NCBI GenBank assembly: GCA_905233275.1
Contig: CAJODR010000004.1
Span: forward strand, 62,001 to 126,000
Reading direction: 5' to 3'
DNA: 64,000 bases
From: an uncultured Bacteroidales bacterium
GTDB taxonomy: Bacteria; Bacteroidota; Bacteroidia; Bacteroidales; UBA932
Shown piece after piece: positions 1 to 64,000 of this stretch (position 1 is the stretch's first letter; each line of letters begins with the position of its first letter). The notes under the pieces were generated by a model that saw only the letters and a program-made list of their open reading frames with translations, searched no databases and was not told the DNA's origin. A program made the position numbers and the translations under genes.

Positions 1-791
1 TCCCGCATAGCTGAATATCTTGGAGCCGGAAAGCATCAGGACATAGTTGTCGGTATACTTCGCAACGGTGGGCTGGAACGGCGGCTCGAAAGGCACGGAC
101 ATATCCTTTCGGAAGTCCATGCAGAGGTAGGCCATGTCTTCGAGGATGATGCAGTCGTATTCGGTGGCACATTCGCCGATAGTGCGGAGCTCTTCGTCGG
201 TGAGACAGATCCAGGCCGGGTTGTTGGGGTTGGAATAGAGGATAGCCGCGATGTTGCCCTGCTTGAGATAGGATTCGAGCTTGGGACGGAGCTTTTCGGC
301 GCGGAAGTCGTAAATGTCGAATATGATATTCTTGATACCGAGCACGTCAGGCTGGCGGCCGTGAGGCGGGAATCCGGGGCAGATATACAGTATCGTGTCC
401 TTCTTGGGATCGAGCTGGGAGCACTCGAGGACGAGGTTGAAACTCGCCTGCATGGAGCCGACCGTCGGCACTATTCCCTTGGGGTCGACATCCACGTCTA
501 CGAATGCCTTCAGGAAGCGCGAGGCATTCTTTTTCAGCTCCGGAAGGCCGTTGATGACGGGATAGATTGAAGCAATGCCATCGTCGAGGGCCTTTTTCTG
601 AGCCGCAATGCCGTAAGGGCAGGCCGCGATACCGGGAACACCAATCTCCAGATGGGTAAACTTTTCTCCCGATTTGCTTTCAAGTGCGGCACCGATGGCC
701 GTGCACTGGCGGATAGTGGTTTTGGAGATGTCCTGGATATCCATCTCCTTCAGGATGCTTTCAAGAAGGGATATCGGGAAAGGCTCTTTCA
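1..791 (-). CDS. Pyridoxal-phosphate-dependent aminotransferase class I/II (partial, runs off the left edge)
   Basis: Minus-strand frame starting MKEPFPISLLESILKEMDIQDISKTTIRQCTAIG and containing ILYSNPNNPAWICLTDEELRTIGE, a fold-type I aminotransferase pattern. Starts 2 nt after the iorB stop. Confidence 0.85.
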
Positions 792-793
792 TA

Positions 794-1369
794 CTACATG
801 GATTTTTCAAAACCTGCGTCAAACGCCTTTAGATTGGCTTCCACAATGGCTTCGCCCTTGCGGCCGAATACCCTGCGGATGCCCTCCCTGAGCGCTTCCG
901 GCTGGAGAATGTCGAGCTTTGCCGCCACGGCGCCGAGAAGGACCATGTTGGCACTCCTCGGGGAGCCGGCGTCCTTTGCCATCGCATCGGCGTCAAGGGC
1001 GACAAGGTGAGGCAGGGACTCGAGTTTCTCCATAATCTTTTCGATCGGCGGATAGTTCGGAATATTGACGAACGGCGCCGTCGAGGTAATGATCCAGCCG
1101 TCCTTTTTCAGCCAGGGAAGATAGCGGAGCGCCTCCATCGGCTCCATCGAGACGATGCAGTCTGCGCCGCCTTTCGGAACGAGGTCGCTCATGATCGGTT
1201 CAGACGAAAGCCTGAGGGTGGACTGGACGTCGCCGCCCCTCTGGCTCATTCCGTGCACCTCCGCCTGCTTGAGATAAAGCCCCTCGGTAAGGGCAGCGGA
1301 GCCGATAACCGTGGCGATGGAGAGAATGCCCTGTCCTCCTACGCCGGCAAGTATGATGTCCTGTTTCAT
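794..1369 (-). CDS. iorB: Indolepyruvate ferredoxin oxidoreductase beta subunit
   Basis: MKQDIILAGVGGQGILSIATVIGSAALTEGLYLKQAEVHGMSQRGG is the typical 2-oxoacid:ferredoxin oxidoreductase gamma/beta pattern. Start overlaps the iorA stop by 4 nt. Confidence 0.92.
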   Translation of the reverse strand: MKQDIILAGVGGQGILSIATVIGSAALTEGLYLKQAEVHGMSQRGGDVQSTLRLSSEPIMSDLVPKGGADCIVSMEPMEALRYLPWLKKDGWIITSTAPFVNIPNYPPIEKIMEKLESLPHLVALDADAMAKDAGSPRSANMVLLGAVAAKLDILQPEALREGIRRVFGRKGEAIVEANLKAFDAGFEKSM

Positions 1370-2991
1370 TTCTTTGCGTGTCTTCTGAAGGTTTGGATGC
1401 ATTCGCGGCGGCATATAATGACGGAGACGCCGTGGTATTCGAGTTCTTCCCTGATGGTCTGTTCCATTTCGGGATAGTTCTTGGGAAGCGGAACGATGGT
1501 CCTGATATGGGCCGGGTCGACGCCGATTCCCGCGCAGATGGCCTCCAGGCGGCCGGTGCCCGCCGAATCCTGACCGCCGGTCATGCCGGTAGTGAGGTTG
1601 TCGGAGATGCAGAGCGTGACGTCAGCGTTGCCGTTGACCGCATCGAGGAGACCCGTCATGCCGCTGTGGGTGAAGGTCGAATCGCCGATCACAGCGACCG
1701 AGGGCCACACGCCGCTGAATGCAGCTCCCTGGGACATGGTGAGCGACGCGCCCATCTCCACGCAGGTATGGAATGCGTGGAACGGGGCCAGCCAGCCGAG
1801 AGTATAGCAGCCTATGTCGCTGAATACCCTTGCGGTTGGATAGTCCTTGAGGACATTGTTCAGTGCAGTATAGAAATCGCGGTGGCCGCAGCCCTGGCAG
1901 AGTGCCGGCGGGCGCGGGGCGACGATGTCGCAGGGATCGAGTCCCTTGGTCTCCGGGAGTCCGAGGGCGGCACGGACAGCATCCGGAGTGAGCTCTCCGG
2001 TACGGGGAAGAGTGCCGTCCAGGCGGCCTTTGACGGTGATTCCCGATTGGAAGACGCCGCGGAGGCGGTCTTCAACAAGGGGCTGTCCTTCCTCGATAAC
2101 GAGGATGGTCTTGCACATCGAAGCGAGCTTGACGGCAAGGGCCCTCGGGAAAGGATACTGGGATATCTTGAGGACGGGATAGGGGCATCCGTCCGGGTAA
2201 TTCTCCATCAGGTAATTGTAGCCGAGGCCGCAGGCGATGATTCCGAGGGAATGGTCGGGAGCGTCCTTCAGCCAGTTGAACTTGGACTCTACCGCATCCT
2301 CCTCGAATACGAGGTAATCCTTGACGAGCGCTTCGTTGCGCACCTTGGCGTTGACGGGGAGGGTGACCCACTGGCGGGGATTCTTCGGGAATGCGAGGGC
2401 GTTTTGCTCGCGGATATCTTCGCGGGTCTCGACGATGGCGCGGGAGTGGGAAAGGCGCGTGACCATTCGCATAAGCACGGGAATGCCGCGTTTTTCGGAA
2501 TAGTCGAATGCCTCACCCATCATCTCATAGGCTTCCTGCTGCGAAGAGGGCTCGAAGACCGGCATCATGGCGAATGCGCCGTAGAAGCGGGAGTCCTGTT
2601 CGTTCTGGGAACTGTGCATCGAGGGGTCGTCGCAGGAGGCTATGACGAGGCCTCCGTTGGCACCGGTCATGGCCGAGCCCATGAAGGCGTCGGCGGCGAC
2701 GTTGAGTCCGACGTGCTTGAAGCAAACGAGGGCGCGTTTTCCGGCGTAGGATACGCCGAGGGCCTCCTCCATCGCGGTCTTTTCGTTCGCGCTCCATGCG
2801 CAGTGGACGCCCCGCTCACGGGTAAGCGGATGGCCTTGAATGTACTCTGTAATTTCGGTCGAAGGGGTGCCCGGGTAGGCATAGACGCCGGTGAGGCCGG
2901 CGTGAAGGGCGCCAAGGGCAAGGGCTTCGTCTCCGAGAAGAAGTTGTTTTGGAGCCATAGTATTGGTATCAGTTTGTGTCATTTGTGGCAA
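1366..2991 (-). CDS. iorA: Indolepyruvate ferredoxin oxidoreductase alpha subunit
   Basis: 541 aa; LLGDEALALGALHAGLTGVYAYPGTPSTEI and CQGCGHRDFY...GDSTFTHSG (TPP-binding) are characteristic. Confidence 0.93.
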   Translation of the reverse strand: MPQMTQTDTNTMAPKQLLLGDEALALGALHAGLTGVYAYPGTPSTEITEYIQGHPLTRERGVHCAWSANEKTAMEEALGVSYAGKRALVCFKHVGLNVAADAFMGSAMTGANGGLVIASCDDPSMHSSQNEQDSRFYGAFAMMPVFEPSSQQEAYEMMGEAFDYSEKRGIPVLMRMVTRLSHSRAIVETREDIREQNALAFPKNPRQWVTLPVNAKVRNEALVKDYLVFEEDAVESKFNWLKDAPDHSLGIIACGLGYNYLMENYPDGCPYPVLKISQYPFPRALAVKLASMCKTILVIEEGQPLVEDRLRGVFQSGITVKGRLDGTLPRTGELTPDAVRAALGLPETKGLDPCDIVAPRPPALCQGCGHRDFYTALNNVLKDYPTARVFSDIGCYTLGWLAPFHAFHTCVEMGASLTMSQGAAFSGVWPSVAVIGDSTFTHSGMTGLLDAVNGNADVTLCISDNLTTGMTGGQDSAGTGRLEAICAGIGVDPAHIRTIVPLPKNYPEMEQTIREELEYHGVSVIICRRECIQTFRRHAKK

Positions 2992-3098
2992 TTCGTGAAG
3001 AATTTAAGCCATTTCGCTTACAAATATAATAAAATATGTGGATTATAGTAATAGATTCAACGTTTATTTTTGCTGAGGCCGCTATTATTAAAATTGTT

Positions 3099-3129
3099 TT
3101 TGAACTGAATGTAGAATAATGTATATTTG
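3099..3129 (+). promoter_or_regulatory. Bacteroidetes-type promoter upstream of the GH3 gene
   Basis: TTTG (3099-3102), 19 nt spacer, TATATTTG (3122-3129), 24 nt before the ATG at 3154. Confidence 0.6.
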
Positions 3130-3153
3130 TCAGTTAGAAACAATACATAGCGT

Positions 3154-5469
3154 ATGAAGAAGATAATGACACTCTTAGCCATTTCAGCCCTCGCGGCAGC
3201 CTGCTCCGACAAGGCGCCCAAAGTTGCTCCCGCCATTCCCAGCGACGCGGAGATTGAAAAGAAGGTATCCGAAACCCTTTCCAAAATGACGCTCGAGGAG
3301 AAGATCGGACAGATGACCGAAATCGCCATTGACATTCTCGGAAAGATGGATCCCGCCACGGGAAAATTCGTCGTTGACGACGCCGCGCTCGACAAGATCA
3401 TCGGCCAGTACAAGGTCGGATCGATCCTCAACGCCCCCGGAATGGCCCTCAGTGCAGAAAACTGGAACGAGGTCATCTCCGCGATCAACCGCAAGTCGAT
3501 GGAGACCATGGGAATTCCCTGCATATACGGTCTCGACCAGAACCACGGCGTCACCTATACCGCCGGCGGCACCATGTTCCCGCAGAATATCAACGTCGCG
3601 GCTTCATTCAACCGTGCGATTGCGCATGACGCCGCCGAGGCCACCGCGTACGAGACCAGGGCTACTGACTGCCCGTGGACCTATTCGCCTACGCTCGACC
3701 TGGACCGCGATCCCAGGTGGTCCCGTTTCTGGGAGAATTACGGCGAGGATCCCTACCTGAGCGGCCAGATGGCTGTCGCTGCTGTCAAAGGCTTCCAGGG
3801 TGAAGATCCCAACCATATCGACAAGTACCACATCGCCGTGTCGCTGAAGCACTATCTCGGCTACGGCGCCCCGAGGACCGGCCTCGACCGCACCCCCGCC
3901 ATTATCGCGCCCAACGACCTGAGGGAGAAGTATTTCGCCCCCTACAAGGCCGCGATTGAGGCAGGCGCGCTCAATATCATGGTCAACTCCAGCTCCATCA
4001 ACGGAGTCCCCGTCCACGCCAGCAGGGAACTTCTCACCGAATGGCTCAAAGAGGGACTCAACTGGGACGGCATGATTGTCACCGACTGGTCTGACATCAA
4101 TAATTTATATCAGAGGGAAAAGGTCGCCAAGGACAAGAAAGAGGCCATCAAGATTGCCATCAACGCCGGTATCGACATGTCGATGGAGCCTTACGACCTC
4201 GGCTTCTGCGACCTCCTCAAAGAGCTCGTCAACGAGGGCGAAGTCCCGATGGAGAGGATTGACGACGCCACCGCCCGCGTCCTCAGGATGAAGTACCGCC
4301 TGGGACTGTTCGACACGCCTGACACCAAGCTTGCCGACTATCCTGAATTCGGAGGCGAACGTTTCGCCGAGCTCGCTCTCAAGAGCGCCGAAGAGACCAT
4401 GGTCCTCCTGAAGAATGACGGCATTCTCCCTCTCGCCCCCGGCAAGAAGATCCTCCTCGCAGGCCCCAATGCCAATTCCATGCGCAGCCTCAACGGCGGC
4501 TGGTCCTATTCGTGGCAGGGCCACCTCGCTCCCCTATTCACCGAGAAGTACAATACCATTTACGAAGCCTTCCAGGCCGTCTACGGTGAGAAGAATGTCA
4601 TCCTCGAGCAGGGTGTCACCTACAAGGAAGACGGCTCCTGGTGGGAAGAGAATGAGCCCGAGATCCAGAAGGCCGTTGCAGCGGCTCGCGGAGTCGATGT
4701 CATATTCGCCTGCATAGGCGAGAATTCCTACTGCGAGACCCCCGGCAATCTCCCGGCCGACCTCACCCTGTCGGAGAATCAGCGCAATCTCGTCAAGGCC
4801 CTCGCGGCCACCGGAAAGCCCATTGTTCTTATTCTGAATGAAGGCCGTCCGCGCATCATCTCCGACATCGAGCCCCTCGCCTCCGCTGTCGTTGACATCA
4901 TGCTCCCGGCCAACTCCGGCGGCGATGCCCTCGCCAATCTCGTCAGCGGCAAATCCAACTTCAGCGGCCGCCTGCCGTTCACCTATCCCCGCGACAACGC
5001 TCATCTCACGACTTACGACTACAAGGTCGCCGAGCAGGTCGAAACGATGGAAGGCGCATACGACTACAACGCCCTGGTCTCCGTCCAATGGGCATTCGGC
5101 TATGGCCTGAGCTACACCACATTCGAGTATTCCGGCCTCAAGGTCGACAAGGCCAGCTTCAAGGCTGACGACATCCTCACCTTCGAAGTCACGGTCAAGA
5201 ATACCGGTACAGTCGAAGGCAAAGAGGCAGTCCTCCTCTTCTCCAGCGACCTCGTCGCCTCCGTCACCCCCGACAACCGCCGCCTCCGCGCATTCGACAA
5301 AGTCCTCCTCGCCCCCGGCGAATCCAAGGTGGTGACCCTCAAAGTCCCCGCCCGCGCCCTCGCCTTCGTCGGCCCCGACGCCCTCTGGCACCTCGAAAAA
5401 GGCGACTTCCGCATCCAAGTCGGCAGCGAACTCCTCACGATTACTTGCGAGGAGGATTTGGTGTTCTGA
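3154..5469 (+). CDS. bglX: Glycoside hydrolase family 3 beta-glucosidase, lipoprotein
   Basis: 771 aa; lipobox LAAACS, KHYLGYG, VTDWSDI catalytic region, fibronectin-III-like C-terminus ([15 protein letters not shown]). Confidence 0.9.
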
Positions 5470-5489
5470 TATCCGCTTAGTCCCCTCCC

Positions 5490-5667
5490 GGCCACGTTTT
5501 CCCCGCTTTTTCGTGGCCGACACGCCAAATAAGCACTTCCGGCCATGAAAACCCCCGTTTTTCGTGGCCGGTCTGCTTTTTCTGTCATTTCGACCAAGGC
5601 CAAAGGCCGCGCGGAGAAATCTCTTATTCTCCGTGGAAATGTGCTAAATTCGGATAGATTTCCACGG
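5490..5667. repeat. Cluster of inverted repeats downstream of GH3, including one copy of a dispersed repeat
   Basis: CGGCCACG...CGTGGCCG; CCGGCCATGAAAA...TTTTCGTGGCCGG; GTCATTTCGACCAAG..GCGCGGAGAAATCTCTT; CCGTGGAAAT (5631-5640) / ATTTCCACGG (5658-5667). Confidence 0.7.
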
Positions 5668-5725
5668 CTTATAGCGCATTTTCAAAAGATTATTATTACA
5701 TTTGCACTGAAACAAAACAAGATAA

Positions 5726-5848
5726 TATGCTCATTATCAAGCGATGTACGGCGACCGGGAGGTTTGGATTCGCCCTTATGACAATTTCTTCGAATCCGTC
5801 ACGGTCAACGGCAAGTCGGTTCCGCGTTTTGAGGAAGTATTCTTTTAA
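5726..5848 (+). pseudogene. C-terminal remnant of a DUF1653-like protein
   Basis: Frame YAHYQAMYGDREVWIRPYDNFFESVTVNGKSVPRFEEVFF* resembles the DUF1653 C-terminus; in-frame stop just upstream (5723), so the N-terminal part is missing. Confidence 0.55.
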
Positions 5849-5851
5849 AGA

Positions 5852-6237
5852 GTGCTAACAGTTCCGGTGTTTGATCCGGTTACCCTTCAGGAACATATTG
5901 CCTATAGCGTCATTCATCAAGATGGCGATAAAGTGCAGTGCGCTCCAGGGTGGACTTTGCGGGAGGCAATTAGAGGTCAGAAGGTAATGCTTGATTTCGA
6001 TCTGGCTAAGCTATATCAGATTGAGACAAAAGCCTTAAAACAAGCCGTGCGAAGGAATCTGGATAGATTCCCGTCCGACTTTATGTTTACTTTATCTCAA
6101 AATGAGTATAATTCGCTGAAAATCAGCATAAGGTCACAATTTGTTACCTTAGCCGACTAGCTGAAAGATTGGAAGAAAAGAAAAACACACCCACACCACG
6201 TATCGGCTTTAAACAAACAAAAGAAATCGAGAATTAA
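5852..6237 (+). pseudogene. ORF6N-domain protein, internally deleted and frameshifted
   Basis: [64 protein letters not shown] is ORF6N. It stops at about 6160, but another frame continues [27 protein letters not shown], resembling an ORF6N C-terminus. Confidence 0.65.
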
Positions 6238-6332
6238 CCTTCATTGAGCGGTGCGACAAGCTGGGGCTGCTGGCCGGGAGAAACTTCTTAGATAATACTT
6301 TGCACTGTAAACAGTGCGGGGACTGTTGTATG

Positions 6333-7097
6333 TTACCCCAGCACGACATCCAGGACCATCATCAGGGCGAAGCCGAGGGCAAAGCCGATGGTGCCTATGT
6401 TGGAGTGTTTACCCTGGGAGTAGTCCGGGACCAATTCTTCAACGACCACGTATAGCATTGCGCCGGCGGCGAATGCCAACATGTACGGCATGATTCCCAG
6501 AATGGAAGTAGCCAGCAGCAGGACCAATGCCCCGCCCAGAGGCTCCACGATTCCGCTTAATGCGCCGATGCCGAATGACCTCCAGCGGCTGTTTCCTTCG
6601 GCCCTCAGCGGCATGGAGATGATAGCGCCCTCGGGGACATTCTGAATGGCAATTCCCAGCGACAGTGCCAGGGCACCGGCCATATTGAAATCCGCCGTCA
6701 AGGCGCCTGCGATGGCCACGCCTACGGCCATTCCCTCAGGGAAATTGTGAATGGTGACGGCCAACGCCAGTTTAGTCGTGCGCGACAGGCGGCTCTTCGG
6801 GCCTTCCGTGCTTCCAGACGGGTGAATATGCGGCGTGATATAGTCAATCAGCAACAGGAAAGCGAATCCCGCCAGCAGCCCGATCGTCGGCGGCACGACA
6901 GCGGCTGCCCCCTCCCCCATCTCGATCGCCGGAATAATCAGCGACCACACCGACGCGGCCACCATGACGCCGGAGGCGAATCCCAACAGCACCTTCTGCA
7001 GCATCTCGGGCATATCCCGCCTCATGAAAAACACGAAAGCCGATCCCAGGGCCGTCCCCAGGAACGGAATCATCAAAGCAGTAAATACCGGACTCAT
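6333..7097 (-). CDS. ZIP family metal (zinc) transporter
   Basis: 254 aa polytopic; HNFPEGMAVGVAIAG and QNVPEGAIISMPLR ZIP signatures. Confidence 0.9.
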   Translation of the reverse strand: MSPVFTALMIPFLGTALGSAFVFFMRRDMPEMLQKVLLGFASGVMVAASVWSLIIPAIEMGEGAAAVVPPTIGLLAGFAFLLLIDYITPHIHPSGSTEGPKSRLSRTTKLALAVTIHNFPEGMAVGVAIAGALTADFNMAGALALSLGIAIQNVPEGAIISMPLRAEGNSRWRSFGIGALSGIVEPLGGALVLLLATSILGIMPYMLAFAAGAMLYVVVEELVPDYSQGKHSNIGTIGFALGFALMMVLDVVLG

Positions 7098-7411
7098 TTC
7101 TTCTCCCTCCTCAACGACTCATAGTATTCGTGACGCTTCGGGTTCTCCGGGAACCAGCCTTTGAGCACTCTTTTCTCCTGCTGATGCATCTCCAGAATGC
7201 CCCAGAAGCAGGAAAAGGCGAAGCCGCCAAGTATAGTCGAGACGATCTGATTGGGAACGAACAAAGACGCCGCCGCGACCACAAGTCCCACCACGAGCCA
7301 GATCCACCAGCTCTTCTTACCCAGGTAATACTCCATCTTGATGACCACCGGATGGCAGATGCCGATGCAGAAGAATACGGCTGCGCCGACTATGATTCCA
7401 CTGAAGTGCAT
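7094..7411 (-). CDS. DUF4491-like small membrane protein
   Basis: 105 aa; MHFSGIIVGAAVFFCIGICHPVVIKMEYYLGKKSWWIWL...FSCFWGILEMHQQEKRVLKGWFPENPKR; overlaps the ZIP gene by 4 nt. Confidence 0.7.
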   Translation of the reverse strand: MHFSGIIVGAAVFFCIGICHPVVIKMEYYLGKKSWWIWLVVGLVVAAASLFVPNQIVSTILGGFAFSCFWGILEMHQQEKRVLKGWFPENPKRHEYYESLRREKK

Positions 7412-7475
7412 AATTCCAAATTAATGTTAATCTTCAGTGCAAATATACGGATAAAACTCCGCAATCTGGTTGCAA

Positions 7476-7752
7476 TTATTTCAGCGTGGCGGGTTTCTTC
7501 AACACACGTTCTGCTAGGCGAATGGCGAGGATGGCCACGGGGATGGTCAGGACCAGAACGACAATCAGTACCGGAATGTTGTTGATGACGGGAATCATCA
7601 GCTGATCATAGCCTGCAGGCATCTCTTCGACGGCGGCAGCAAAGCACCGACATACGCATAGCAAGCCGGGTGAATAATGCCGCTCGTGGCACCGAGAATA
7701 AACGTAGCCAAATAGGCAATGGCCATCAGAATAACTTTGAGCACAGTTTTCA
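7476..7752 (-). pseudogene. Possible frameshifted small membrane protein (ECF S-component/MptD-like at best)
   Basis: MKTVLKVILMAIAYLATFILGATSGIIHPACYAYVGALLP in one frame is followed in another frame by PVINNIPVLIVVLVLTIPVAILAIRLAERVLKKPATLK. Confidence 0.35.
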
Positions 7753-7869
7753 TAATAATTTTAATGTAAACCTATGCCCAAAGGTCGGCAATATTAGAAT
7801 GAGAATGAGGGCTGTCTTTTTCATAACGCAGGAAGTCTTCCTTATAAGATACAAATACCAAGCCAGTCC

Positions 7870-9249
7870 CTATGCTTCAGCCTTGTACGCATTGCGCCAC
7901 CTGCCCATTGCCAGCCTCATGAGGAATATGCTTCCGCGAATGTTGAGCTCCACGCACATCGCGATCCAGTAGCCCTTCAGGCCCATGATGGGGCAGAGGA
8001 ATGTCGCCGGCAGTATGCGGAACAGCCACATCGAGCCGAAATTCATGCAGCTCGGCACCAGCGTATCTCCCGCGCCGACGCAGCAGCCGAATGCGACGAT
8101 CGACGCCGCGTACATGGTTTCGGCGAATGCCTCTATGCGCAACATCTTGGCACCCAGCGAGATAACCTCCGGATCCGGCGACAGCATCGCCATCAGTTGC
8201 GGGGCGAATATGGCCATGACGACGGCCATGAGGGTCATTATTATCATTCCACCGGAGGTGGTAATCCAGGCGAGCCGTGTGGCGAGGTCTTTCCTGCCGG
8301 CGCCGAGGCTTTGGCCGACCAGAGTGGTGGACGCGTCAGCAATTCCGTAGCCGGGCATGTAGCAGAAACTTTCTGCCGTGACGGCGAATCCATTCGCGGC
8401 AATCGCGATTGTCCCGAGCGGTGCTACGATAACGGTTCCGGCGATGTAGGCGCCTCTCATTACAACGTTCTCCAGGCACATCGGGAGGCCGATTTTGGCT
8501 GCTTTGGAGAGCGTCCGCTTCGTGGGAATGAAACTGCCCCTTTCGTGGGCGAATCGGAGCTCCTTGGACTTGAACGCCATGTAGCAGGTCATCAGCGTGG
8601 CGGTCACGACTTCCGCGCAGCCGGTGCCAAGAGCAGCGCCCGGCACTCCGAAGTCCAGGACATATATAAATATGTAGTTGAATCCCACGTCCATCACGCA
8701 CATGGCGATGTTCAGGAGGCTCGGCACCCGCATCTCGCCGCTGCACTGTAGCAGTGTCGCCGACATGAAATCAATCTGCATGAACGGCAGGAACAGGCAG
8801 TTGATGAGGAAATAGCGGTAGGCATTCTCCACGATATCGGGATTGCCGCCGAGCCAGTGCGGGAGCGGTCTGGCCACGCATACGCCGAGTAGGGCGAACA
8901 GTCCGCCCCAGACCAGCGCGCATGTCAGTGCCTGTCTAACGACGGAACGGGCCTCTTTGAAATCATTCGCCCCAACAAGGTGCGCGACCTGGACTGAGAA
9001 ACCGTTGCAGAGGGCAAAGCAGAAGCCGCCGAGAAGCCAAAGGCAGGTCGACACAAGGGCAATCGACGCTCCCGCGGCAGCACTCAAGTGCCCCACCATC
9101 GAAGCGTCGATGTATTGCATTACGACAGTGGACAGCTGGGCAATGATAGCGGGATAGCTCAAAAGCCCGGACAGCTTGATCTGCTGTCCCAGCGTCAGCG
9201 ACTCCCCGCTCCTGATTCTACCTAATAGGAAATCCTTACCCCCTGCCAT
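7870..9249 (-). CDS. MATE family efflux transporter
   Basis: 459 aa; QQIKLSGLLSYPAIIAQLSTVVMQYIDASMVGHLSAAAGASIALV and repeated MatE halves. Confidence 0.9.
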   Translation of the reverse strand: MAGGKDFLLGRIRSGESLTLGQQIKLSGLLSYPAIIAQLSTVVMQYIDASMVGHLSAAAGASIALVSTCLWLLGGFCFALCNGFSVQVAHLVGANDFKEARSVVRQALTCALVWGGLFALLGVCVARPLPHWLGGNPDIVENAYRYFLINCLFLPFMQIDFMSATLLQCSGEMRVPSLLNIAMCVMDVGFNYIFIYVLDFGVPGAALGTGCAEVVTATLMTCYMAFKSKELRFAHERGSFIPTKRTLSKAAKIGLPMCLENVVMRGAYIAGTVIVAPLGTIAIAANGFAVTAESFCYMPGYGIADASTTLVGQSLGAGRKDLATRLAWITTSGGMIIMTLMAVVMAIFAPQLMAMLSPDPEVISLGAKMLRIEAFAETMYAASIVAFGCCVGAGDTLVPSCMNFGSMWLFRILPATFLCPIMGLKGYWIAMCVELNIRGSIFLMRLAMGRWRNAYKAEA

Positions 9250-9257
9250 CGGTCAGG

Positions 9258-10430
9258 TCAGTCCTTGAACGGCTCAAGGATGGCGGACGCCTTTCCGGAA
9301 GCGGTGAAGGCACCCATGTCGTAGGAGTTCCAGGTTTCGCTTTTGCCGGTGTATTGCTTGATGGCGTTGGCGTCCTTATAGACTGCCGGGCGCCAGCCTC
9401 CGTATACTTCCGGCTCCCAGTAGAATACGCCTGCACAGCAGTCCAGGGCCTTTACCCTGGTGAGGAAGTCCTGGATTATTGTCTTGCCGGTGGTGGGATC
9501 CGACGCCTTGACGCCGATCTCGGAGACCATGACCTTGACGCCGTACTTGCTGCCGAGAGCCTTGACGCGGGTGGCGGCGGTTTCATTGCCCCATTCCCAG
9601 GTCTTGTCCTTGATTACCTGCGGATAGTGCGAGAGGGCGATCATGTCGAACTTGAGGCCCGCATTCTTCATTGCGGTGAACCACCAGTCGTTGTCGTCGT
9701 ATGCGTTGTTGAGGTGCGGCATCACGAGGGCTTTCGGGAATATGGCCTTGACGGCATTGTACCCCGCCATATAGAGTTTGGTGAAATTGGCGTATCCGCC
9801 GGAAATATTGCCGCTGGAATTCCACAGCTGCCCGGTCGGCCAGAGCATGCCGTTGCGCGTCTCGTTGCCGATCTGCACCCAGACGGGGCTGACATCTTTG
9901 GCTTTGAGGGCATTAAGCACCTCGGTAGTAAAGTCGCCCACGTGCTTCGCCATCTTGTCGATATCGCCGGAATCGCCTTTCCACGCCTCCGGAATCCCCT
10001 GCCTCGACGGATCGGTGAAGAAGTCGCTGTAGTGGAAGTCCACCATCACCGGCAGACCGGCCTCCGTGGCCCTTTTCGCAAGCGCGACCATATCGTCCTT
10101 GCCGCTCCAGCCATTGTAGGGATTGACCCATACGCGAAGGCGAATGGCGTTGACCCCCGTCTCCTTCAGCACGCTGTAAATATCCGCATTCGTCCCGTCG
10201 GCGAGCTTGAACTTCTTGCCGTCGTTTTCCATCTCGGACACCCAGCTGATATCAGCGCCAGTGGCGAATGCCGGTGCCTCAATCGTGGTCCCCGGATTAT
10301 CCTCGGGTTTTTCCGGTTCGTCCGGTGTGTCGGGCTTGTCAATAGGGATTACTATCGGTTCATTAGGTTCGTCGGAACACATGCCGGCCGTAAGAAACAG
10401 CGTGGCGGCGATAAGGATAAAGCGGTGCAT
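9258..10430 (-). CDS. Arabinogalactan endo-beta-1,4-galactanase, GH53
   Basis: FATGADISWVSEMENDGKKF, GVNAIRLRVWVNPYNGWSGKDD, VWVQIGNETRNGMLWPTG, EIGVK; signal/lipoprotein-like N-terminus at MHRFILIAATLFLTAGMC (the ORF-track start is further upstream). Confidence 0.9.
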   Translation of the reverse strand: MHRFILIAATLFLTAGMCSDEPNEPIVIPIDKPDTPDEPEKPEDNPGTTIEAPAFATGADISWVSEMENDGKKFKLADGTNADIYSVLKETGVNAIRLRVWVNPYNGWSGKDDMVALAKRATEAGLPVMVDFHYSDFFTDPSRQGIPEAWKGDSGDIDKMAKHVGDFTTEVLNALKAKDVSPVWVQIGNETRNGMLWPTGQLWNSSGNISGGYANFTKLYMAGYNAVKAIFPKALVMPHLNNAYDDNDWWFTAMKNAGLKFDMIALSHYPQVIKDKTWEWGNETAATRVKALGSKYGVKVMVSEIGVKASDPTTGKTIIQDFLTRVKALDCCAGVFYWEPEVYGGWRPAVYKDANAIKQYTGKSETWNSYDMGAFTASGKASAILEPFKD

Positions 10431-10465
10431 GATAATTCGTTTAATAGTCTGCAAATTTAACAAAA

Positions 10466-10497
10466 TTTGCCAATATTCCGAAAAAGCTATATCTTTG
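10466..10497 (+). promoter_or_regulatory. Bacteroidetes-type promoter for tmRNA
   Basis: TTTG (10466-10469), 20 nt spacer, TATCTTTG (10490-10497); tmRNA 5' end about 12 nt downstream. Confidence 0.75.
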
Positions 10498-10509
10498 CGC
10501 CCACTATCC

Positions 10510-10908
10510 GGGGATGTACTGGTTTTGACAGCGTTGACGCGGACAGTAAGCACGCCGGGCGTCGGGACCTTGCCCGTTAATCCCAGATCCCAAACTACAG
10601 TTGCCAACCGCAACAATTTTGCACTCGCTGCTTAATCTGGCTCAGCCGATTAGCTTAATCCGGGACGCCTAGGCTGCGCCCCCGACGAGTATCCCTCGGA
10701 ATTTCCGCCCGTTATCTTCCGGCCCAGGGGTATCATCAAGAACGGGATGCACCGGCAGACTCCTTTAAAGCCGGCCAAGACCCCAAAGGATAAGGTTGTG
10801 CTCCGCCCGTCATCCGGCAGTCCCCTCCCGACAATCAAAGGATGAATAAGCGTGTAGAAAGCTGCCTGTAGCGGCGTTTGGACGGCGGTTCGACTCCGCC
10901 CATCTCCA
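10510..10908 (+). ncRNA. ssrA: Transfer-messenger RNA (tmRNA)
   Basis: 5' GGGGATGTACTGGTTTTGACAGC and 3' GGTTCGACTCCGCCCATCTCCA form the tRNA-like domain; tag ORF GCC AAC CGC AAC AAT TTT GCA CTC GCT GCT TAA (ANRNNFALAA). Confidence 0.95.
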
Positions 10909-10909
10909 C

Positions 10910-10939
10910 AAAAAGAGTCCCCGGCCGGGGACTCTTTTT
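10910..10939 (+). terminator. Intrinsic terminator after tmRNA
   Basis: AAAAAGAGTCCCCGG/CCGGGGACTCTTTTT perfect inverted repeat ending in a T run. Confidence 0.8.
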
Positions 10940-11119
10940 GTGGAGATAAATGTCTACCGACAGGCAGGGGACCTAATTCCCCTGCAACCCTTTGGCCCAC
11001 ACTGGCTTACACCACACTACCGTCGGCTCGCGACAGTCCCTTATTTGTGGACGGAGCCTTGAAAAACAGCTGTTTGTCCACAAAAGATGCCTGTTTTGTG
11101 GACAGAAGGGCATTGACGA

Positions 11120-11919
11120 CTACAGGATGAGCAGGGGGGTGGGGATGCCGCGGGGGAGGATGCGGAGGGAGGTGGTAGGGACGTCGGAAGAGGAGACACC
11201 AGATACGGCGGCGAGGGCGGCGGAGGCGGTGTTGTAGGCGAGGGTGGGGGTGTTGTTTTCGGCGGAGAGGTGGCAGAGGAAGATGTTGCGGAGGCCGGGG
11301 TGCCAGAAGGAGTGGATGGCGGCGGCGCAGTCTGGCCGGCGTCGCGGAAGATGCGCTGTTTGAGCTCAGGGGGGTAGCTGCCGCCGAGGAGCATGTCGAT
11401 GTCGTAGTTGGATTCGATGACGACGGTGTCGGCCTGGCGGGAGAACTCCATGGCTTCTTTGGGGACGCTGCCGAGGTCGGTCATGAGGACGAAACGGTGG
11501 TCACCGAGAGTGATGGCGTAGCCGACGGTGTCACCGGCATCGTGGGAGACCTGGAAGTAGCGGGCGGAGATGCCGGGGGCGACTTCGTTCCATTTGCCTT
11601 TTGCGAGGACGCGACGGCAGGGGGCGATATGCTCAGCCGTGGCGAAATGAGTGGACAGAATCACGTGCTGCCGATCTGTAGCCCAGACCGGGAGTGAAAG
11701 GCGTTTGCAGTATGCGCCGAGATGGCGAATGTGATCGAGGTGCTCATGCGTCACAAGCACACCTGCTATGCGATCGAGACCGATTCCGTACTGTTCCAAG
11801 ACAGTTTTCATCTTCCGGACGCTGACACCTGCGTCGATGAGGACTGCTTTGCCCGAGGGCCCCTCGAGGTAGTAGCAGTTGCCGCAACTGCCGGAAGTGA
11901 AACTGAGAAACCTGGCCAT
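11120..11919 (-). pseudogene. MBL-fold metallohydrolase (YycJ/WalJ-like), frameshifted near 11330
   Basis: N-terminal MARFLSFTSGSCGNCYYLEGPSGKAVLIDAGVSVRKMK...LVTHEHLDHIRH. After LKQRIFRDAGQ the annotated frame becomes Pro/Ser junk, while another frame reads DCAAAIHSFWHPGLRNIFLCHLSAENNTPTLAYNTASAALAAVSG...LLIL*. Confidence 0.8.
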
Positions 11920-13910
11920 TACTGCTGAAGCGAATCTTTTTCACAGTAACGGGCAATGACGCTGTAGGAATCCTCCTCGCCCAGCTCACCGGCACGGGAG
12001 AGGTCTATGCAGCCTTTTTCCTTGTCCTTTAAATAAATTAGCACCAGCCCGCGGTTGAAATATGCGTCTGCAAGAGCGGGATAAAGATTGATCGCCTTCG
12101 TGTAGTACTCTATCGCCTCAATATAGGCAGACGACAGCACCGACAGGTTGCCGAGACCATACTGAATCCACGGGATATCCGGGAGAATAGCCTCGGCCGC
12201 CTTCAGGTCCTCGATCGCCTCGGAATAGTCATACGTCCGCACCACCTTGTCGCTGACACGGGCGCGCGTGCGGCCTTTTTCGTCGAGAGACAGGGACTGG
12301 ACATTGCTCTCCATTGAGGAGATGAATTCGATCATTTCGGAGCGGAGGGCGGCCCTGTTCATCAGATAAAACGCCTTGTAATAAGGCTCGTATGCATCGG
12401 AAGGCGGAGCGTCAATCGCGGAAGAATATTCGTTGAGGGCGGAACTGTACTGCTTCTTTTCCAGATCGTCCAGGGCCGCTACAAAGTGCTTCATGGCCTC
12501 GGAATCTATCGTCATTCCTCCCGGAAGAATCGGATCGTCCTGAGAAGAAAGCCCCTTTGAAGTCACGCTGACAGGGACGGGCAGCTGGTCGAGAAAACGG
12601 TCAACCAAAGGATTCTCGTAACGGGTCCTGAGGGCGACCGAAGCATTGTCCCTCTCGAGGCTGAAGCGGAACTTGTAGAGCGGCTTGAGCCGAACGTCGA
12701 CGTCGCGGTACTGAAGCATCTCGTTGTCGAAATCATGACGCGCGAAATCGGCATCCAGCGCCAGCAGGCGGTCGAATGTGCCTGTAGTGTCCGCGAGGGA
12801 TGCACCTCCGGCGGCATTTCTGGCCCGATACTCCTTGACCTTTTCCTCCGCAATGGCGTAGTCCCGCCTGGAAGCCCTGGTCTGCCCCAGCTTCAGCTCC
12901 ACCCAGGAGCGATTGAGGTACGCCTTGGCGAAATCCGGATACAGCTCGATCGCCTTGGAATAATCGTCCAGGGCATCCTCCCAATGCTCCATTGCGAGGA
13001 ATATGGCCGCGCGGTTGTAGTACGCGAGGACATTGCCCTGATTGATAGCGATGACGCGGTCCATGTCGTCGAGAGCCTGGTCCAACTCCCCTACCCTGGC
13101 GTAGATGAGGCTGCGGTTGTAGAGCGTGAGCGCATTGCCGGGCTCGAGCTCGAGGACGCGGTTGAGGTCGGCCATCGCCTCGTTGAGATTGTCCTTTTCA
13201 TAATAAAGAAGCGCCCTGTTGAAATACGCCAGTGAATTGAGCGAATCCAACGAAATCGCCTGGTCGAGGTCGGCAATAGCGAGATCGTACCGCTGCTGCT
13301 GGGCATAAAGGCGTCCCCGGCGGACGAATCCCTCCGGATCGAAGCGGTCCAGCTTGATCGCCCGGTTGTAGTCGTCCAGCGCCTTCAAAGTATCCCCGAG
13401 GAACAGGTGCGACGCTCCCCTATTATCCCGCGGCTCCTTACGGATATACTTGTCGAAGTCCTTTACCGCCTCCTCGAAGCGCTGCGAGAGGAAGTAGGTA
13501 ACACCCCTTGTAAAGTACAGGCCGATATAGCCCGGCCTGAGCGAAATCGCCCTCTCAAGGTCTCCCAGGGCCTCATCGTAGCGCTCAAACCGACCATACG
13601 TAATAGCCCTGTAATGGTATCCGGAAGTGAATACCGGATTGATCTTCACGGACTTGTCGAAGTCGCGGTGGGCGCCGCGGATGTCGCCGAGATTGTACTT
13701 TGCGATACCCCGGTAGAAGTATGTCACGTGGTCCGTGGTATCGAGCATCGCGAGGATATTGAAATTGTCAATGGCCTCCTTGTACTTGCCGTCGTTGAGG
13801 GCCATGATGCCGGCGCGGGTGAAATGGTCCTTGTCATACTGGGCCCGCGCAGGGACCAGCAGCATGAGGAGGAATGCCGCCGCCGTGAAAAATTTCCGAA
13901 TATCCGTCAA
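11919..13910 (-). CDS. Tetratricopeptide-repeat protein with signal peptide
   Basis: 663 aa; many tandem TPR units (AYFNRALLYYEKDNLNEAMADLNRVLELEPGNA). Confidence 0.88.
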   Translation of the reverse strand: MTDIRKFFTAAAFLLMLLVPARAQYDKDHFTRAGIMALNDGKYKEAIDNFNILAMLDTTDHVTYFYRGIAKYNLGDIRGAHRDFDKSVKINPVFTSGYHYRAITYGRFERYDEALGDLERAISLRPGYIGLYFTRGVTYFLSQRFEEAVKDFDKYIRKEPRDNRGASHLFLGDTLKALDDYNRAIKLDRFDPEGFVRRGRLYAQQQRYDLAIADLDQAISLDSLNSLAYFNRALLYYEKDNLNEAMADLNRVLELEPGNALTLYNRSLIYARVGELDQALDDMDRVIAINQGNVLAYYNRAAIFLAMEHWEDALDDYSKAIELYPDFAKAYLNRSWVELKLGQTRASRRDYAIAEEKVKEYRARNAAGGASLADTTGTFDRLLALDADFARHDFDNEMLQYRDVDVRLKPLYKFRFSLERDNASVALRTRYENPLVDRFLDQLPVPVSVTSKGLSSQDDPILPGGMTIDSEAMKHFVAALDDLEKKQYSSALNEYSSAIDAPPSDAYEPYYKAFYLMNRAALRSEMIEFISSMESNVQSLSLDEKGRTRARVSDKVVRTYDYSEAIEDLKAAEAILPDIPWIQYGLGNLSVLSSAYIEAIEYYTKAINLYPALADAYFNRGLVLIYLKDKEKGCIDLSRAGELGEEDSYSVIARYCEKDSLQQ

Positions 13911-13953
13911 AATGCCTATTTTTGTAAGTTAATAGCAAAGATAAACATTTATC

Positions 13954-14952
13954 GTGCCTCTCCGAAGGGTTTTTCAAAATATTTTCATCGCAGCCGCGTT
14001 TCTCCTTGCTTCCGCCGGGGCTTCAGCCCAGGTGAGCTACACCATCAGCACCCGCAACGGAGTATCCCGCATCCGCGAATCCCAGCTCAGCGACGACATC
14101 GAATTCCTGAGCGGAGAGCGCTGCGCCGGCCGCAAGACAGGCACACAGGGCAACTTCGTGGCCGCCGCGATGATAAGTTCCCGCTTCTCCTCCCTCGGCA
14201 TGAAGCCTTTCGGCGAATCCTTCACCCTCACTTTCGAGACATCGGAAGGCTCGTCGGGGCGCAATATCGCCGGCTTTTTCCCCGGCAGCGGTGACGGGTA
14301 CGTCATCGTCGGCGCCTCATTCGACGGACTCGGCGTATTCGACGGCACCCTCTACCCGGGGGCGGACTGCAACGCTTCCGGAGTCTCCGCCATGCTCGCC
14401 ATCGGCGAAGCCATTCACTACATGAATTCCCTCGGCAGGACTTTCTCGCGCAATATCATACTCGTCGCCTTCGACGCCAGACAGCTCAACCTGGCGGGCT
14501 CGGGGGCCTTCATGAAGGTGCTCGCCGACGGCCGTCTCGTCAATCCGGTAAGCGGCAAAACAGTCCTCCCCCGCGACGTCTCCCTCATGGTCAACCTCGA
14601 CCAGCTGGGCTCCGTCACGGTGCCATTCGGCAGCCGGCCGGACTACCTGATAATGCTCTCCGCAGGCACCGACGGCTCGTCCCGCTCCGCACTCCTCTCC
14701 GCCAACCGGGAGGACGGGACGGGGCTCGACATCGCATTCGACTACTACGGGAGCAAGGACTTCACGAGGCTGTTTTTCACGCGGATATGCGACCAGAGGG
14801 CATTCCTCGAGAGCGGCATCCGTTCGGTGATGTTCACCTCCGGCATCACCCTCAACAACAACAAATCCACCGACACACTTTCAACAATAGATATCCCCAC
14901 CCTCCGCAAGAGGGTCGTACTCATATACTACTGGCTGAGCCGATACATATAA
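13954..14952 (+). CDS. M28-family peptidase-like exported protein
   Basis: 332 aa; signal peptide, GERCAGRKTGTQGN, YVIVGASFDGLGV..YPGADCNASGVSAMLAIGEA, ILVAFDARQLNLAGSGAF. Confidence 0.75.
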   Translation: MPLRRVFQNIFIAAAFLLASAGASAQVSYTISTRNGVSRIRESQLSDDIEFLSGERCAGRKTGTQGNFVAAAMISSRFSSLGMKPFGESFTLTFETSEGSSGRNIAGFFPGSGDGYVIVGASFDGLGVFDGTLYPGADCNASGVSAMLAIGEAIHYMNSLGRTFSRNIILVAFDARQLNLAGSGAFMKVLADGRLVNPVSGKTVLPRDVSLMVNLDQLGSVTVPFGSRPDYLIMLSAGTDGSSRSALLSANREDGTGLDIAFDYYGSKDFTRLFFTRICDQRAFLESGIRSVMFTSGITLNNNKSTDTLSTIDIPTLRKRVVLIYYWLSRYI

Positions 14953-14953
14953 T

Positions 14954-16804
14954 ATGAAAGAATTCTTCAGACTGCTTCGCGAATACGTGTCGCCCTACAA
15001 GAAATACGTAGGGTGGTCCGTAGTGCTGAACATACTTTCCGCGGTATTCAACGTGTTCTCGTTCTCCTTCATCATCCCGATGCTCAACATCCTCTTCGGG
15101 CTGGAGACCCAGGTGTACGAATTCATCCCCTGGGGCAGCGCGGGATACAGTTTCAAGGAGCTCCTGATCAACAACGCCTACTGGTACGTCGGCGACTTCA
15201 TCGCCCGCCACGGTGCGATCAACACGCTGTTCATGCTATCCGGACTAGTCGCTTTCATGACGCTCCTCAAGACCGCCTGCTACTTCGGCTCCAGCGCGGT
15301 CATGGTCCCGATCCGCACCGGCGTCGTCAAGGACATCCGCCTCAAGGTTTACAACAAGATTCTCGCACTCCCGATCGGATTCTTCTCGCAGGAGCGCAAG
15401 GGTGACATCATCGCGAGGATGTCCGGCGATGTCAATGAGGTCGAGACGTCCATCACCTCCTCCATCGACCTCCTCGTCAAGAACCCGATTCTCATCATCA
15501 TCTATTTCGGTACGCTGCTGTATATCAGCCCGTCCCTGACTCTGTTCACGGTGATATTCGCCCCCATATTCATCTGGATCATGGGTGTGATCGGAAGGAC
15601 CCTCAAGCGCAAGTCCCTCGAGGCCCAGAGCCTCTGGAGCGACACCATGGCGCAGGTCGAGGAGACCCTCGGCGGCCTCCGCGTCGTCAAGGCCTTCAAC
15701 GCCGAAAAGAAGATGTCCTCCCGCTTCGAGGGCGTCACCGATTCGATGAAGAAAAAGACCGCCCGCGTATTTCTGCGCCAGGTTCTTGCCCACCCCGTGA
15801 GCGAATTTCTCGGCACTGTGATGATTGTCATCGTGCTCTGCTTCGGCGGTGCGCTCATTCTCCGCGGGAAGGGATTCCTCGGAGAGGATTTCATCGACGC
15901 TCCGACATTCATCTTCTTCATGGTGATCCTCTACAGCGTCATCGCCCCGATCAAGGAGCTCGCCAAGGCCATCTACGCCATTCCGAAAGGCCTCGCCTCC
16001 ATGGAGCGAATCAACAAGATCCTCGACGCCGTCAACACCATCCAGGATCCCGCCGAGCCGCTTGAGACCGGCGAATTCACCGACAGCATCCGCTTCGAAA
16101 ATGTCTCCTTCACCTACGAGGACGGCAAGAACGTGCTCACCGGCATCGACCTCACCATCAAGAAGGGCAAGATGGTCGCCATAGTCGGCGAATCCGGTGC
16201 CGGCAAATCCACCCTCGTCGACCTGATTCCCCGCTTCTACGACGTTACGGAGGGGCGGATACTCATCGACGGCAAGGACATAAGGAGCCTGCGCGTAAAG
16301 GATCTGCGCGAGCTCATGGGCAATGTCAACCAGGATCCCATCCTGTTCAACGATTCAGTTTACGGCAATATAGCATTCGGCGTCGAGAACGCCTCCATGG
16401 AGAGTGTCCGGGAGGCCGCAAGGATAGCCAATGCCGAAGAATTCATTCTCGAGAAGGAAGAAGGTTACGACTCCAACATCGGAGACCGCGGCGTCAAGCT
16501 TTCCGGCGGCCAGCGCCAGAGACTGTCCATCGCCCGCGCCATTCTCAAGAATCCTCCCATCCTCATCCTCGACGAGGCCACGGCGTCGCTCGACACCCAG
16601 TCCGAGCGCATCGTCCAGGAGGCCCTCGACCGCCTGATGTCGTCGAGGACCACCATCGCCATCGCTCACCGTCTGTCGACCGTCAGGAACGCCGACGAGA
16701 TCATCGTCCTCCACGAGGGACGCATCGTCGAACGCGGCCGGCACGAGGAGCTCATCGCCCTTGGAGGCTACTACAAACGACTTTATGACATGCAGAGCCT
16801 GTAA
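14954..16804 (+). CDS. ABC transporter, fused permease and ATPase (MsbA-like)
   Basis: 616 aa; TM domain plus Walker A GESGAGKST, signature KLSGGQRQRLSIARA, Walker B ILILDEATASLD. Confidence 0.93.
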   Translation: MKEFFRLLREYVSPYKKYVGWSVVLNILSAVFNVFSFSFIIPMLNILFGLETQVYEFIPWGSAGYSFKELLINNAYWYVGDFIARHGAINTLFMLSGLVAFMTLLKTACYFGSSAVMVPIRTGVVKDIRLKVYNKILALPIGFFSQERKGDIIARMSGDVNEVETSITSSIDLLVKNPILIIIYFGTLLYISPSLTLFTVIFAPIFIWIMGVIGRTLKRKSLEAQSLWSDTMAQVEETLGGLRVVKAFNAEKKMSSRFEGVTDSMKKKTARVFLRQVLAHPVSEFLGTVMIVIVLCFGGALILRGKGFLGEDFIDAPTFIFFMVILYSVIAPIKELAKAIYAIPKGLASMERINKILDAVNTIQDPAEPLETGEFTDSIRFENVSFTYEDGKNVLTGIDLTIKKGKMVAIVGESGAGKSTLVDLIPRFYDVTEGRILIDGKDIRSLRVKDLRELMGNVNQDPILFNDSVYGNIAFGVENASMESVREAARIANAEEFILEKEEGYDSNIGDRGVKLSGGQRQRLSIARAILKNPPILILDEATASLDTQSERIVQEALDRLMSSRTTIAIAHRLSTVRNADEIIVLHEGRIVERGRHEELIALGGYYKRLYDMQSL

Positions 16805-19800
16805 TGAGACGGTTATTGACTTCAGTATTCGCCCTCGTCGCCGCTGCCGCACTTCCGGTCGCGGCCCAGCAGCTTTCCACGGGGGATTTCAAGGCGGCGA
16901 CCGATTCGCTGAAAGCCCGGATGTACCGGAAGACCCTCGTAAAGACTGACCTCAAACTGACCAAGGTGATTCTCCGGCAGGATGATTCGCTGGAGCTGTA
17001 CTTCAACCAGAATCTTGCGGATTATCCCTGGCGTAAAGAGCACGTGGAGCTGCTCGAAAAGACATTCCACACGCTCTCGCCGGCGGCTTACCGCAGCAAG
17101 GGAATCGCCGCGGTGTATGCCAAGAAGGAGAATCTGAAGACTCTCATAATGCCGGATCTCAGCAACGACGGGCAGCCGGTTTCGGACCAGTTCCGCGTCT
17201 CGGATCCGCGCTACAAGGGCACGCCGCTCGTCTCCCGCGTCGGCGAAGACCGCTACAACAGGGGCCTCAGCGGACGCTATGTCGCCCTCTGGCAGAGCCA
17301 CGGACGCTATTGGGAAGAAAAGACTTCCCGCTGGGAATGGCAACGCGCGCCTACCTTCACCACGGTGGAGGACATGTACACGCAGAGCTATGTGCTGCCT
17401 TTCCTTATTCCAATGCTGGAGAATGCAGGGGCTATTGTCATGACTCCCCGCGAGAGAGATACGCAGCGCCTCGAAGTCGTCGCGGACAATGATCCTGCGT
17501 TCGAGGGCCTAAGGACCGGACTCATTCGCCGAAGTGGCGAATACTCGGAGACAGGCTCGTGGGAAGATGCCGGGGAGGGATTCGCGGATGCGAAAAAGCA
17601 GTATGAGGGACTGGACAATCCGTTTATGATGGGTACCGCCCGGAAGAGCGCCACCATCGCGTCTTCCGATCCGCACGAGGAGAGTGTGGCGAGGTGGGAG
17701 GCGACATTCCCCGAGAGGGGCAAATATGCTGTCTACGTGTCGTACAAAACCGTCAAGGGAAGCACCCGCAGCGCACTTTATTCCGTCGAACATCTCGGCG
17801 GCAAGACGTCGTTTATCGTCAACCAGCAGATGGGCGGCAGCACCTGGATCTATCTCGGAACCTTCGAGTTTGACGGCACCGGGGCCGTGTCGCTGACCAA
17901 CCGCATTCCCGAAGACCGCACCTGGCACACCGGGGAGGTGGTTACAGCCGACGGAGTACGTTTCGGAGGCGGAATGGGCAAGTACGCCAGAGGTGAGGAA
18001 GGAGAGATTTCCGGCATGCCGGCATTCGCCGAAGGCGCGCTCTATTCAATGCTCTGGGGTGGCATGGACGAAGAAGTGACCGCCGCTCACGAGACCGAAT
18101 ATACCAACGAATACGCCAGCCGCGGCGCATGGGTAAGCCGTATGTCGGGCGGTTCTCGCATCAATCCGAAACAGGCCGGCAAGGGCATTCCGTTTGACGT
18201 GTCGCTGGCTTTCCATACCGACGCCGGAGTGTCTGCGGTCAAGGATTCCCTCATCGGGACGCTGTCGATTTACACCCTTCTCGCCGATGACAAGCAGACC
18301 CTGCCTTCCGGCGAAGACCGCCAGACGTGCCGCCAGCTCGCGGATTATGTCCAGACTCAGATCGTGAGCGACCTCCGCAAGGATTTCGACAAGAAATGGA
18401 AGCGCCGCTTCCTCTGGAACCGCTCCTACAGCGAATCCCGCACCCCGTCGTGCCCGGCGATGCTATTGGAGCTGCTCAGCCACCAGAACTTCTCCGACAT
18501 GCGTTACGGACTTGATCCGTCATTCCGCTTCGACGTGTCCAGGGCGGTGTACAAAGGCATTCTCAAGTATCTCAGCAACAGGTACGGATGCTCGTATGTG
18601 GTGCAGCCGCTTCCGGTGCATTCATTCGCGGCGGAGCTTGCGGACAGCTGTTCGGTCAAGCTCAGCTGGCTGTCAACGCCCGATCCCAAGGAGGCTACAG
18701 CCAAGGTCAGCTGCTACCGCCTCTACACGAGGATTGACGACGGGGCATTCGACGAAGGCCGCCCGATGCCTCTTATCAGCGGCAAGCGGGGCGGATGCAC
18801 GGTGGAGATTACGCGCGGGCACGTGTACAGTTTTAAGGTAGAAGCGTGCAATGACGGCGGAAGGAGCTTCCCTTCCGAGATACTCTCGGTCGGTATTCCC
18901 GAGGAGACCCCGCTCGATACTGTGCTGATTGTCAATAATTTCACCCGCGTTGCGGCTCCGGCGTGGTTTGATACGCCGCAGTATGCCGGATTCATCGAAG
19001 ATGTCGACAGCGGTGTTCCGTACATGCAGGAGATCAACTATGTAGGAAAGATGTACGACTTCCGGCGCGATGTGCCCTGGACGGATGACGACTGTCCCGG
19101 ATTCGGCGCTTCCTACACGGACAGGGCCGGTGAGATTATTCCTGGCAATACATTCGACTACCCGGTGGTCCACGGCAAGGCGCTGCTCGCGCTGGGATAT
19201 GCGTTCACCTCAACGTCCGAGGATGCATTCTCCACTGTACCGGAGGTCAGTGAAGGAATTGATATAGTGGACATTATCGCAGGCAAACAGGTCACGACGC
19301 CGCGCGGCTCGCGGTCATTCGCCGACAGGTATCAGGTATTTCCGAAGAGGCTGCGCGAAAAACTGACTGCCTATACGGCGGCAGGAGGCAACGTGTTCAT
19401 TTCCGGCGCCAGGATCGCTACCGACGTCTGGGACCATGTATACGATTCGCCGACATACAAGGGCGAAGAGGATGCCGTAAAGGCTTTCGTCACAGAGACA
19501 TTCGGATATAAGTTCCTGACGGACAATGCCACAAGGACATTCGCGATAACTCCGCTCATTCGCGGCAACATTGCATACCGCGCAAGTTTCGAGGCGGCGT
19601 CGCCGAAGATGTACCGCATTGACCGCGCCGACGGAATAGTGCCGGCTGCCGAAAGCGCATTCGCATTCCTGCGCTATGCAGACACCGGAGTCCAGGCAGC
19701 CGTCGCGTTTGAGGGTGAGAATCACAAGGCCGTTTCGATCGGCTTCCCTATTGAGACCATCCGTTCTGAAGAGAGTATCAGCACTCTTCTCGGCACAATC

Positions 19801-19842
19801 ATGGATTATTTCAAAAAAACCGAGGATGCCATGCAAGAATAG
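16804..19842 (+). CDS. N-acetylmuramoyl-L-alanine amidase-like / golvesin C-terminal-like exported protein
   Basis: 1012 aa; ALWQSHGRYW, FHTDAG and PAMLLELLSHQNFSDM amidase_3-like motifs, an embedded golvesin-like beta domain (ARWEATFPERGKYAVYVSYKTVKGSTRSALYSVEHLGG), FnIII-like region. TAATG overlap with the upstream gene. Confidence 0.65.
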   Translation: MRRLLTSVFALVAAAALPVAAQQLSTGDFKAATDSLKARMYRKTLVKTDLKLTKVILRQDDSLELYFNQNLADYPWRKEHVELLEKTFHTLSPAAYRSKGIAAVYAKKENLKTLIMPDLSNDGQPVSDQFRVSDPRYKGTPLVSRVGEDRYNRGLSGRYVALWQSHGRYWEEKTSRWEWQRAPTFTTVEDMYTQSYVLPFLIPMLENAGAIVMTPRERDTQRLEVVADNDPAFEGLRTGLIRRSGEYSETGSWEDAGEGFADAKKQYEGLDNPFMMGTARKSATIASSDPHEESVARWEATFPERGKYAVYVSYKTVKGSTRSALYSVEHLGGKTSFIVNQQMGGSTWIYLGTFEFDGTGAVSLTNRIPEDRTWHTGEVVTADGVRFGGGMGKYARGEEGEISGMPAFAEGALYSMLWGGMDEEVTAAHETEYTNEYASRGAWVSRMSGGSRINPKQAGKGIPFDVSLAFHTDAGVSAVKDSLIGTLSIYTLLADDKQTLPSGEDRQTCRQLADYVQTQIVSDLRKDFDKKWKRRFLWNRSYSESRTPSCPAMLLELLSHQNFSDMRYGLDPSFRFDVSRAVYKGILKYLSNRYGCSYVVQPLPVHSFAAELADSCSVKLSWLSTPDPKEATAKVSCYRLYTRIDDGAFDEGRPMPLISGKRGGCTVEITRGHVYSFKVEACNDGGRSFPSEILSVGIPEETPLDTVLIVNNFTRVAAPAWFDTPQYAGFIEDVDSGVPYMQEINYVGKMYDFRRDVPWTDDDCPGFGASYTDRAGEIIPGNTFDYPVVHGKALLALGYAFTSTSEDAFSTVPEVSEGIDIVDIIAGKQVTTPRGSRSFADRYQVFPKRLREKLTAYTAAGGNVFISGARIATDVWDHVYDSPTYKGEEDAVKAFVTETFGYKFLTDNATRTFAITPLIRGNIAYRASFEAASPKMYRIDRADGIVPAAESAFAFLRYADTGVQAAVAFEGENHKAVSIGFPIETIRSEESISTLLGTIMDYFKKTEDAMQE

Positions 19843-19866
19843 CGTAACTGCGGGGTTTTAGATTAT

Positions 19867-20589
19867 ATGGTATCAAGATTATTCAGTACTATACTCCTTT
19901 CGCTTTCGGTGACATTCGCCGCGGCACAGGGGACTCTCTTGTATCAGCAGGACGCTGGTGCTGACCTGCCTATTTACCGGGGCAGATTGATGACGGAATA
20001 CCGCACGCTCTTCAACGGCACCCCATACTGGGACAACGGAGGATTCCAGTCCGGCACCGTCGCATACGCCGGCAAAACGTACTATGATGTACTGCTCAAT
20101 GTCGACGCGGCGCGGCAGGCACTTTATGTTCACTACGGCAATTCCTACCTGCCATGGGATCTCGGCCGGCAGCAGGTCGAATGGTTTACCTTCAGGGGGC
20201 ACAAGTTCGTGAACCTCAGGGATTTCGGCTATCCCGACGCGCCCGAGGGATTCCTCGAGACCATGTACGAAGGAAAGGAATGCGTCTACCGGCAGATATT
20301 AAAGGTATATCTGGAGAGCGTCGACCACAACAGATACTACCGCATCGGCTATGAGGACCCGGACTTCAACGAAAGTCTGCTGGGTTTTTATGAGCACCGC
20401 GAGTATTACTGGTACAAAGACGCTGACGGGAATCTTCAGAAATTCCGTTCCAGGAAGTTCCTTCTGAAGAAGCATCCTGCTCAGAGAAAAGCACTCAAGC
20501 GCCAGATTAAGCAGGCAAAATGGGATACTCTCCCCATGGACAAGTACTGCACTGAGGTAATGTTATTCATCGAGAACTCCGGGCTATGA
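19867..20589 (+). CDS. Uncharacterised exported protein (240 aa)
   Basis: Signal peptide; family not recognised; ATGA overlap with the TonB receptor gene. Confidence 0.7.
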   Translation: MVSRLFSTILLSLSVTFAAAQGTLLYQQDAGADLPIYRGRLMTEYRTLFNGTPYWDNGGFQSGTVAYAGKTYYDVLLNVDAARQALYVHYGNSYLPWDLGRQQVEWFTFRGHKFVNLRDFGYPDAPEGFLETMYEGKECVYRQILKVYLESVDHNRYYRIGYEDPDFNESLLGFYEHREYYWYKDADGNLQKFRSRKFLLKKHPAQRKALKRQIKQAKWDTLPMDKYCTEVMLFIENSGL

Positions 20590-23228
20590 GAAAACTGCTG
20601 GCATTATCCATTGCGACTTTGCTGTCAGTAGCAGCTTTCGCCCAGGACCTCTCGCTCAGGATGGTCTCGGCCGATTCGCTCGTCAGGGCCATCCGGATCG
20701 TCAGCGGCAACAACGTCTTCATCGCCGGGGCGGCCGCGGACGACAATTTCTATTCGCTGGATTCCAGCAGGGAAGAATTCGTCGAAAAAGCCCTTGACAA
20801 ACTCCGCGAAGGAGGATACAGCATATCCGAATACGACGGCAACCTCTATGTTGTGAAGGGACACGGCATCTCCCCTTCCGTTCCCCCCGGATGGTTCACC
20901 AGAGAAGCCGTTTCTGAGGGCACCCTGGCTTCCACAGATGTACACGAGGAAGTCACTTACCAGAACAAAACCTACGAGATCGGTCTCGAGCGCAACTGGA
21001 AAAAGGGCACCAAAGCCACTGTCCAGGGCTACGTCCGGGACATGTCCAGCGGTGAGGTCCTGACAGGCATTTCGGTATGGGACGGCAATACCGAGACATA
21101 CGCGACGACCGATGTCTACGGCTTCTGGAAGCTCCGCCTCCCCACGGGACGCAACACCCTCAACTTCAGCGGATATCCCATGGAGGACATCCAGCTCGAC
21201 ATCATCGTCTACGAAGACGGCGGTCTCGATGTCACCATGAAGGAGAAGGTCACCACGCTGAAGGCCGCCGCAGTTTCAGCCGAATCCGTATCCAACCACA
21301 GGACCGCGAGGCTCGGACTCGAAAAGATACAGATAGACAGGATCAAGAAGATTCCTTCGGCTTTCGGCGAAGGTGATATCCTCAAGGCCGTCCTGGCCCT
21401 GCCCGGTGTGCAGTCCGTCGGCGAAGCGTCCTCCGGATTCAACGTCCGAGGCGGCTCGGTGGACCAGAACCTCATTCTCCTCAACGAGGGCACCATTTAC
21501 AATCCCAACCACCTCTTCGGCCTCTTCTCCGCCTTCAACTCCGACGTTATTTCGCACGCCGAACTCTACAAGAGCTCCATTCCCGCCGAGTATGGCGGGC
21601 GAATCTCCTCGGTCCTCGACATCCACACGATGGAGGGCAACACCAAGAAGGTCCGCGGCACGCTCGGAATCGGTCTCCTCACCAGCCATTTCGCGATCGA
21701 CGGTCCCATTGGCTCCGAAAAGACCACATTCGTCCTCGGCGGCCGTACCACCTATTCCAATTACCTGATGAAGCTGATCCCGAAAGGCAGCCACTACCAC
21801 GACGGGAAGACTTCATTCCAGGACCTCAACGCCGGCCTCGTCCATCGGTTCAATTCGAGGACAGCCCTCTACCTCAACGGCTACTGGTCGAGGGACCATT
21901 TCTCATTCAGCAACGACACCACCTACAATTACAGCAATCTCAGCGCTTCCGTCAAACTCCGCACCCTTCTCACGGCCAAAACCACCATGGAAGTCGTCGG
22001 AGGCTATGATTCCTACGACAGCCGTGTCCGCACCAACGAATCCAGGATGATCAACCGGTACACCTACGAGACCGCCATCGCCCAGGAATTCGCCAAACTG
22101 CGCTTCAAATATCTCGTCAACGAATCCCACAACCTGTCCTTCGGCGCCGGAGCCACCCTCTTTGACCTCCGGCCCGGCAAGATAGAGCCTTACGGCGAAT
22201 CCCTTATCGCGCCCAGATCTCTCGACAGGATGAAAGCTCTCGAAGCCGCTGCTTATATCAGTGACAGCTGGACGGTGAGCGACAAACTCGCATTCGAAGC
22301 CGGAGCCCGTCTCGGGACCTACAAGAGCTTCGACGGAGGCAAACTCAGGATGGCTCCTGAGTTCCGCCTGTCCGCAAAATACTCATTCCTTGATAATCTG
22401 ACTGCAAAGGCCGGATTCAACACCATGAGGCAGAACATCCACATGATCACCAACACCTCGACTATCTCACCGATGGATGCCTGGACCCTCTCCGGCAAGA
22501 ATATCCGTCCGCAGGATGGTTTCCAGGGCGCCGGCGGCCTGTACTGGACTTCCGACAAGGGTGTTGATCTTTCCGTCGAGGGTTACTACAAGGTAAGCCG
22601 CGGCATTCTCGACTACCGCAGCGGCGCTCAGCTCCTGATGAACCCGCATCTCGAGGACGACCTGATTCGCACCCGCGGACACAGCTACGGCGTGGAGTTT
22701 ATGGTGAGAAAAAGCACCGGCAAACTCAACGGCTGGGCCTCATACACCTGGTCCAGGGCATTTCTCCAGCAGATGGACAGGCAAGGTGTGGACGGCCTCA
22801 TCAATGGCGGCAGGTGGTACCGCGCCCCTCATGACAAGCCCCACAACTTCAAGCTGGCCGGCAACTACAAATTCACCCACCGTTACAGCCTGTCGGCGAA
22901 TATCGACTATTCTACTGGTCGGCCGATCACAGTACCCGTAGCATATTTCTACTACGGAGGCCGCTATTACCTCGCATACTCTGACAGGAATGCCTACCGC
23001 ATTCCGGACTACTTCCGCCTTGACCTTGCCATGAACATCGAGCCGGGACATTACCTCCGGCAGCTCATGCACATGTCGGTGACATTCGGCGTCTACAACG
23101 TCACCGGAAGGAAGAATGCCTATTCCGTTTATTACGCTATTGAACCGGGCAAAAGCAAGCCTCACGGCTATAAGGTCTCGGTATTCGCCTGCCCCATCCC
23201 CTATCTCACCCTCAACCTCAAGTTCTAG
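20586..23228 (+). CDS. TonB-dependent receptor with STN-like and carboxypeptidase-regulatory-like N-terminus
   Basis: 880 aa; VQGYVRDMSSGEVLTGISVWD, plug GDILKAVLALPGVQSVGEASSGFNVRGGSVDQNLILLNEGTIYNPNHLFGLFSAFN, beta-barrel C-terminus. Confidence 0.9.
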   Translation: MRKLLALSIATLLSVAAFAQDLSLRMVSADSLVRAIRIVSGNNVFIAGAAADDNFYSLDSSREEFVEKALDKLREGGYSISEYDGNLYVVKGHGISPSVPPGWFTREAVSEGTLASTDVHEEVTYQNKTYEIGLERNWKKGTKATVQGYVRDMSSGEVLTGISVWDGNTETYATTDVYGFWKLRLPTGRNTLNFSGYPMEDIQLDIIVYEDGGLDVTMKEKVTTLKAAAVSAESVSNHRTARLGLEKIQIDRIKKIPSAFGEGDILKAVLALPGVQSVGEASSGFNVRGGSVDQNLILLNEGTIYNPNHLFGLFSAFNSDVISHAELYKSSIPAEYGGRISSVLDIHTMEGNTKKVRGTLGIGLLTSHFAIDGPIGSEKTTFVLGGRTTYSNYLMKLIPKGSHYHDGKTSFQDLNAGLVHRFNSRTALYLNGYWSRDHFSFSNDTTYNYSNLSASVKLRTLLTAKTTMEVVGGYDSYDSRVRTNESRMINRYTYETAIAQEFAKLRFKYLVNESHNLSFGAGATLFDLRPGKIEPYGESLIAPRSLDRMKALEAAAYISDSWTVSDKLAFEAGARLGTYKSFDGGKLRMAPEFRLSAKYSFLDNLTAKAGFNTMRQNIHMITNTSTISPMDAWTLSGKNIRPQDGFQGAGGLYWTSDKGVDLSVEGYYKVSRGILDYRSGAQLLMNPHLEDDLIRTRGHSYGVEFMVRKSTGKLNGWASYTWSRAFLQQMDRQGVDGLINGGRWYRAPHDKPHNFKLAGNYKFTHRYSLSANIDYSTGRPITVPVAYFYYGGRYYLAYSDRNAYRIPDYFRLDLAMNIEPGHYLRQLMHMSVTFGVYNVTGRKNAYSVYYAIEPGKSKPHGYKVSVFACPIPYLTLNLKF

Positions 23229-23230
23229 CC

Positions 23231-24484
23231 ATGAGAAATTCTTGCAAATACCTAGCTTTCTGCTTGCTGGCCCTCGCGACCGCATGCACGTATGACTTTG
23301 AGGCTGACCTTGACGGGGATACCACCATCACCGTGATTGACGGAATGATCAATGCCGGAGGCAATTCTACGGTAACAGTTTACCGTGCACAAAGCCTGTC
23401 TGGAGATACCTCAGGGAGCGTTTCCGGAGTCACCGGTTACCTGGAGTGCGAAGACGGCAGCAGAATTGAGGGGACCAGCCCATCACCGAGCGGGTGGATG
23501 GAGTATTCTTTGCCGAACTACATAAATCTGGACACCCGCGACATTCATGCCGGCAAAAAATACCGCCTGCACCTCAATGTGGGGGACAGTGAGCAGTTCG
23601 ATTCCGATTGGATGGAGATACATGACGCGCCGGTAATCGACGGGCTGCGCTACAAGATCACGGAGACCGGCTTGCAGTTCTACCTGTCGGCCCACAGCAA
23701 TTCATCTCCCTATTTCATTGTCAACACAAACGAAGCCTGGGAATATACTTCCCTCATTACCACTGCGTATGAATATATTCCTCCGACAAATCCTTCAGAT
23801 GAAAGAGACTTCGGCAAGGTCGTGGTCGGGGACTGGATAGAGCATCCCACTTACCGCTGCTGGAGGTCCGGAGGGACCATGTCCTTTTCCTTTTCTGCCG
23901 CATCACATACTGAGCCGACCTTGAAGGATGTCAACATCCTGGCCATTGACCGCAGAAGCCAGAAGATATCCGTGCTGTACCGCCTCATCGTCAGCGTCGG
24001 GACCGCTTCACCCGAATATCAGGAGTACTGGGACAATCTCGAGAGAATCAGTCATATCAGCGGAGACCTGTTCACCCCCATTCCGAGCAACATGGAGGGC
24101 AACATACACCGGACCAGGGGCAAAGGGCAGGTAATGGGATTCATCGGCTCTAGCCGAATGTCGACAGATACCATATTCTACAAGAACAAAGGGTTCTACA
24201 AGGAAATCGACGGATACCAGTCGATGAGGGATTTTTGGCTGCACCACTTTGGGGTTGACCCGGAGCATGAGAATGATGACAGGTACAATTATTATGTTCC
24301 CAAGAAGGAGGAGTGGCCCAAGGCGTGGTCAGACGGCAATATCCCTATTCGCGAAGCCGAAAACGAAAGGGGAATTATCGAAGGATTCTATATCTGGGGA
24401 ATGAAGGAATGCGTGGACTGCCGCCATTTCGGAGGCGACACCACCTTCCCCGCCGACTGGCCCGACCGTAATACCATAGATTAG
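23231..24484 (+). CDS. DUF4249 family lipoprotein
   Basis: 417 aa; lipobox LATACT; YRCWRS...VNILAIDRRSQKISVLYRLIVSVGTASPEYQEYWDNLERISHISGDLFTPIPSNMEGNI pattern; directly follows the TBDT. Confidence 0.75.
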   Translation: MRNSCKYLAFCLLALATACTYDFEADLDGDTTITVIDGMINAGGNSTVTVYRAQSLSGDTSGSVSGVTGYLECEDGSRIEGTSPSPSGWMEYSLPNYINLDTRDIHAGKKYRLHLNVGDSEQFDSDWMEIHDAPVIDGLRYKITETGLQFYLSAHSNSSPYFIVNTNEAWEYTSLITTAYEYIPPTNPSDERDFGKVVVGDWIEHPTYRCWRSGGTMSFSFSAASHTEPTLKDVNILAIDRRSQKISVLYRLIVSVGTASPEYQEYWDNLERISHISGDLFTPIPSNMEGNIHRTRGKGQVMGFIGSSRMSTDTIFYKNKGFYKEIDGYQSMRDFWLHHFGVDPEHENDDRYNYYVPKKEEWPKAWSDGNIPIREAENERGIIEGFYIWGMKECVDCRHFGGDTTFPADWPDRNTID

Positions 24485-24486
24485 CC

Positions 24487-26136
24487 ATGAAGTTCAAATT
24501 ACTGATAATCAGTTTATTCCTTTCGGCGACAAGCCTGGGCGCGCAGGAATCGGCTTTCCTCCGGGAGAGAACATTCCTGACGACGGACAGGGATAGTTAT
24601 GCGGCGGGTGAGCAGATTCTGTGTTCGGCATTCTCCATGGATTCGCCGGCTACGCTATCCGGCTTCAGCGCTATTGCTTACGTCGAATTGGTAGGTACGG
24701 AAGGAACGGTCGCTACCGGGAAAATCGGCCTCGTCAACGGCCGCGGGGCCGGCAGCGTCGCGATTCCCCATGACGTCCCGACGGGCAATTACCGGATCAC
24801 GGCCTACACGGCCTGCAACAAGAACGAGAAGGGATATGACTTCATGACCGGCTCGCGGGTGATCAGCATTTACAATACTTCGCTGACTGCGAGGGAGAAA
24901 GACGCCGTCGCGGTAGTTGACCAGCTCTCCGAGGCAGAAGCGCCTGCTCCCATGTCCGGCGACGTCAAGGTTGACATTGTCCCGGACGGAGATTATATCA
25001 CGGTCAGCCTGACATCTCCAGTTGACGCGAGCGTAAGCGTTTCCGTGTTCCACGAACTGGGCCTGCCGCGATACTCCCCTGCCTCGCTGGCGTCCCTGAT
25101 TGAGAATGCCTGGGACAAGCCGACGACATACGAGCGCAACGCAATTCCCGAATACGACGGTGAGATCATTCGCCTGAAACCCGGCGTCCCGGTTGACTCA
25201 CTGACTCTGTTTCTTTCCAGTCCCGGCGGCCGGTCCGACATTTACAAGGGGCGGGCAAAGGATGACGGCTGTGTCTCGTTCTACACTGACAACATATTCG
25301 GTGACAAGGACATAGCAGTGGTTTCATTATCATCCGAGCTGTCTTCCGGCGATATCGAGATTGTCAGTCCATTCGTCTCGCCGGAGACAGCTAGTGTTCC
25401 CGTCCTGGAGATTGCCCCCTCGATGAGGAATGCTATCGAAACCCTTGATGCCGCCGCGAAGATAAAGAGGGCGTTCGACGCTGATACCTTGTATTCCCTG
25501 CTCCCTGTCAGGAAGCTGGATCCGATGAACAAGTACCAGAATATCTACATAATCGATGATTACACCCGTTTCGCTACGATGAAGGAGGTATTCATCGAAT
25601 ATCTGCACGACATCTTCATCCGCCGGGAAGGAAGCCGTATCAGGATGGATGTCAAGACTCTGGATGCCAAGGGATTCCCGTATTACAATCACTTCGCTCC
25701 GTCTCTTATCCTCCTTGACGGCGTGCCTGTGTTCGATCACAATATCATTTACGACATGGACCCGGCGCTCATGAAGCAGGTGGAAATCTATCCGTCCTAC
25801 TATGCCTTCGGTGGCACCCTCTTCGCCGGAGCCGCCAATTTCGTCACCGTTACAGGGGACTTTGCCGGGACGCAGCTCGGCCGCGGCACTCGTATCATCT
25901 CCTTCAAGGGAGCGTCAATCCCTAGGTCATACTCTCCCCTACCGGCTGACGGCGACCCTTCCTTCCCCCGCCGCGACGAGACCCTCTACTGGCATCCCGC
26001 CATCACCCTGCAGAAAGGTCAACCACTTGAATTTCAAGTCATGGCGCCCTCCTACTCCGGCACCTTCAACCTCGTCATCCAGGGGCTCACACCCGACGGC
26101 TCCCCGATTAACATAGTTCGTTCATTTGAACTATAA
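24487..26136 (+). CDS. Exported protein with MG2 (macroglobulin-like) N-terminus, TBDT partner
   Basis: 549 aa; signal peptide; FLTTDRDSYAAGEQILCSAFSMD resembles MG2 domains; 2 nt after the DUF4249 gene. Confidence 0.55.
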   Translation: MKFKLLIISLFLSATSLGAQESAFLRERTFLTTDRDSYAAGEQILCSAFSMDSPATLSGFSAIAYVELVGTEGTVATGKIGLVNGRGAGSVAIPHDVPTGNYRITAYTACNKNEKGYDFMTGSRVISIYNTSLTAREKDAVAVVDQLSEAEAPAPMSGDVKVDIVPDGDYITVSLTSPVDASVSVSVFHELGLPRYSPASLASLIENAWDKPTTYERNAIPEYDGEIIRLKPGVPVDSLTLFLSSPGGRSDIYKGRAKDDGCVSFYTDNIFGDKDIAVVSLSSELSSGDIEIVSPFVSPETASVPVLEIAPSMRNAIETLDAAAKIKRAFDADTLYSLLPVRKLDPMNKYQNIYIIDDYTRFATMKEVFIEYLHDIFIRREGSRIRMDVKTLDAKGFPYYNHFAPSLILLDGVPVFDHNIIYDMDPALMKQVEIYPSYYAFGGTLFAGAANFVTVTGDFAGTQLGRGTRIISFKGASIPRSYSPLPADGDPSFPRRDETLYWHPAITLQKGQPLEFQVMAPSYSGTFNLVIQGLTPDGSPINIVRSFEL

Positions 26137-26158
26137 GTCTTTCGACCAAGCGCTTTTT

Positions 26159-26201
26159 TTGTCATTTCGACCAAGCGAAGCGCGCGGAGAAATCTCTTTA
26201 C
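26159..26201. repeat. Second copy of the dispersed intergenic repeat
   Basis: TGTCATTTCGACCAAGCGAAGCGCGCGGAGAAATCTCTTT, compare about 5583-5626. Confidence 0.65.
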
Positions 26202-26202
26202 A

Positions 26203-26242
26203 AAGCAGCGGTGGCCGAGTTATCGGTCACCGCTGCTTGTTT
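26203..26242. terminator. Hairpin terminator between convergent genes
   Basis: AAGCAGCGGTGGCCGA gttA TCGGTCACCGCTGCTT followed by GTTTT; 16-bp stem with one wobble. Confidence 0.75.
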
Positions 26243-26259
26243 TGTATATACTCCCGTTG

Positions 26260-26466
26260 TTATTGATCCGGGATGTACTCCAGGAGGTCGCCGGGCTGGC
26301 ACTCGAGAGCCTTGCACAGGGAGTCGAGGGTCGTGAGGCGGATCGCCTTGGCCTTCCCGGTCTTGAGGATGGAGATGTTGGCTTCCGAGATACCGACTTT
26401 CTGGGACAGTTCCCGGGAGGACATCTTCCTCAGTATCAGTTTATCAATATTTATAACTATTGACAT
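26260..26466 (-). CDS. XRE-family helix-turn-helix regulator (68 aa)
   Basis: SSRELSQKVGISEANISILKTGKAKAIRLTTLDSLCKALECQPGDLLEY is a canonical HTH_3/HTH_26. Confidence 0.9.
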   Translation of the reverse strand: MSIVINIDKLILRKMSSRELSQKVGISEANISILKTGKAKAIRLTTLDSLCKALECQPGDLLEYIPDQ

Positions 26467-26467
26467 A

Positions 26468-27827
26468 CTACTTTGCTTTTTCCTCCTGGACCTCCGCGGG
26501 GGCGTCCTTGCCCTTGAGATAGGAAGGGAGATTCATTCCGGCCATCTTGAAGAGGTCCTCGAGCGGGGGAACGGATTTCATCATTCCTGAAATGAAGTTG
26601 GAAGTGGCTGTCTTGCCGTCGGCACCGCTGCCGGTATCCCAGACGGTGACCTTGTCGATGTTGATGCCCTTGACGGCCTCGACCTGGGTCTTGACGAGTT
26701 CAGGCAGCTTGTCGGCAATCATCATGAGGACGGCCTTCTGGGCGTCGCCCTCGGCTGCGCCTACGAGCTGGTTGAAGCCCTGTGCCTGCTTGGTGAGGAT
26801 TTCGAGCATACCGCGTGCCTGGGCGTCCATCTTGGCATAGATGGCGTCGGCTTCACCCTTTGCCCTGCGGCGGGCCTGTTCGGCTTCGGCTTCTGCCTCG
26901 ATGATCTTTTTCTGCTTGTCAATCTCGGCTGCGACGACGATGTTGGCCTGCTGGGTGGCCTTTTCGCGCTCAGCACGGGCGATTTCAGCGTCACGCTCAC
27001 TCTGGTAGGCTTCCTGGAGGGCCTTGGCGGCCTGGACCTTTTCTGCAGCGACAGCGATGCGGTCGGCCTCAGCAGTCTTCTGGCGGCGAAGTGCGTCGGA
27101 ATTGGCGATCTCGATCTTGGCGCTGTTTTCACCCTTGACGGCGTCTGCATCGGCTGCAGCGACATTGATACGGGTATCCTTGTCGGCAACGGCCTTTCCG
27201 GTCTCACCGTAACGGTTCTGCTCTGCAACGGACTTCTTGGCGTCGTTGATAGCCTTGGCGGCGGCTTCCTTACCGAGGGCCTCGATATAGCCGGATTCGT
27301 CACGGATATCGGTGACGTTGACGTTGATGAGTTTCAGACCGATCTTGCGGAGCTCGGCTTCGACGTTGGCGGAGACGCTGGCGAGAAATTTGTCACGGTC
27401 GGCGTTGATTTCCTCAATGTCCATGGTAGCGATGACGAGACGGAGCTGACCGAAGAGAATATCGGTGGCGACGTTCTGGATGCTGTCGGGAGTGAGGCCG
27501 AGGAGCCTTTCGGCAGCATTCGTCATGACGTCGGGCTCGGTGCTGATACCCACGGTGAATCGGCAGGGGACGTCAACGCGGATGTTCTGCTTGGAAAGCG
27601 ATGGAAATCGGCTTGAGGTCGAGGAGGGCGAAATCCTGGAATACGGGCCAGATGAATGCAGCACCTCCGTGAATACATTTGGCGGATGACTGGCGGCCGG
27701 TCTTACCGTAGATGACGAGGATCTTGTCGGAAGGGCAGCGACGGTAGCGCCTCAGGATGGCCGCAAGAGTGACGACCACCACAAAAGCGATGATGAGGAT
27801 TAGATAGAGTCCGTTTGTGTTTTCCAT
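26468..27827 (-). pseudogene. Flotillin/SPFH (band 7) protein, frameshifted near 27600
   Basis: N-terminus MENTNGLYLILIIAFVVVVTLAAILRRYRRCPSDKILVIYGKTGRQSSAKCIHGGAAFIWPVFQDFALLDLKPISI (27573-27827) is in a different frame from SKQNIRVDVPCRFTVGISTEPDVMTNAAERLLGL... (to 26468). Confidence 0.8.
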
Positions 27828-27833
27828 GGCTTA

Positions 27834-28451
27834 TTATATTATTAGTGAATTTACAGGTTCTACGAGGAGGGTGTTGTCGTCAATGACCTCGACGACGTTG
27901 ATGCGGGTGCCGGTTTTGAGCAATTCGCCGTCAGTGACGGCAGAATATTCGCGCACAGCGTTGTTGATTGTAATCTGGATCTTGCCTTCACCGCCCCGTG
28001 CTCCGGGGATTGTGAGATAGACCGTACCCTGGCATCCGACGGCGCTCTTGCGGATGTCGATATTGCCCGACTGCTGCATGGAGGAGAGCCATTTGAAGAG
28101 GTACATGACGATAAAGACGAGTCCGGCGCCGACCAAAATGGCGGCGATGACGCGCACTCCCCACGGGAGATTGGTCAGCAGACACGCAGTCCAGCCGAAT
28201 CCCAGCAGGAAGTTGATGAGATTGCGGAAAGTGAGGAGATTCATGCCGCTCGCATGCGCTTCGGCGAATGACGGATCGTCCGGAATGCCGTCCATGTTGG
28301 CATCCATTCCGCCTGCGTCGACGTCACTGTCGGCTCCTGCGCCAAGGAATGTCGCGACTGTCTGAATGATGAATACGAGCGATGCTGCCAGTGTAATGCC
28401 CCAAAGGATCTGCATCCCAAGGCTGAGGCTTGCCCACCAATTTGCTATCAT
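27834..28451 (-). CDS. NfeD-like membrane protein with C-terminal OB-fold
   Basis: MIANWWASLSLGMQILWGITLAASLVFIIQTVATFLG...GCQGTVYLTIPGARGGEGKIQITINNAVREYSAVTDGELLKTGTRINVVEVIDDNTLLVEPV; upstream of flotillin. Confidence 0.75.
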   Translation of the reverse strand: MIANWWASLSLGMQILWGITLAASLVFIIQTVATFLGAGADSDVDAGGMDANMDGIPDDPSFAEAHASGMNLLTFRNLINFLLGFGWTACLLTNLPWGVRVIAAILVGAGLVFIVMYLFKWLSSMQQSGNIDIRKSAVGCQGTVYLTIPGARGGEGKIQITINNAVREYSAVTDGELLKTGTRINVVEVIDDNTLLVEPVNSLII

Positions 28452-28546
28452 AGTAGATGAATTGTTTTTGCAAATATAGAAAGTATTTATTGAAAAACAA
28501 TAACAAATTATCAAATTTTTTGAAAATTTTTCGTTTTTCCGATTTT

Positions 28547-28578
28547 TTTGGCGGATTCACAAAAAATATCTAAATTTG
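28547..28578 (+). promoter_or_regulatory. Bacteroidetes-type promoter for tRNA-Leu
   Basis: TTTG (28547-28550), 20 nt, TAAATTTG (28571-28578). Confidence 0.7.
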
Positions 28579-28594
28579 CAGTCCACAAATAAAT

Positions 28595-28678
28595 GCGCGG
28601 ATGGCGGAATTGGTAGACGCGCTACTCTCAGGAGGTAGTGTCCGCAAGGACGTGTCAGTTCGACTCTGATTTCGCGCA
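28595..28678 (+). tRNA. tRNA-Leu (anticodon CAG)
   Basis: GCGCGGA...CTACT CTCAGGA GGTAG...GTTCGACTC...TTCGCGC A: full cloverleaf with long variable arm; CCA not encoded. Confidence 0.93.
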
Positions 28679-28679
28679 C

Positions 28680-28709
28680 AAAGGATGGCTTTTGAAGTCA
28701 TCCTTTTTC
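28680..28709 (+). terminator. Intrinsic terminator after tRNA-Leu
   Basis: AAGGATGgCTTttgAAGtCATCCTTTTT. Confidence 0.65.
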
Positions 28710-28731
28710 TTATGTGTATCCAGGACAGTTA

Positions 28732-28988
28732 TTAATCACAGACAGGACGAACGGATAGACCCCAGCACCGGTTGCCGTCATACATGTCGTAACCCTCCGA
28801 ATCGAAGGACATGAACCACGCGCTGTCCTGGTAGTCTGAACTAAGGGAGTACGCCAACTACCGCCCCACTTGACATGAGCGGCATCATCTTCCAGGTCAA
28901 GCCTTGCCTTATTGTCAGGACTGCCGCTGAAAAATACGGCTGCGACTATCAAGAAACTGTATTTGTGAACCTTAACGCATACAGACAA
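28732..28988 (-). pseudogene. Remnant of a FISUMP / Fibrobacter-paralogous-domain-like surface protein with internal deletion
   Basis: SPDNKARLDLEDDAAHVKWGGSWR in one frame joins at about 28852 to SLSSDYQDSAWFMSFDSEGYDMYDGNRCWGLSVRPVCD* in another frame; these are the start and end blocks of this family. Confidence 0.6.
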
Positions 28989-29135
28989 CGCCCTAAGTAT
29001 TATACTACGAAAGCGAAATAACGATTTGTACTACCACTCGCCCCACAATGACCCGGAAAGAAGCAAAGGCATTCTCAAAGGACTATAAAGAACTAAATGT
29101 AATCCCCATGAGTCGGCTCGGGATTTTGTTAGTTC

Positions 29136-29573
29136 CTATACTTTTTGTGCCATTGACAGGAAATCAGCGGGGTGTATGGCTGTTATGTTACTGAATGGCT
29201 GTTTGTCGAGAATGCTTCTGTCTCCGGTAATGAAATATGTGCAGGGGATTTCCATGGCACAACGCAGTTGAAGTTCATCTTCAAAATCGGGGAATAATCT
29301 ATCCAACGAGGCAATTGCACATTCGGCAGAGATGGTGTGCAAGTTCATAAAGGAAAGAAGCTTTTTTACCGGCTCATAAAAATCCGCCGGATCAGTGCCT
29401 GCTTTTCCTGTGAAAACATAGGCGACGTCAGTAAGAGACTGGACGGATACAAATGCATCAATCCCCGAATTCAACTTTGCGGCATTCAACACCCTCAGTG
29501 AAGAATCATAATTCAAACGGCCTTCGCGTATGAGAACATCCAGGAGGATATTCGTATCTAAAAAGACTTTCAT
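29136..29573 (-). CDS. PIN-domain toxin (VapC-like)
   Basis: 145 aa; MKVFLDTNILLDVLIREG...SVQSLTDVAYVF...DFEDELQLRCAMEIPCTYFITGDRSIL. Confidence 0.85.
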   Translation of the reverse strand: MKVFLDTNILLDVLIREGRLNYDSSLRVLNAAKLNSGIDAFVSVQSLTDVAYVFTGKAGTDPADFYEPVKKLLSFMNLHTISAECAIASLDRLFPDFEDELQLRCAMEIPCTYFITGDRSILDKQPFSNITAIHPADFLSMAQKV

Positions 29574-29836
29574 TGCGTGAGGATTGTTTTTAATCTTGGA
29601 TCAACTTCTATCTCCATCCTGGATGGCATTTTCAGTATCCCGGATAATGCAAGGATATCGGAATCGATCTCCTCATCGGGATCTATATAAGGTATCTCTG
29701 CCTTGATGTCTTCCTCAAGGACAGATTCAACATAAGCATTAAAAGACATTCCTTTTGATTTGGCTTTTCGTTTCAGTCCGGTTATCAGCTCCTCCGGGAG
29801 TCTGATTCCGGTTTGTTTATAATTCCTTGTTTCCAT
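29570..29836 (-). CDS. Ribbon-helix-helix-type antitoxin partner
   Basis: METRNYKQTGIRLPEELITGLKRKAKSKGMSFNAYVESVLEED; overlaps the PIN toxin gene by 4 nt. Confidence 0.75.
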   Translation of the reverse strand: METRNYKQTGIRLPEELITGLKRKAKSKGMSFNAYVESVLEEDIKAEIPYIDPDEEIDSDILALSGILKMPSRMEIEVDPRLKTILTQ

Positions 29837-29919
29837 GCTGCAAAAATAGCTATTTGTTGTCAAATTGCAAATAAAATGACAACATATTTCGTCTTGCAGC
29901 GCTTGTTTCTTCTATATAT

Positions 29920-30687
29920 TTATAACCATACATCAAGGGGGAGGACGGTGGTCCAGGCGTCGATGGTGAAGGTGAGGGTGGTGGAGGCCCAGTCGATTTC
30001 GATGGTGATGTCGTCGAGGTCGGGGGCGGTCCAGTCGTAGCCGGAAGCGGCGATGTACTGACCGAGGGCGAAGGTGATGAGGTGGTTTTCCCCGAGGGTG
30101 AATGATACCGTGAGGGAGTTGTCCGCTTGACGCGGAATGCGTACGTTCACTATACCGTCTACCCGGGGGACAGCCGTTACACGGAATGGTCCCACGGTCG
30201 GAGTGCCGTCAGCTTCACAGCCGTCCACATTGCCTTCTATATCAAGAGAATATGGGTATTCACCTCCTTCGGCACTTTTAATGACCAGGGTAAGCAGGCA
30301 GTAGTTTTTGTGAACGATGACCGTGTGGGTGAGCGATTCGCCGGAGGCGTCAAGGGGGACGCGGCAGAGATAGAGAGGAGGGCTCTCTTCGCCCGTGGGA
30401 ATGTGAAGTGAGGCTGTGGCGGCTGAGAGTATGTATTCCCCATTCGGTACCCGAATCATCATGGACCATGGAGAGCCGTCGTCCGGGGAATACAATCTTT
30501 CGCTAAGAGAAAAACCGTCCGGCCCGTCGAGAGCGAGTCTCAAGGCATTCTCGGGGTGAAGGACTTCCGAGACCCGGTCCAGATTGAGGGCCAGACGGCA
30601 TCCGCAGGCACTCCTGTCCTCAAATGTAGTACAGTGGGAAAGGGATAGTATGAGGATTGCTGAAAGGAGCGCCCGCAAGGAATTCAT
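29920..30687 (-). CDS. FimB/Mfa2 family fimbrial subunit-like lipoprotein
   Basis: MNSLRALLSAILILSLSHCTTFEDRSACGCRLALNLDR; Mfa2-like pattern; last gene of a tight three-gene operon. Confidence 0.7.
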   Translation of the reverse strand: MNSLRALLSAILILSLSHCTTFEDRSACGCRLALNLDRVSEVLHPENALRLALDGPDGFSLSERLYSPDDGSPWSMMIRVPNGEYILSAATASLHIPTGEESPPLYLCRVPLDASGESLTHTVIVHKNYCLLTLVIKSAEGGEYPYSLDIEGNVDGCEADGTPTVGPFRVTAVPRVDGIVNVRIPRQADNSLTVSFTLGENHLITFALGQYIAASGYDWTAPDLDDITIEIDWASTTLTFTIDAWTTVLPLDVWL

Positions 30688-30689
30688 AA

Positions 30690-31259
30690 TTAAAACAGGT
30701 AAACGAGTGAGATGATAGCCTCGTCCGGAAGGACAAAGAACTTCTTTCCCCTGTCCACGGTGAGGCCGCAGACTGGACAGTCGTAGGTGGCATACCATCC
30801 CCAGCCGCCCCAGAAGGCTGCGCCGAATTCGACATTGACACGATCTGAAAGCATGTAGGTATAGCCTCCTGAAAGGGTCAGGCCATACCTTTCGCCCTCG
30901 CTGGTTTCCGGGGAGACGAGCCCGCCGTTGTTGTACTGCTGATACTGCAGCCTGGAGCCCGCCCACCAGCCGGAATATACGTGCCAGGGCCAGTACCGGG
31001 CTCCTGCGGAGAATGTCATCTGTTTGCGGTTGATGTGCTTCTCGTCAGCCTGATGGGTGCGGAAGGAGAATGGATTGTATCTCGCCGCAGCCGTGGCCGT
31101 CCAGTGCCTCGCCACGGAGACCGAACCTTCGGCATTGAGCGTACCGAAATTGAGGTACTGGGCGATATTGGTGGAGACGGCCACCTGCTGGGCAAATGCC
31201 GGCACGCACCCGACTGTCAGAAACAGCAGGGCCGCGAGGGCGATTATTCGCTTTTTCAT
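30690..31259 (-). CDS. DUF3575 outer-membrane protein
   Basis: Signal peptide; VAVSTNIAQYLNFGTLNAEGSVSVARHWTATAAARYNPFSF...AGARYWPWHVYSGWWAGSRLQYQQYNNGG. Confidence 0.8.
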   Translation of the reverse strand: MKKRIIALAALLFLTVGCVPAFAQQVAVSTNIAQYLNFGTLNAEGSVSVARHWTATAAARYNPFSFRTHQADEKHINRKQMTFSAGARYWPWHVYSGWWAGSRLQYQQYNNGGLVSPETSEGERYGLTLSGGYTYMLSDRVNVEFGAAFWGGWGWYATYDCPVCGLTVDRGKKFFVLPDEAIISLVYLF

Positions 31260-31260
31260 A

Positions 31261-32835
31261 TCAGTTGGAATAGCGGGCGAAGACCTGGTCGATAGCCGAG
31301 GTGTACTCAGGGTAAAGGTCCACCAGGCGTGCATGCAGGGCCTCTTTGGACACGGTCTCGGCGGTGAGGGCGCGGAAGAGCATGGCGCGCGTAAGACCTC
31401 TTTCTTCCAGATACCTGAATATCTGCGGATAGAACCAGTACGAAGTGCCGTATGAAGGCATGGGGCCGCCATAACGCTCCATGGAGAGCACGTTTTCCAT
31501 GTAATAGGCCCAGCACTCCCCTACCTCGCAGTAGCCGGCGTCCGAGCCGGTGCCGTTTCCGTACGTCTGGCCGCCCGTACCTATATATGACAGTATTATA
31601 TACTTGATGAAATGGTTCCAATAACCGTTGCCAACTGACGCATAATGACTGCAATGGGCCATCTCATGCACCGCGGCGCGGTAAATGTCCCCGTAGGTCC
31701 CATGATCCTTGACGCCAATAGTGACATCAGGCGAAAAGTGCTTGATGAGGTCTTTGTATATCTCCAGATACTGTCCTAACATAACGGCGTCCACTACCGC
31801 CCCGTGGTGCAGCATCATGGTGCTGGAACTCGACAGCTTCTGGAAAATCCATATCCTGAGATCCGTGGGCGGCGTCTTGATGTCCATGTCCTCGGTGCTG
31901 CAGCGAGTGATATAGTCGTAGATGGCGTTGTTTACGACGCAGCGGGTAAAGAGTTTGCGGTCCGATTCCTTGGTCACATTGAAATCCACGCCCTCGGGAT
32001 TGCCCGTACCGAGAGTCGATACCGATGCCGGAACGAGAATCAGGTTGACTCCGAGGGAGAATTTCTTCTCGTTCTTGAACAGGATGCGGTAGCGGACGTT
32101 GGAAGAGAATTTCCGCCCCATACGGTAATAGCCGTCCCGATCGGTATAGGCCGTCGCGAATTTGACGAATGAATTGCACACCACCTTCACGCCCGAGACG
32201 CCGATGGGCTTGCCGCCTGCGTATTCTTCGTCGACAATGGTTATTCGGCCCTCAGGGGCGAATGATTCCGCGCGCGTTTCCGGCTGGAGGAGGTCCCCGT
32301 TGCCCGTCTGGATGAACGAGAGCCTCTCTACTGCAGCCCAGTCCACCTCGTCGTCGAAACCGGCCCTGGTGACTGCGTGCTCGGATATGAAGCAATTGTC
32401 AAGGACTTCTGCCTTGATGCCTTCAGGGAAGGAGAAACCCGTAGGAACTACCGCATACTGCCAGGTGATGGTATCGTCAGAGAGCGACGGATCATGGTAA
32501 TAATCTCCCTCTTTCAGGATCCGGTAATCGCAGGGATGGTCGGAAAGATCGAGGCCAAGGGCGAGGAGACGGGAGAACTCGTCGTCATTCTTCGGGAGAA
32601 AACGGACGTAGAGGTCGGTGGCGGACACATCCGTCCTGCCGGCCTTGGTGGGATAAAGAGTAGCCAGGGCTTTGGTGACATTGGCGACCGAATACGGGTC
32701 CTCCAGCTGTTCGCCGAGGACGATCATTTCGTGCTCCACCGGCCCTGAATCGGGGAAAACAATCTGCTCCGGGTCATCTCCTTTGTTGCAGGAGGCGAAG
32801 AGCAGAAGCGGGATTAAGAGATACTTGGTTTTCAT
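31261..32835 (-). CDS. Putative zinc metallopeptidase lipoprotein
   Basis: 524 aa; lipobox LLFASC; AAVHEMAHCSHY (HEXXH) and downstream GECWAYYMEN as candidate third-ligand motif. Confidence 0.6.
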   Translation of the reverse strand: MKTKYLLIPLLLFASCNKGDDPEQIVFPDSGPVEHEMIVLGEQLEDPYSVANVTKALATLYPTKAGRTDVSATDLYVRFLPKNDDEFSRLLALGLDLSDHPCDYRILKEGDYYHDPSLSDDTITWQYAVVPTGFSFPEGIKAEVLDNCFISEHAVTRAGFDDEVDWAAVERLSFIQTGNGDLLQPETRAESFAPEGRITIVDEEYAGGKPIGVSGVKVVCNSFVKFATAYTDRDGYYRMGRKFSSNVRYRILFKNEKKFSLGVNLILVPASVSTLGTGNPEGVDFNVTKESDRKLFTRCVVNNAIYDYITRCSTEDMDIKTPPTDLRIWIFQKLSSSSTMMLHHGAVVDAVMLGQYLEIYKDLIKHFSPDVTIGVKDHGTYGDIYRAAVHEMAHCSHYASVGNGYWNHFIKYIILSYIGTGGQTYGNGTGSDAGYCEVGECWAYYMENVLSMERYGGPMPSYGTSYWFYPQIFRYLEERGLTRAMLFRALTAETVSKEALHARLVDLYPEYTSAIDQVFARYSN

Positions 32836-33047
32836 CGCTTTGGTACTTTTTTCGGCAAAAGTACAACCGGCGATCCGTCTCAAGAAAAAACAAACGTTTA
32901 ATTACACAATTCGGCCTCCCGGGGCATCAGGAGGCCGAAAAATCTGTTGCGCAAATGGCGTTTTTTCCGGAAAAATCCGGAAGCGCCGCTCTTTACCGTT
33001 TGACATTCAGCGCTTTGCGCGAATAGCCGTCCGGAGAAGAAGAGGCC

Positions 33048-33941
33048 CTAAAAAATCGTGATGGTCTTCTGCTCGATCGAGGACATCAGTTTGTTGGCAA
33101 GCCGGCTGACGCCGAAGCGGAAGAGGTCCTTGTTCAGCCACTGAGGGCCGAGGATTGACGACACGATCGAATAATAGCATACCGCATCCATGCTGGAAGA
33201 TACTCCGCCTGCGGCTTTAAAACCGACCTTGCGACCGGTCTTATCATAGTAAGCCTTGATGCATTCGCACATGACGTATGCAGCGACGGGAGTGGCGTTG
33301 ACCTCCACCTTTCCGGTTGATGTCTTAATGAAGTCTGCGCCATTCTCCATGGCAAGGAAGCTGGCGTCGGCAATCAACTCGTGGGTAACGAGAAGGCCGG
33401 TCTCAAGGATGACCTTGAGGACAATCTTGCGGCCGAGCTCGGCGGAAAGATCGTCGATAAGTTTACGGGAAGCGAATATCTCTTCTCCGGCCGTCTTGTA
33501 ATCGCCTTCAAGGAAAGAATTGAGTGCCAGCACGATATCGATTTCATCGGCACCGGCGCGGACAGCCATCTCTATCTCCTTGAGCTTGACCTCGGGGAAG
33601 CTCTGGGATGCAGGGAAGCAACCGGCGACGGTAGTCACATGAAGCTCGGGCGTGCAGCGTGTCTCAGCCACCACGGGAGCGAAATTGGGATAAACGCATA
33701 CCGATGCGGGCAGCGGATAGTTCGGGTAATCCTTGCGGAGCGAATTTACCTTCTCGACCATCTTGCGCACAGATGCGGGGGTGTCCGTCGCGAGAAGCGT
33801 CGTCAGGTCCATGAGCGAGAAGCACTGCTTCAGGACATCTTCGGAGATCACTTTTTCGAGACTTCCGGCGATGATTTCGAGACTGCGGCCAATCGCCTCC
33901 TTGTCAGGCGTGTAACCATACTTTGAATAAAGATTTGCCAT
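33048..33941 (-). CDS. deoC: Deoxyribose-phosphate aldolase
   Basis: 297 aa; RAGADEIDIVLALNSF, KVILETGLL, ENGADFIKTSTGK, KVGFKAAGGV. Confidence 0.92.
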   Translation of the reverse strand: MANLYSKYGYTPDKEAIGRSLEIIAGSLEKVISEDVLKQCFSLMDLTTLLATDTPASVRKMVEKVNSLRKDYPNYPLPASVCVYPNFAPVVAETRCTPELHVTTVAGCFPASQSFPEVKLKEIEMAVRAGADEIDIVLALNSFLEGDYKTAGEEIFASRKLIDDLSAELGRKIVLKVILETGLLVTHELIADASFLAMENGADFIKTSTGKVEVNATPVAAYVMCECIKAYYDKTGRKVGFKAAGGVSSSMDAVCYYSIVSSILGPQWLNKDLFRFGVSRLANKLMSSIEQKTITIF

Positions 33942-33958
33942 ATCGTGAATAGTTTTGA

Positions 33959-34714
33959 TTATCCTCTTATCTGTATTTTGAATCCTTCTGCTACCAGGGG
34001 TGCCACGAGCTCAGCCATGCGCTCGGCGGAGACGGCCTTGAGCCCCTGCATCGGCGTCGCCCTGTCGATTGTGTAAACCATGATTTCGCGGGGCTTCAGC
34101 TCCCTTACGATGTCCATCCAGCGGGAGAGATTGTCCGGATCCGAGGTCCGGAATGACGGGCTCTCCAGGAACATCGTCTGAAGCACGAAATCGCCATGGA
34201 AGCCCTTCAGGGCCTCGATCACCCTCTTCAGGGAATACCCGGGGACCGGACGGTTGACCTCCCGTATTCCCGCCATGGTCGCAGCGTCGATCTTCATGAT
34301 CGGGTTGTCCACCTTGCGGAGCGCTTCGAACACCGCAGGCACATGCACGCGGGTGGCATTGGACAGCACAGACACCTTCGCGGAAGGGTAATACTTGTCC
34401 CTGAGCTCCAGTGTCGTGTCGATGATAGCCGGGAATTCCGGATTGATCGTGGGCTCTCCGTCGCCGGAGAATGTGATCGAGTCAATGGGCGTACCGGATT
34501 CGACGCAAGTCGCGAGTTTGCTCTCCAGGGCGGCCCGGAGCTCGGCTTCGGTGGGGAGACGGCGGTCGTCGCGGCCGTCGGCATTCCACCCGCATTCGCA
34601 GTAGATGCAGTCGAAATTGCAGAGCTTGCCGTTCTCCGGAAGGAGATTGATGCCCAGCGAAGAACCCAGCCTGCGCGAATGGATAGGCCCGAAAACCAGC
34701 GTTTCCCTTACCAT
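33959..34714 (-). CDS. Radical SAM protein
   Basis: 251 aa; FGPIHSRRLGSSLGINLLP...CNFDCIYCECGW (CxxxCxxC), TFSGDGEPTINPEFPAII. Confidence 0.88.
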   Translation of the reverse strand: MVRETLVFGPIHSRRLGSSLGINLLPENGKLCNFDCIYCECGWNADGRDDRRLPTEAELRAALESKLATCVESGTPIDSITFSGDGEPTINPEFPAIIDTTLELRDKYYPSAKVSVLSNATRVHVPAVFEALRKVDNPIMKIDAATMAGIREVNRPVPGYSLKRVIEALKGFHGDFVLQTMFLESPSFRTSDPDNLSRWMDIVRELKPREIMVYTIDRATPMQGLKAVSAERMAELVAPLVAEGFKIQIRG

Positions 34715-35346
34715 ATATCTTCCTCCTCTATCATTATCTTGTTTTCCCCCTCCTTGCGTCCTGCCGGACGAATATCGTCCTCCAGAGCCTCCAGACTGTC
34801 CGCCATCTCACGGGACAGCGTGTCCAAAGGGGCGATATACACCCGCAGGGTATCGTAGCGAGAGCGGAATATCTGCTGCCACAGCAGGGTGTCAGGAGAG
34901 AACACTCCGAGAGAGTCAGCGGAGAGTACCGGACGGGCGAAACGCGGCTGCACGGCCGTAAAATGCTTGTCAACGCCATTCATCACCTCTCCGATCCACT
35001 TTTTCCACATGACATGCTCCTTGACGACATCGTAACGCTGGTGGAGCTGGTCCTCCGTCGCTTTGAGCATGCGCAGATACCTGTCAGGATCGCGGAGATA
35101 ATAGGCCATGCTCTGCGAGAAATCCTCCGCCGTATAGCCGTATTTGGCGTATATGGGCGCGTACACGAGGAGAGTATCTGTATCCCGGCGGTATTCGTCA
35201 TGAAACTCCAGCCACTGGTCCGTAAGGAGCATGTCGGCGTAAATCTTCGCCATGTCTTCACGGGATATGGTGGGCTTGTCCCTGTTGCACGCAAGTGCCA
35301 GCAGGAGAATCAGCGGGAGAAGGATATGACCTCGACGGAGTCGCAT
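34708..35346 (-). CDS. DUF4296-like lipoprotein
   Basis: 212 aa; lipobox LLALAC; ISREDMAKIYADMLLTDQWLE...VYAPIYAKYGYTAEDFSQSMAYYLRDPDRY. Confidence 0.7.
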   Translation of the reverse strand: MRLRRGHILLPLILLLALACNRDKPTISREDMAKIYADMLLTDQWLEFHDEYRRDTDTLLVYAPIYAKYGYTAEDFSQSMAYYLRDPDRYLRMLKATEDQLHQRYDVVKEHVMWKKWIGEVMNGVDKHFTAVQPRFARPVLSADSLGVFSPDTLLWQQIFRSRYDTLRVYIAPLDTLSREMADSLEALEDDIRPAGRKEGENKIMIEEEDIW

Positions 35347-37790
35347 CAGCGGAGTTCGGCGCCAGCCTGGGTCTTGAATGCTTCGAGAATCTTGGCCATC
35401 AGCGATTCGACCGCGGCGTCGGTCAGGGTCTTCTCTTCGTCGCGGATGACGAAACTGAGGGCGTACTGCTTCTTGCCGGCAGGGATCTTGTCCCCGCGGT
35501 AGACATCGAAGAGGGAGACGCTCCGGAGCAGCCTCTTACCATTGCGGAAGGCAATCTTGCGAAGGTCTTCGTAGGATACGCTCTCGTCGAGAAGGAGGGC
35601 CAGGTCGCGCCTGACTTCCGGGTACTTCGGGAGCTCTGTGAAGTTGAAGCGGTCACGCTTGATGAGGTCGAACAGCACCGGCCACGAAATCTCAGCTGCA
35701 AAAACCTGCTGCTTGATGCCAAATCGCTTAGCGAGAGCCGGCTTTACGGTGCCGAATGTCACCAGAACGCGGTTTTCCCTGCCGGGAACGCTGTAGGTCA
35801 GTCCTTCGGAGAATATATCCGCGGGCGCCGCGCCGATAAACAGCTGGGCCGGATCGATGCGGTAGCGGCGGAGGAGATGCTCGACTTCGCCCTTGAGGGT
35901 GAAGAAGCTGCTCTTCTGCACGGGAGCGCGCCAGGATTTGTCGGGCGTGCCGCTGAGGAAGAGTGCGAAGCAGGGATGCTCCTCGTAGCCCTCGAGGCGG
36001 GTGCCGTCCTTCTCGGGAAGCCTCTGATACACAGAGCCATACTCGAATGTCTTGACGAATGTAACCTGGCGGTTGAGATTGTAAGCAATCACTTCGAGGC
36101 CGCTGAGGATGAGGGTCTGCCTCATCACTCCGAGGTCGGAACTGAGCGGGTTGACAATGCGGACGCAGCGCTCTGCCGGGAAGGTTTCGAGGTCGCGGTA
36201 GTATTCTTCCTTGGTCAGCGAATTGTTCATCGTCTCGACGAATCCGCGGGAAGCCAGCAGGTTGGAAATGCTGTTGCGAGTGGCTTCGGGCTCCGGTGCA
36301 GATGTGGGAGTCACGGACATGCGGACCGTGCCGGGGAGTTCGATATTGTTGTAGCCGTAGATGCGGAGGATCTCTTCGACGACGTCGCATTCGCGGTAAA
36401 CGTCAATCATGTAGGTCGGAGCGGCGACGAGGGCACCTCCGGGACGTCTTTCGACGAATTCGTAATTGAGGGCCTCCAGAATGCGCTCTATCGTGTCGTG
36501 GCCGATCTTCTTGCCGACGAAGGCTTCGATGCGGTCGTAATCGAGGTCGATCCTCTTGCGGTCGATCTTGACGGGATAGCTCTCGCGGACTGCTCCGGTG
36601 ACATGGCCTCCGGCGATCTCCGTGATCAGGAGAGTGGCGCGCTTGGCACCGTAGAGGGCGGCTTCGGGATCGGCGCCCCTTTCGAAGCGGAAGGATGCGT
36701 CGGTCGAGAGCTGCTGGCTCTTGGCGGTCTTGCGGATGGATGCGGGATTGAAATATGCTCCCTCGATGAATACGCGGGTGGTGGCTTCGGTCACGCCGCT
36801 GTCTTCGCCGCCGAATACGCCTGCGATGCACATGGGACCGATGGTATCGGCGATCACGACATCTGTGGAGGCGAGTTTCCTTTCGACACCGTCGAGGGTT
36901 TTGATGATCTCGCCGTCTGCGGCCTTGCGGACAACGACCTTGCCGCCGCGCACCTTGTCGGCGTCAAAGGTATGGAGGGGCTGGCCGAGTTCCATCAGTA
37001 TAAAGTTGGAGATGTCGACTACGCTGTTGATCGGGCGGAGGCCGACGGAGAGCAGACGCTCCTGGAGCCACTGCGGTGAAGGACCGACTTTAACGCCCTC
37101 TACAGTAATGCCTGTATAACGCGGAGCACCCTCTGTATCAAGTACTTCTATCGGCATCGACTCTCCCTTGCCTTCGGCGAATGCCTCCACGGAAGGAAGG
37201 CTCAACGCGCAGGGCAGGTCGCGGCTCTTGAGATATGCGTAAAGATCGCGGGCGACACCGATGTGGGAGGCCGCGTCGACGCGGTTGGCGGTGATTTCGT
37301 ATTCGATTACCGACTCATCCTTTAGGTTCAGGTATTCCTTGGCGGGGGTGCCGATGACGGCGTCCTCGGGAAGGACCATGATGCCGGCGTGGTCGGTGCC
37401 GATGCCGAGTTCGTCCTCGGCGCAGATCATGCCGAAGGATTCGACTCCGCGGATCTTGGATTTCTTGATCTTGAAGTCGCCCGGGAGAACAGTGCCGATG
37501 CGTGCGAATAGCACTTTCTGCCCGGCGGCGACATTGGGGGCGCCGCAGACTACCGTGACAGGCTCCGGTGAGCCGTCATCCACGGTCGTAATGTGGAGAT
37601 GGTCGGAATCGGGATGGGGAATGCAGGTCAGGACTTTGGCCACTACGACGCCTTGAAGTCCGCCGGGGATTGCCTCGGTCGTTTCGACGCTGTCGACCTC
37701 TATGCCGATGGAGGTCATCGCTTCCGCCACCTGGTCCGGTGTGAGGTCACACTGGAGGTAGTCTTTGAGCCAACTGTAAGAAAGTTTCAT
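35346..37790 (-). CDS. pheT: Phenylalanyl-tRNA synthetase beta subunit
   Basis: 814 aa; MKLSYSWLKDYLQCDLTPDQVAEAMTSIGIEVDSVE, tRNA-binding domain, B3/B4, B5, anticodon-binding C-terminus. Confidence 0.97.
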   Translation of the reverse strand: MKLSYSWLKDYLQCDLTPDQVAEAMTSIGIEVDSVETTEAIPGGLQGVVVAKVLTCIPHPDSDHLHITTVDDGSPEPVTVVCGAPNVAAGQKVLFARIGTVLPGDFKIKKSKIRGVESFGMICAEDELGIGTDHAGIMVLPEDAVIGTPAKEYLNLKDESVIEYEITANRVDAASHIGVARDLYAYLKSRDLPCALSLPSVEAFAEGKGESMPIEVLDTEGAPRYTGITVEGVKVGPSPQWLQERLLSVGLRPINSVVDISNFILMELGQPLHTFDADKVRGGKVVVRKAADGEIIKTLDGVERKLASTDVVIADTIGPMCIAGVFGGEDSGVTEATTRVFIEGAYFNPASIRKTAKSQQLSTDASFRFERGADPEAALYGAKRATLLITEIAGGHVTGAVRESYPVKIDRKRIDLDYDRIEAFVGKKIGHDTIERILEALNYEFVERRPGGALVAAPTYMIDVYRECDVVEEILRIYGYNNIELPGTVRMSVTPTSAPEPEATRNSISNLLASRGFVETMNNSLTKEEYYRDLETFPAERCVRIVNPLSSDLGVMRQTLILSGLEVIAYNLNRQVTFVKTFEYGSVYQRLPEKDGTRLEGYEEHPCFALFLSGTPDKSWRAPVQKSSFFTLKGEVEHLLRRYRIDPAQLFIGAAPADIFSEGLTYSVPGRENRVLVTFGTVKPALAKRFGIKQQVFAAEISWPVLFDLIKRDRFNFTELPKYPEVRRDLALLLDESVSYEDLRKIAFRNGKRLLRSVSLFDVYRGDKIPAGKKQYALSFVIRDEEKTLTDAAVESLMAKILEAFKTQAGAELR

Positions 37791-37796
37791 ATCTCG

Positions 37797-38729
37797 TTAT
37801 TTATCAATATCTTCCTTTGAAAAGAGGGAGGATGCGAATTCGCTCCTCGAGAACTGTTTGAGGTCGTCTATCCCCTCCCCTATGCCGATGAACTTGACGG
37901 GGATGCGGAACTGGTCCACGATGCCGACGACCACGCCGCCCTTTGCCGAGCCGTCGAGCTTGGTAATGGCGAGCGAGGTAACGTCCGTGGCCTTGGAGAA
38001 CTCCGTGGCCTGATGGAACGCATTCTGGCCGGTGGATCCGTCGAGGACAAGCAGCACGTCATGAGGACCGTCGGGGACGACCTTGCGGATGACGTTGCGG
38101 ATCTTGGTGAGCTCGTTCATGAGGTCGATGCGGTTGTGGAGACGGCCGGCAGTGTCGATGAGGACGACGTCTGCGCCTCGTGCCACGGCAGATTTGACCG
38201 CATCATACGCAACGGATGCCGGATCGGCTCCCATGCCCTGCTTTACGATATCCACGCCTGCCCTTTCGGCCCAGATAGTGAGCTGTTCAACTGCCGCTGC
38301 GCGGAATGTATCCGCGGCACCGACGACGACCTTTTTGCCTTCGGCGGCAAGGCGGGCTGCGAGCTTGCCGATGGTGGTAGTCTTGCCGACGCCGTTGACG
38401 CCCACTACCAGCACTACGTATGGCTTTTTGCTGAAGTCGAAGGGCTCGACCGTATCCTCGGCCTCCCCTACCTTCAGAAGCTTGGAAATCTCATCCCGGA
38501 GCATGTCGAGGAGCTCGTCCATCGACATGTACTTGTCGCGGTCGACCCTCTCTTCCAGATTGTCGATGATCTTGAGCGTGGTGTCCACGCCCATGTCGGA
38601 GGCGATGAGGGCTTCTTCGATGGCGTCGAGGACGTCATCACTCACCCTGGAACGGCCCACAACGGCCCTGGAAAGGCGCTGGAAGAAGTTTTTGTTGGTC
38701 TTTTCGACCCCTTTGGAAAAGAGTCCCAT
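37797..38729 (-). CDS. ftsY: Signal recognition particle receptor FtsY
   Basis: 310 aa; GVNGVGKTTTIGKLAARL, DTFRAAAVEQL, DTAGRLHNRIDLMNEL, TKLDGSAKGGVV. Confidence 0.96.
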   Translation of the reverse strand: MGLFSKGVEKTNKNFFQRLSRAVVGRSRVSDDVLDAIEEALIASDMGVDTTLKIIDNLEERVDRDKYMSMDELLDMLRDEISKLLKVGEAEDTVEPFDFSKKPYVVLVVGVNGVGKTTTIGKLAARLAAEGKKVVVGAADTFRAAAVEQLTIWAERAGVDIVKQGMGADPASVAYDAVKSAVARGADVVLIDTAGRLHNRIDLMNELTKIRNVIRKVVPDGPHDVLLVLDGSTGQNAFHQATEFSKATDVTSLAITKLDGSAKGGVVVGIVDQFRIPVKFIGIGEGIDDLKQFSRSEFASSLFSKEDIDK

Positions 38730-38772
38730 AACTTATAGGTTTATCATGCAAATATACTAAAAATATACAAAA

Positions 38773-38797
38773 AAGACACGGCAAAAAGCCGTGTCCT
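38773..38797 (-). terminator. Intrinsic terminator between DUF4295 and ftsY
   Basis: Minus strand GACACGGC tttt(t) GCCGTGTC followed by TTTTTT. Confidence 0.75.
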
Positions 38798-38819
38798 CTT
38801 TCTTTCAATGGGGAGAATC

Positions 38820-38978
38820 TTACTTCTTCTGGAAGAATTCCTTCTCCTTTCCTTCCTCGACGAGCTGCTCCGTGAAGATGTAAGCGCCGGTCTTGGGGGA
38901 TTTGTCCATGCGGATGACCTTGACCATGTGCTTTGCACCGGCCTTGGCGTCGAAGGTTGCAACTGCTTTCTTTGCCAT
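38820..38978 (-). CDS. DUF4295 small protein (52 aa)
   Basis: MAKKAVATFDAKAGAKHMVKVIRMDKSPKTGAYIFTEQLVEEGKEKEFFQKK; characteristic position after rpmG (absent from the supplied ORF track). Confidence 0.85.
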   Translation of the reverse strand: MAKKAVATFDAKAGAKHMVKVIRMDKSPKTGAYIFTEQLVEEGKEKEFFQKK

Positions 38979-38991
38979 AACCTAAGAGTCT

Positions 38992-39180
38992 TTATTTGAT
39001 TTCACGATGGAGCGTAACTTTCTTGAGGTAAGGATTGTATTTCATCCTTTCAAGACGCTCGGGAGTATTCTTCTTGTTCTTGGTGGTAATGTAACGGGAG
39101 ATGCCCGGTACACCGCTAGCCTTCTGCTCGGTGCACTCCAGGATGACCTGCACCCTGTTTCCTTTTGCTTTCTTTGCCAT
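38992..39180 (-). CDS. rpmG: 50S ribosomal protein L33
   Basis: [62 protein letters not shown]. Confidence 0.96.
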
Positions 39181-39192
39181 AATCGTTAAGCT

Positions 39193-39435
39193 TTAAACAA
39201 GGTTTACATATCCTTTGGCCTGGGCCTCTTTGAGGACGGCGTCGAGGCCGTTCTTTTCAATGTTGCGCATACCTTTGGCGGTGACGCGGAGAGTGATCCA
39301 CCTCTGCTCGGCCTCTGACCAGAAACGTTTGGTCTTGAGGTTGAGATCGAAGGTGCGTTTGGTGCGGAGCTTGGAGTGGGCGACGTTGTTGCCTACCATC
39401 CTTTTCCTGCCGGTTACTTGACAAACCTTTGACAT
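39193..39435 (-). CDS. rpmB: 50S ribosomal protein L28
   Basis: [33 protein letters not shown]. Confidence 0.96.
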
Positions 39436-39472
39436 ATCTTTATCGTTTTAATTATTAACTTGTTCGGGGCTT

Positions 39473-40744
39473 CTAGAGGAATCTGAAGAAACGGTTCCAC
39501 CTGATGCCGCCTTCCGGTTTTGTGGAGAGCCAGATGACGAAGGGCGTACCGACCACGTGGTCTTCGGGTACGAACCCCCAGTATCTCGAATCGAGGGACT
39601 GGTCACGGTTGTCTCCCATCATGAAATAATAGTCCTGCTTGATCGTGTAAGTCGTGCCGACGGTAGCCTTGCCTTTCTCGTACACCTCGATGAGGCGCTT
39701 GTAGATCGGAAGGTTTTCCGCTGTGAGCGTGACCTTGTCGCCCTTCTTGGGGATCCTCATGGGGCCGAAGAAATCCCGCGTCCACGTCGAATCGGCGGAG
39801 AACCAGGGGAATATCGGTTCGGTGAGGGGGTCCAGGAAGTGCGAAATGTCGCGTACTGAGCGTTCCCTGAGGAGCTTTGCCTTTTCGGCATCGGTGAGGA
39901 TCTGGAAATCCTTGTACTCCTTGACCTCTCCTGTAGCGCGGTCGCGTCCTTCACGGGTCACCGTGTAGATGAACTGCGCGTACTCGGGGAAATCCTGGGC
40001 CTGACCGTTCACTATGACCCTGCCGTCCCTGACTTCAAGCACGTCTCCGGCCACAGCCACGCAGCGCTTGACGTAGTGGTCTTCCTTGTCCACGGGGCGG
40101 ACCACCATGGGTCCGTATTTCCGCTGGACGGCCTCGCGGCCTTCTGCCCTGACGGCGGTGTAGTAGTCATTGTACCTGTCGAGAGGCAGGCCCTTCATGA
40201 CCGTGTCGCCGAGGGGGAAGTTGAACACCACTATATCACCACGGCGGACCTCCCTGAAGCCTTTCATCCTGCGGTAATCGTTCTGGATGAGGGTCGAATA
40301 GGATTCCTTTCCGAAGATGGTGTTGTGCGTGAACGGAATGGTCAGCGGAGTGCCCGGGACACGGGGTCCGTAGGTCAGTTTGCTGACGAACAGGTGGTCG
40401 CCCGTCATCAGCGTCCGCTCCATGGAAGACGAAGGGATCTTGAAGGCCTGGAAGAAGAACATGTTGAGGAACGTGACGACGATGACGGCGAAGATGATGG
40501 CATCGAGCCAGTCAAGCCACACGTTGTGCTTTTCTCCTTCCTTGTAGGTTTTCTTCCAGAACGCCCATTTGACTTTCTTCGTGATGAAGATGTCGAATAC
40601 TATGGCAAGTCCGAGAAGGAACCACCAGTTGCCCAGCCAGATCACCCAGAGAAGGTACAGGATGCCCCAGAATGCGAAGCGCGTCCACCTGCTGCGGCAG
40701 AACGTCCCGACCTTTTCCTTCACTATCTTCCAGCTGACTTCCAC
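39473..40744 (-). CDS. lepB: Signal peptidase I
   Basis: 423 aa; KIPSSSMERTLMTGDHLFVSKLTYGPR, DHYVKRCVAVAGD, MMGDNRDQSLDSRYWGFVPEDHVVG. Confidence 0.94.
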   Translation of the reverse strand: MEVSWKIVKEKVGTFCRSRWTRFAFWGILYLLWVIWLGNWWFLLGLAIVFDIFITKKVKWAFWKKTYKEGEKHNVWLDWLDAIIFAVIVVTFLNMFFFQAFKIPSSSMERTLMTGDHLFVSKLTYGPRVPGTPLTIPFTHNTIFGKESYSTLIQNDYRRMKGFREVRRGDIVVFNFPLGDTVMKGLPLDRYNDYYTAVRAEGREAVQRKYGPMVVRPVDKEDHYVKRCVAVAGDVLEVRDGRVIVNGQAQDFPEYAQFIYTVTREGRDRATGEVKEYKDFQILTDAEKAKLLRERSVRDISHFLDPLTEPIFPWFSADSTWTRDFFGPMRIPKKGDKVTLTAENLPIYKRLIEVYEKGKATVGTTYTIKQDYYFMMGDNRDQSLDSRYWGFVPEDHVVGTPFVIWLSTKPEGGIRWNRFFRFL

Positions 40745-40758
40745 AATGTTTCAAATAA

Positions 40759-41103
40759 CTATTTTACGGATTCAACAATTGCGCGGAATGCTTCCGGATT
40801 GTTCATCGCGAGGTCTGCAAGCACTTTGCGGTTGAGGCCGATGTTCTGCTTTGCGAGACGTCCCATAAACTGGGAGTAGCTGAGGCCGTACTGACGGGAA
40901 GCGGCGTTGATACGCTGGATCCAAAGTGCACGGAACTCTCTCTTTTTGGCCCTGCGGTCACGATAGGCGTAGGTGAGGCCCTTTTCGTAGGTGTTTTTCG
41001 CAACCGTCCAAACATTCTTCCTGGAAAGGAAGTTGCCGCGGGTTTTCTTGAGGATCTTCTTGCGGCGCGCCCTTGAGGCGACTGAGTTGACTGATCTTGG
41101 CAT
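40759..41103 (-). CDS. rplT: 50S ribosomal protein L20
   Basis: [68 protein letters not shown]. Confidence 0.97.
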
Positions 41104-41178
41104 AAAATTTTACATTTTGGAGGCAGTGGCCTTCATGGAGGCTCTTCTTACTGCGTTCCAGTTAAACATTAGGTTACT

Positions 41179-41373
41179 CTAGATGACCAGCATTTCCTTT
41201 ACTCTCTTGACATCGACCTTCTCAATGAGGGCGAAGTGGTCAAGATTTCTTTTCTGTTTCTTGGTCTTCTTGGTGAGGATGTGGCTGTGGTAAGCGTGTT
41301 TCCTCTTGATCTTTCCCGATCCGGTAAGCGTGAAGCGCTTTTTGGCACCGGAGTTGGTTTTAAGCTTTGCCAT
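41179..41373 (-). CDS. rpmI: 50S ribosomal protein L35
   Basis: [44 protein letters not shown]. Confidence 0.96.
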
Positions 41374-41422
41374 TGTTAAACAGTTTGACGTTAATAAATA
41401 TAATTCATCTGCATACCGCAGA

Positions 41423-42010
41423 TTACTTCTTCTTAAGCGGAGCAAGCATCATGGTCATCCTCTTGCCTTCGAGTACAGGCATGTTCTCGGCCCTGCCGCA
41501 GTCCTCGAGCTCGACTGCGAAGCGGAGGAGCTGCTTCTCTCCCTGCTCCGCAAACTGGATGGACCTTCCGCGGAAGAATATCGAGGCCTTGACCTTCGAT
41601 CCCTCTCCGAGGAATTCGCGTGCGTGCTTGAGCTTGAACTGGAAATCGTGCTCGTCGGTGTTGGGACCGAAGCGGATCTCCTTGATCACCACCTTGGCGG
41701 CGTTGGCCTTCATTTCCTTGGCCTTTTTGCGCTGCTGGTAGAGGTACTTCTGGTAGTCGAGGACTTTGCACACCGGGGGATCCGCCTTGGCGCTGATTTC
41801 GACGAGGTCGAGCTCTGCTTCCTGGGCTATTGCGAGTGCTTTGGCCAGCGGATAGATTCCCTGTTCGGGAATGTTTTCGCCGACAAGACGGACCTGGGGA
41901 GCGGTTATCTCCCTGTTGATCCTGAGCTCATTCTCATCTTTTTGTTGCTGCTGAGGAACCTGGCGGTTCTTCTGCGGGCGGGGACCCGAAGGTCTCGGTT
42001 TGTAAGGCAT
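41423..42010 (-). CDS. infC: Translation initiation factor IF-3
   Basis: 195 aa; [61 protein letters not shown]. Confidence 0.96.
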
Positions 42011-42049
42011 GCTTGTTAAGTTCTCCTTTTATTAATTAATGTATATACT

Positions 42050-44011
42050 TTATCCGGCGAGTTCCTTGCCGATCTCAGCCTTGACGAATGACGCAAGACC
42101 TTCGACGGACATGGAGCCCTCGTCGACCGCGTTGTAACGGACCGAAACGGTGCCTTCGGCTACTTCTTTCTCGCCCACAATGGCGATCAGAGGGACTCTC
42201 TGCAGGGAAACTTCCCTGATTCTCTTGCCTAAGGTTTCGTTGCGGTCGTCAACGGAGCTGCGAATTTCGCAATTATTCAGCAAATTACAAACTTTTTTTG
42301 CATAATCTGCATATTTTTCGCTCACCGGCAGCACTTTGACCTGGTCCGGATGGAGCCAGAGGGGCAGGTGGCCGGCCGTGTGCTCGAGGAGCACGGCGAC
42401 AAAACGTTCGAGCGATCCGAACGGGGCGCGGTGGATCATGACAGGCCTCTGGCGGGAGCCGTCGCTGTCAATATATTCGAGTTGGAAGCGCTCCGGGAGG
42501 TTGTAGTCCACCTGGATGGTGCCGAGCTGCCAGCTGCGGCCGATGGCGTCCTTGACCATGAAGTCAAGCTTGGGACCGTAGAAAGCAGCCTCGCCGGTCT
42601 CGATGACGAATGGGAGGCCTTTCTTCTTGGCGGCGTCGATGATGCCCTGCTCGGCCTTGTTCCAGTTTTCGTCAGTGCCGATGTACTTGGAGGGATTCTT
42701 GGGATCGCGGAGGGAGACCTGGGCGGTGTATTTCTCGAAGTGCAGGGTCTTGAAGACGTAGAGGATGAGATCGATGACCTTCTCGAATTCCTCCTGAAGC
42801 TGGTCCTGGCGGCAGAACAGGTGGGCGTCGTCCTGCGTAAAGCTGCGGACGCGGGTAAGTCCGTGGAGTTCACCGGACTGCTCGTAGCGGTAGACGGTGC
42901 CGAATTCTGCGAAGCGGAGGGGAAGGTCCCTGTAGGAACGCGGCGAGCTGCGGAAAATCTCGCAGTGGTGAGGGCAGTTCATGGGTTTGAGGAGGTATTC
43001 CTCGCCTTCCTGGGGAGTGTGGATCGGCTGGAACGAGTCCTTGCCGTATTTTGCGTAGTGGCCTGAAGTCACGTAGAGCTCCTTGCCGCCGATGTGAGGG
43101 GTTACGACCGGGAGATAGCCCTGCTCAGCCTGTTTCTTGCGGAGGAAGGTCTCGAGGGTATAGCGGAGTGCCGCACCCTTCGGGAGCCACAGGGGCAGTC
43201 CCGCGCCGACTCTCGGGGAGAAGGTGAAAAGCTCCATCTCCTTGCCGATCTTGCGGTGGTCGCGCTTCTTGGCCTCTTCGAGAACGACGAGATATTCGTC
43301 CAGGAGGGACTTCTTGGGGAAGGTGATACCGTAGATACGGGTGAGCTGGTTGCGGGTCTGGTCGCCCCTCCAGTAAGCACCGGCGATGGCGGTAAGCTTG
43401 ACGGCCTTGATGACCTCGGTGTTGCGGAGGTGAGGTCCGCGGCAGAGATCGGTGAATGCACCGTTGGTGTAATACGTGATGGTGCCGTCTTCAAGCTCGG
43501 AGATGAGTTCGCACTTGTACTGGTCGCCTTTTTCGGTGAAGTACTTGAGGGCGTCGGCCTTGGAGACGTCCTTGCGGACGAATTCCTGTTTCTCGCGGGC
43601 GAGCTCGGTCATTTTCTTCTCCACCGCGGCGAGGTCGGCGTCGGTGAATGTCTTGCCGCCGAAGTCGACGTCATAGTAGAAGCCGTTTTCGACTGCGGGG
43701 CCAATACCGAACTTGATACCGGGATAGAGGGCCTCGAGTGCCTCTGCCATAAGGTGGGATGAAGAATGCCAGAACACTTTCTTGGCCTCGTCGTCCTCCC
43801 ATTTGAGGAGACGTATACGGACATCCTCCCCTATCGGGCGCATGAGATCGTATGTCGTCCCCTTGGCGTCTTCGCCATCGGAGGCGGTACGTACGTTTAC
43901 CGCGAGGACATCTGCCGCGAGCCTCGGGCTGATGGACATGGCGATGTCGTAGCCGGTGACTCCCTTTTCATACTGTCTGACGCTGCCGTCAGGGAAAGTG
44001 ATGTTAATCAT
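42050..44011 (-). CDS. thrS: Threonyl-tRNA synthetase
   Basis: TGS domain [24 protein letters not shown]; motif 2 [35 protein letters not shown]. Confidence 0.97.
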
Positions 44012-44048
44012 AATGACTTGTTTTTGATATAGCCTGCAAATATACGAA

Positions 44049-44074
44049 AAAATCCGCAATTATCAGCGGATTTT
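44049..44074 (-). terminator. Terminator at the end of the GT2 gene
   Basis: AAAATCCGC ... GCGGATTTT inverted repeat (44049-44057/44066-44074) followed by T-rich sequence on the minus strand; overlaps the GT2 stop. Confidence 0.55.
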
Positions 44075-45013
44075 CTCACGGATGTTGTATTTGTTGCGCT
44101 CCTGGGCGTTTCTTGATACCAGTTCGCATATAAATCCTGCGAGGAACAGCAGCACGCCCAGTATCACCGCGACAAGCGCCAGATAGAATAGCGGCTGGTC
44201 CGTAACAGCCCTGTATTTGACGCCCTGCGCCTGATGGATAAGCTTGGCGACGATGATCCAGACCGCCATTATTCCTCCGACAAGGAACATGAGGATGCCG
44301 GTCGTGCCGAAAAGGTGCATCGGCTTCTTGGCAAATTTCGACAGGAACCACAGCGACATCAGGTCAAGCAGCCCGTTGACAAAGCGGCTGAGGCCGAATT
44401 TGCTCTTGCCATACTTGCGTTTCTGGTGCTGGACGGGCTTCTCCCCTATCTTCGTAAATCCGGCATTCGCTGCAAGGTAAGGGATGTAGCGGTGCATCTC
44501 GCCGTAGACTTCGATACTCTTAACGACCTCGCTGCGGTAAGCTTTGATGCCGCAGTTCATGTCGTGGAGCTTGATGCCGGTTACGCGGCGGGCTGTCCAG
44601 TTGTAGAGCTTCGACGGAAGATTTTTGGTGATGGGATTGTCTTTCCGTTTCTGCTTCCAGCCGGAAACGACGTCGTAGCCGTCCTCCTCCACCATCCGGA
44701 CCATCTCCGGAATCTCCTCGGGGCTGTCCTGCAGGTCGGCGTCCATGGTGACGACGACACTGCCATTCGCCGCGGCGAATCCCTCATACAGCGCGGCCGA
44801 CTTGCCGTAATTGCGGCGGAACCTGATCCCACGGACACGGCTGTCCTTTTCCGCAAGTGCCGCAATAACGTCCCACGATCCGTCCGTCGATCCGTCGTCG
44901 ACGAATATAATCTCTATCTCGCGTCCCTCCAGGCTCTTAAGTATCCACTCATAGAGCTCCGGTAGCGATTCCTTCTCATCGAGAAGGGGAATGATAATTG
45001 AAATCTCAGGCAT
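44063..45013 (-). CDS. Glycosyltransferase family 2 (undecaprenyl-phosphate sugar transferase-like)
   Basis: MPEISIIIPLLDEKESLPELYEWI, IIFVDDGSTDGSWDVI, VVTMDADLQDSPEEIPEM, two C-terminal TM helices. Confidence 0.92.
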   Translation of the reverse strand: MPEISIIIPLLDEKESLPELYEWILKSLEGREIEIIFVDDGSTDGSWDVIAALAEKDSRVRGIRFRRNYGKSAALYEGFAAANGSVVVTMDADLQDSPEEIPEMVRMVEEDGYDVVSGWKQKRKDNPITKNLPSKLYNWTARRVTGIKLHDMNCGIKAYRSEVVKSIEVYGEMHRYIPYLAANAGFTKIGEKPVQHQKRKYGKSKFGLSRFVNGLLDLMSLWFLSKFAKKPMHLFGTTGILMFLVGGIMAVWIIVAKLIHQAQGVKYRAVTDQPLFYLALVAVILGVLLFLAGFICELVSRNAQERNKYNIREKIR

Positions 45014-45572
45014 TTTCTGCAAAGAAACTTTTTCTCTTTATGCTGCCCGTGAATATCGCGGACAGAATGAGTCCCCAGATGGTGTTGTAGACAATCTGTG
45101 TGAAGAACATCAGCGAAGGATAAGAGTGCTCAAACTGCGTCAGCCCCTCATCCATAGCAGGACTCAGCATTCCCATTTCGGCATAGGTCTCCCTCATGAG
45201 CGCTATCATCTCCGCACCGGCATCGGGCACGATATAAATATTGTACACGAGGTAACATGCCCCGTACACAAGTCCCGAAAGCGCACTCAGAAGCACTCCG
45301 TAGCCGAAAAGATTGCTCCCCTCCTGAGGCGAGCCGACGGCAGTGAAGTACTTCTCAAGCACATACTTGAACAGTATGATCAGTCCCGTGAACTTGGCTG
45401 CCCACAGAAGGAAACTCAGAATATTGAGCGGCACCGTCCACCAGCCCCCGGCCAGCGTAAGGCGCGTAATGCCTCCCATCACAAGGTCATACACCAGGCA
45501 AATCAGGGCAAAAACCAGCCCCCACTTCGCCGCCCCCGACAGGAAAAGGCTCCTTTGTTCGTTCTTATCCAT
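45006..45572 (-). CDS. DUF4199-like membrane protein
   Basis: Four-TM protein MDKNEQRSLFLSGAAKWGLVFALICLVYDLVMGG...YGVLLSALSGLVYGACYLVYNIYI; partner of the GT2 gene. Confidence 0.7.
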   Translation of the reverse strand: MDKNEQRSLFLSGAAKWGLVFALICLVYDLVMGGITRLTLAGGWWTVPLNILSFLLWAAKFTGLIILFKYVLEKYFTAVGSPQEGSNLFGYGVLLSALSGLVYGACYLVYNIYIVPDAGAEMIALMRETYAEMGMLSPAMDEGLTQFEHSYPSLMFFTQIVYNTIWGLILSAIFTGSIKRKSFFAENA

Positions 45573-45725
45573 ACACCAAATCTTTATCCCGCAAATATAC
45601 ACATCATTCCCCCAAATTCCAAAATCCACCTTTCGGGGAAATCTCTTCATTTTTTATTGTGCCGGAAAATCACTATTTTTGCCATGGGATAACCCGCGAT
45701 TGATAATACTTAAACATCTGATACA

Positions 45726-46316
45726 ATGAAACGAATCCTTATTCTGGCAGCATTCCTTGCCGTTTCCGCCGGAGTGGCGGCCACCGTGGTGTCCAACCGT
45801 TCCGCCGCCGTCAGCAATCCGGAGAAGACATTCGTCTTCGAGACCCTTCCGACCAATGTCGAAGAGCTGAAAGCCCTCCCTGAGGCCACTCTGAAGGATC
45901 CCTATGCCGTCGCAGCCCTCAGCGTCCTGGCCCTTACCCGTTACGAAGAAAGCCTCGACGACTGCTATGAGATGCTCAATTTCCTGAAAGGCCCCGATCC
46001 GCTAAACGCCTATCAGAAAACCTTCCTCAAGGACCGTTTCCGCGGCAATAAGTATTATAAGGTATTCTCATTCTTCAAGGGGGCCACTCCGGAGAACGGC
46101 TACACCCCCAGCCAGCCCTACACTATCACAGTGAGCACCAATTCTTACTCATTCCAAAGCGAAGGCTGGGCGACAATGTACCTCACCTCCGGCGGTGCCG
46201 ACAGCCCCCGTCCCGTCAAGCTCCGCCAGAAGAAATCCACCGGAGAATGGTTCCTCAACGAGATCCAATACCTCTCCGACATCCGCGTCCCCGCCGAAGA
46301 AGATCCCTGGAACTAA
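45726..46316 (+). CDS. Exported protein, DUF6935-like
   Basis: 196 aa; DPYAVAALSVLALTRYEESLDDCYEMLNFLKGPDPLNAYQKTFLKDRFRGNKYYKVFSFFKGATPENGYTPSQPY. Confidence 0.55.
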   Translation: MKRILILAAFLAVSAGVAATVVSNRSAAVSNPEKTFVFETLPTNVEELKALPEATLKDPYAVAALSVLALTRYEESLDDCYEMLNFLKGPDPLNAYQKTFLKDRFRGNKYYKVFSFFKGATPENGYTPSQPYTITVSTNSYSFQSEGWATMYLTSGGADSPRPVKLRQKKSTGEWFLNEIQYLSDIRVPAEEDPWN

Positions 46317-46334
46317 GAAGCGGCTTTCGCGCCT

Positions 46335-46847
46335 CTAATAATACCAGATCGCGTTCGGGTCATCGGGATTGATGACGCGACGGACTGTCACCTCTCCGGC
46401 ACGGGGAGGGAAGAGGATCTTGGGCTGGCTCCCGACTGCGATTGTCAGGACCTTGAGGGTTTCGCTCTGGACGCCGATCAGCTCCAGTTTCGGATTCTTT
46501 GAGAGGTCGATTTCGGTGACGTCGCTCTCGCCGAGATAAACTTCCTTGAGATTGGGGAATTTGGCGAGGTCCTCATAGGTCATCACGTCGAAAGGATCGA
46601 TCCTGTAGCACACCAGATTGAGGACGGTAAGCGCTTCGGCCTCTTCTTTTGAGAGGAATCCGTCCTGGTTGGCGTCGCCGGACATTATGGCCCTGCGGCC
46701 TACATTCTTGTCAGCGAAATCCTTAAGGGCTTCGGGGTTGGCCTCGAAAGGCCTTGGCATCTGCGCACTGGCAGCGGGTCCGGTAAAGAGTCCCGCCAAA
46801 ACGACCAGGGACAGCGCCAGACTCATGATTGTCGCGTTGCTTTTCAT
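46335..46847 (-). CDS. Exported protein with EF-hand-like motif and leucine-rich-like segment
   Basis: Signal peptide; MSGDANQDGFLSKEEAEAL (EF-hand-like), FPNLKEVYLGESDVTEIDLSKNPKLELIGV. Confidence 0.6.
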   Translation of the reverse strand: MKSNATIMSLALSLVVLAGLFTGPAASAQMPRPFEANPEALKDFADKNVGRRAIMSGDANQDGFLSKEEAEALTVLNLVCYRIDPFDVMTYEDLAKFPNLKEVYLGESDVTEIDLSKNPKLELIGVQSETLKVLTIAVGSQPKILFPPRAGEVTVRRVINPDDPNAIWYY

Positions 46848-46904
46848 AGTAATTTTTATAGCGAATTGATTATCAGCGTGTACGCCGCAATTCACTTCAA
46901 ATAA

Positions 46905-46936
46905 TTTGCCACTTATGCAAAATCGCCGTATCTTTG
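46905..46936 (+). promoter_or_regulatory. Bacteroidetes-type promoter upstream of tnaA
   Basis: TTTG (46905-46908), 20 nt, TATCTTTG (46929-46936). Confidence 0.7.
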
Positions 46937-46975
46937 TGCACTTTTTTACCGAAAACCACAAAACACTGAACTGAA

Positions 46976-48352
46976 ATGGAACTTCCTTTCGCCGAATCAT
47001 GGAAAATAAAAATGGTGGAGCCTATCCGCCGCAGCACCCTTGAAGAACGCCGCAAATGGCTCGCCGAGGCCCATTACAACGTGTTCCAGCTCAAGGCTGA
47101 GCAGGTCTATATCGACCTCCTGACAGATTCCGGCACCGGCGCCATGTCAGACCGCCAGTGGGCCGAGATGATGCTAGGCGATGAGAGCTACGCGGGCGCG
47201 ACCTCATTCTACAAGCTGGAAGCGATGATCAAGCGGCTCTTCGGGATGAATTACGTCATTCCCACCCACCAGGGCCGTGCAGCTGAGAACGTCCTGTTCT
47301 CATATCTCGTCAAGGAAGGCAACGTCATTCCCGGCAACGCCCATTTCGACACCACAAAGGGCCACATCGAGGCCCGCAAGGCCAAAGCGATCGACGTCAC
47401 CGTGGACGAGGCCAGGGACACCCAGCTCGAGCTTCCCTTCAAAGGTAACGTCAACATCGAGAAGCTCCGCCAGGTCCTCGAAGACAACAAGGGCAACGTC
47501 CCCTTCATGGTCCTCACCGTCACCAACAACACGGTCGGCGGCCAGCCCGTATCCATGGAGAATATCAAAGCGACATGCGCCCTCTGCCATTCGTACGGCG
47601 TACCGGTCGTGATGGACAGCGCCCGCTTTGCGGAAAATGCCTACTTCATCAAGACCCGCGAAAAGGGATTCGCCGACAGGACCATCAAGGAAATCGTCGC
47701 TGAAATGTACACCGACGCCGACGCCATGACCATGTCCGCCAAGAAGGACGCCATCGTCAACATGGGCGGCTTCATCGGCATGAAACGCAAGGAATGGTAC
47801 GAAGGCGCCAAACTCTTCTGCATCCCCTTCGAAGGATACGTCACCTACGGCGGAATGAACGGCCGCGACATGAACGCCCTCGCCCGTGGTCTTGACGAGA
47901 ACACCGAGTTCGACATGCTCCACACCCGCATCCACCAGGTCGCCTATCTCGCGTCAAAACTTGACGAATACGGAATCCCCTACCAGCGTCCTGCCGGCGG
48001 CCACGCCATTTTCGTCGACGCCGACAAGGTCCTCGACCGCATTCCCAAGGAAGAATTCCCGGCCCAGACGCTCACCTGCGAGCTCTACCTCGAGGCCGGT
48101 ATCCGCGCCTGCGAAATCGGCTACATGCTCGCCGACCGCGACCCCGTGACGAGGGAAAACCGCTTCGGCGGCCTCGACCTCGTACGCCTCTGCATCCCCC
48201 GCCGCGTCTACACCGACAACCACATGAACGTCATTGCCGCAGCGATGAAAAACGTCTACGACCGTCGCGAAACAATCACGAGAGGCGTCGCAATAGAATG
48301 GGAAGCGCCCCTCATGCGTCATTTCACAGTTCAGCTGAAGAGATTGGGTTAA
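46976..48352 (+). CDS. tnaA: Tryptophanase
   Basis: 458 aa; IDLLTDSGTGAMSDRQWAEMMLGDESYAG, VVMDSARFAENAYFIK, MSAKKDAIVNMGG; has EIGYMLADRDP where tyrosine phenol-lyase carries ERG (Arg381), so tryptophanase is preferred. Confidence 0.92.
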   Translation: MELPFAESWKIKMVEPIRRSTLEERRKWLAEAHYNVFQLKAEQVYIDLLTDSGTGAMSDRQWAEMMLGDESYAGATSFYKLEAMIKRLFGMNYVIPTHQGRAAENVLFSYLVKEGNVIPGNAHFDTTKGHIEARKAKAIDVTVDEARDTQLELPFKGNVNIEKLRQVLEDNKGNVPFMVLTVTNNTVGGQPVSMENIKATCALCHSYGVPVVMDSARFAENAYFIKTREKGFADRTIKEIVAEMYTDADAMTMSAKKDAIVNMGGFIGMKRKEWYEGAKLFCIPFEGYVTYGGMNGRDMNALARGLDENTEFDMLHTRIHQVAYLASKLDEYGIPYQRPAGGHAIFVDADKVLDRIPKEEFPAQTLTCELYLEAGIRACEIGYMLADRDPVTRENRFGGLDLVRLCIPRRVYTDNHMNVIAAAMKNVYDRRETITRGVAIEWEAPLMRHFTVQLKRLG

Positions 48353-49686
48353 TACGTCTCCAGACGCACTTTTTCGAGAGTAATCATTCCGGGATCGTCT
48401 ATTGCGGTCCCGGTTTTTTCGTAGAAGAATACAGCGTCGCGGACGGTAATACCGTGGATCATTGCGATGGTGCCGGAAGCCTTGATTGCGGTCATGCAGC
48501 CCCTGCAGGTCACCCTCTCGATTAAGATGTCGGTGAAGTCGGGGACGAATGCCGCCGTGGTCGCTGCCACATTGTCCTCATGCCCGGCCGGGCGGTCGGC
48601 GTACGACGTCTCGAAGACAATGGCCTCACCGGCGATATCCGCCATCACTATGTCGCTGATGCGGATGCCGGAAGTCTTCCCTCCCCTCTCGGGAGCACTC
48701 TTGAACCGCAGCCCGGTGTCCGTACCCATGAATGTATTGTGGCGAACGATGACATTTTCTATTCCTCCGGAGAATTCCGACCCGATGACAAAGCCGCCGT
48801 GGGCGTGGAATACCGTATTCCCTTCGATGAGAATATCCTTGCAGGGACCGTCCTTGAGGGCTTTTTCGCCGGCTCCTGCCTTGAGGCAGATGCCGTCATC
48901 GCCCACGTCGACAGTGCAGCCTCGGACAAGGACTCTGCTGCTCTGCATGATGTCGATGCCGTCGCCGTTCTGGGCGTTCCAGGGGCAGCGGACCGTGACG
49001 CCCTCAATCCGCACGTCAGTGCACCTCTGGGGCACGAGGTGGAATTTGGGCGCATTCTGGAGAGTAACGCCTGTCACGCTCACCCTCTCGCAGTCGGTGA
49101 AGCGGACGAGGTGGGTGCGCATCTTCTCCTGAGCCTTGGCGTCGGGAGCGATATCGTCGTAATGCTTGAGTCCGAACGGATACCAGAGCTTGCCGCCGTC
49201 GTCACTCGTGCCGCCGCGGCTGAGGAAGGCCTTCCATTCGACATCGCTCACCTTGCCGCGCTTTACAGCACGCCACCAGGAGCCGTTGCCGTCGATGATT
49301 CCTTCGCCGGAAATACTGACGTCGTGGCTCTTGGAAGCCGTGATACAGGGCTTTACGGAGCCGCTTACGACGAATTCGGACTTGTCCGGAGACATGAGGA
49401 TGACGGCACCCTTCTCGAGGTGGAGGTCAATGCCGCTCTTCAGCACAATCGGCCCCGTGAGATACAGGCCCTCCGGTACGTTGAGATGACCGCCGCCCTG
49501 CTTGGACAGTGCCTCAACGGCCTTGCGGAATGCTTCGGTATTGGACGTAATTCCGTCGGCGACGGCGCCGAATTCGGTCACGGACACCTGCCGGTCGGGA
49601 ATACGGGCAGCTTCTGGATTGATCTCCTGGGACTCTGCTACGGCGCAAGACAGCAGGAGCCCCGCCAATATGGGAAAAATTCGCAT
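48349..49686 (-). CDS. Polygalacturonase-like glycoside hydrolase family 28
   Basis: 445 aa; signal peptide; VTEFGAVADGITSNTEAFRKAVEAL, WNAQNGDGIDIMQSSRVLVRGCTVDVGDDGICLKAG, HGGFVIGSE. Confidence 0.92.
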   Translation of the reverse strand: MRIFPILAGLLLSCAVAESQEINPEAARIPDRQVSVTEFGAVADGITSNTEAFRKAVEALSKQGGGHLNVPEGLYLTGPIVLKSGIDLHLEKGAVILMSPDKSEFVVSGSVKPCITASKSHDVSISGEGIIDGNGSWWRAVKRGKVSDVEWKAFLSRGGTSDDGGKLWYPFGLKHYDDIAPDAKAQEKMRTHLVRFTDCERVSVTGVTLQNAPKFHLVPQRCTDVRIEGVTVRCPWNAQNGDGIDIMQSSRVLVRGCTVDVGDDGICLKAGAGEKALKDGPCKDILIEGNTVFHAHGGFVIGSEFSGGIENVIVRHNTFMGTDTGLRFKSAPERGGKTSGIRISDIVMADIAGEAIVFETSYADRPAGHEDNVAATTAAFVPDFTDILIERVTCRGCMTAIKASGTIAMIHGITVRDAVFFYEKTGTAIDDPGMITLEKVRLETY

Positions 49687-49694
49687 AATATCAA

Positions 49695-50360
49695 TTATTT
49701 AGAGGCAAACACCTTGTCCACCAGCGGATCGGTGAGTTTCATACAGAGCCCTGTCAGCACAGCCTGCAGGAGCGTTCCTTCACGGATTACGTATGTCGTA
49801 CCGTTTCCGGTGAAGAGACCGAAGAAAATGAGCGCAAGGATTACCGTCAGTATCACCAGCGACACATCCAGGATAATCTTTATGAAGCTGAATTTGGCTC
49901 CCGTGCGCTGCGAGACGACCACGAGCGACGAATCGATGGGAAGAAGCCATCCCTCCCCCACCACTTCGAGCCGGATCCCGATTGCCGTCAGGACTATGGC
50001 CACGAAAGTGAGGAGCAGCTGCATCGCATAGTTGGCCGAGGGGGCGTCAATGGCGTTGAACGCCCAGATGAAAAAGTCGATCAGGTATCCGAAAATCAGC
50101 ACCGGAAGCACCTGGATCGCATGTGTCCACTTGAAATCCTTGCGGAGAATGCATGCCTGCAGCACGATGAACGAGATATTGAATATCCAGGTGAACGTGC
50201 CGATGGAAATAGACGTAAACTTAAGTCCGAGGATCGTCGGGACGCAGGAAAGCGGCGCAATTCCGAGATTGGACTTGATGGAAAGTCCGACTCCCAGGGC
50301 CGCTATGATAAGTCCGAGGGTTGAAATGCCGTACCTGACAGCGAAACTTCTTTTAGCCAT
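49695..50360 (-). CDS. YczE/YitT-like membrane protein (DUF6198-like)
   Basis: MAKRSFAVRYGISTLGLIIAALGVGLSIKSNLGIAPLSCVP...; five or so TM segments. Confidence 0.7.
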   Translation of the reverse strand: MAKRSFAVRYGISTLGLIIAALGVGLSIKSNLGIAPLSCVPTILGLKFTSISIGTFTWIFNISFIVLQACILRKDFKWTHAIQVLPVLIFGYLIDFFIWAFNAIDAPSANYAMQLLLTFVAIVLTAIGIRLEVVGEGWLLPIDSSLVVVSQRTGAKFSFIKIILDVSLVILTVILALIFFGLFTGNGTTYVIREGTLLQAVLTGLCMKLTDPLVDKVFASK

Positions 50361-50430
50361 AACCCTGCAAATATACGAAGTTTTCGGTTTTTTTTGTATA
50401 TTTGAAAAATTTCGCCCTCTCGCAGTAACA

Positions 50431-52404
50431 ATGACAAAGCGCCTAGCATTATTCTTCATCCTTCTCGCCGGCTTCCTCCAGCCTGCCATTTCCCAGAACA
50501 ACGATTACGACATCGACGACGAATGCTTCGAGTACATGAAGCAGGCTGAAGCCCTCATCGGCAAGCCTGGATTCGACGAAGTCAACGCAAAACTGCTCGC
50601 AAGAGCCAAGGCCAAGGGCGACGAAAAGGCCAGGACCATCTACTACGTCGAATGCCTCAAGCACGTGACCAAACTCCGCCCCACAATATCCAAGGCAGAG
50701 GATCCCCGGGCATACGAGAAGGAGATGATGCGTATTGAGCAGGACATCAAGAAAGCGTTCGAGGAGCTCAAAATCGTCTCCCGCGAGACAGGTTACAAGC
50801 AGTATTATTACTACGCCTACCAGCTGATTCGAAACTATTATTTCACCACCAGGCAATACAGCGCCATGATGGACACCATCCTGGAGATGCGTGAGACGGC
50901 GATCCAGGAAGGGGACGAATACGGCAAATGGACGAGCGACAAGTACATGGTGTCAATGTACCTCACATACGACGACTACAAGAATGCCAAGCGGTACCTG
51001 AAGGAAGTCCTCGGAATATACGAGACCTCTGAAGATGAAACCATCCTGCGGCAGTCTGTCGCTCATACATATCTGGAATATGCTGAATGCTTCCCCGTCG
51101 GGAGCGACTCGATGAGGCTCATGGTCGCAAAGTCAGCAGAAGTAAACAACGGCCTCCAGGACACCTGCCGCCGCAATGTGTACCTCGCGACATTCGCCCT
51201 GCTAGACAGGGACATCAAATCATATAAGTCATATCGTGACGAAGCCCTTTCCAGCCAATACGGCTCCGTCGTCTCCAAAACGCTGCCGATCTATTTCAAA
51301 CTCACCGACGCGGTAGTCGACGGAAGTATCGACAAATACGGCAGCTCACTTGATTCCCTGTCCACTCACAAGGAGATTATGATGCTGGAGGCGGTAGCCG
51401 AGAGCTGGGGGCACAACAAGACCGCCCTCATCCTGGAGAAAGCCCTGACCGGCAGGATGCGCGAGAAAATCGCCAATCTCAACGAGATCAGTCTCTCCGA
51501 ATTGGAAGTCCAGTACGGCAACAAAGTCCTTCAGGCAGAGCTGGACGCTTCAGAGGAAAGAGTCGAGAGAATCACGAGGATTCTGATCATTCTCGGCGCC
51601 GTCATACTTGCCGGCCTCATAGTATTCCTCCTGCTGCATATCCGGACACTCCGCCGCGCCAAACGCAATGACGAAAAACGCATCACCGAGCTCACAGAAG
51701 CCAACGAGCGCGTACGCTTCGCCAATGAAGCCAAGACCAGGTTCATCCAGAACATGACCCACGAAGTCAGGACTCCGCTCAACGCAATCACCGGATTCTC
51801 GCAGCTCCTGTCGCTCCCGGACGGCATGTTCTCGGAAGAGGAAAAAGCTGAATTCTCCAGCCACGTCATGACCAATACGAAGATGCTGACGATGCTTCTC
51901 GACGACATCCTCCATTCGTCCGACATGGACTCGGGGACATACTCGATTACCATCGAAGAATGCGAATGCGGCGCAATCTGCCATGAATCCATCAGCTCCG
52001 CAGAGCACCGTCTGCAGCCGGGCGTCCAGATTCATTTCCTTCCCGAAATCGAGCTCCCGTTCACTCTGAAGACCGATCCTCTCCGCGTGCAGCAGGTCCT
52101 GACCAATCTCCTTACCAACGCCTGCAAGCATACGCCTTCCGGCGAAATCAGGCTTGGATGCTCGCTGAGCGAGGATAAGGAAATGCTGACATTCACCATC
52201 GAAGACACCGGCTCGGGTATTCCGGCCGAGGATGCCGAGCGCATATTCGACCGCTTCGTCAAGCTCAACGATTTCGTCCAGGGCACCGGCCTCGGACTCA
52301 GCATCTGCCGCGACATCACGACGCGCCTGGGCGGAAAAATATACCTGGACACCTCTTATACCGGAGGGTCCAGGTTTGTATTCTCAATTCCTGTAAAGAA
52401 ATAG
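50431..52404 (+). CDS. Sensor histidine kinase with TPR-like periplasmic region
   Basis: Signal peptide, TM, HisKA FIQNMTHEVRTPLNAITGFSQLL, HATPase TNLLTNACKHTPSGEI..EDTGSGIPAED..GTGLGLSICR; true start at 50431, not 50032. Confidence 0.92.
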   Translation: MTKRLALFFILLAGFLQPAISQNNDYDIDDECFEYMKQAEALIGKPGFDEVNAKLLARAKAKGDEKARTIYYVECLKHVTKLRPTISKAEDPRAYEKEMMRIEQDIKKAFEELKIVSRETGYKQYYYYAYQLIRNYYFTTRQYSAMMDTILEMRETAIQEGDEYGKWTSDKYMVSMYLTYDDYKNAKRYLKEVLGIYETSEDETILRQSVAHTYLEYAECFPVGSDSMRLMVAKSAEVNNGLQDTCRRNVYLATFALLDRDIKSYKSYRDEALSSQYGSVVSKTLPIYFKLTDAVVDGSIDKYGSSLDSLSTHKEIMMLEAVAESWGHNKTALILEKALTGRMREKIANLNEISLSELEVQYGNKVLQAELDASEERVERITRILIILGAVILAGLIVFLLLHIRTLRRAKRNDEKRITELTEANERVRFANEAKTRFIQNMTHEVRTPLNAITGFSQLLSLPDGMFSEEEKAEFSSHVMTNTKMLTMLLDDILHSSDMDSGTYSITIEECECGAICHESISSAEHRLQPGVQIHFLPEIELPFTLKTDPLRVQQVLTNLLTNACKHTPSGEIRLGCSLSEDKEMLTFTIEDTGSGIPAEDAERIFDRFVKLNDFVQGTGLGLSICRDITTRLGGKIYLDTSYTGGSRFVFSIPVKK

Positions 52405-52416
52405 AAGTTATTCCTT

Positions 52417-53673
52417 TTAGAGATTGAATTTGACCATCGTGAGTATACGGTGGTTGGTGACGTTGTGGGCCTCGCTGACCATTCCATAGTGGTCAAGGGT
52501 GCCGTAAGCGGCAGTGGTGAAGTCGTACTCGACGGCGAACTGGAAGCGTCCCAGTGTGTACATGACGGTCGGGGTAAAGCGGATGATGCTGTCAATATTG
52601 GCGAATCCGTTGGAACTGAAGTAGAAATCATCCATCTTGCCGTTGCCATTGCCGTCGTAGATTGCCTCGATGGTACCGAGATTCTTGTGATAGCCGGCCA
52701 TGCCCATGAGGGTCCACCTCGGGGACAGTTTGTACTGTGCGGAGAGGAATGAGGTCCAGTTCTGGAAAGGAGTGTATTCGGCGGAAATGCCGTCTGCCTT
52801 GATGCCGCAAACCGCATAGCCGCTGTTCATCTGCATGTTGTCCGCAGCCTGTCCGTAAGTGGTCTTGGCCTTGATCTGGAAGTCTCCGGCGGTATACTGG
52901 AGATAGAGGAACGGAGAATATGACATGAACCATTCGTCATATTTCTTACCGGTCTTGGACTCGTAACCGTAGTGGGGACGGAGAGTGAGTATGTCGACAC
53001 CGGCACGGCCGAGGAAGCCGCCCTTCTTGAAGGAGAGGCCCGCGTAGATCTCGGGGATGGCATGACGCTGGTACTTGTTGGTCTTGCCGTCGGGACCGTT
53101 GGAGATGTACTGCATGTTCTCGATGAGGGCTCCGGTAAAGCTCACGCCGCCGCCGATATTGAGATTGTACTGGATCTGGGCACTGCGGTTGAACGGGCTG
53201 AAGGGTGCCGCGGTCTCAAGGTTGATGCAGTGAGCCATATCGGCGGCCATGGGGTGCCATGTCTGGCCGATGAGGAGGCTCGATTTGTCCCAGCCGAGGG
53301 TCATGTAGGCCTGGCGCATACGGAATACGCCGACCGTGCCGCTGAGGCAGTAGAAGTCGCCTTCGATCTTGCCACCCATCTTGACACCGTTGATCTCATA
53401 TCCGAGGACGTCGAGTCCGAGACGGGTAGTGATAGCCTGGAAGTTGTAGCTGGAAACGGCGTTGACGTCATTGCCTCCGACGACATTCTCGTCCAAGGGA
53501 AGGAAGAAGAACATATCCTCGGTAAGGGACTTGGTCGCCCTCGAATCGAAGAATGCATAGTTGCGGATAAATCCGTAAGGCTTGAAGTGATAATCCTTCA
53601 CTTCGTCCTGCGCTGAAACAGCGGTGCCCAGGAAAAGGGCACCGGCTGCTAAAAGTATTGCACGTTTTTTCAT
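52417..53673 (-). CDS. Outer-membrane porin-like protein
   Basis: 418 aa; signal peptide; beta-rich sequence ending in aromatic-rich strands (FQFAVEYDFTTAAYGTLDHYG...VTNHRILTMVKFNL). Confidence 0.75.
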   Translation of the reverse strand: MKKRAILLAAGALFLGTAVSAQDEVKDYHFKPYGFIRNYAFFDSRATKSLTEDMFFFLPLDENVVGGNDVNAVSSYNFQAITTRLGLDVLGYEINGVKMGGKIEGDFYCLSGTVGVFRMRQAYMTLGWDKSSLLIGQTWHPMAADMAHCINLETAAPFSPFNRSAQIQYNLNIGGGVSFTGALIENMQYISNGPDGKTNKYQRHAIPEIYAGLSFKKGGFLGRAGVDILTLRPHYGYESKTGKKYDEWFMSYSPFLYLQYTAGDFQIKAKTTYGQAADNMQMNSGYAVCGIKADGISAEYTPFQNWTSFLSAQYKLSPRWTLMGMAGYHKNLGTIEAIYDGNGNGKMDDFYFSSNGFANIDSIIRFTPTVMYTLGRFQFAVEYDFTTAAYGTLDHYGMVSEAHNVTNHRILTMVKFNL

Positions 53674-53682
53674 TGAGATCTG

Positions 53683-56658
53683 TTATTCGTTGGTAAACCT
53701 GAGGTCAACGGGAATCTTTTTCTTGGCTATCATTTCTATGTCAGCCTTCAAGTCGTCGGACACGACGGAATATGCAGAGGTGAACTCTTTGGCCGCGTCC
53801 TTGTCTCCGACAGCCTGGAGCTCCATGACCTTGGCCATGATGCTCTCAACATCAGGCATATATGCATCGAAATCAATGGAATAGCCCTGATTGCCGGAGA
53901 GCTTGGTAATGGCTCCGCTCTGGACCAGGTTGTTGAGAATGATGACATTGGCCCGTCCTGTGGCATCGACTGTGCCGAAGCGTGAAGAACGAAGGAGACT
54001 GGCGGTGAAGGTGGTGATGAGATTCTTCTTCTGGATGAGTCCGGTCAGTTTATGCTCATCAAGCATCTTGCATGCGAGCCAGAGGCCCATGACATTGTCC
54101 TTAACCTTCTCGACGGTAAGAGCCTCTTCGCCCAGGGCTTCCGTAACGGTCTGGCCGGACAGGGTCTCCCTGACGCCAAGGCCATGTGCGATCTCACGGA
54201 AAGCGATATTCCAGTAGAATGCATCAGGATCGAGATAACCGCGGAAATTCTGCTCGAGTAGCAGCTGGCCGACAGGATACACCGTGTGATGGAATTTCTC
54301 TGTGATTACGTTCTGGAAGAGGATGGTCTTGCTTCCCTGTACATCACCCGAGGCCGGGAGGTTGATTGCGACCACCTTGTAACCGGCATTCGCATTTCCG
54401 GCATATTCGAGAGCGTCGGCAGAAACAACATTGACAACGCCGGGATTGAAACGCTTGAATTCTTCCTTGACAGGCAGGGACATCTGCAGTTCAGGAATCT
54501 CTTCGCTGATATTCTTGAGGAGTTCGCTGCGGTACATGTCGTTGAGGAGAACGAATGCGCCGTAGGAAGCCTTGATACCGTAGAGATTGTCGTCGTTGTA
54601 CGAGACCGGACCGATAATGAGGTCCATACGGCTGTCGTCAACGGAAAGCCATGCCGCATCAGAAGCATGATAGTCATCGCTGTTGAGGCCTTCGATTCTC
54701 TCAAGCAAATAGTTACGTACGCTCTCCTTGATGGTGGTATCGGCTGCAGACTTGAGATAACCGGCAATCTTGTCGATATTCTCCTTGTAGGCTTCGTGAT
54801 ACCATACGGTCTTGAGGGAGCGGTCGGAATCCCTGACGATCAGGGTGTAAGGACTGAGCTTAGCGGGGTCGTCGAAGTCTTCGAATTCCTGCGCTGTCAT
54901 GTCCTCGGGATAGAAGCGTGCTCCTGCGGGCCTGTCACCGATGCCGTCGATGAAGGACTTGCCGGTCACGCGGTCCCAAGGGCCGTAATTGATGAGGGCG
55001 TAATCAGCGAGATCGGGATCAAGACCCTTGAGGAGGTTGTCCTTGTCACCGTAGTTCTGCTTCCAGTAAATGTTGTCGATTTCATCGGCAGCGAGGGAGT
55101 ACAAGCGGAGGCATTCCTTGCCATTGTCTGTCAGGGTCTCGGCGGATGAAGGGACGGAGAGTTTAACCTCGACGTAGTTTTCGGAACGTGTAACGTGCTC
55201 CTCAGCGGTACCCTCGAAGGGGAATATCTTCGTAAGCCAGAAGAATCCGAGGATGAAACCAATGATACCGATTATGATACCGGTCTTGGCCATGTCCTTG
55301 GTCTCGACGAGTCCGGTGGAAGATGCGATGGCATTCGGAGGCGTGGATATAGGGAAGAGCATCGCTATCGAGGCGCAAACCGCGATGAACGAAATCATGG
55401 CATGAGTGCCGCCCAGGCCGACGAATGATGCATTATTGGCAGCTGCCGGATCAGCCATGCCCTCCGCCACGACGATGAGGATCGGAATAAGGAGAGCGGC
55501 TGTGGCACTGTTGGAAATGAAGTTGGAGAGGAAGTAGCACACCAGGCCCGCGATGACAAGCACCACGACGACGCTCATCGAGCCGAACGGAATGGCGTTG
55601 ATGAGAACTTTTGCAAGGCCGGTGCCCTGAAGGCAGGTACCTAAGGCGAATCCGCCGGCGACGAGCCAGAGGACCGTCCAGTTGATTTCCTTGATATCTT
55701 CCTTGCCGAAAATACCGGTCGCGGTGAATACGCCGAGCGGAATAAGAGCGACTACGTTGGAATTGATCCCTGTAATCTGCTCGGTGGCCCACAGGAGAAT
55801 GGTGCCGATGAATGTAATCCACACTACATATGTCTTCCAGTCAGATTTGCGTTTGCTGGCAGGGATTTCGAGGACCACTTCCTTTGACTTGAAGGGGAAG
55901 AATAGCTGCAGCAGCAACCATGCAACGACAAGCATCACAAGGACGAACGGAATCATCCTTACAGCCCATTCCATGAAAGAGACTTCATAACCGGCCTCTG
56001 CGAGGAATTTGACCGCAGTAGCATTGGGAGGAGTGCCGATAGGGGTACCGATGCCGCCGAGGTTGGCAGCAATCGGGATAGCCAGGGCGAGGCCGATCTT
56101 TCCTTTGTCATCCTTGGGGAGCACTGCGAGAACCGGGGCGAGGAATGCGAGCATCATCGCAGCAGTAGCAGTGTTGGACATGAACATCGAGAAGACGGCG
56201 ATCACGATAAGGAATCCGAGCAGAACCATCTTCGGCCTGGTACCGAAAGGCTTCAGGAGGACTCTGGCGAGAGTCACGTCCAGACCGTATTTCTCGGCCA
56301 TGATAGCAAGGACGAATCCGCCGAGGAAGAGCATGACCACAGGGTCAGCGAAGGCGGACATCAGGGATTTGTAGTTGACGAGTTCGCCGTATTTGGCGTC
56401 ACACAGGAATCCGAGTCCCTTGTCCGACACCGTCAGGAGGGCGAATACAATTACTAACAGGGATGTCGTCCAGTTGGGGATGATTTCAAACATCCACATG
56501 AGGGCGGCAAACACAAAGAGGGCGATAACCCTCTGCTGAACGACTGTCAGTCCCTCTATGCCGAAAAAGCTGACGGGGACTGCAAGAAGGAAGGCTGTGA
56601 CGATGAGCACAAGAGGCAGCAGCACCACATACTTCGCACTTACTTTTTTGGTTGCCAT
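53683..56658 (-). CDS. SLC13/DASS-family sodium-coupled anion transporter fused to an M49-like (dipeptidyl-peptidase III-like) domain with altered zinc ligands
   Basis: 991 aa. N-terminal about 490 aa: MSNTATAAMMLAFLAPVLAVLP, GGIGTPIGTPPN, SNFISNSATAALLIPI, FPISTPPNAIA. C-terminal about 500 aa: INYGPWDRVTGKSFIDGIGDRPAGARFYPEDM, GNANAGYKVVAINLP, FREIAHGLG, VEKVKDNVMGLW. Confidence 0.85.
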   Translation of the reverse strand: MATKKVSAKYVVLLPLVLIVTAFLLAVPVSFFGIEGLTVVQQRVIALFVFAALMWMFEIIPNWTTSLLVIVFALLTVSDKGLGFLCDAKYGELVNYKSLMSAFADPVVMLFLGGFVLAIMAEKYGLDVTLARVLLKPFGTRPKMVLLGFLIVIAVFSMFMSNTATAAMMLAFLAPVLAVLPKDDKGKIGLALAIPIAANLGGIGTPIGTPPNATAVKFLAEAGYEVSFMEWAVRMIPFVLVMLVVAWLLLQLFFPFKSKEVVLEIPASKRKSDWKTYVVWITFIGTILLWATEQITGINSNVVALIPLGVFTATGIFGKEDIKEINWTVLWLVAGGFALGTCLQGTGLAKVLINAIPFGSMSVVVVLVIAGLVCYFLSNFISNSATAALLIPILIVVAEGMADPAAANNASFVGLGGTHAMISFIAVCASIAMLFPISTPPNAIASSTGLVETKDMAKTGIIIGIIGFILGFFWLTKIFPFEGTAEEHVTRSENYVEVKLSVPSSAETLTDNGKECLRLYSLAADEIDNIYWKQNYGDKDNLLKGLDPDLADYALINYGPWDRVTGKSFIDGIGDRPAGARFYPEDMTAQEFEDFDDPAKLSPYTLIVRDSDRSLKTVWYHEAYKENIDKIAGYLKSAADTTIKESVRNYLLERIEGLNSDDYHASDAAWLSVDDSRMDLIIGPVSYNDDNLYGIKASYGAFVLLNDMYRSELLKNISEEIPELQMSLPVKEEFKRFNPGVVNVVSADALEYAGNANAGYKVVAINLPASGDVQGSKTILFQNVITEKFHHTVYPVGQLLLEQNFRGYLDPDAFYWNIAFREIAHGLGVRETLSGQTVTEALGEEALTVEKVKDNVMGLWLACKMLDEHKLTGLIQKKNLITTFTASLLRSSRFGTVDATGRANVIILNNLVQSGAITKLSGNQGYSIDFDAYMPDVESIMAKVMELQAVGDKDAAKEFTSAYSVVSDDLKADIEMIAKKKIPVDLRFTNE

Positions 56659-56746
56659 TGTATAGTTTGGTTAATATTATCCTGTTTGGATACAGTCTGC
56701 AAAGTTAACCAAACTTTGAGTATTTAGCAAGCTAAACGGCGACTTT

Positions 56747-57526
56747 TCAGAAGAGCCTTTCCGCAAGAGCGACAGTGGTTTTGGCCGCCCTGACGTCGTG
56801 TACGCGGAGAATGTCCGCGCCAAGGCGAATGGCTTCCAGATGCACGAGCTCCGTGGTCGTCCCCGCCTCCTCAGGCCCAAGGCCGAACGGCTGCGATACG
56901 AACCGCTTCCGGGATACCCCCACAAGCAGTTCACGGCCGAATCTCCCGAGGCGCGGGAGTCCCTCCAGCAGATCAAAATTCTCCGTCACATTCTTCGAGA
57001 AGCCGAATCCCGGATCAAGGATCCAGTCCTGCACGCCGGCCCTGTCCGCCCTCTCCGAGAAATCGTCGAAGAAGTCCTCTACGGCACGCACCACGCCTTC
57101 CGGATATTCGCCCGGAGCCCCCGCTGGGCCGCAATTGTGCATCGCGACATACGGCAGCCCAAGCTCCGCCACAAGCGGCAGCATTTCCGGGTCCGCCCCC
57201 GCGGAAACGTCATTGACAATAAACGGCCGCCCAAGAGCCTCTGACATCCGCCTCACGATCCCGCTCCTGAACGTATCCACCGATACAGTCTCCACATCTT
57301 CAAGGAATGGCACCGCCTCCGAAAGCCGACTCCACTCCTCCGCCTCAGACACCGCAGCAGATCCCGGCCGAGTACTCACAGCCCCCACGTCAATGATATC
57401 CGCGCCACAGGCAAGCATCTCCCCAATCCTCAGGCCAATCCCCTCCCCGCTGCACCTCGACGCCGCGTAGAACGAATCCCCCGTCACATTGACGATCCCC
57501 ATTATCCGTATTTTCCTTCCATTCAT
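56747..57526 (-). CDS. folP: Dihydropteroate synthase
   Basis: MGIVNVTGDSFYAASR, GADIIDVGAVSTRPGSAAVSEAEEW, NDVSAGADPEM, LDPGFGFSKNVTENFDLL. Confidence 0.94.
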   Translation of the reverse strand: MNGRKIRIMGIVNVTGDSFYAASRCSGEGIGLRIGEMLACGADIIDVGAVSTRPGSAAVSEAEEWSRLSEAVPFLEDVETVSVDTFRSGIVRRMSEALGRPFIVNDVSAGADPEMLPLVAELGLPYVAMHNCGPAGAPGEYPEGVVRAVEDFFDDFSERADRAGVQDWILDPGFGFSKNVTENFDLLEGLPRLGRFGRELLVGVSRKRFVSQPFGLGPEEAGTTTELVHLEAIRLGADILRVHDVRAAKTTVALAERLF

Positions 57527-57585
57527 GTCCGCAAATATACTCAATTCCAATAAAAATAGTATCTTTGCGTATATTTAAATCAGAT

Positions 57586-58266
57586 ATGTTAATTGTAGTT
57601 GAAGGTCTGGACGGATCAGGGAAGTCGACGCAGGTTGCGAGGCTGAGAGAATACCTGAATGAGAAGTGCGGGGAGGTGGAGTATATCCATTTTCCGAGAT
57701 ATGATGCCGCGCCGTATGGGGAATTGATCGGGAAGTTCTTGCGCGGGGGATTCGGTGAGATCAGCGAGGTGCACCCGCAATTGGTGGCTCTGCTGTTTGC
57801 TGAGGACCGTCACGGGGCGGGCCCCGGGATGAAGAAGGCGCTTGCCGAAGGGAAGGTGGTGCTTCTGGACCGGTATGTTTATTCGAATATTGCGTACCAG
57901 TGCGCAAAACTGCCGCATTATGACGAGCGGGAGGATCTGCGCCAGTGGATAATCAATACTGAATTCGGCCTTTTCGACCTGCCGCGCCCCGATATCAACC
58001 TGTTTCTCGACGTGCCCATCGGCTTTGTGGAGGAGAAACTGACCGCTTCCCGCAAGGGCGGCGACAGGGAGTATTTATCCCCCGGACAGCGCGACATCCA
58101 CGAGGCCAGCATCGATTTCCAGAAGACTGTCCGCAGTATTTATTTGAGACAAGCGGAGATCGACAAGGGATTCCTCCGCATCGACTGCTCTGACGAAAAC
58201 GGGGCCATGCTGCCGCCGGATGCCATTTTTGAGAAAGTGAAGGCAGCCGTTGAAAGCGCTCTATGA
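57586..58266 (+). CDS. tmk: Thymidylate kinase
   Basis: MLIVVEGLDGSGKSTQVARLREYL; DRYVYSNIAYQCAKL. Confidence 0.93.
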   Translation: MLIVVEGLDGSGKSTQVARLREYLNEKCGEVEYIHFPRYDAAPYGELIGKFLRGGFGEISEVHPQLVALLFAEDRHGAGPGMKKALAEGKVVLLDRYVYSNIAYQCAKLPHYDEREDLRQWIINTEFGLFDLPRPDINLFLDVPIGFVEEKLTASRKGGDREYLSPGQRDIHEASIDFQKTVRSIYLRQAEIDKGFLRIDCSDENGAMLPPDAIFEKVKAAVESAL

Positions 58267-59444
58267 ACAAGCAGGTGAAACATACGCTTATCCGCCTGGC
58301 CTCGATACTGGTCGGGCTGATACTGTTTGTTTCCGGCACACTGAAACTGGCCGATCCCGTCGGCACCGGCCTGATTGTCGACAGCTACTGGGAGTTTTTC
58401 GGCCTCGGATTCCTGTCGGGAATTTCCAAGGCCTTCGGATTCGCTCTGGCGCTGTTTGAGGCAACTCTCGGCGCCACCCTCCTGACCGGCGTTTTCCGTC
58501 GCTTCTCGGCTTGGGCGACTACGATACTGATCGGCTTCTTCACTATTATCACGCTCATTCTCTGGATATTCAACCCGGAGATGGACTGCGGCTGCTTCGG
58601 GCAGGCCATCCATCTCAGCCACGGCCAGTCGCTTCTGAAGAATATAGTCCTCCTGGCGCTCTCCGCCGGGGTCGTGCTACCGTTCAAGGGCGGATTCCTC
58701 CTCAAAAAACGTCGCCGCTATCCCGCATTCGGGCTGCTTGAAGCAGGAATTCTGGCAGGTGCCATATTCTCCTTGATTTCCATTCCCACGGTGGACTTCA
58801 CCCCGTTCAAACCGGGAGTAGAGCTCGCCGCCGGGCTCCATAACGAGAGCGGCCGGAACGGCCATGAGCGCACATATATCTATGAGAAGGACGGCCTTCA
58901 GCAGCAGTTTTCCCTGTCCGAGCTCCCGGACAGCAGTTGGACCTACGTCGGAGTCGGCGAAGAGACCGGCGAAGTCCCTACCGACGATGACCGGTATGTC
59001 ATCCTCCCGATCAGCACGCCTGACGGCGAAGGGTACGAATCCATTGCCGCCACCGGCGACGTCATGGTATTCTCCGTCTATAAGCCAGGCAAAGGTGAAA
59101 GATTCTGGAACAAACTGAAAATCAGGATGGAAGCAGCCCGTGCGGTAGGGTTCACTCCCCTGCTGCTCGTCGCGGGTGAGGCGCCGGCTTCATTCGCCGG
59201 TGAGGCATATCTGTCGGACTACCGCACCCTCGTTTCCCTCAACAGGGACAACGGCGGAGCTACCTGGTTCCACGACGGTATGCTGGTAATGAAATGGTCC
59301 CGCACCTTCTTCCCGGAGACGGACGAATTGAAGCAGATGCTGTCCGAGGACTGCGTCAAGCAGATGATGGAGGAGGACACAAGAGGCAGGATCCGACTGG
59401 AGGGATTCTACCTTTACGCCATAGCGGTGCTGCTACTGGTTTAA
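58263..59444 (+). CDS. DoxX-like membrane protein (BT_3928-like)
   Basis: LVGLILFVSGTLKLADPVGTGLIVDSYWEFFGL...CGCFGQAIHLSHGQSLLKNIVLL; ATGA overlap with tmk. Confidence 0.75.
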   Translation: MNKQVKHTLIRLASILVGLILFVSGTLKLADPVGTGLIVDSYWEFFGLGFLSGISKAFGFALALFEATLGATLLTGVFRRFSAWATTILIGFFTIITLILWIFNPEMDCGCFGQAIHLSHGQSLLKNIVLLALSAGVVLPFKGGFLLKKRRRYPAFGLLEAGILAGAIFSLISIPTVDFTPFKPGVELAAGLHNESGRNGHERTYIYEKDGLQQQFSLSELPDSSWTYVGVGEETGEVPTDDDRYVILPISTPDGEGYESIAATGDVMVFSVYKPGKGERFWNKLKIRMEAARAVGFTPLLLVAGEAPASFAGEAYLSDYRTLVSLNRDNGGATWFHDGMLVMKWSRTFFPETDELKQMLSEDCVKQMMEEDTRGRIRLEGFYLYAIAVLLLV

Positions 59445-59779
59445 TCTTCAATGATATAGAGATCCTCGCCCGGGGCCGTGAAACGGAAGTGCTCGCGGGC
59501 ATAACGCTCCTTTTCCTCTGTCGAGGAGAATTTGTCCAGCTGCTCCTCGAGGGCGGCATTCTTGTCCCGGAGATCCTTCATTTCGGCATTTTGCTCGGCG
59601 ATGGTGTGACGGGCGCGGAGGTAACGGAAGATGTTGTTGCGGCTAACGAAAAGCATGAAGAGCACGGCAATTGCGAGCGCCACGACTGCATATTTTGAGA
59701 ATGAGCCGTGGTCCGAATTCCACCAGAATTTACGCTTCTGCGGACTTTTGTCTTCCGTTTTTGCCAAAGTCTTGAACAA
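59441..59779 (-). CDS. FtsB/DivIC-like septum formation initiator
   Basis: 112 aa; single TM followed by coiled coil ARHTIAEQNAEMKDLRDKNAALEEQLDKFSSTEEKERYAREHFRFTAPGEDLYIIED. Confidence 0.85.
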   Translation of the reverse strand: MFKTLAKTEDKSPQKRKFWWNSDHGSFSKYAVVALAIAVLFMLFVSRNNIFRYLRARHTIAEQNAEMKDLRDKNAALEEQLDKFSSTEEKERYAREHFRFTAPGEDLYIIED

Positions 59780-59792
59780 GAGGTTCGTTATG

Positions 59793-59818
59793 TCTGCAAA
59801 ATTAATTAAATTTGCAGA
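59793..59818. promoter_or_regulatory. Near-perfect 26-nt palindrome in the divergent ftsB / nucleotidyltransferase intergenic region
   Basis: TCTGCAAAATTAATTAAATTTGCAGA; one mismatched pair. Confidence 0.4.
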
Positions 59819-59839
59819 AATATCGAAATTAATTTTGCA

Positions 59840-60775
59840 ATGAAACCTACCCTTCTAGTACTCGCCGCCGGCATGGGAAGCCGCTATGGCGGACTCAAGC
59901 AGATGGACGGCCTCGGCCCCTCGGGTGAAACCATCATCGACTACTCCATTTACGACGCTGTCAAGGCCGGATTCGGCAAGGTCGTCTACATTGTCCGCGA
60001 ATACTTCCGCGAGCAGATGGAGGAGACCGTCAAGCAGAAATACGCCGGTGTCAGGACCGTAGACGGAGCTCCGCTCGAATTCGTATTCGTCACACAGGAA
60101 CTCAATAAGATCCCCGCAGGATTCACCGTGCCGGAAGAGCGTCAGAAGCCCTGGGGCACCGCCCATGCGGTTCTCATGGCAAAGGACGTGATCCACGAGC
60201 CATTCGCCGTCATCAACGGCGACGACTACTACGGAGCCGATTCGTTCCGCATCCTCGGCGACTGGTGCCGCGAGCATGAACATTCGACCGGCAAGTACTG
60301 CATCGTCGGATTCGAGCTTGACAACACCCTGTCGGAGAACGGTACCGTCTCGAGAGGCATCTGCTCCTACGATGCCAAAGGCAACCTCACCGACATCGCC
60401 GAGCACCTCAATATCGGCAAAGAGGCCGACGGAGTGGTTTACGGTGACAATTCCGTGAACGGCGAAAACCACGTTGCGCTTGAAGCCAAAGCCCTCTGTT
60501 CCATGAACATGTGGGGATTCACCCCCGATTATTTCACCCTCAGCGAAGAGATATTCACCGAGTTCCTTAAGAAGAATATCCTCGAGCCCAAGAAGGAATA
60601 CTACATCCCCTTCGCCGTCGACACCATCATCAAGGGCGGCAAAGGCAGCTGCGAGGTCCTTTCGACTCCTTCGCACTGGTTCGGCGTCACCTTCAAGGAG
60701 GACCGTCCCGGTGTCGTGGCCAAATTCGCGGAGCTCGTGAAGGAAGGCGTCTATCCTTCTCCCCTCTACAAATGA
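59840..60775 (+). CDS. Sugar-phosphate nucleotidyltransferase
   Basis: 311 aa; LLVLAAGMGSRYGGLKQMDGLGPSGETIIDYSIYDA, AVINGDDYYG. Confidence 0.88.
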   Translation: MKPTLLVLAAGMGSRYGGLKQMDGLGPSGETIIDYSIYDAVKAGFGKVVYIVREYFREQMEETVKQKYAGVRTVDGAPLEFVFVTQELNKIPAGFTVPEERQKPWGTAHAVLMAKDVIHEPFAVINGDDYYGADSFRILGDWCREHEHSTGKYCIVGFELDNTLSENGTVSRGICSYDAKGNLTDIAEHLNIGKEADGVVYGDNSVNGENHVALEAKALCSMNMWGFTPDYFTLSEEIFTEFLKKNILEPKKEYYIPFAVDTIIKGGKGSCEVLSTPSHWFGVTFKEDRPGVVAKFAELVKEGVYPSPLYK

Positions 60776-61662
60776 GCAAGTACAAACCCAAAAAGAGCTT
60801 TGACATCCTCGGCGGCTTCCAGTGGTATACCCCGGGGATAGGCGGCATCATCGTATTCCTGCTGATTTTCCTGGCGGGACTAGTCCTTGCCGGCATCATC
60901 GGCTCCGTATGGCTCCTTGCCGGAGGCGGAAAGGATGCATTCACGCTCATCACATACGTGCTGATGTTCATCCCCGTACTCATTTTCGCGGGGGTCATGA
61001 GCCGGGAACGTGCCGTGTGGGAAAAAGGCTACGCTCTGGACAACAATCACTTCGCCCCGTACGGAGGCGTCTGGATGGCCGTGATGGCAGCCCTGTCCAT
61101 GTTCTGCCTCGGGCTTGCGCTTGATCCGGTCAACAGCTGGATTATCTCACTCGCCCCGATGACCCCCGACTGGGAACAGGCCCTCGAGCAGATGGTCGGA
61201 GGCAATTTCCTCTTCAACTTCCTGTCCGTGTGCATATTCGCTCCCCTCTTCGAGGAATGGATGTGCAGGGGAATCATTCTCCGGAGCCTCCTGCAGAAGA
61301 TACGTCCGGTCTGGGCGATCGTCATCTCCGCGCTCATATTCGCCTTGATACACGGCAATATCTGGCAGGGCTTCAACGCTTTCGCCATCGGACTCCTCCT
61401 CGGCTATGTCTACTACCGGACCGGCTCGCTGAAGCTCACCATCCTGATGCACTTCTGCAACAATTTCCTGAGCCTCATGCTCTCCCGCATGGAAAGCCTT
61501 TCCGCAGCCGATTCCTGGAGCTCAATCATGCCGGGCTGGGCCTACTGGACAATGGTGATTGCCGCAGCAGCCATCACCGTCGGCACCGTCATCGTCTTCA
61601 GCCGCGTCCCCCTCACCGGCCGCAGCAACTGCGACGAAATCCTCCCCGAAGAAATCGCTTAA
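60772..61662 (+). CDS. CPBP family intramembrane glutamic endopeptidase
   Basis: APLFEEWMCRGIILRSLLQ, ALIFALIHGNIWQGFNAFAIGLLLGYVYYRTGSLKLTILMHFCNNF. Confidence 0.9.
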   Translation: MSKYKPKKSFDILGGFQWYTPGIGGIIVFLLIFLAGLVLAGIIGSVWLLAGGGKDAFTLITYVLMFIPVLIFAGVMSRERAVWEKGYALDNNHFAPYGGVWMAVMAALSMFCLGLALDPVNSWIISLAPMTPDWEQALEQMVGGNFLFNFLSVCIFAPLFEEWMCRGIILRSLLQKIRPVWAIVISALIFALIHGNIWQGFNAFAIGLLLGYVYYRTGSLKLTILMHFCNNFLSLMLSRMESLSAADSWSSIMPGWAYWTMVIAAAAITVGTVIVFSRVPLTGRSNCDEILPEEIA

Positions 61663-61762
61663 CAATACCGATAATTTCGGGTACGGATTCAGTTTGAGAG
61701 GGATTTGTGATTAACATTAAGATAATTATTCCTAAATTTGAAGCACGAAACAATTATCACAG

Positions 61763-61960
61763 ATGAAAGACCTTATCAAAAAGATTTGCACTCCGGATAT
61801 AGCAGCGATTGTCGTGCTTCTGGCGGCCGTGATCATGAATTTCGTGATATTCCTGTCACGCACGATTAGAGGCGCCCATCCCTGGGCACTCGTCATCGGC
61901 ATTATTCTGCTGGTGTATCTGGTGCTCTACGTCCTCACGGTCTTCTGCCGGAAGAAATAG
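61763..61960 (+). CDS. Small membrane protein (65 aa)
   Basis: MKDLIKKICTPDIAAIVVLLAAVIMNFVIFLSRTIRGAHPWALVIGIILLVYLVLYVLTVFCRKK; two TM segments. Confidence 0.55.
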   Translation: MKDLIKKICTPDIAAIVVLLAAVIMNFVIFLSRTIRGAHPWALVIGIILLVYLVLYVLTVFCRKK

Positions 61961-62696
61961 TCCGGAGAATAGCTGCGGCCTCAGCTTCGGCCTCGCCGAG
62001 AGACCCGTATTTACCTACATCGACCATCCTCGAGCCAGTGGCGTCATAGCCGGCGACAGGATGGTCGCGGCATATACGCAGGTAGAAATCCATTATCGGG
62101 AATCTCTCCTCACCGTCCATCGCCTCCTCCATCAGGGGGAAGACGCTGTCGGAAATGAGATGAATGCCGGAGAATGCCAGCATACGGTACTTGGAGACAT
62201 CCAAATCTCCGTTCGGTGAACGGACTTCGCCGGTAGCGGTGTCAGTCCAGCCCACCAGCCGCATATCGTCGTCGAAAAGAAGATACCTGCGAGTTCTCCG
62301 TTCGCTCACGGCAAGCGTCGCGACGGCATCTTCCGGCGCTGATGCCGCAAAGTCCCGGAGACTGATGTCGGAAATGATATCCACGTTGTGCACGAGGAAC
62401 TTGCCGCAGCCTTCAAGAAGCGGTCTGGCATGAAGCACAGCACCGCCGGTTTCGAGGAGACGGTCCGATTCGTCGGAGACGGTAGCATAGGGGTAAAAAA
62501 CTGACAGAAAGTCCCTTATCTGCTCCGGAAAGTGATGCACATTGACGACGAGCTCGTCGAATCCCTCCGCAATCAGCCGGTCAGCCACATGCGCAAGAAG
62601 CGGTTTGCCACAGACAGGCACAAGCGCTTTCGGCATCGTGTCCGTCAGGGGTCTGAGCCTCGTCCCGAGGCCCGCGGCAAAGATAAACCCTCTCAT
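61935..62696 (-). CDS. NDP-sugar nucleotidyltransferase (MurU-like)
   Basis: MRGFIFAAGLGTRLRPLTDTMPKALVPVCGKPLLAHV; overlaps the upstream kinase gene by 4 nt. Confidence 0.85.
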   Translation of the reverse strand: MRGFIFAAGLGTRLRPLTDTMPKALVPVCGKPLLAHVADRLIAEGFDELVVNVHHFPEQIRDFLSVFYPYATVSDESDRLLETGGAVLHARPLLEGCGKFLVHNVDIISDISLRDFAASAPEDAVATLAVSERRTRRYLLFDDDMRLVGWTDTATGEVRSPNGDLDVSKYRMLAFSGIHLISDSVFPLMEEAMDGEERFPIMDFYLRICRDHPVAGYDATGSRMVDVGKYGSLGEAEAEAAAILRTISSGRRP

Positions 62697-64000
62697 AACT
62701 CCCGCCTGATACCAAGCTCCCGGTGAATCAAGCGCACATGCACTTCCGGGAACATCTCCTTCACATGCGCAGCAAGATGCTCGGCACTATACGCACTACG
62801 GTGCTGACCGCCGGTGCAGCCGAAACTCACCTGAAAATGGGAAAAACCCCGTTCAAGAAATCTCCTCACATGCGCATCCACAAGTGAATACACCCCATCC
62901 AAAAAAGCAGTAATCTCCCCGTCCTCTTCGAGGAACTCAATCACCGGGGCATCAAGTCCATTCAACTTCTTGAACCGCTCATACCTCCCCGGATTATGCA
63001 CCGCCCTGCAATCAAACACAAATCCCCCACCATTCCCGCTCTCATCCTCCGGAATACCTTTTTTGTACGAAAAACTATAAATATCTACAATCAGACCAGA
63101 AGGAAGATCATCATGATCTTCCGCATTGCTGTTTACAAGATCAGAAAGAACTTCTGTGAGGTAAGGGTAGGCGGGGAAAGGGAGGAGGGTGGAGAGGTTG
63201 TCGAGGGCGGGGGCGATGCTGTCGATGAAGTATTGTTTCTTTTCGATGAGACCGCGGAAGCCGTAGCAGCCGAGGACCTGGAGGAGGCGGAAGAGGGTGA
63301 AGAGGCGGAACTGGTCCCGGAAGCGTTCCTGGGGGATGGTGACGTAGCGGGAGAGCTCTTCGCGGTATGCTTCGATCATTTCCTCCCGAAGGGTGTCGGG
63401 ATAGCGGGCGCTGGCCTGATAGACGAAGGAGGCGAGGTCGTAGTAGAACGGTCCCTTGCGGCCTCCCTGGTAGTCGATGAACCACGGTTGGCCGTCACGG
63501 AGCATGATGTTGCGGCCCTGGAAGTCGCGGTACATGAAGGTGTCCGAGCGGACTGCGAGGAGGTCGGCCCTGAGGCGGTCGAAATCGTCCTGGAGGCGGA
63601 CTTCGTTGAATTCTACGCCGCGGAGCTTGAGGAAATCGTATTTGAAATAGTTGAGATCGAAATCCACCATCCTGGCGTCGAACTCCGGCTGGGGATAGCA
63701 GACGCTGAAATCGAGACCCTCAGCACCCTCGAACTGGAGACGCGGTAGCGCCCTGACTGCACGGAGGAGAAGCGTTTTCTCTTCATCGGAATAGTGCCCC
63801 GAGGCACGTCCGGCAGCGACTGCGTCGAATAGCGACAGCTCCCCGAGATCCTCCTGGAGATAACTCATCCCATCATCGGATACGGCATAAATCTCCGGGA
63901 CGGCCAGTCCCTTCGAACGGAAATGGCGCGAAATTGTGAGGAACGCGCGATTCTCATCAGGGTCGGTCCCAACGACTCCGATTGCCGTCACAGGGCCGTA
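62693..64000 (-). CDS. APH/AmgK-like sugar kinase fused to a RapZ C-terminal-like domain (partial at the right edge)
   Basis: Kinase loop TFMYRDFQGRNIMLRDGQPWFIDYQGGRKGPFYYDLASFVY; C-terminal RGFSHFQVSFGCTGGQHRSAYSAEHLAAHVKEMFPEVHVRLIHREL. The frame stays open to the window end. Confidence 0.85.
   Translation of the reverse strand, partial: YGPVTAIGVVGTDPDENRAFLTISRHFRSKGLAVPEIYAVSDDGMSYLQEDLGELSLFDAVAAGRASGHYSDEEKTLLLRAVRALPRLQFEGAEGLDFSVCYPQPEFDARMVDFDLNYFKYDFLKLRGVEFNEVRLQDDFDRLRADLLAVRSDTFMYRDFQGRNIMLRDGQPWFIDYQGGRKGPFYYDLASFVYQASARYPDTLREEMIEAYREELSRYVTIPQERFRDQFRLFTLFRLLQVLGCYGFRGLIEKKQYFIDSIAPALDNLSTLLPFPAYPYLTEVLSDLVNSNAEDHDDLPSGLIVDIYSFSYKKGIPEDESGNGGGFVFDCRAVHNPGRYERFKKLNGLDAPVIEFLEEDGEITAFLDGVYSLVDAHVRRFLERGFSHFQVSFGCTGGQHRSAYSAEHLAAHVKEMFPEVHVRLIHRELGIRREL

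Follow-up and report, generated by a model that had tools for sequence, protein, structure and literature searches.

The fusion gene and its two halves

The window, by which we mean the whole 64,000-nucleotide stretch analyzed from a contig of an uncultured Bacteroidales bacterium, carries on its minus strand a gene in which a DASS (SLC13-type) carrier is joined to a domain related to the M49 peptidases of the DPP III type. The features of this locus are listed in Table 1. The first-pass annotation, made from the DNA letters, had described one uninterrupted frame of 991 codons with a DASS-like half bearing two SNT/SNS-type motifs followed by an M49-like half, and each of these points was borne out. 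Both families were matched above cut-off in the profile search: TIGR00785 (DASS) matched residues 42-470 with 239.9 bits against a cut-off of 198.6, and PF03571 (Peptidase_M49) gave a weak match to residues 623-828, with 25.8 bits against a cut-off of 21.

Table 1. Positions in the window of the fusion gene, its parts and residues, and the adjoining features.
Feature	Position	Strand	Remarks
Whole fusion gene	53683..56658	(-)	991 codons plus stop; single uninterrupted ORF
DASS/SLC13-type carrier, residues 1-480	55219..56658	(-)	TIGR00785, PF03600, PF00939, VcINDY homology
SNT motif of first half-repeat, residues 161-163	56170..56178	(-)	Aligned with VcINDY
SNS motif of second half-repeat, residues 382-384	55507..55515	(-)	SNT in VcINDY
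Linker, residues 481-504	55147..55218	(-)	After the last transmembrane helix
Pseudo-M49 (DPP III-like) domain, residues 505-991	53683..55146	(-)	6eom, 5zum, PF03571
N688 (Caldithrix Tyr242; human Tyr318)	54595..54597	(-)	Tyr242 lost in 88/88 Arg-type sequences
A769 (Caldithrix Asn324, peptide N-terminus binding)	54352..54354	(-)	Asn324 lost in 88/88 Arg-type sequences
Former HExxH, now R821-E822-I-A-H825	54184..54198	(-)	Reads F-R-E-I-A-H at 820-825
Former EExKAD, now E850-K851-V-K853-D-N855	54094..54111	(-)	Ligand Glu replaced
T900 (Caldithrix His460)	53959..53961	(-)	His460 lost in 88/88 Arg-type sequences
Candidate -7 element TAACTTTG	56700..56707	(-)	Fits TAnnTTTG; lies about 40 bases upstream of the start codon
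Downstream gene, presumed outer-membrane barrel of 418 aa	52417..53673	(-)	9 bases from the fusion; conserved beside DASS

The VcINDY structures 4f35 and 5ul7 matched the carrier half at an E value of about 6e-33. Alignment with VcINDY placed both of the paired SN(T/S) substrate and sodium motifs of DASS carriers, and GTPPN and STPPN motifs were also present, so that the fusion, like VcINDY, contains a complete carrier domain. It differs from VcINDY in its second motif, which is SNS and not SNT, and in roughly 500 additional, most likely periplasmic residues, whose counterpart in most relatives is a separate lipoprotein. These residues aligned over their full length with two crystallized bacterial DPP III enzymes, that of Caldithrix (6eom, E=5e-64), which is the closest solved relative, and that of Corallococcus (5zum, E=1e-56), and homology to both runs across the whole pseudo-M49 domain. 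Both enzymes have predicted signal peptides as well (PMC5805324, PMC9820243). AlphaFold2 models were too poor to use, with a pLDDT of 38.7 for the M49 domain (4 rows) and 36.3 for the full chain (7 rows).

The fusion is present as one copy in its genome, which also encodes a canonical DPP III as a separate lipoprotein, its motifs reading HECLGH and EEARAD. The candidate promoter element upstream of the gene conforms to the Bacteroidales -7 consensus. Elsewhere in the window, a tryptophanase gene (46976-48352; NF053783 TnaA, 910.8 bits against a cut-off of 750) has a 4-base overlap with the end of a GH28-like gene on the other strand (48349-49686), and positions 50032-52404 encode a sensor histidine kinase whose long N-terminal region presumably consists of tetratricopeptide repeats and whose listed TTG start is probably too far upstream.

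The former zinc site

Zinc in Caldithrix DPP III is held by His379, His383 and Glu412 (PMC5805324). The window protein has R821, H825 and K851 at these positions, and two of the three ligands are thus replaced. The motifs of M49 membership, HExxH or HExxGH and EEx(K/R)A(D/E) with its Glu ligand, are both absent from the fusion. The changes from HExxH to REIAH and from EExKAD to EKVKDN that had been noted earlier were found at residues 820-825 and 850-855, and the replaced ligands support the associated claim of a presumably zinc-dead M49 domain fused to a DASS carrier.

Residues were tallied in Caldithrix DPP III numbering across 88 sequences, termed Arg-type, in which the first zinc-binding His is replaced. 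Position 379 was Arg in all 88, and Glu380, Asn321, Glu411, Lys414 and Arg453 were kept in every member. Glu240 was kept in 78 of the 88, being Ser in the window protein, and Asp416 was changed to Asn in 75. Lysine replaced Glu412 in 36 members and His383 in 25, nearly all of them in the branch linked to DASS carriers, while many members linked to AspT-type carriers (described below) retained both His383 and Glu412. Counting the side chains of positions 379, 383 and 412 only, the net charge was -1 in all intact domains and +2 or +3 in 33 of the 56 DASS-linked or fused domains. Compared with bacterial DPP III, the first zinc His is always Arg in this clade, the third ligand is often Lys, and Tyr242, Asn324 and His460 are lost in all 88 members.

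Between fused pairs, dN/dS was 0.08-0.16 for the M49 half and 0.04-0.08 for the DASS half, and the pseudo-M49 domain evolves under purifying selection. Because both the replacement Arg and the cleft residues are invariant, the alignment argues for the acquisition of a new function and not for decay.

Unfused relatives and the origin of the fusion

A sample of 128 M49 domains from 122 loci was assembled, and neighboring genes were sought by tblastn. Forty of the domains were zinc-intact (HE..H / EEKAD) and the remaining 88 were Arg-type. Among the latter, 9 were fused to DASS, 47 were adjacent to a DASS gene, 23 were adjacent to an AspT-type gene, and 9 had neither neighbor. A conserved pairing of a carrier with an exported soluble partner was accordingly present for 79 of 88 Arg-type domains (56 DASS, 23 AspT-type) as compared with 0 of 40 zinc-intact ones; for loci L181-L220, which were mostly taken in list order, the counts were 30/36 and 0/5. 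A Fisher test on linkage gave p=8e-25, although this statistic ignores relatedness and carries little weight. Sampling was even within groups but the sequences are strongly related, and carrier linkage cannot be counted as a series of independent events since the His-to-Arg change happened once.

The AspT-type neighbors matched Asp-Al_Ex (PF06826) and, in NCBIfam, the YidE/YbjL duplication domain and the YidE/AspT family. AspT-type carriers are unrelated to DASS and, in contrast to DASS, were never fused to pseudo-M49 in the sample. A division of the clade into DASS-linked and orphan members was dropped when the neighbors of the orphans proved to be mostly AspT-type carriers. A search of one AspT paper found no accessory lipoprotein for this family. 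Two Arg-type genes had other membrane-protein neighbors: one lies 28 bases after an aquaporin/glycerol-facilitator-like gene, possibly encoding a third kind of membrane partner, that in turn follows a glycerol-kinase-like gene (L200:1-5375), and one lies 62 bases after a gene resembling a voltage-gated ion channel (L215:6562-8172). Zinc-intact M49 genes of the genus commonly follow a triosephosphate isomerase gene (22 loci, L161-L183). One further M49 match falls within an open frame of 914 residues, against the usual 550, and is perhaps another M49 fusion (G1236:C11:48223-49695).

In most relatives the dead M49 is a separate periplasmic lipoprotein gene adjoining DASS, and the fused form is the minority. 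Across the 64 loci compared, a recurrent gene order was gdhA, pseudo-M49, DASS and an outer-membrane protein. In L031-L033, for example, an M49-like lipoprotein of 532-546 aa, also zinc-dead (REIAK, EKAKSN), is followed after 12 bases by a DASS gene of 481 aa, a porin and a homologue of the gene downstream of the fusion in the window. Some homologues of this downstream barrel matched DcaP, a dicarboxylic-acid porin, below the Pfam cut-off (19.4 against 27), which is a hint; Acinetobacter requires the DcaP family to use carboxylic acids (PMC12338516). A second, paralogous cluster consists of a DASS gene (501 aa, about 52% identical) between two pseudo-M49 genes, and was seen at L102 (L102:5250-9999), L104-L108, L110 and L135; the flanking lipoproteins are of two different subtypes. 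At L126:4677-8897 (genome G008), gdhA, a DASS gene (60% identical) and a barrel gene occur without M49 between them, and a zinc-intact M49 gene lies elsewhere in the genome (L125). This kind of DASS carrier can thus dispense with M49.

When the separate lipoproteins were aligned with the fusion, homology started directly after the lipid-anchored Cys, and the linker of the fusion aligned with the segment that follows this Cys in unfused orthologues; by this alignment, the carrier takes the place of the lipid anchor. A lipobox signal peptide was found automatically in 69 of the 79 unfused Arg-type proteins, and most of the printed misses were also lipoprotein-like. The residues after the Cys are basic and not acidic, and since the Bacteroides surface-export signal consists of acidic residues after the lipoprotein Cys, a periplasmic position is favored over a surface one. 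In the description of VcINDY, its final residues are grouped with the extracellular surface (PMC7553777). Together with the lipoprotein signals of the orthologues and the lack of any hydrophobic or transmembrane segment after residue 481, this makes it most likely that the fused M49 domain is periplasmic, as had been proposed from the window sequence.

In the M49 tree a branch with support of 100 separates the Arg-type sequences from all others. As the tree places it, the His-to-Arg change is a single event that preceded any fusion and took place in a clade of separate lipoproteins. The idea that the Arg and Lys substitutions accompany fusion, which the first-pass annotation had put forward for checking, was refuted by the zinc-site alignment: Arg is found throughout the unfused clade and the change of Glu to Lys is also common there, which rules out these changes as a companion of fusion. 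DASS-linked and AspT-linked members are interleaved in the tree, which points to several exchanges of carrier partner. In a class-wide scan of 31 loci, 2 of which were the canonical DPP III of the window's own genome, the motif read HEVAH in every homologue where it could be located (27 of 29); within the sample, Arg-type domains are therefore confined to the window's genus and one other family (L121).

At the level of the order (295 genomes), the full fusion was found only in the window's own genome. The family-level search (399 genomes) added six genomes with full-length copies and one with a copy cut by a contig end (G646), and the genus-level search added one more (G786). The total is nine genomes including that of the window, all of its genus, the eight others comprising seven full-length copies and the partial copy of G646. 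Since the same open frame occurs in these eight other genomes, a mutation of one strain or a frameshift artefact is ruled out. The fused domains formed two clades in the M49 tree, and an AU test against a single clade gave p=0.026, whereas in the DASS tree a single clade of fusions was not rejected (AU p=0.53); two separate fusions are likely on these trees. Simple loss of a stop codon was rejected as the route of fusion because the separate M49 gene lies upstream of DASS and the fused domain is C-terminal, so that gene order is the opposite of domain order.

Proposed role and competing explanations

At the level of sequence, these comparisons demonstrate the descent of the domain from zinc DPP III-like enzymes, its loss of catalytic residues, its conservation, its export, its linkage to carriers and its fusion. 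For its role, we consider it an evenly balanced possibility that the gene is a DASS carrier fused to its usually separate partner, a pseudo-DPP III that captures a small anion and delivers it to, or gates, the carrier. The best reading, by analogy, is that this role would resemble that of TRAP binding proteins while the origin does not. TRAP transporters of the SiaPQM type combine a sodium-coupled elevator carrier with a two-domain Venus-flytrap binding protein, SiaP, which has a conserved carboxylate-binding Arg, and VcINDY was the template on which the TRAP substrate site was initially modelled (PMC11801797). The likeness is a functional comparison in which Arg821 would hold a carboxylate as the Arg of SiaP does. 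The pseudo-M49 partner differs in being peptidase-derived, with no known homology to TRAP binding proteins, and delivery by it is a proposal.

As we envisage it, the cleft between the two lobes, known to close on its ligand in DPP III, would capture a C4-dicarboxylate or aspartate/glutamate, the carboxylate being held where zinc sat by Arg821, joined in many members by Lys at positions that once bound the metal. The domain would then deliver the substrate to the outer face of the carrier, or gate that face, and the carrier would move it by a sodium-coupled elevator mechanism. The adjacent DcaP-like barrel may pass the substrate across the outer membrane, and fusion would swap the lipid anchor for the carrier, fixing both parts at 1:1. 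The large domain motion by which DPP III closes over its ligands (PMC4824452, PMC5805324) would be apt for a binding protein. Di- and tricarboxylates are imported by DASS carriers (PMC7553777), and relatives of AspT move aspartate, succinate or glutamate, exporters of the latter two being among the members of the family (PMC9527358). These substrates, the DcaP-like barrel and the frequent presence of gdhA beside pseudo-M49/DASS loci suggest dicarboxylates or acidic amino acids as the ligand. The argument from positive charge holds mainly for the DASS branch, since many AspT-linked members keep His383 and Glu412.

The same gene linkage and fusion would also fit a regulatory or assembly partner that gates, stabilizes or senses for the carrier without handing over substrate. 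DASS and AspT carriers are known to work without a binding protein, a few Arg-type members (9 of 88) lack an adjoining carrier, and the L126 relative has no M49 partner, all of which speaks for such a role; we nevertheless regard it as rather unlikely, as the invariance of Glu380, Asn321, Glu411, Lys414 and Arg453 in all 88 members goes beyond the needs of a mere scaffold. That the DPP III cleft of the domain has remained a peptide-binding site, coupling capture or sensing of peptides to the carrier, was a role suggested in the first-pass annotation but seems improbable. Inactive human DPP III (E451A) does bind peptides with large domain closure (PMC4824452), and of the residues that hold the peptide N-terminus in the Caldithrix enzyme Glu240 (78 of 88) and Asn321 (88 of 88) are kept, but Tyr242 and Asn324 are lost throughout and Glu240 is Ser in the window protein, in which amine binding has possibly been lost. 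With these peptide-binding residues gone, a small anion or acidic amino acid looks a likelier ligand than a peptide. Neither DASS nor AspT carriers, moreover, are known to move peptides.

The invariance of Glu380, Glu411 and Lys414 could also reflect a novel enzyme that works without metal, or with a different metal site, and sets substrate free for the carrier. We think this quite improbable, given that Arg, present at 379 throughout, makes the site ill suited to a metal and that Tyr242 and His460 are gone. That the fusion is accidental, is decaying or arose from misassembly is exceedingly improbable: although it is a minority state in the genus and some fused members lie on long branches, it occurs in nine genomes, arose probably twice, and has dN/dS well below 1 in both halves.

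A wider proposal, which we hold tentatively and with somewhat less than even confidence, is that a dead DPP III became a dedicated binding subunit for both DASS and AspT carriers, with Arg and Lys in place of zinc holding a carboxylate, and was later fused to DASS, probably twice, giving a second and independently evolved counterpart of the TRAP binding proteins. In the part of the literature covered, which is weak evidence, searches for M49 with DASS, for a pseudopeptidase with a periplasmic transporter, and for SLC13/VcINDY with a substrate-binding protein returned no such arrangement. If true, dependence on binding proteins, which is not known for DASS or AspT-type carriers, would reach both families in these gut bacteria, through a partner that was once a peptidase and that came to bind ligand where it had bound metal. 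The fused form would offer a single-chain 1:1 complex for studying how a periplasmic domain communicates with an elevator carrier, and genes labelled peptidase M49 in these genomes would often not encode peptidases.
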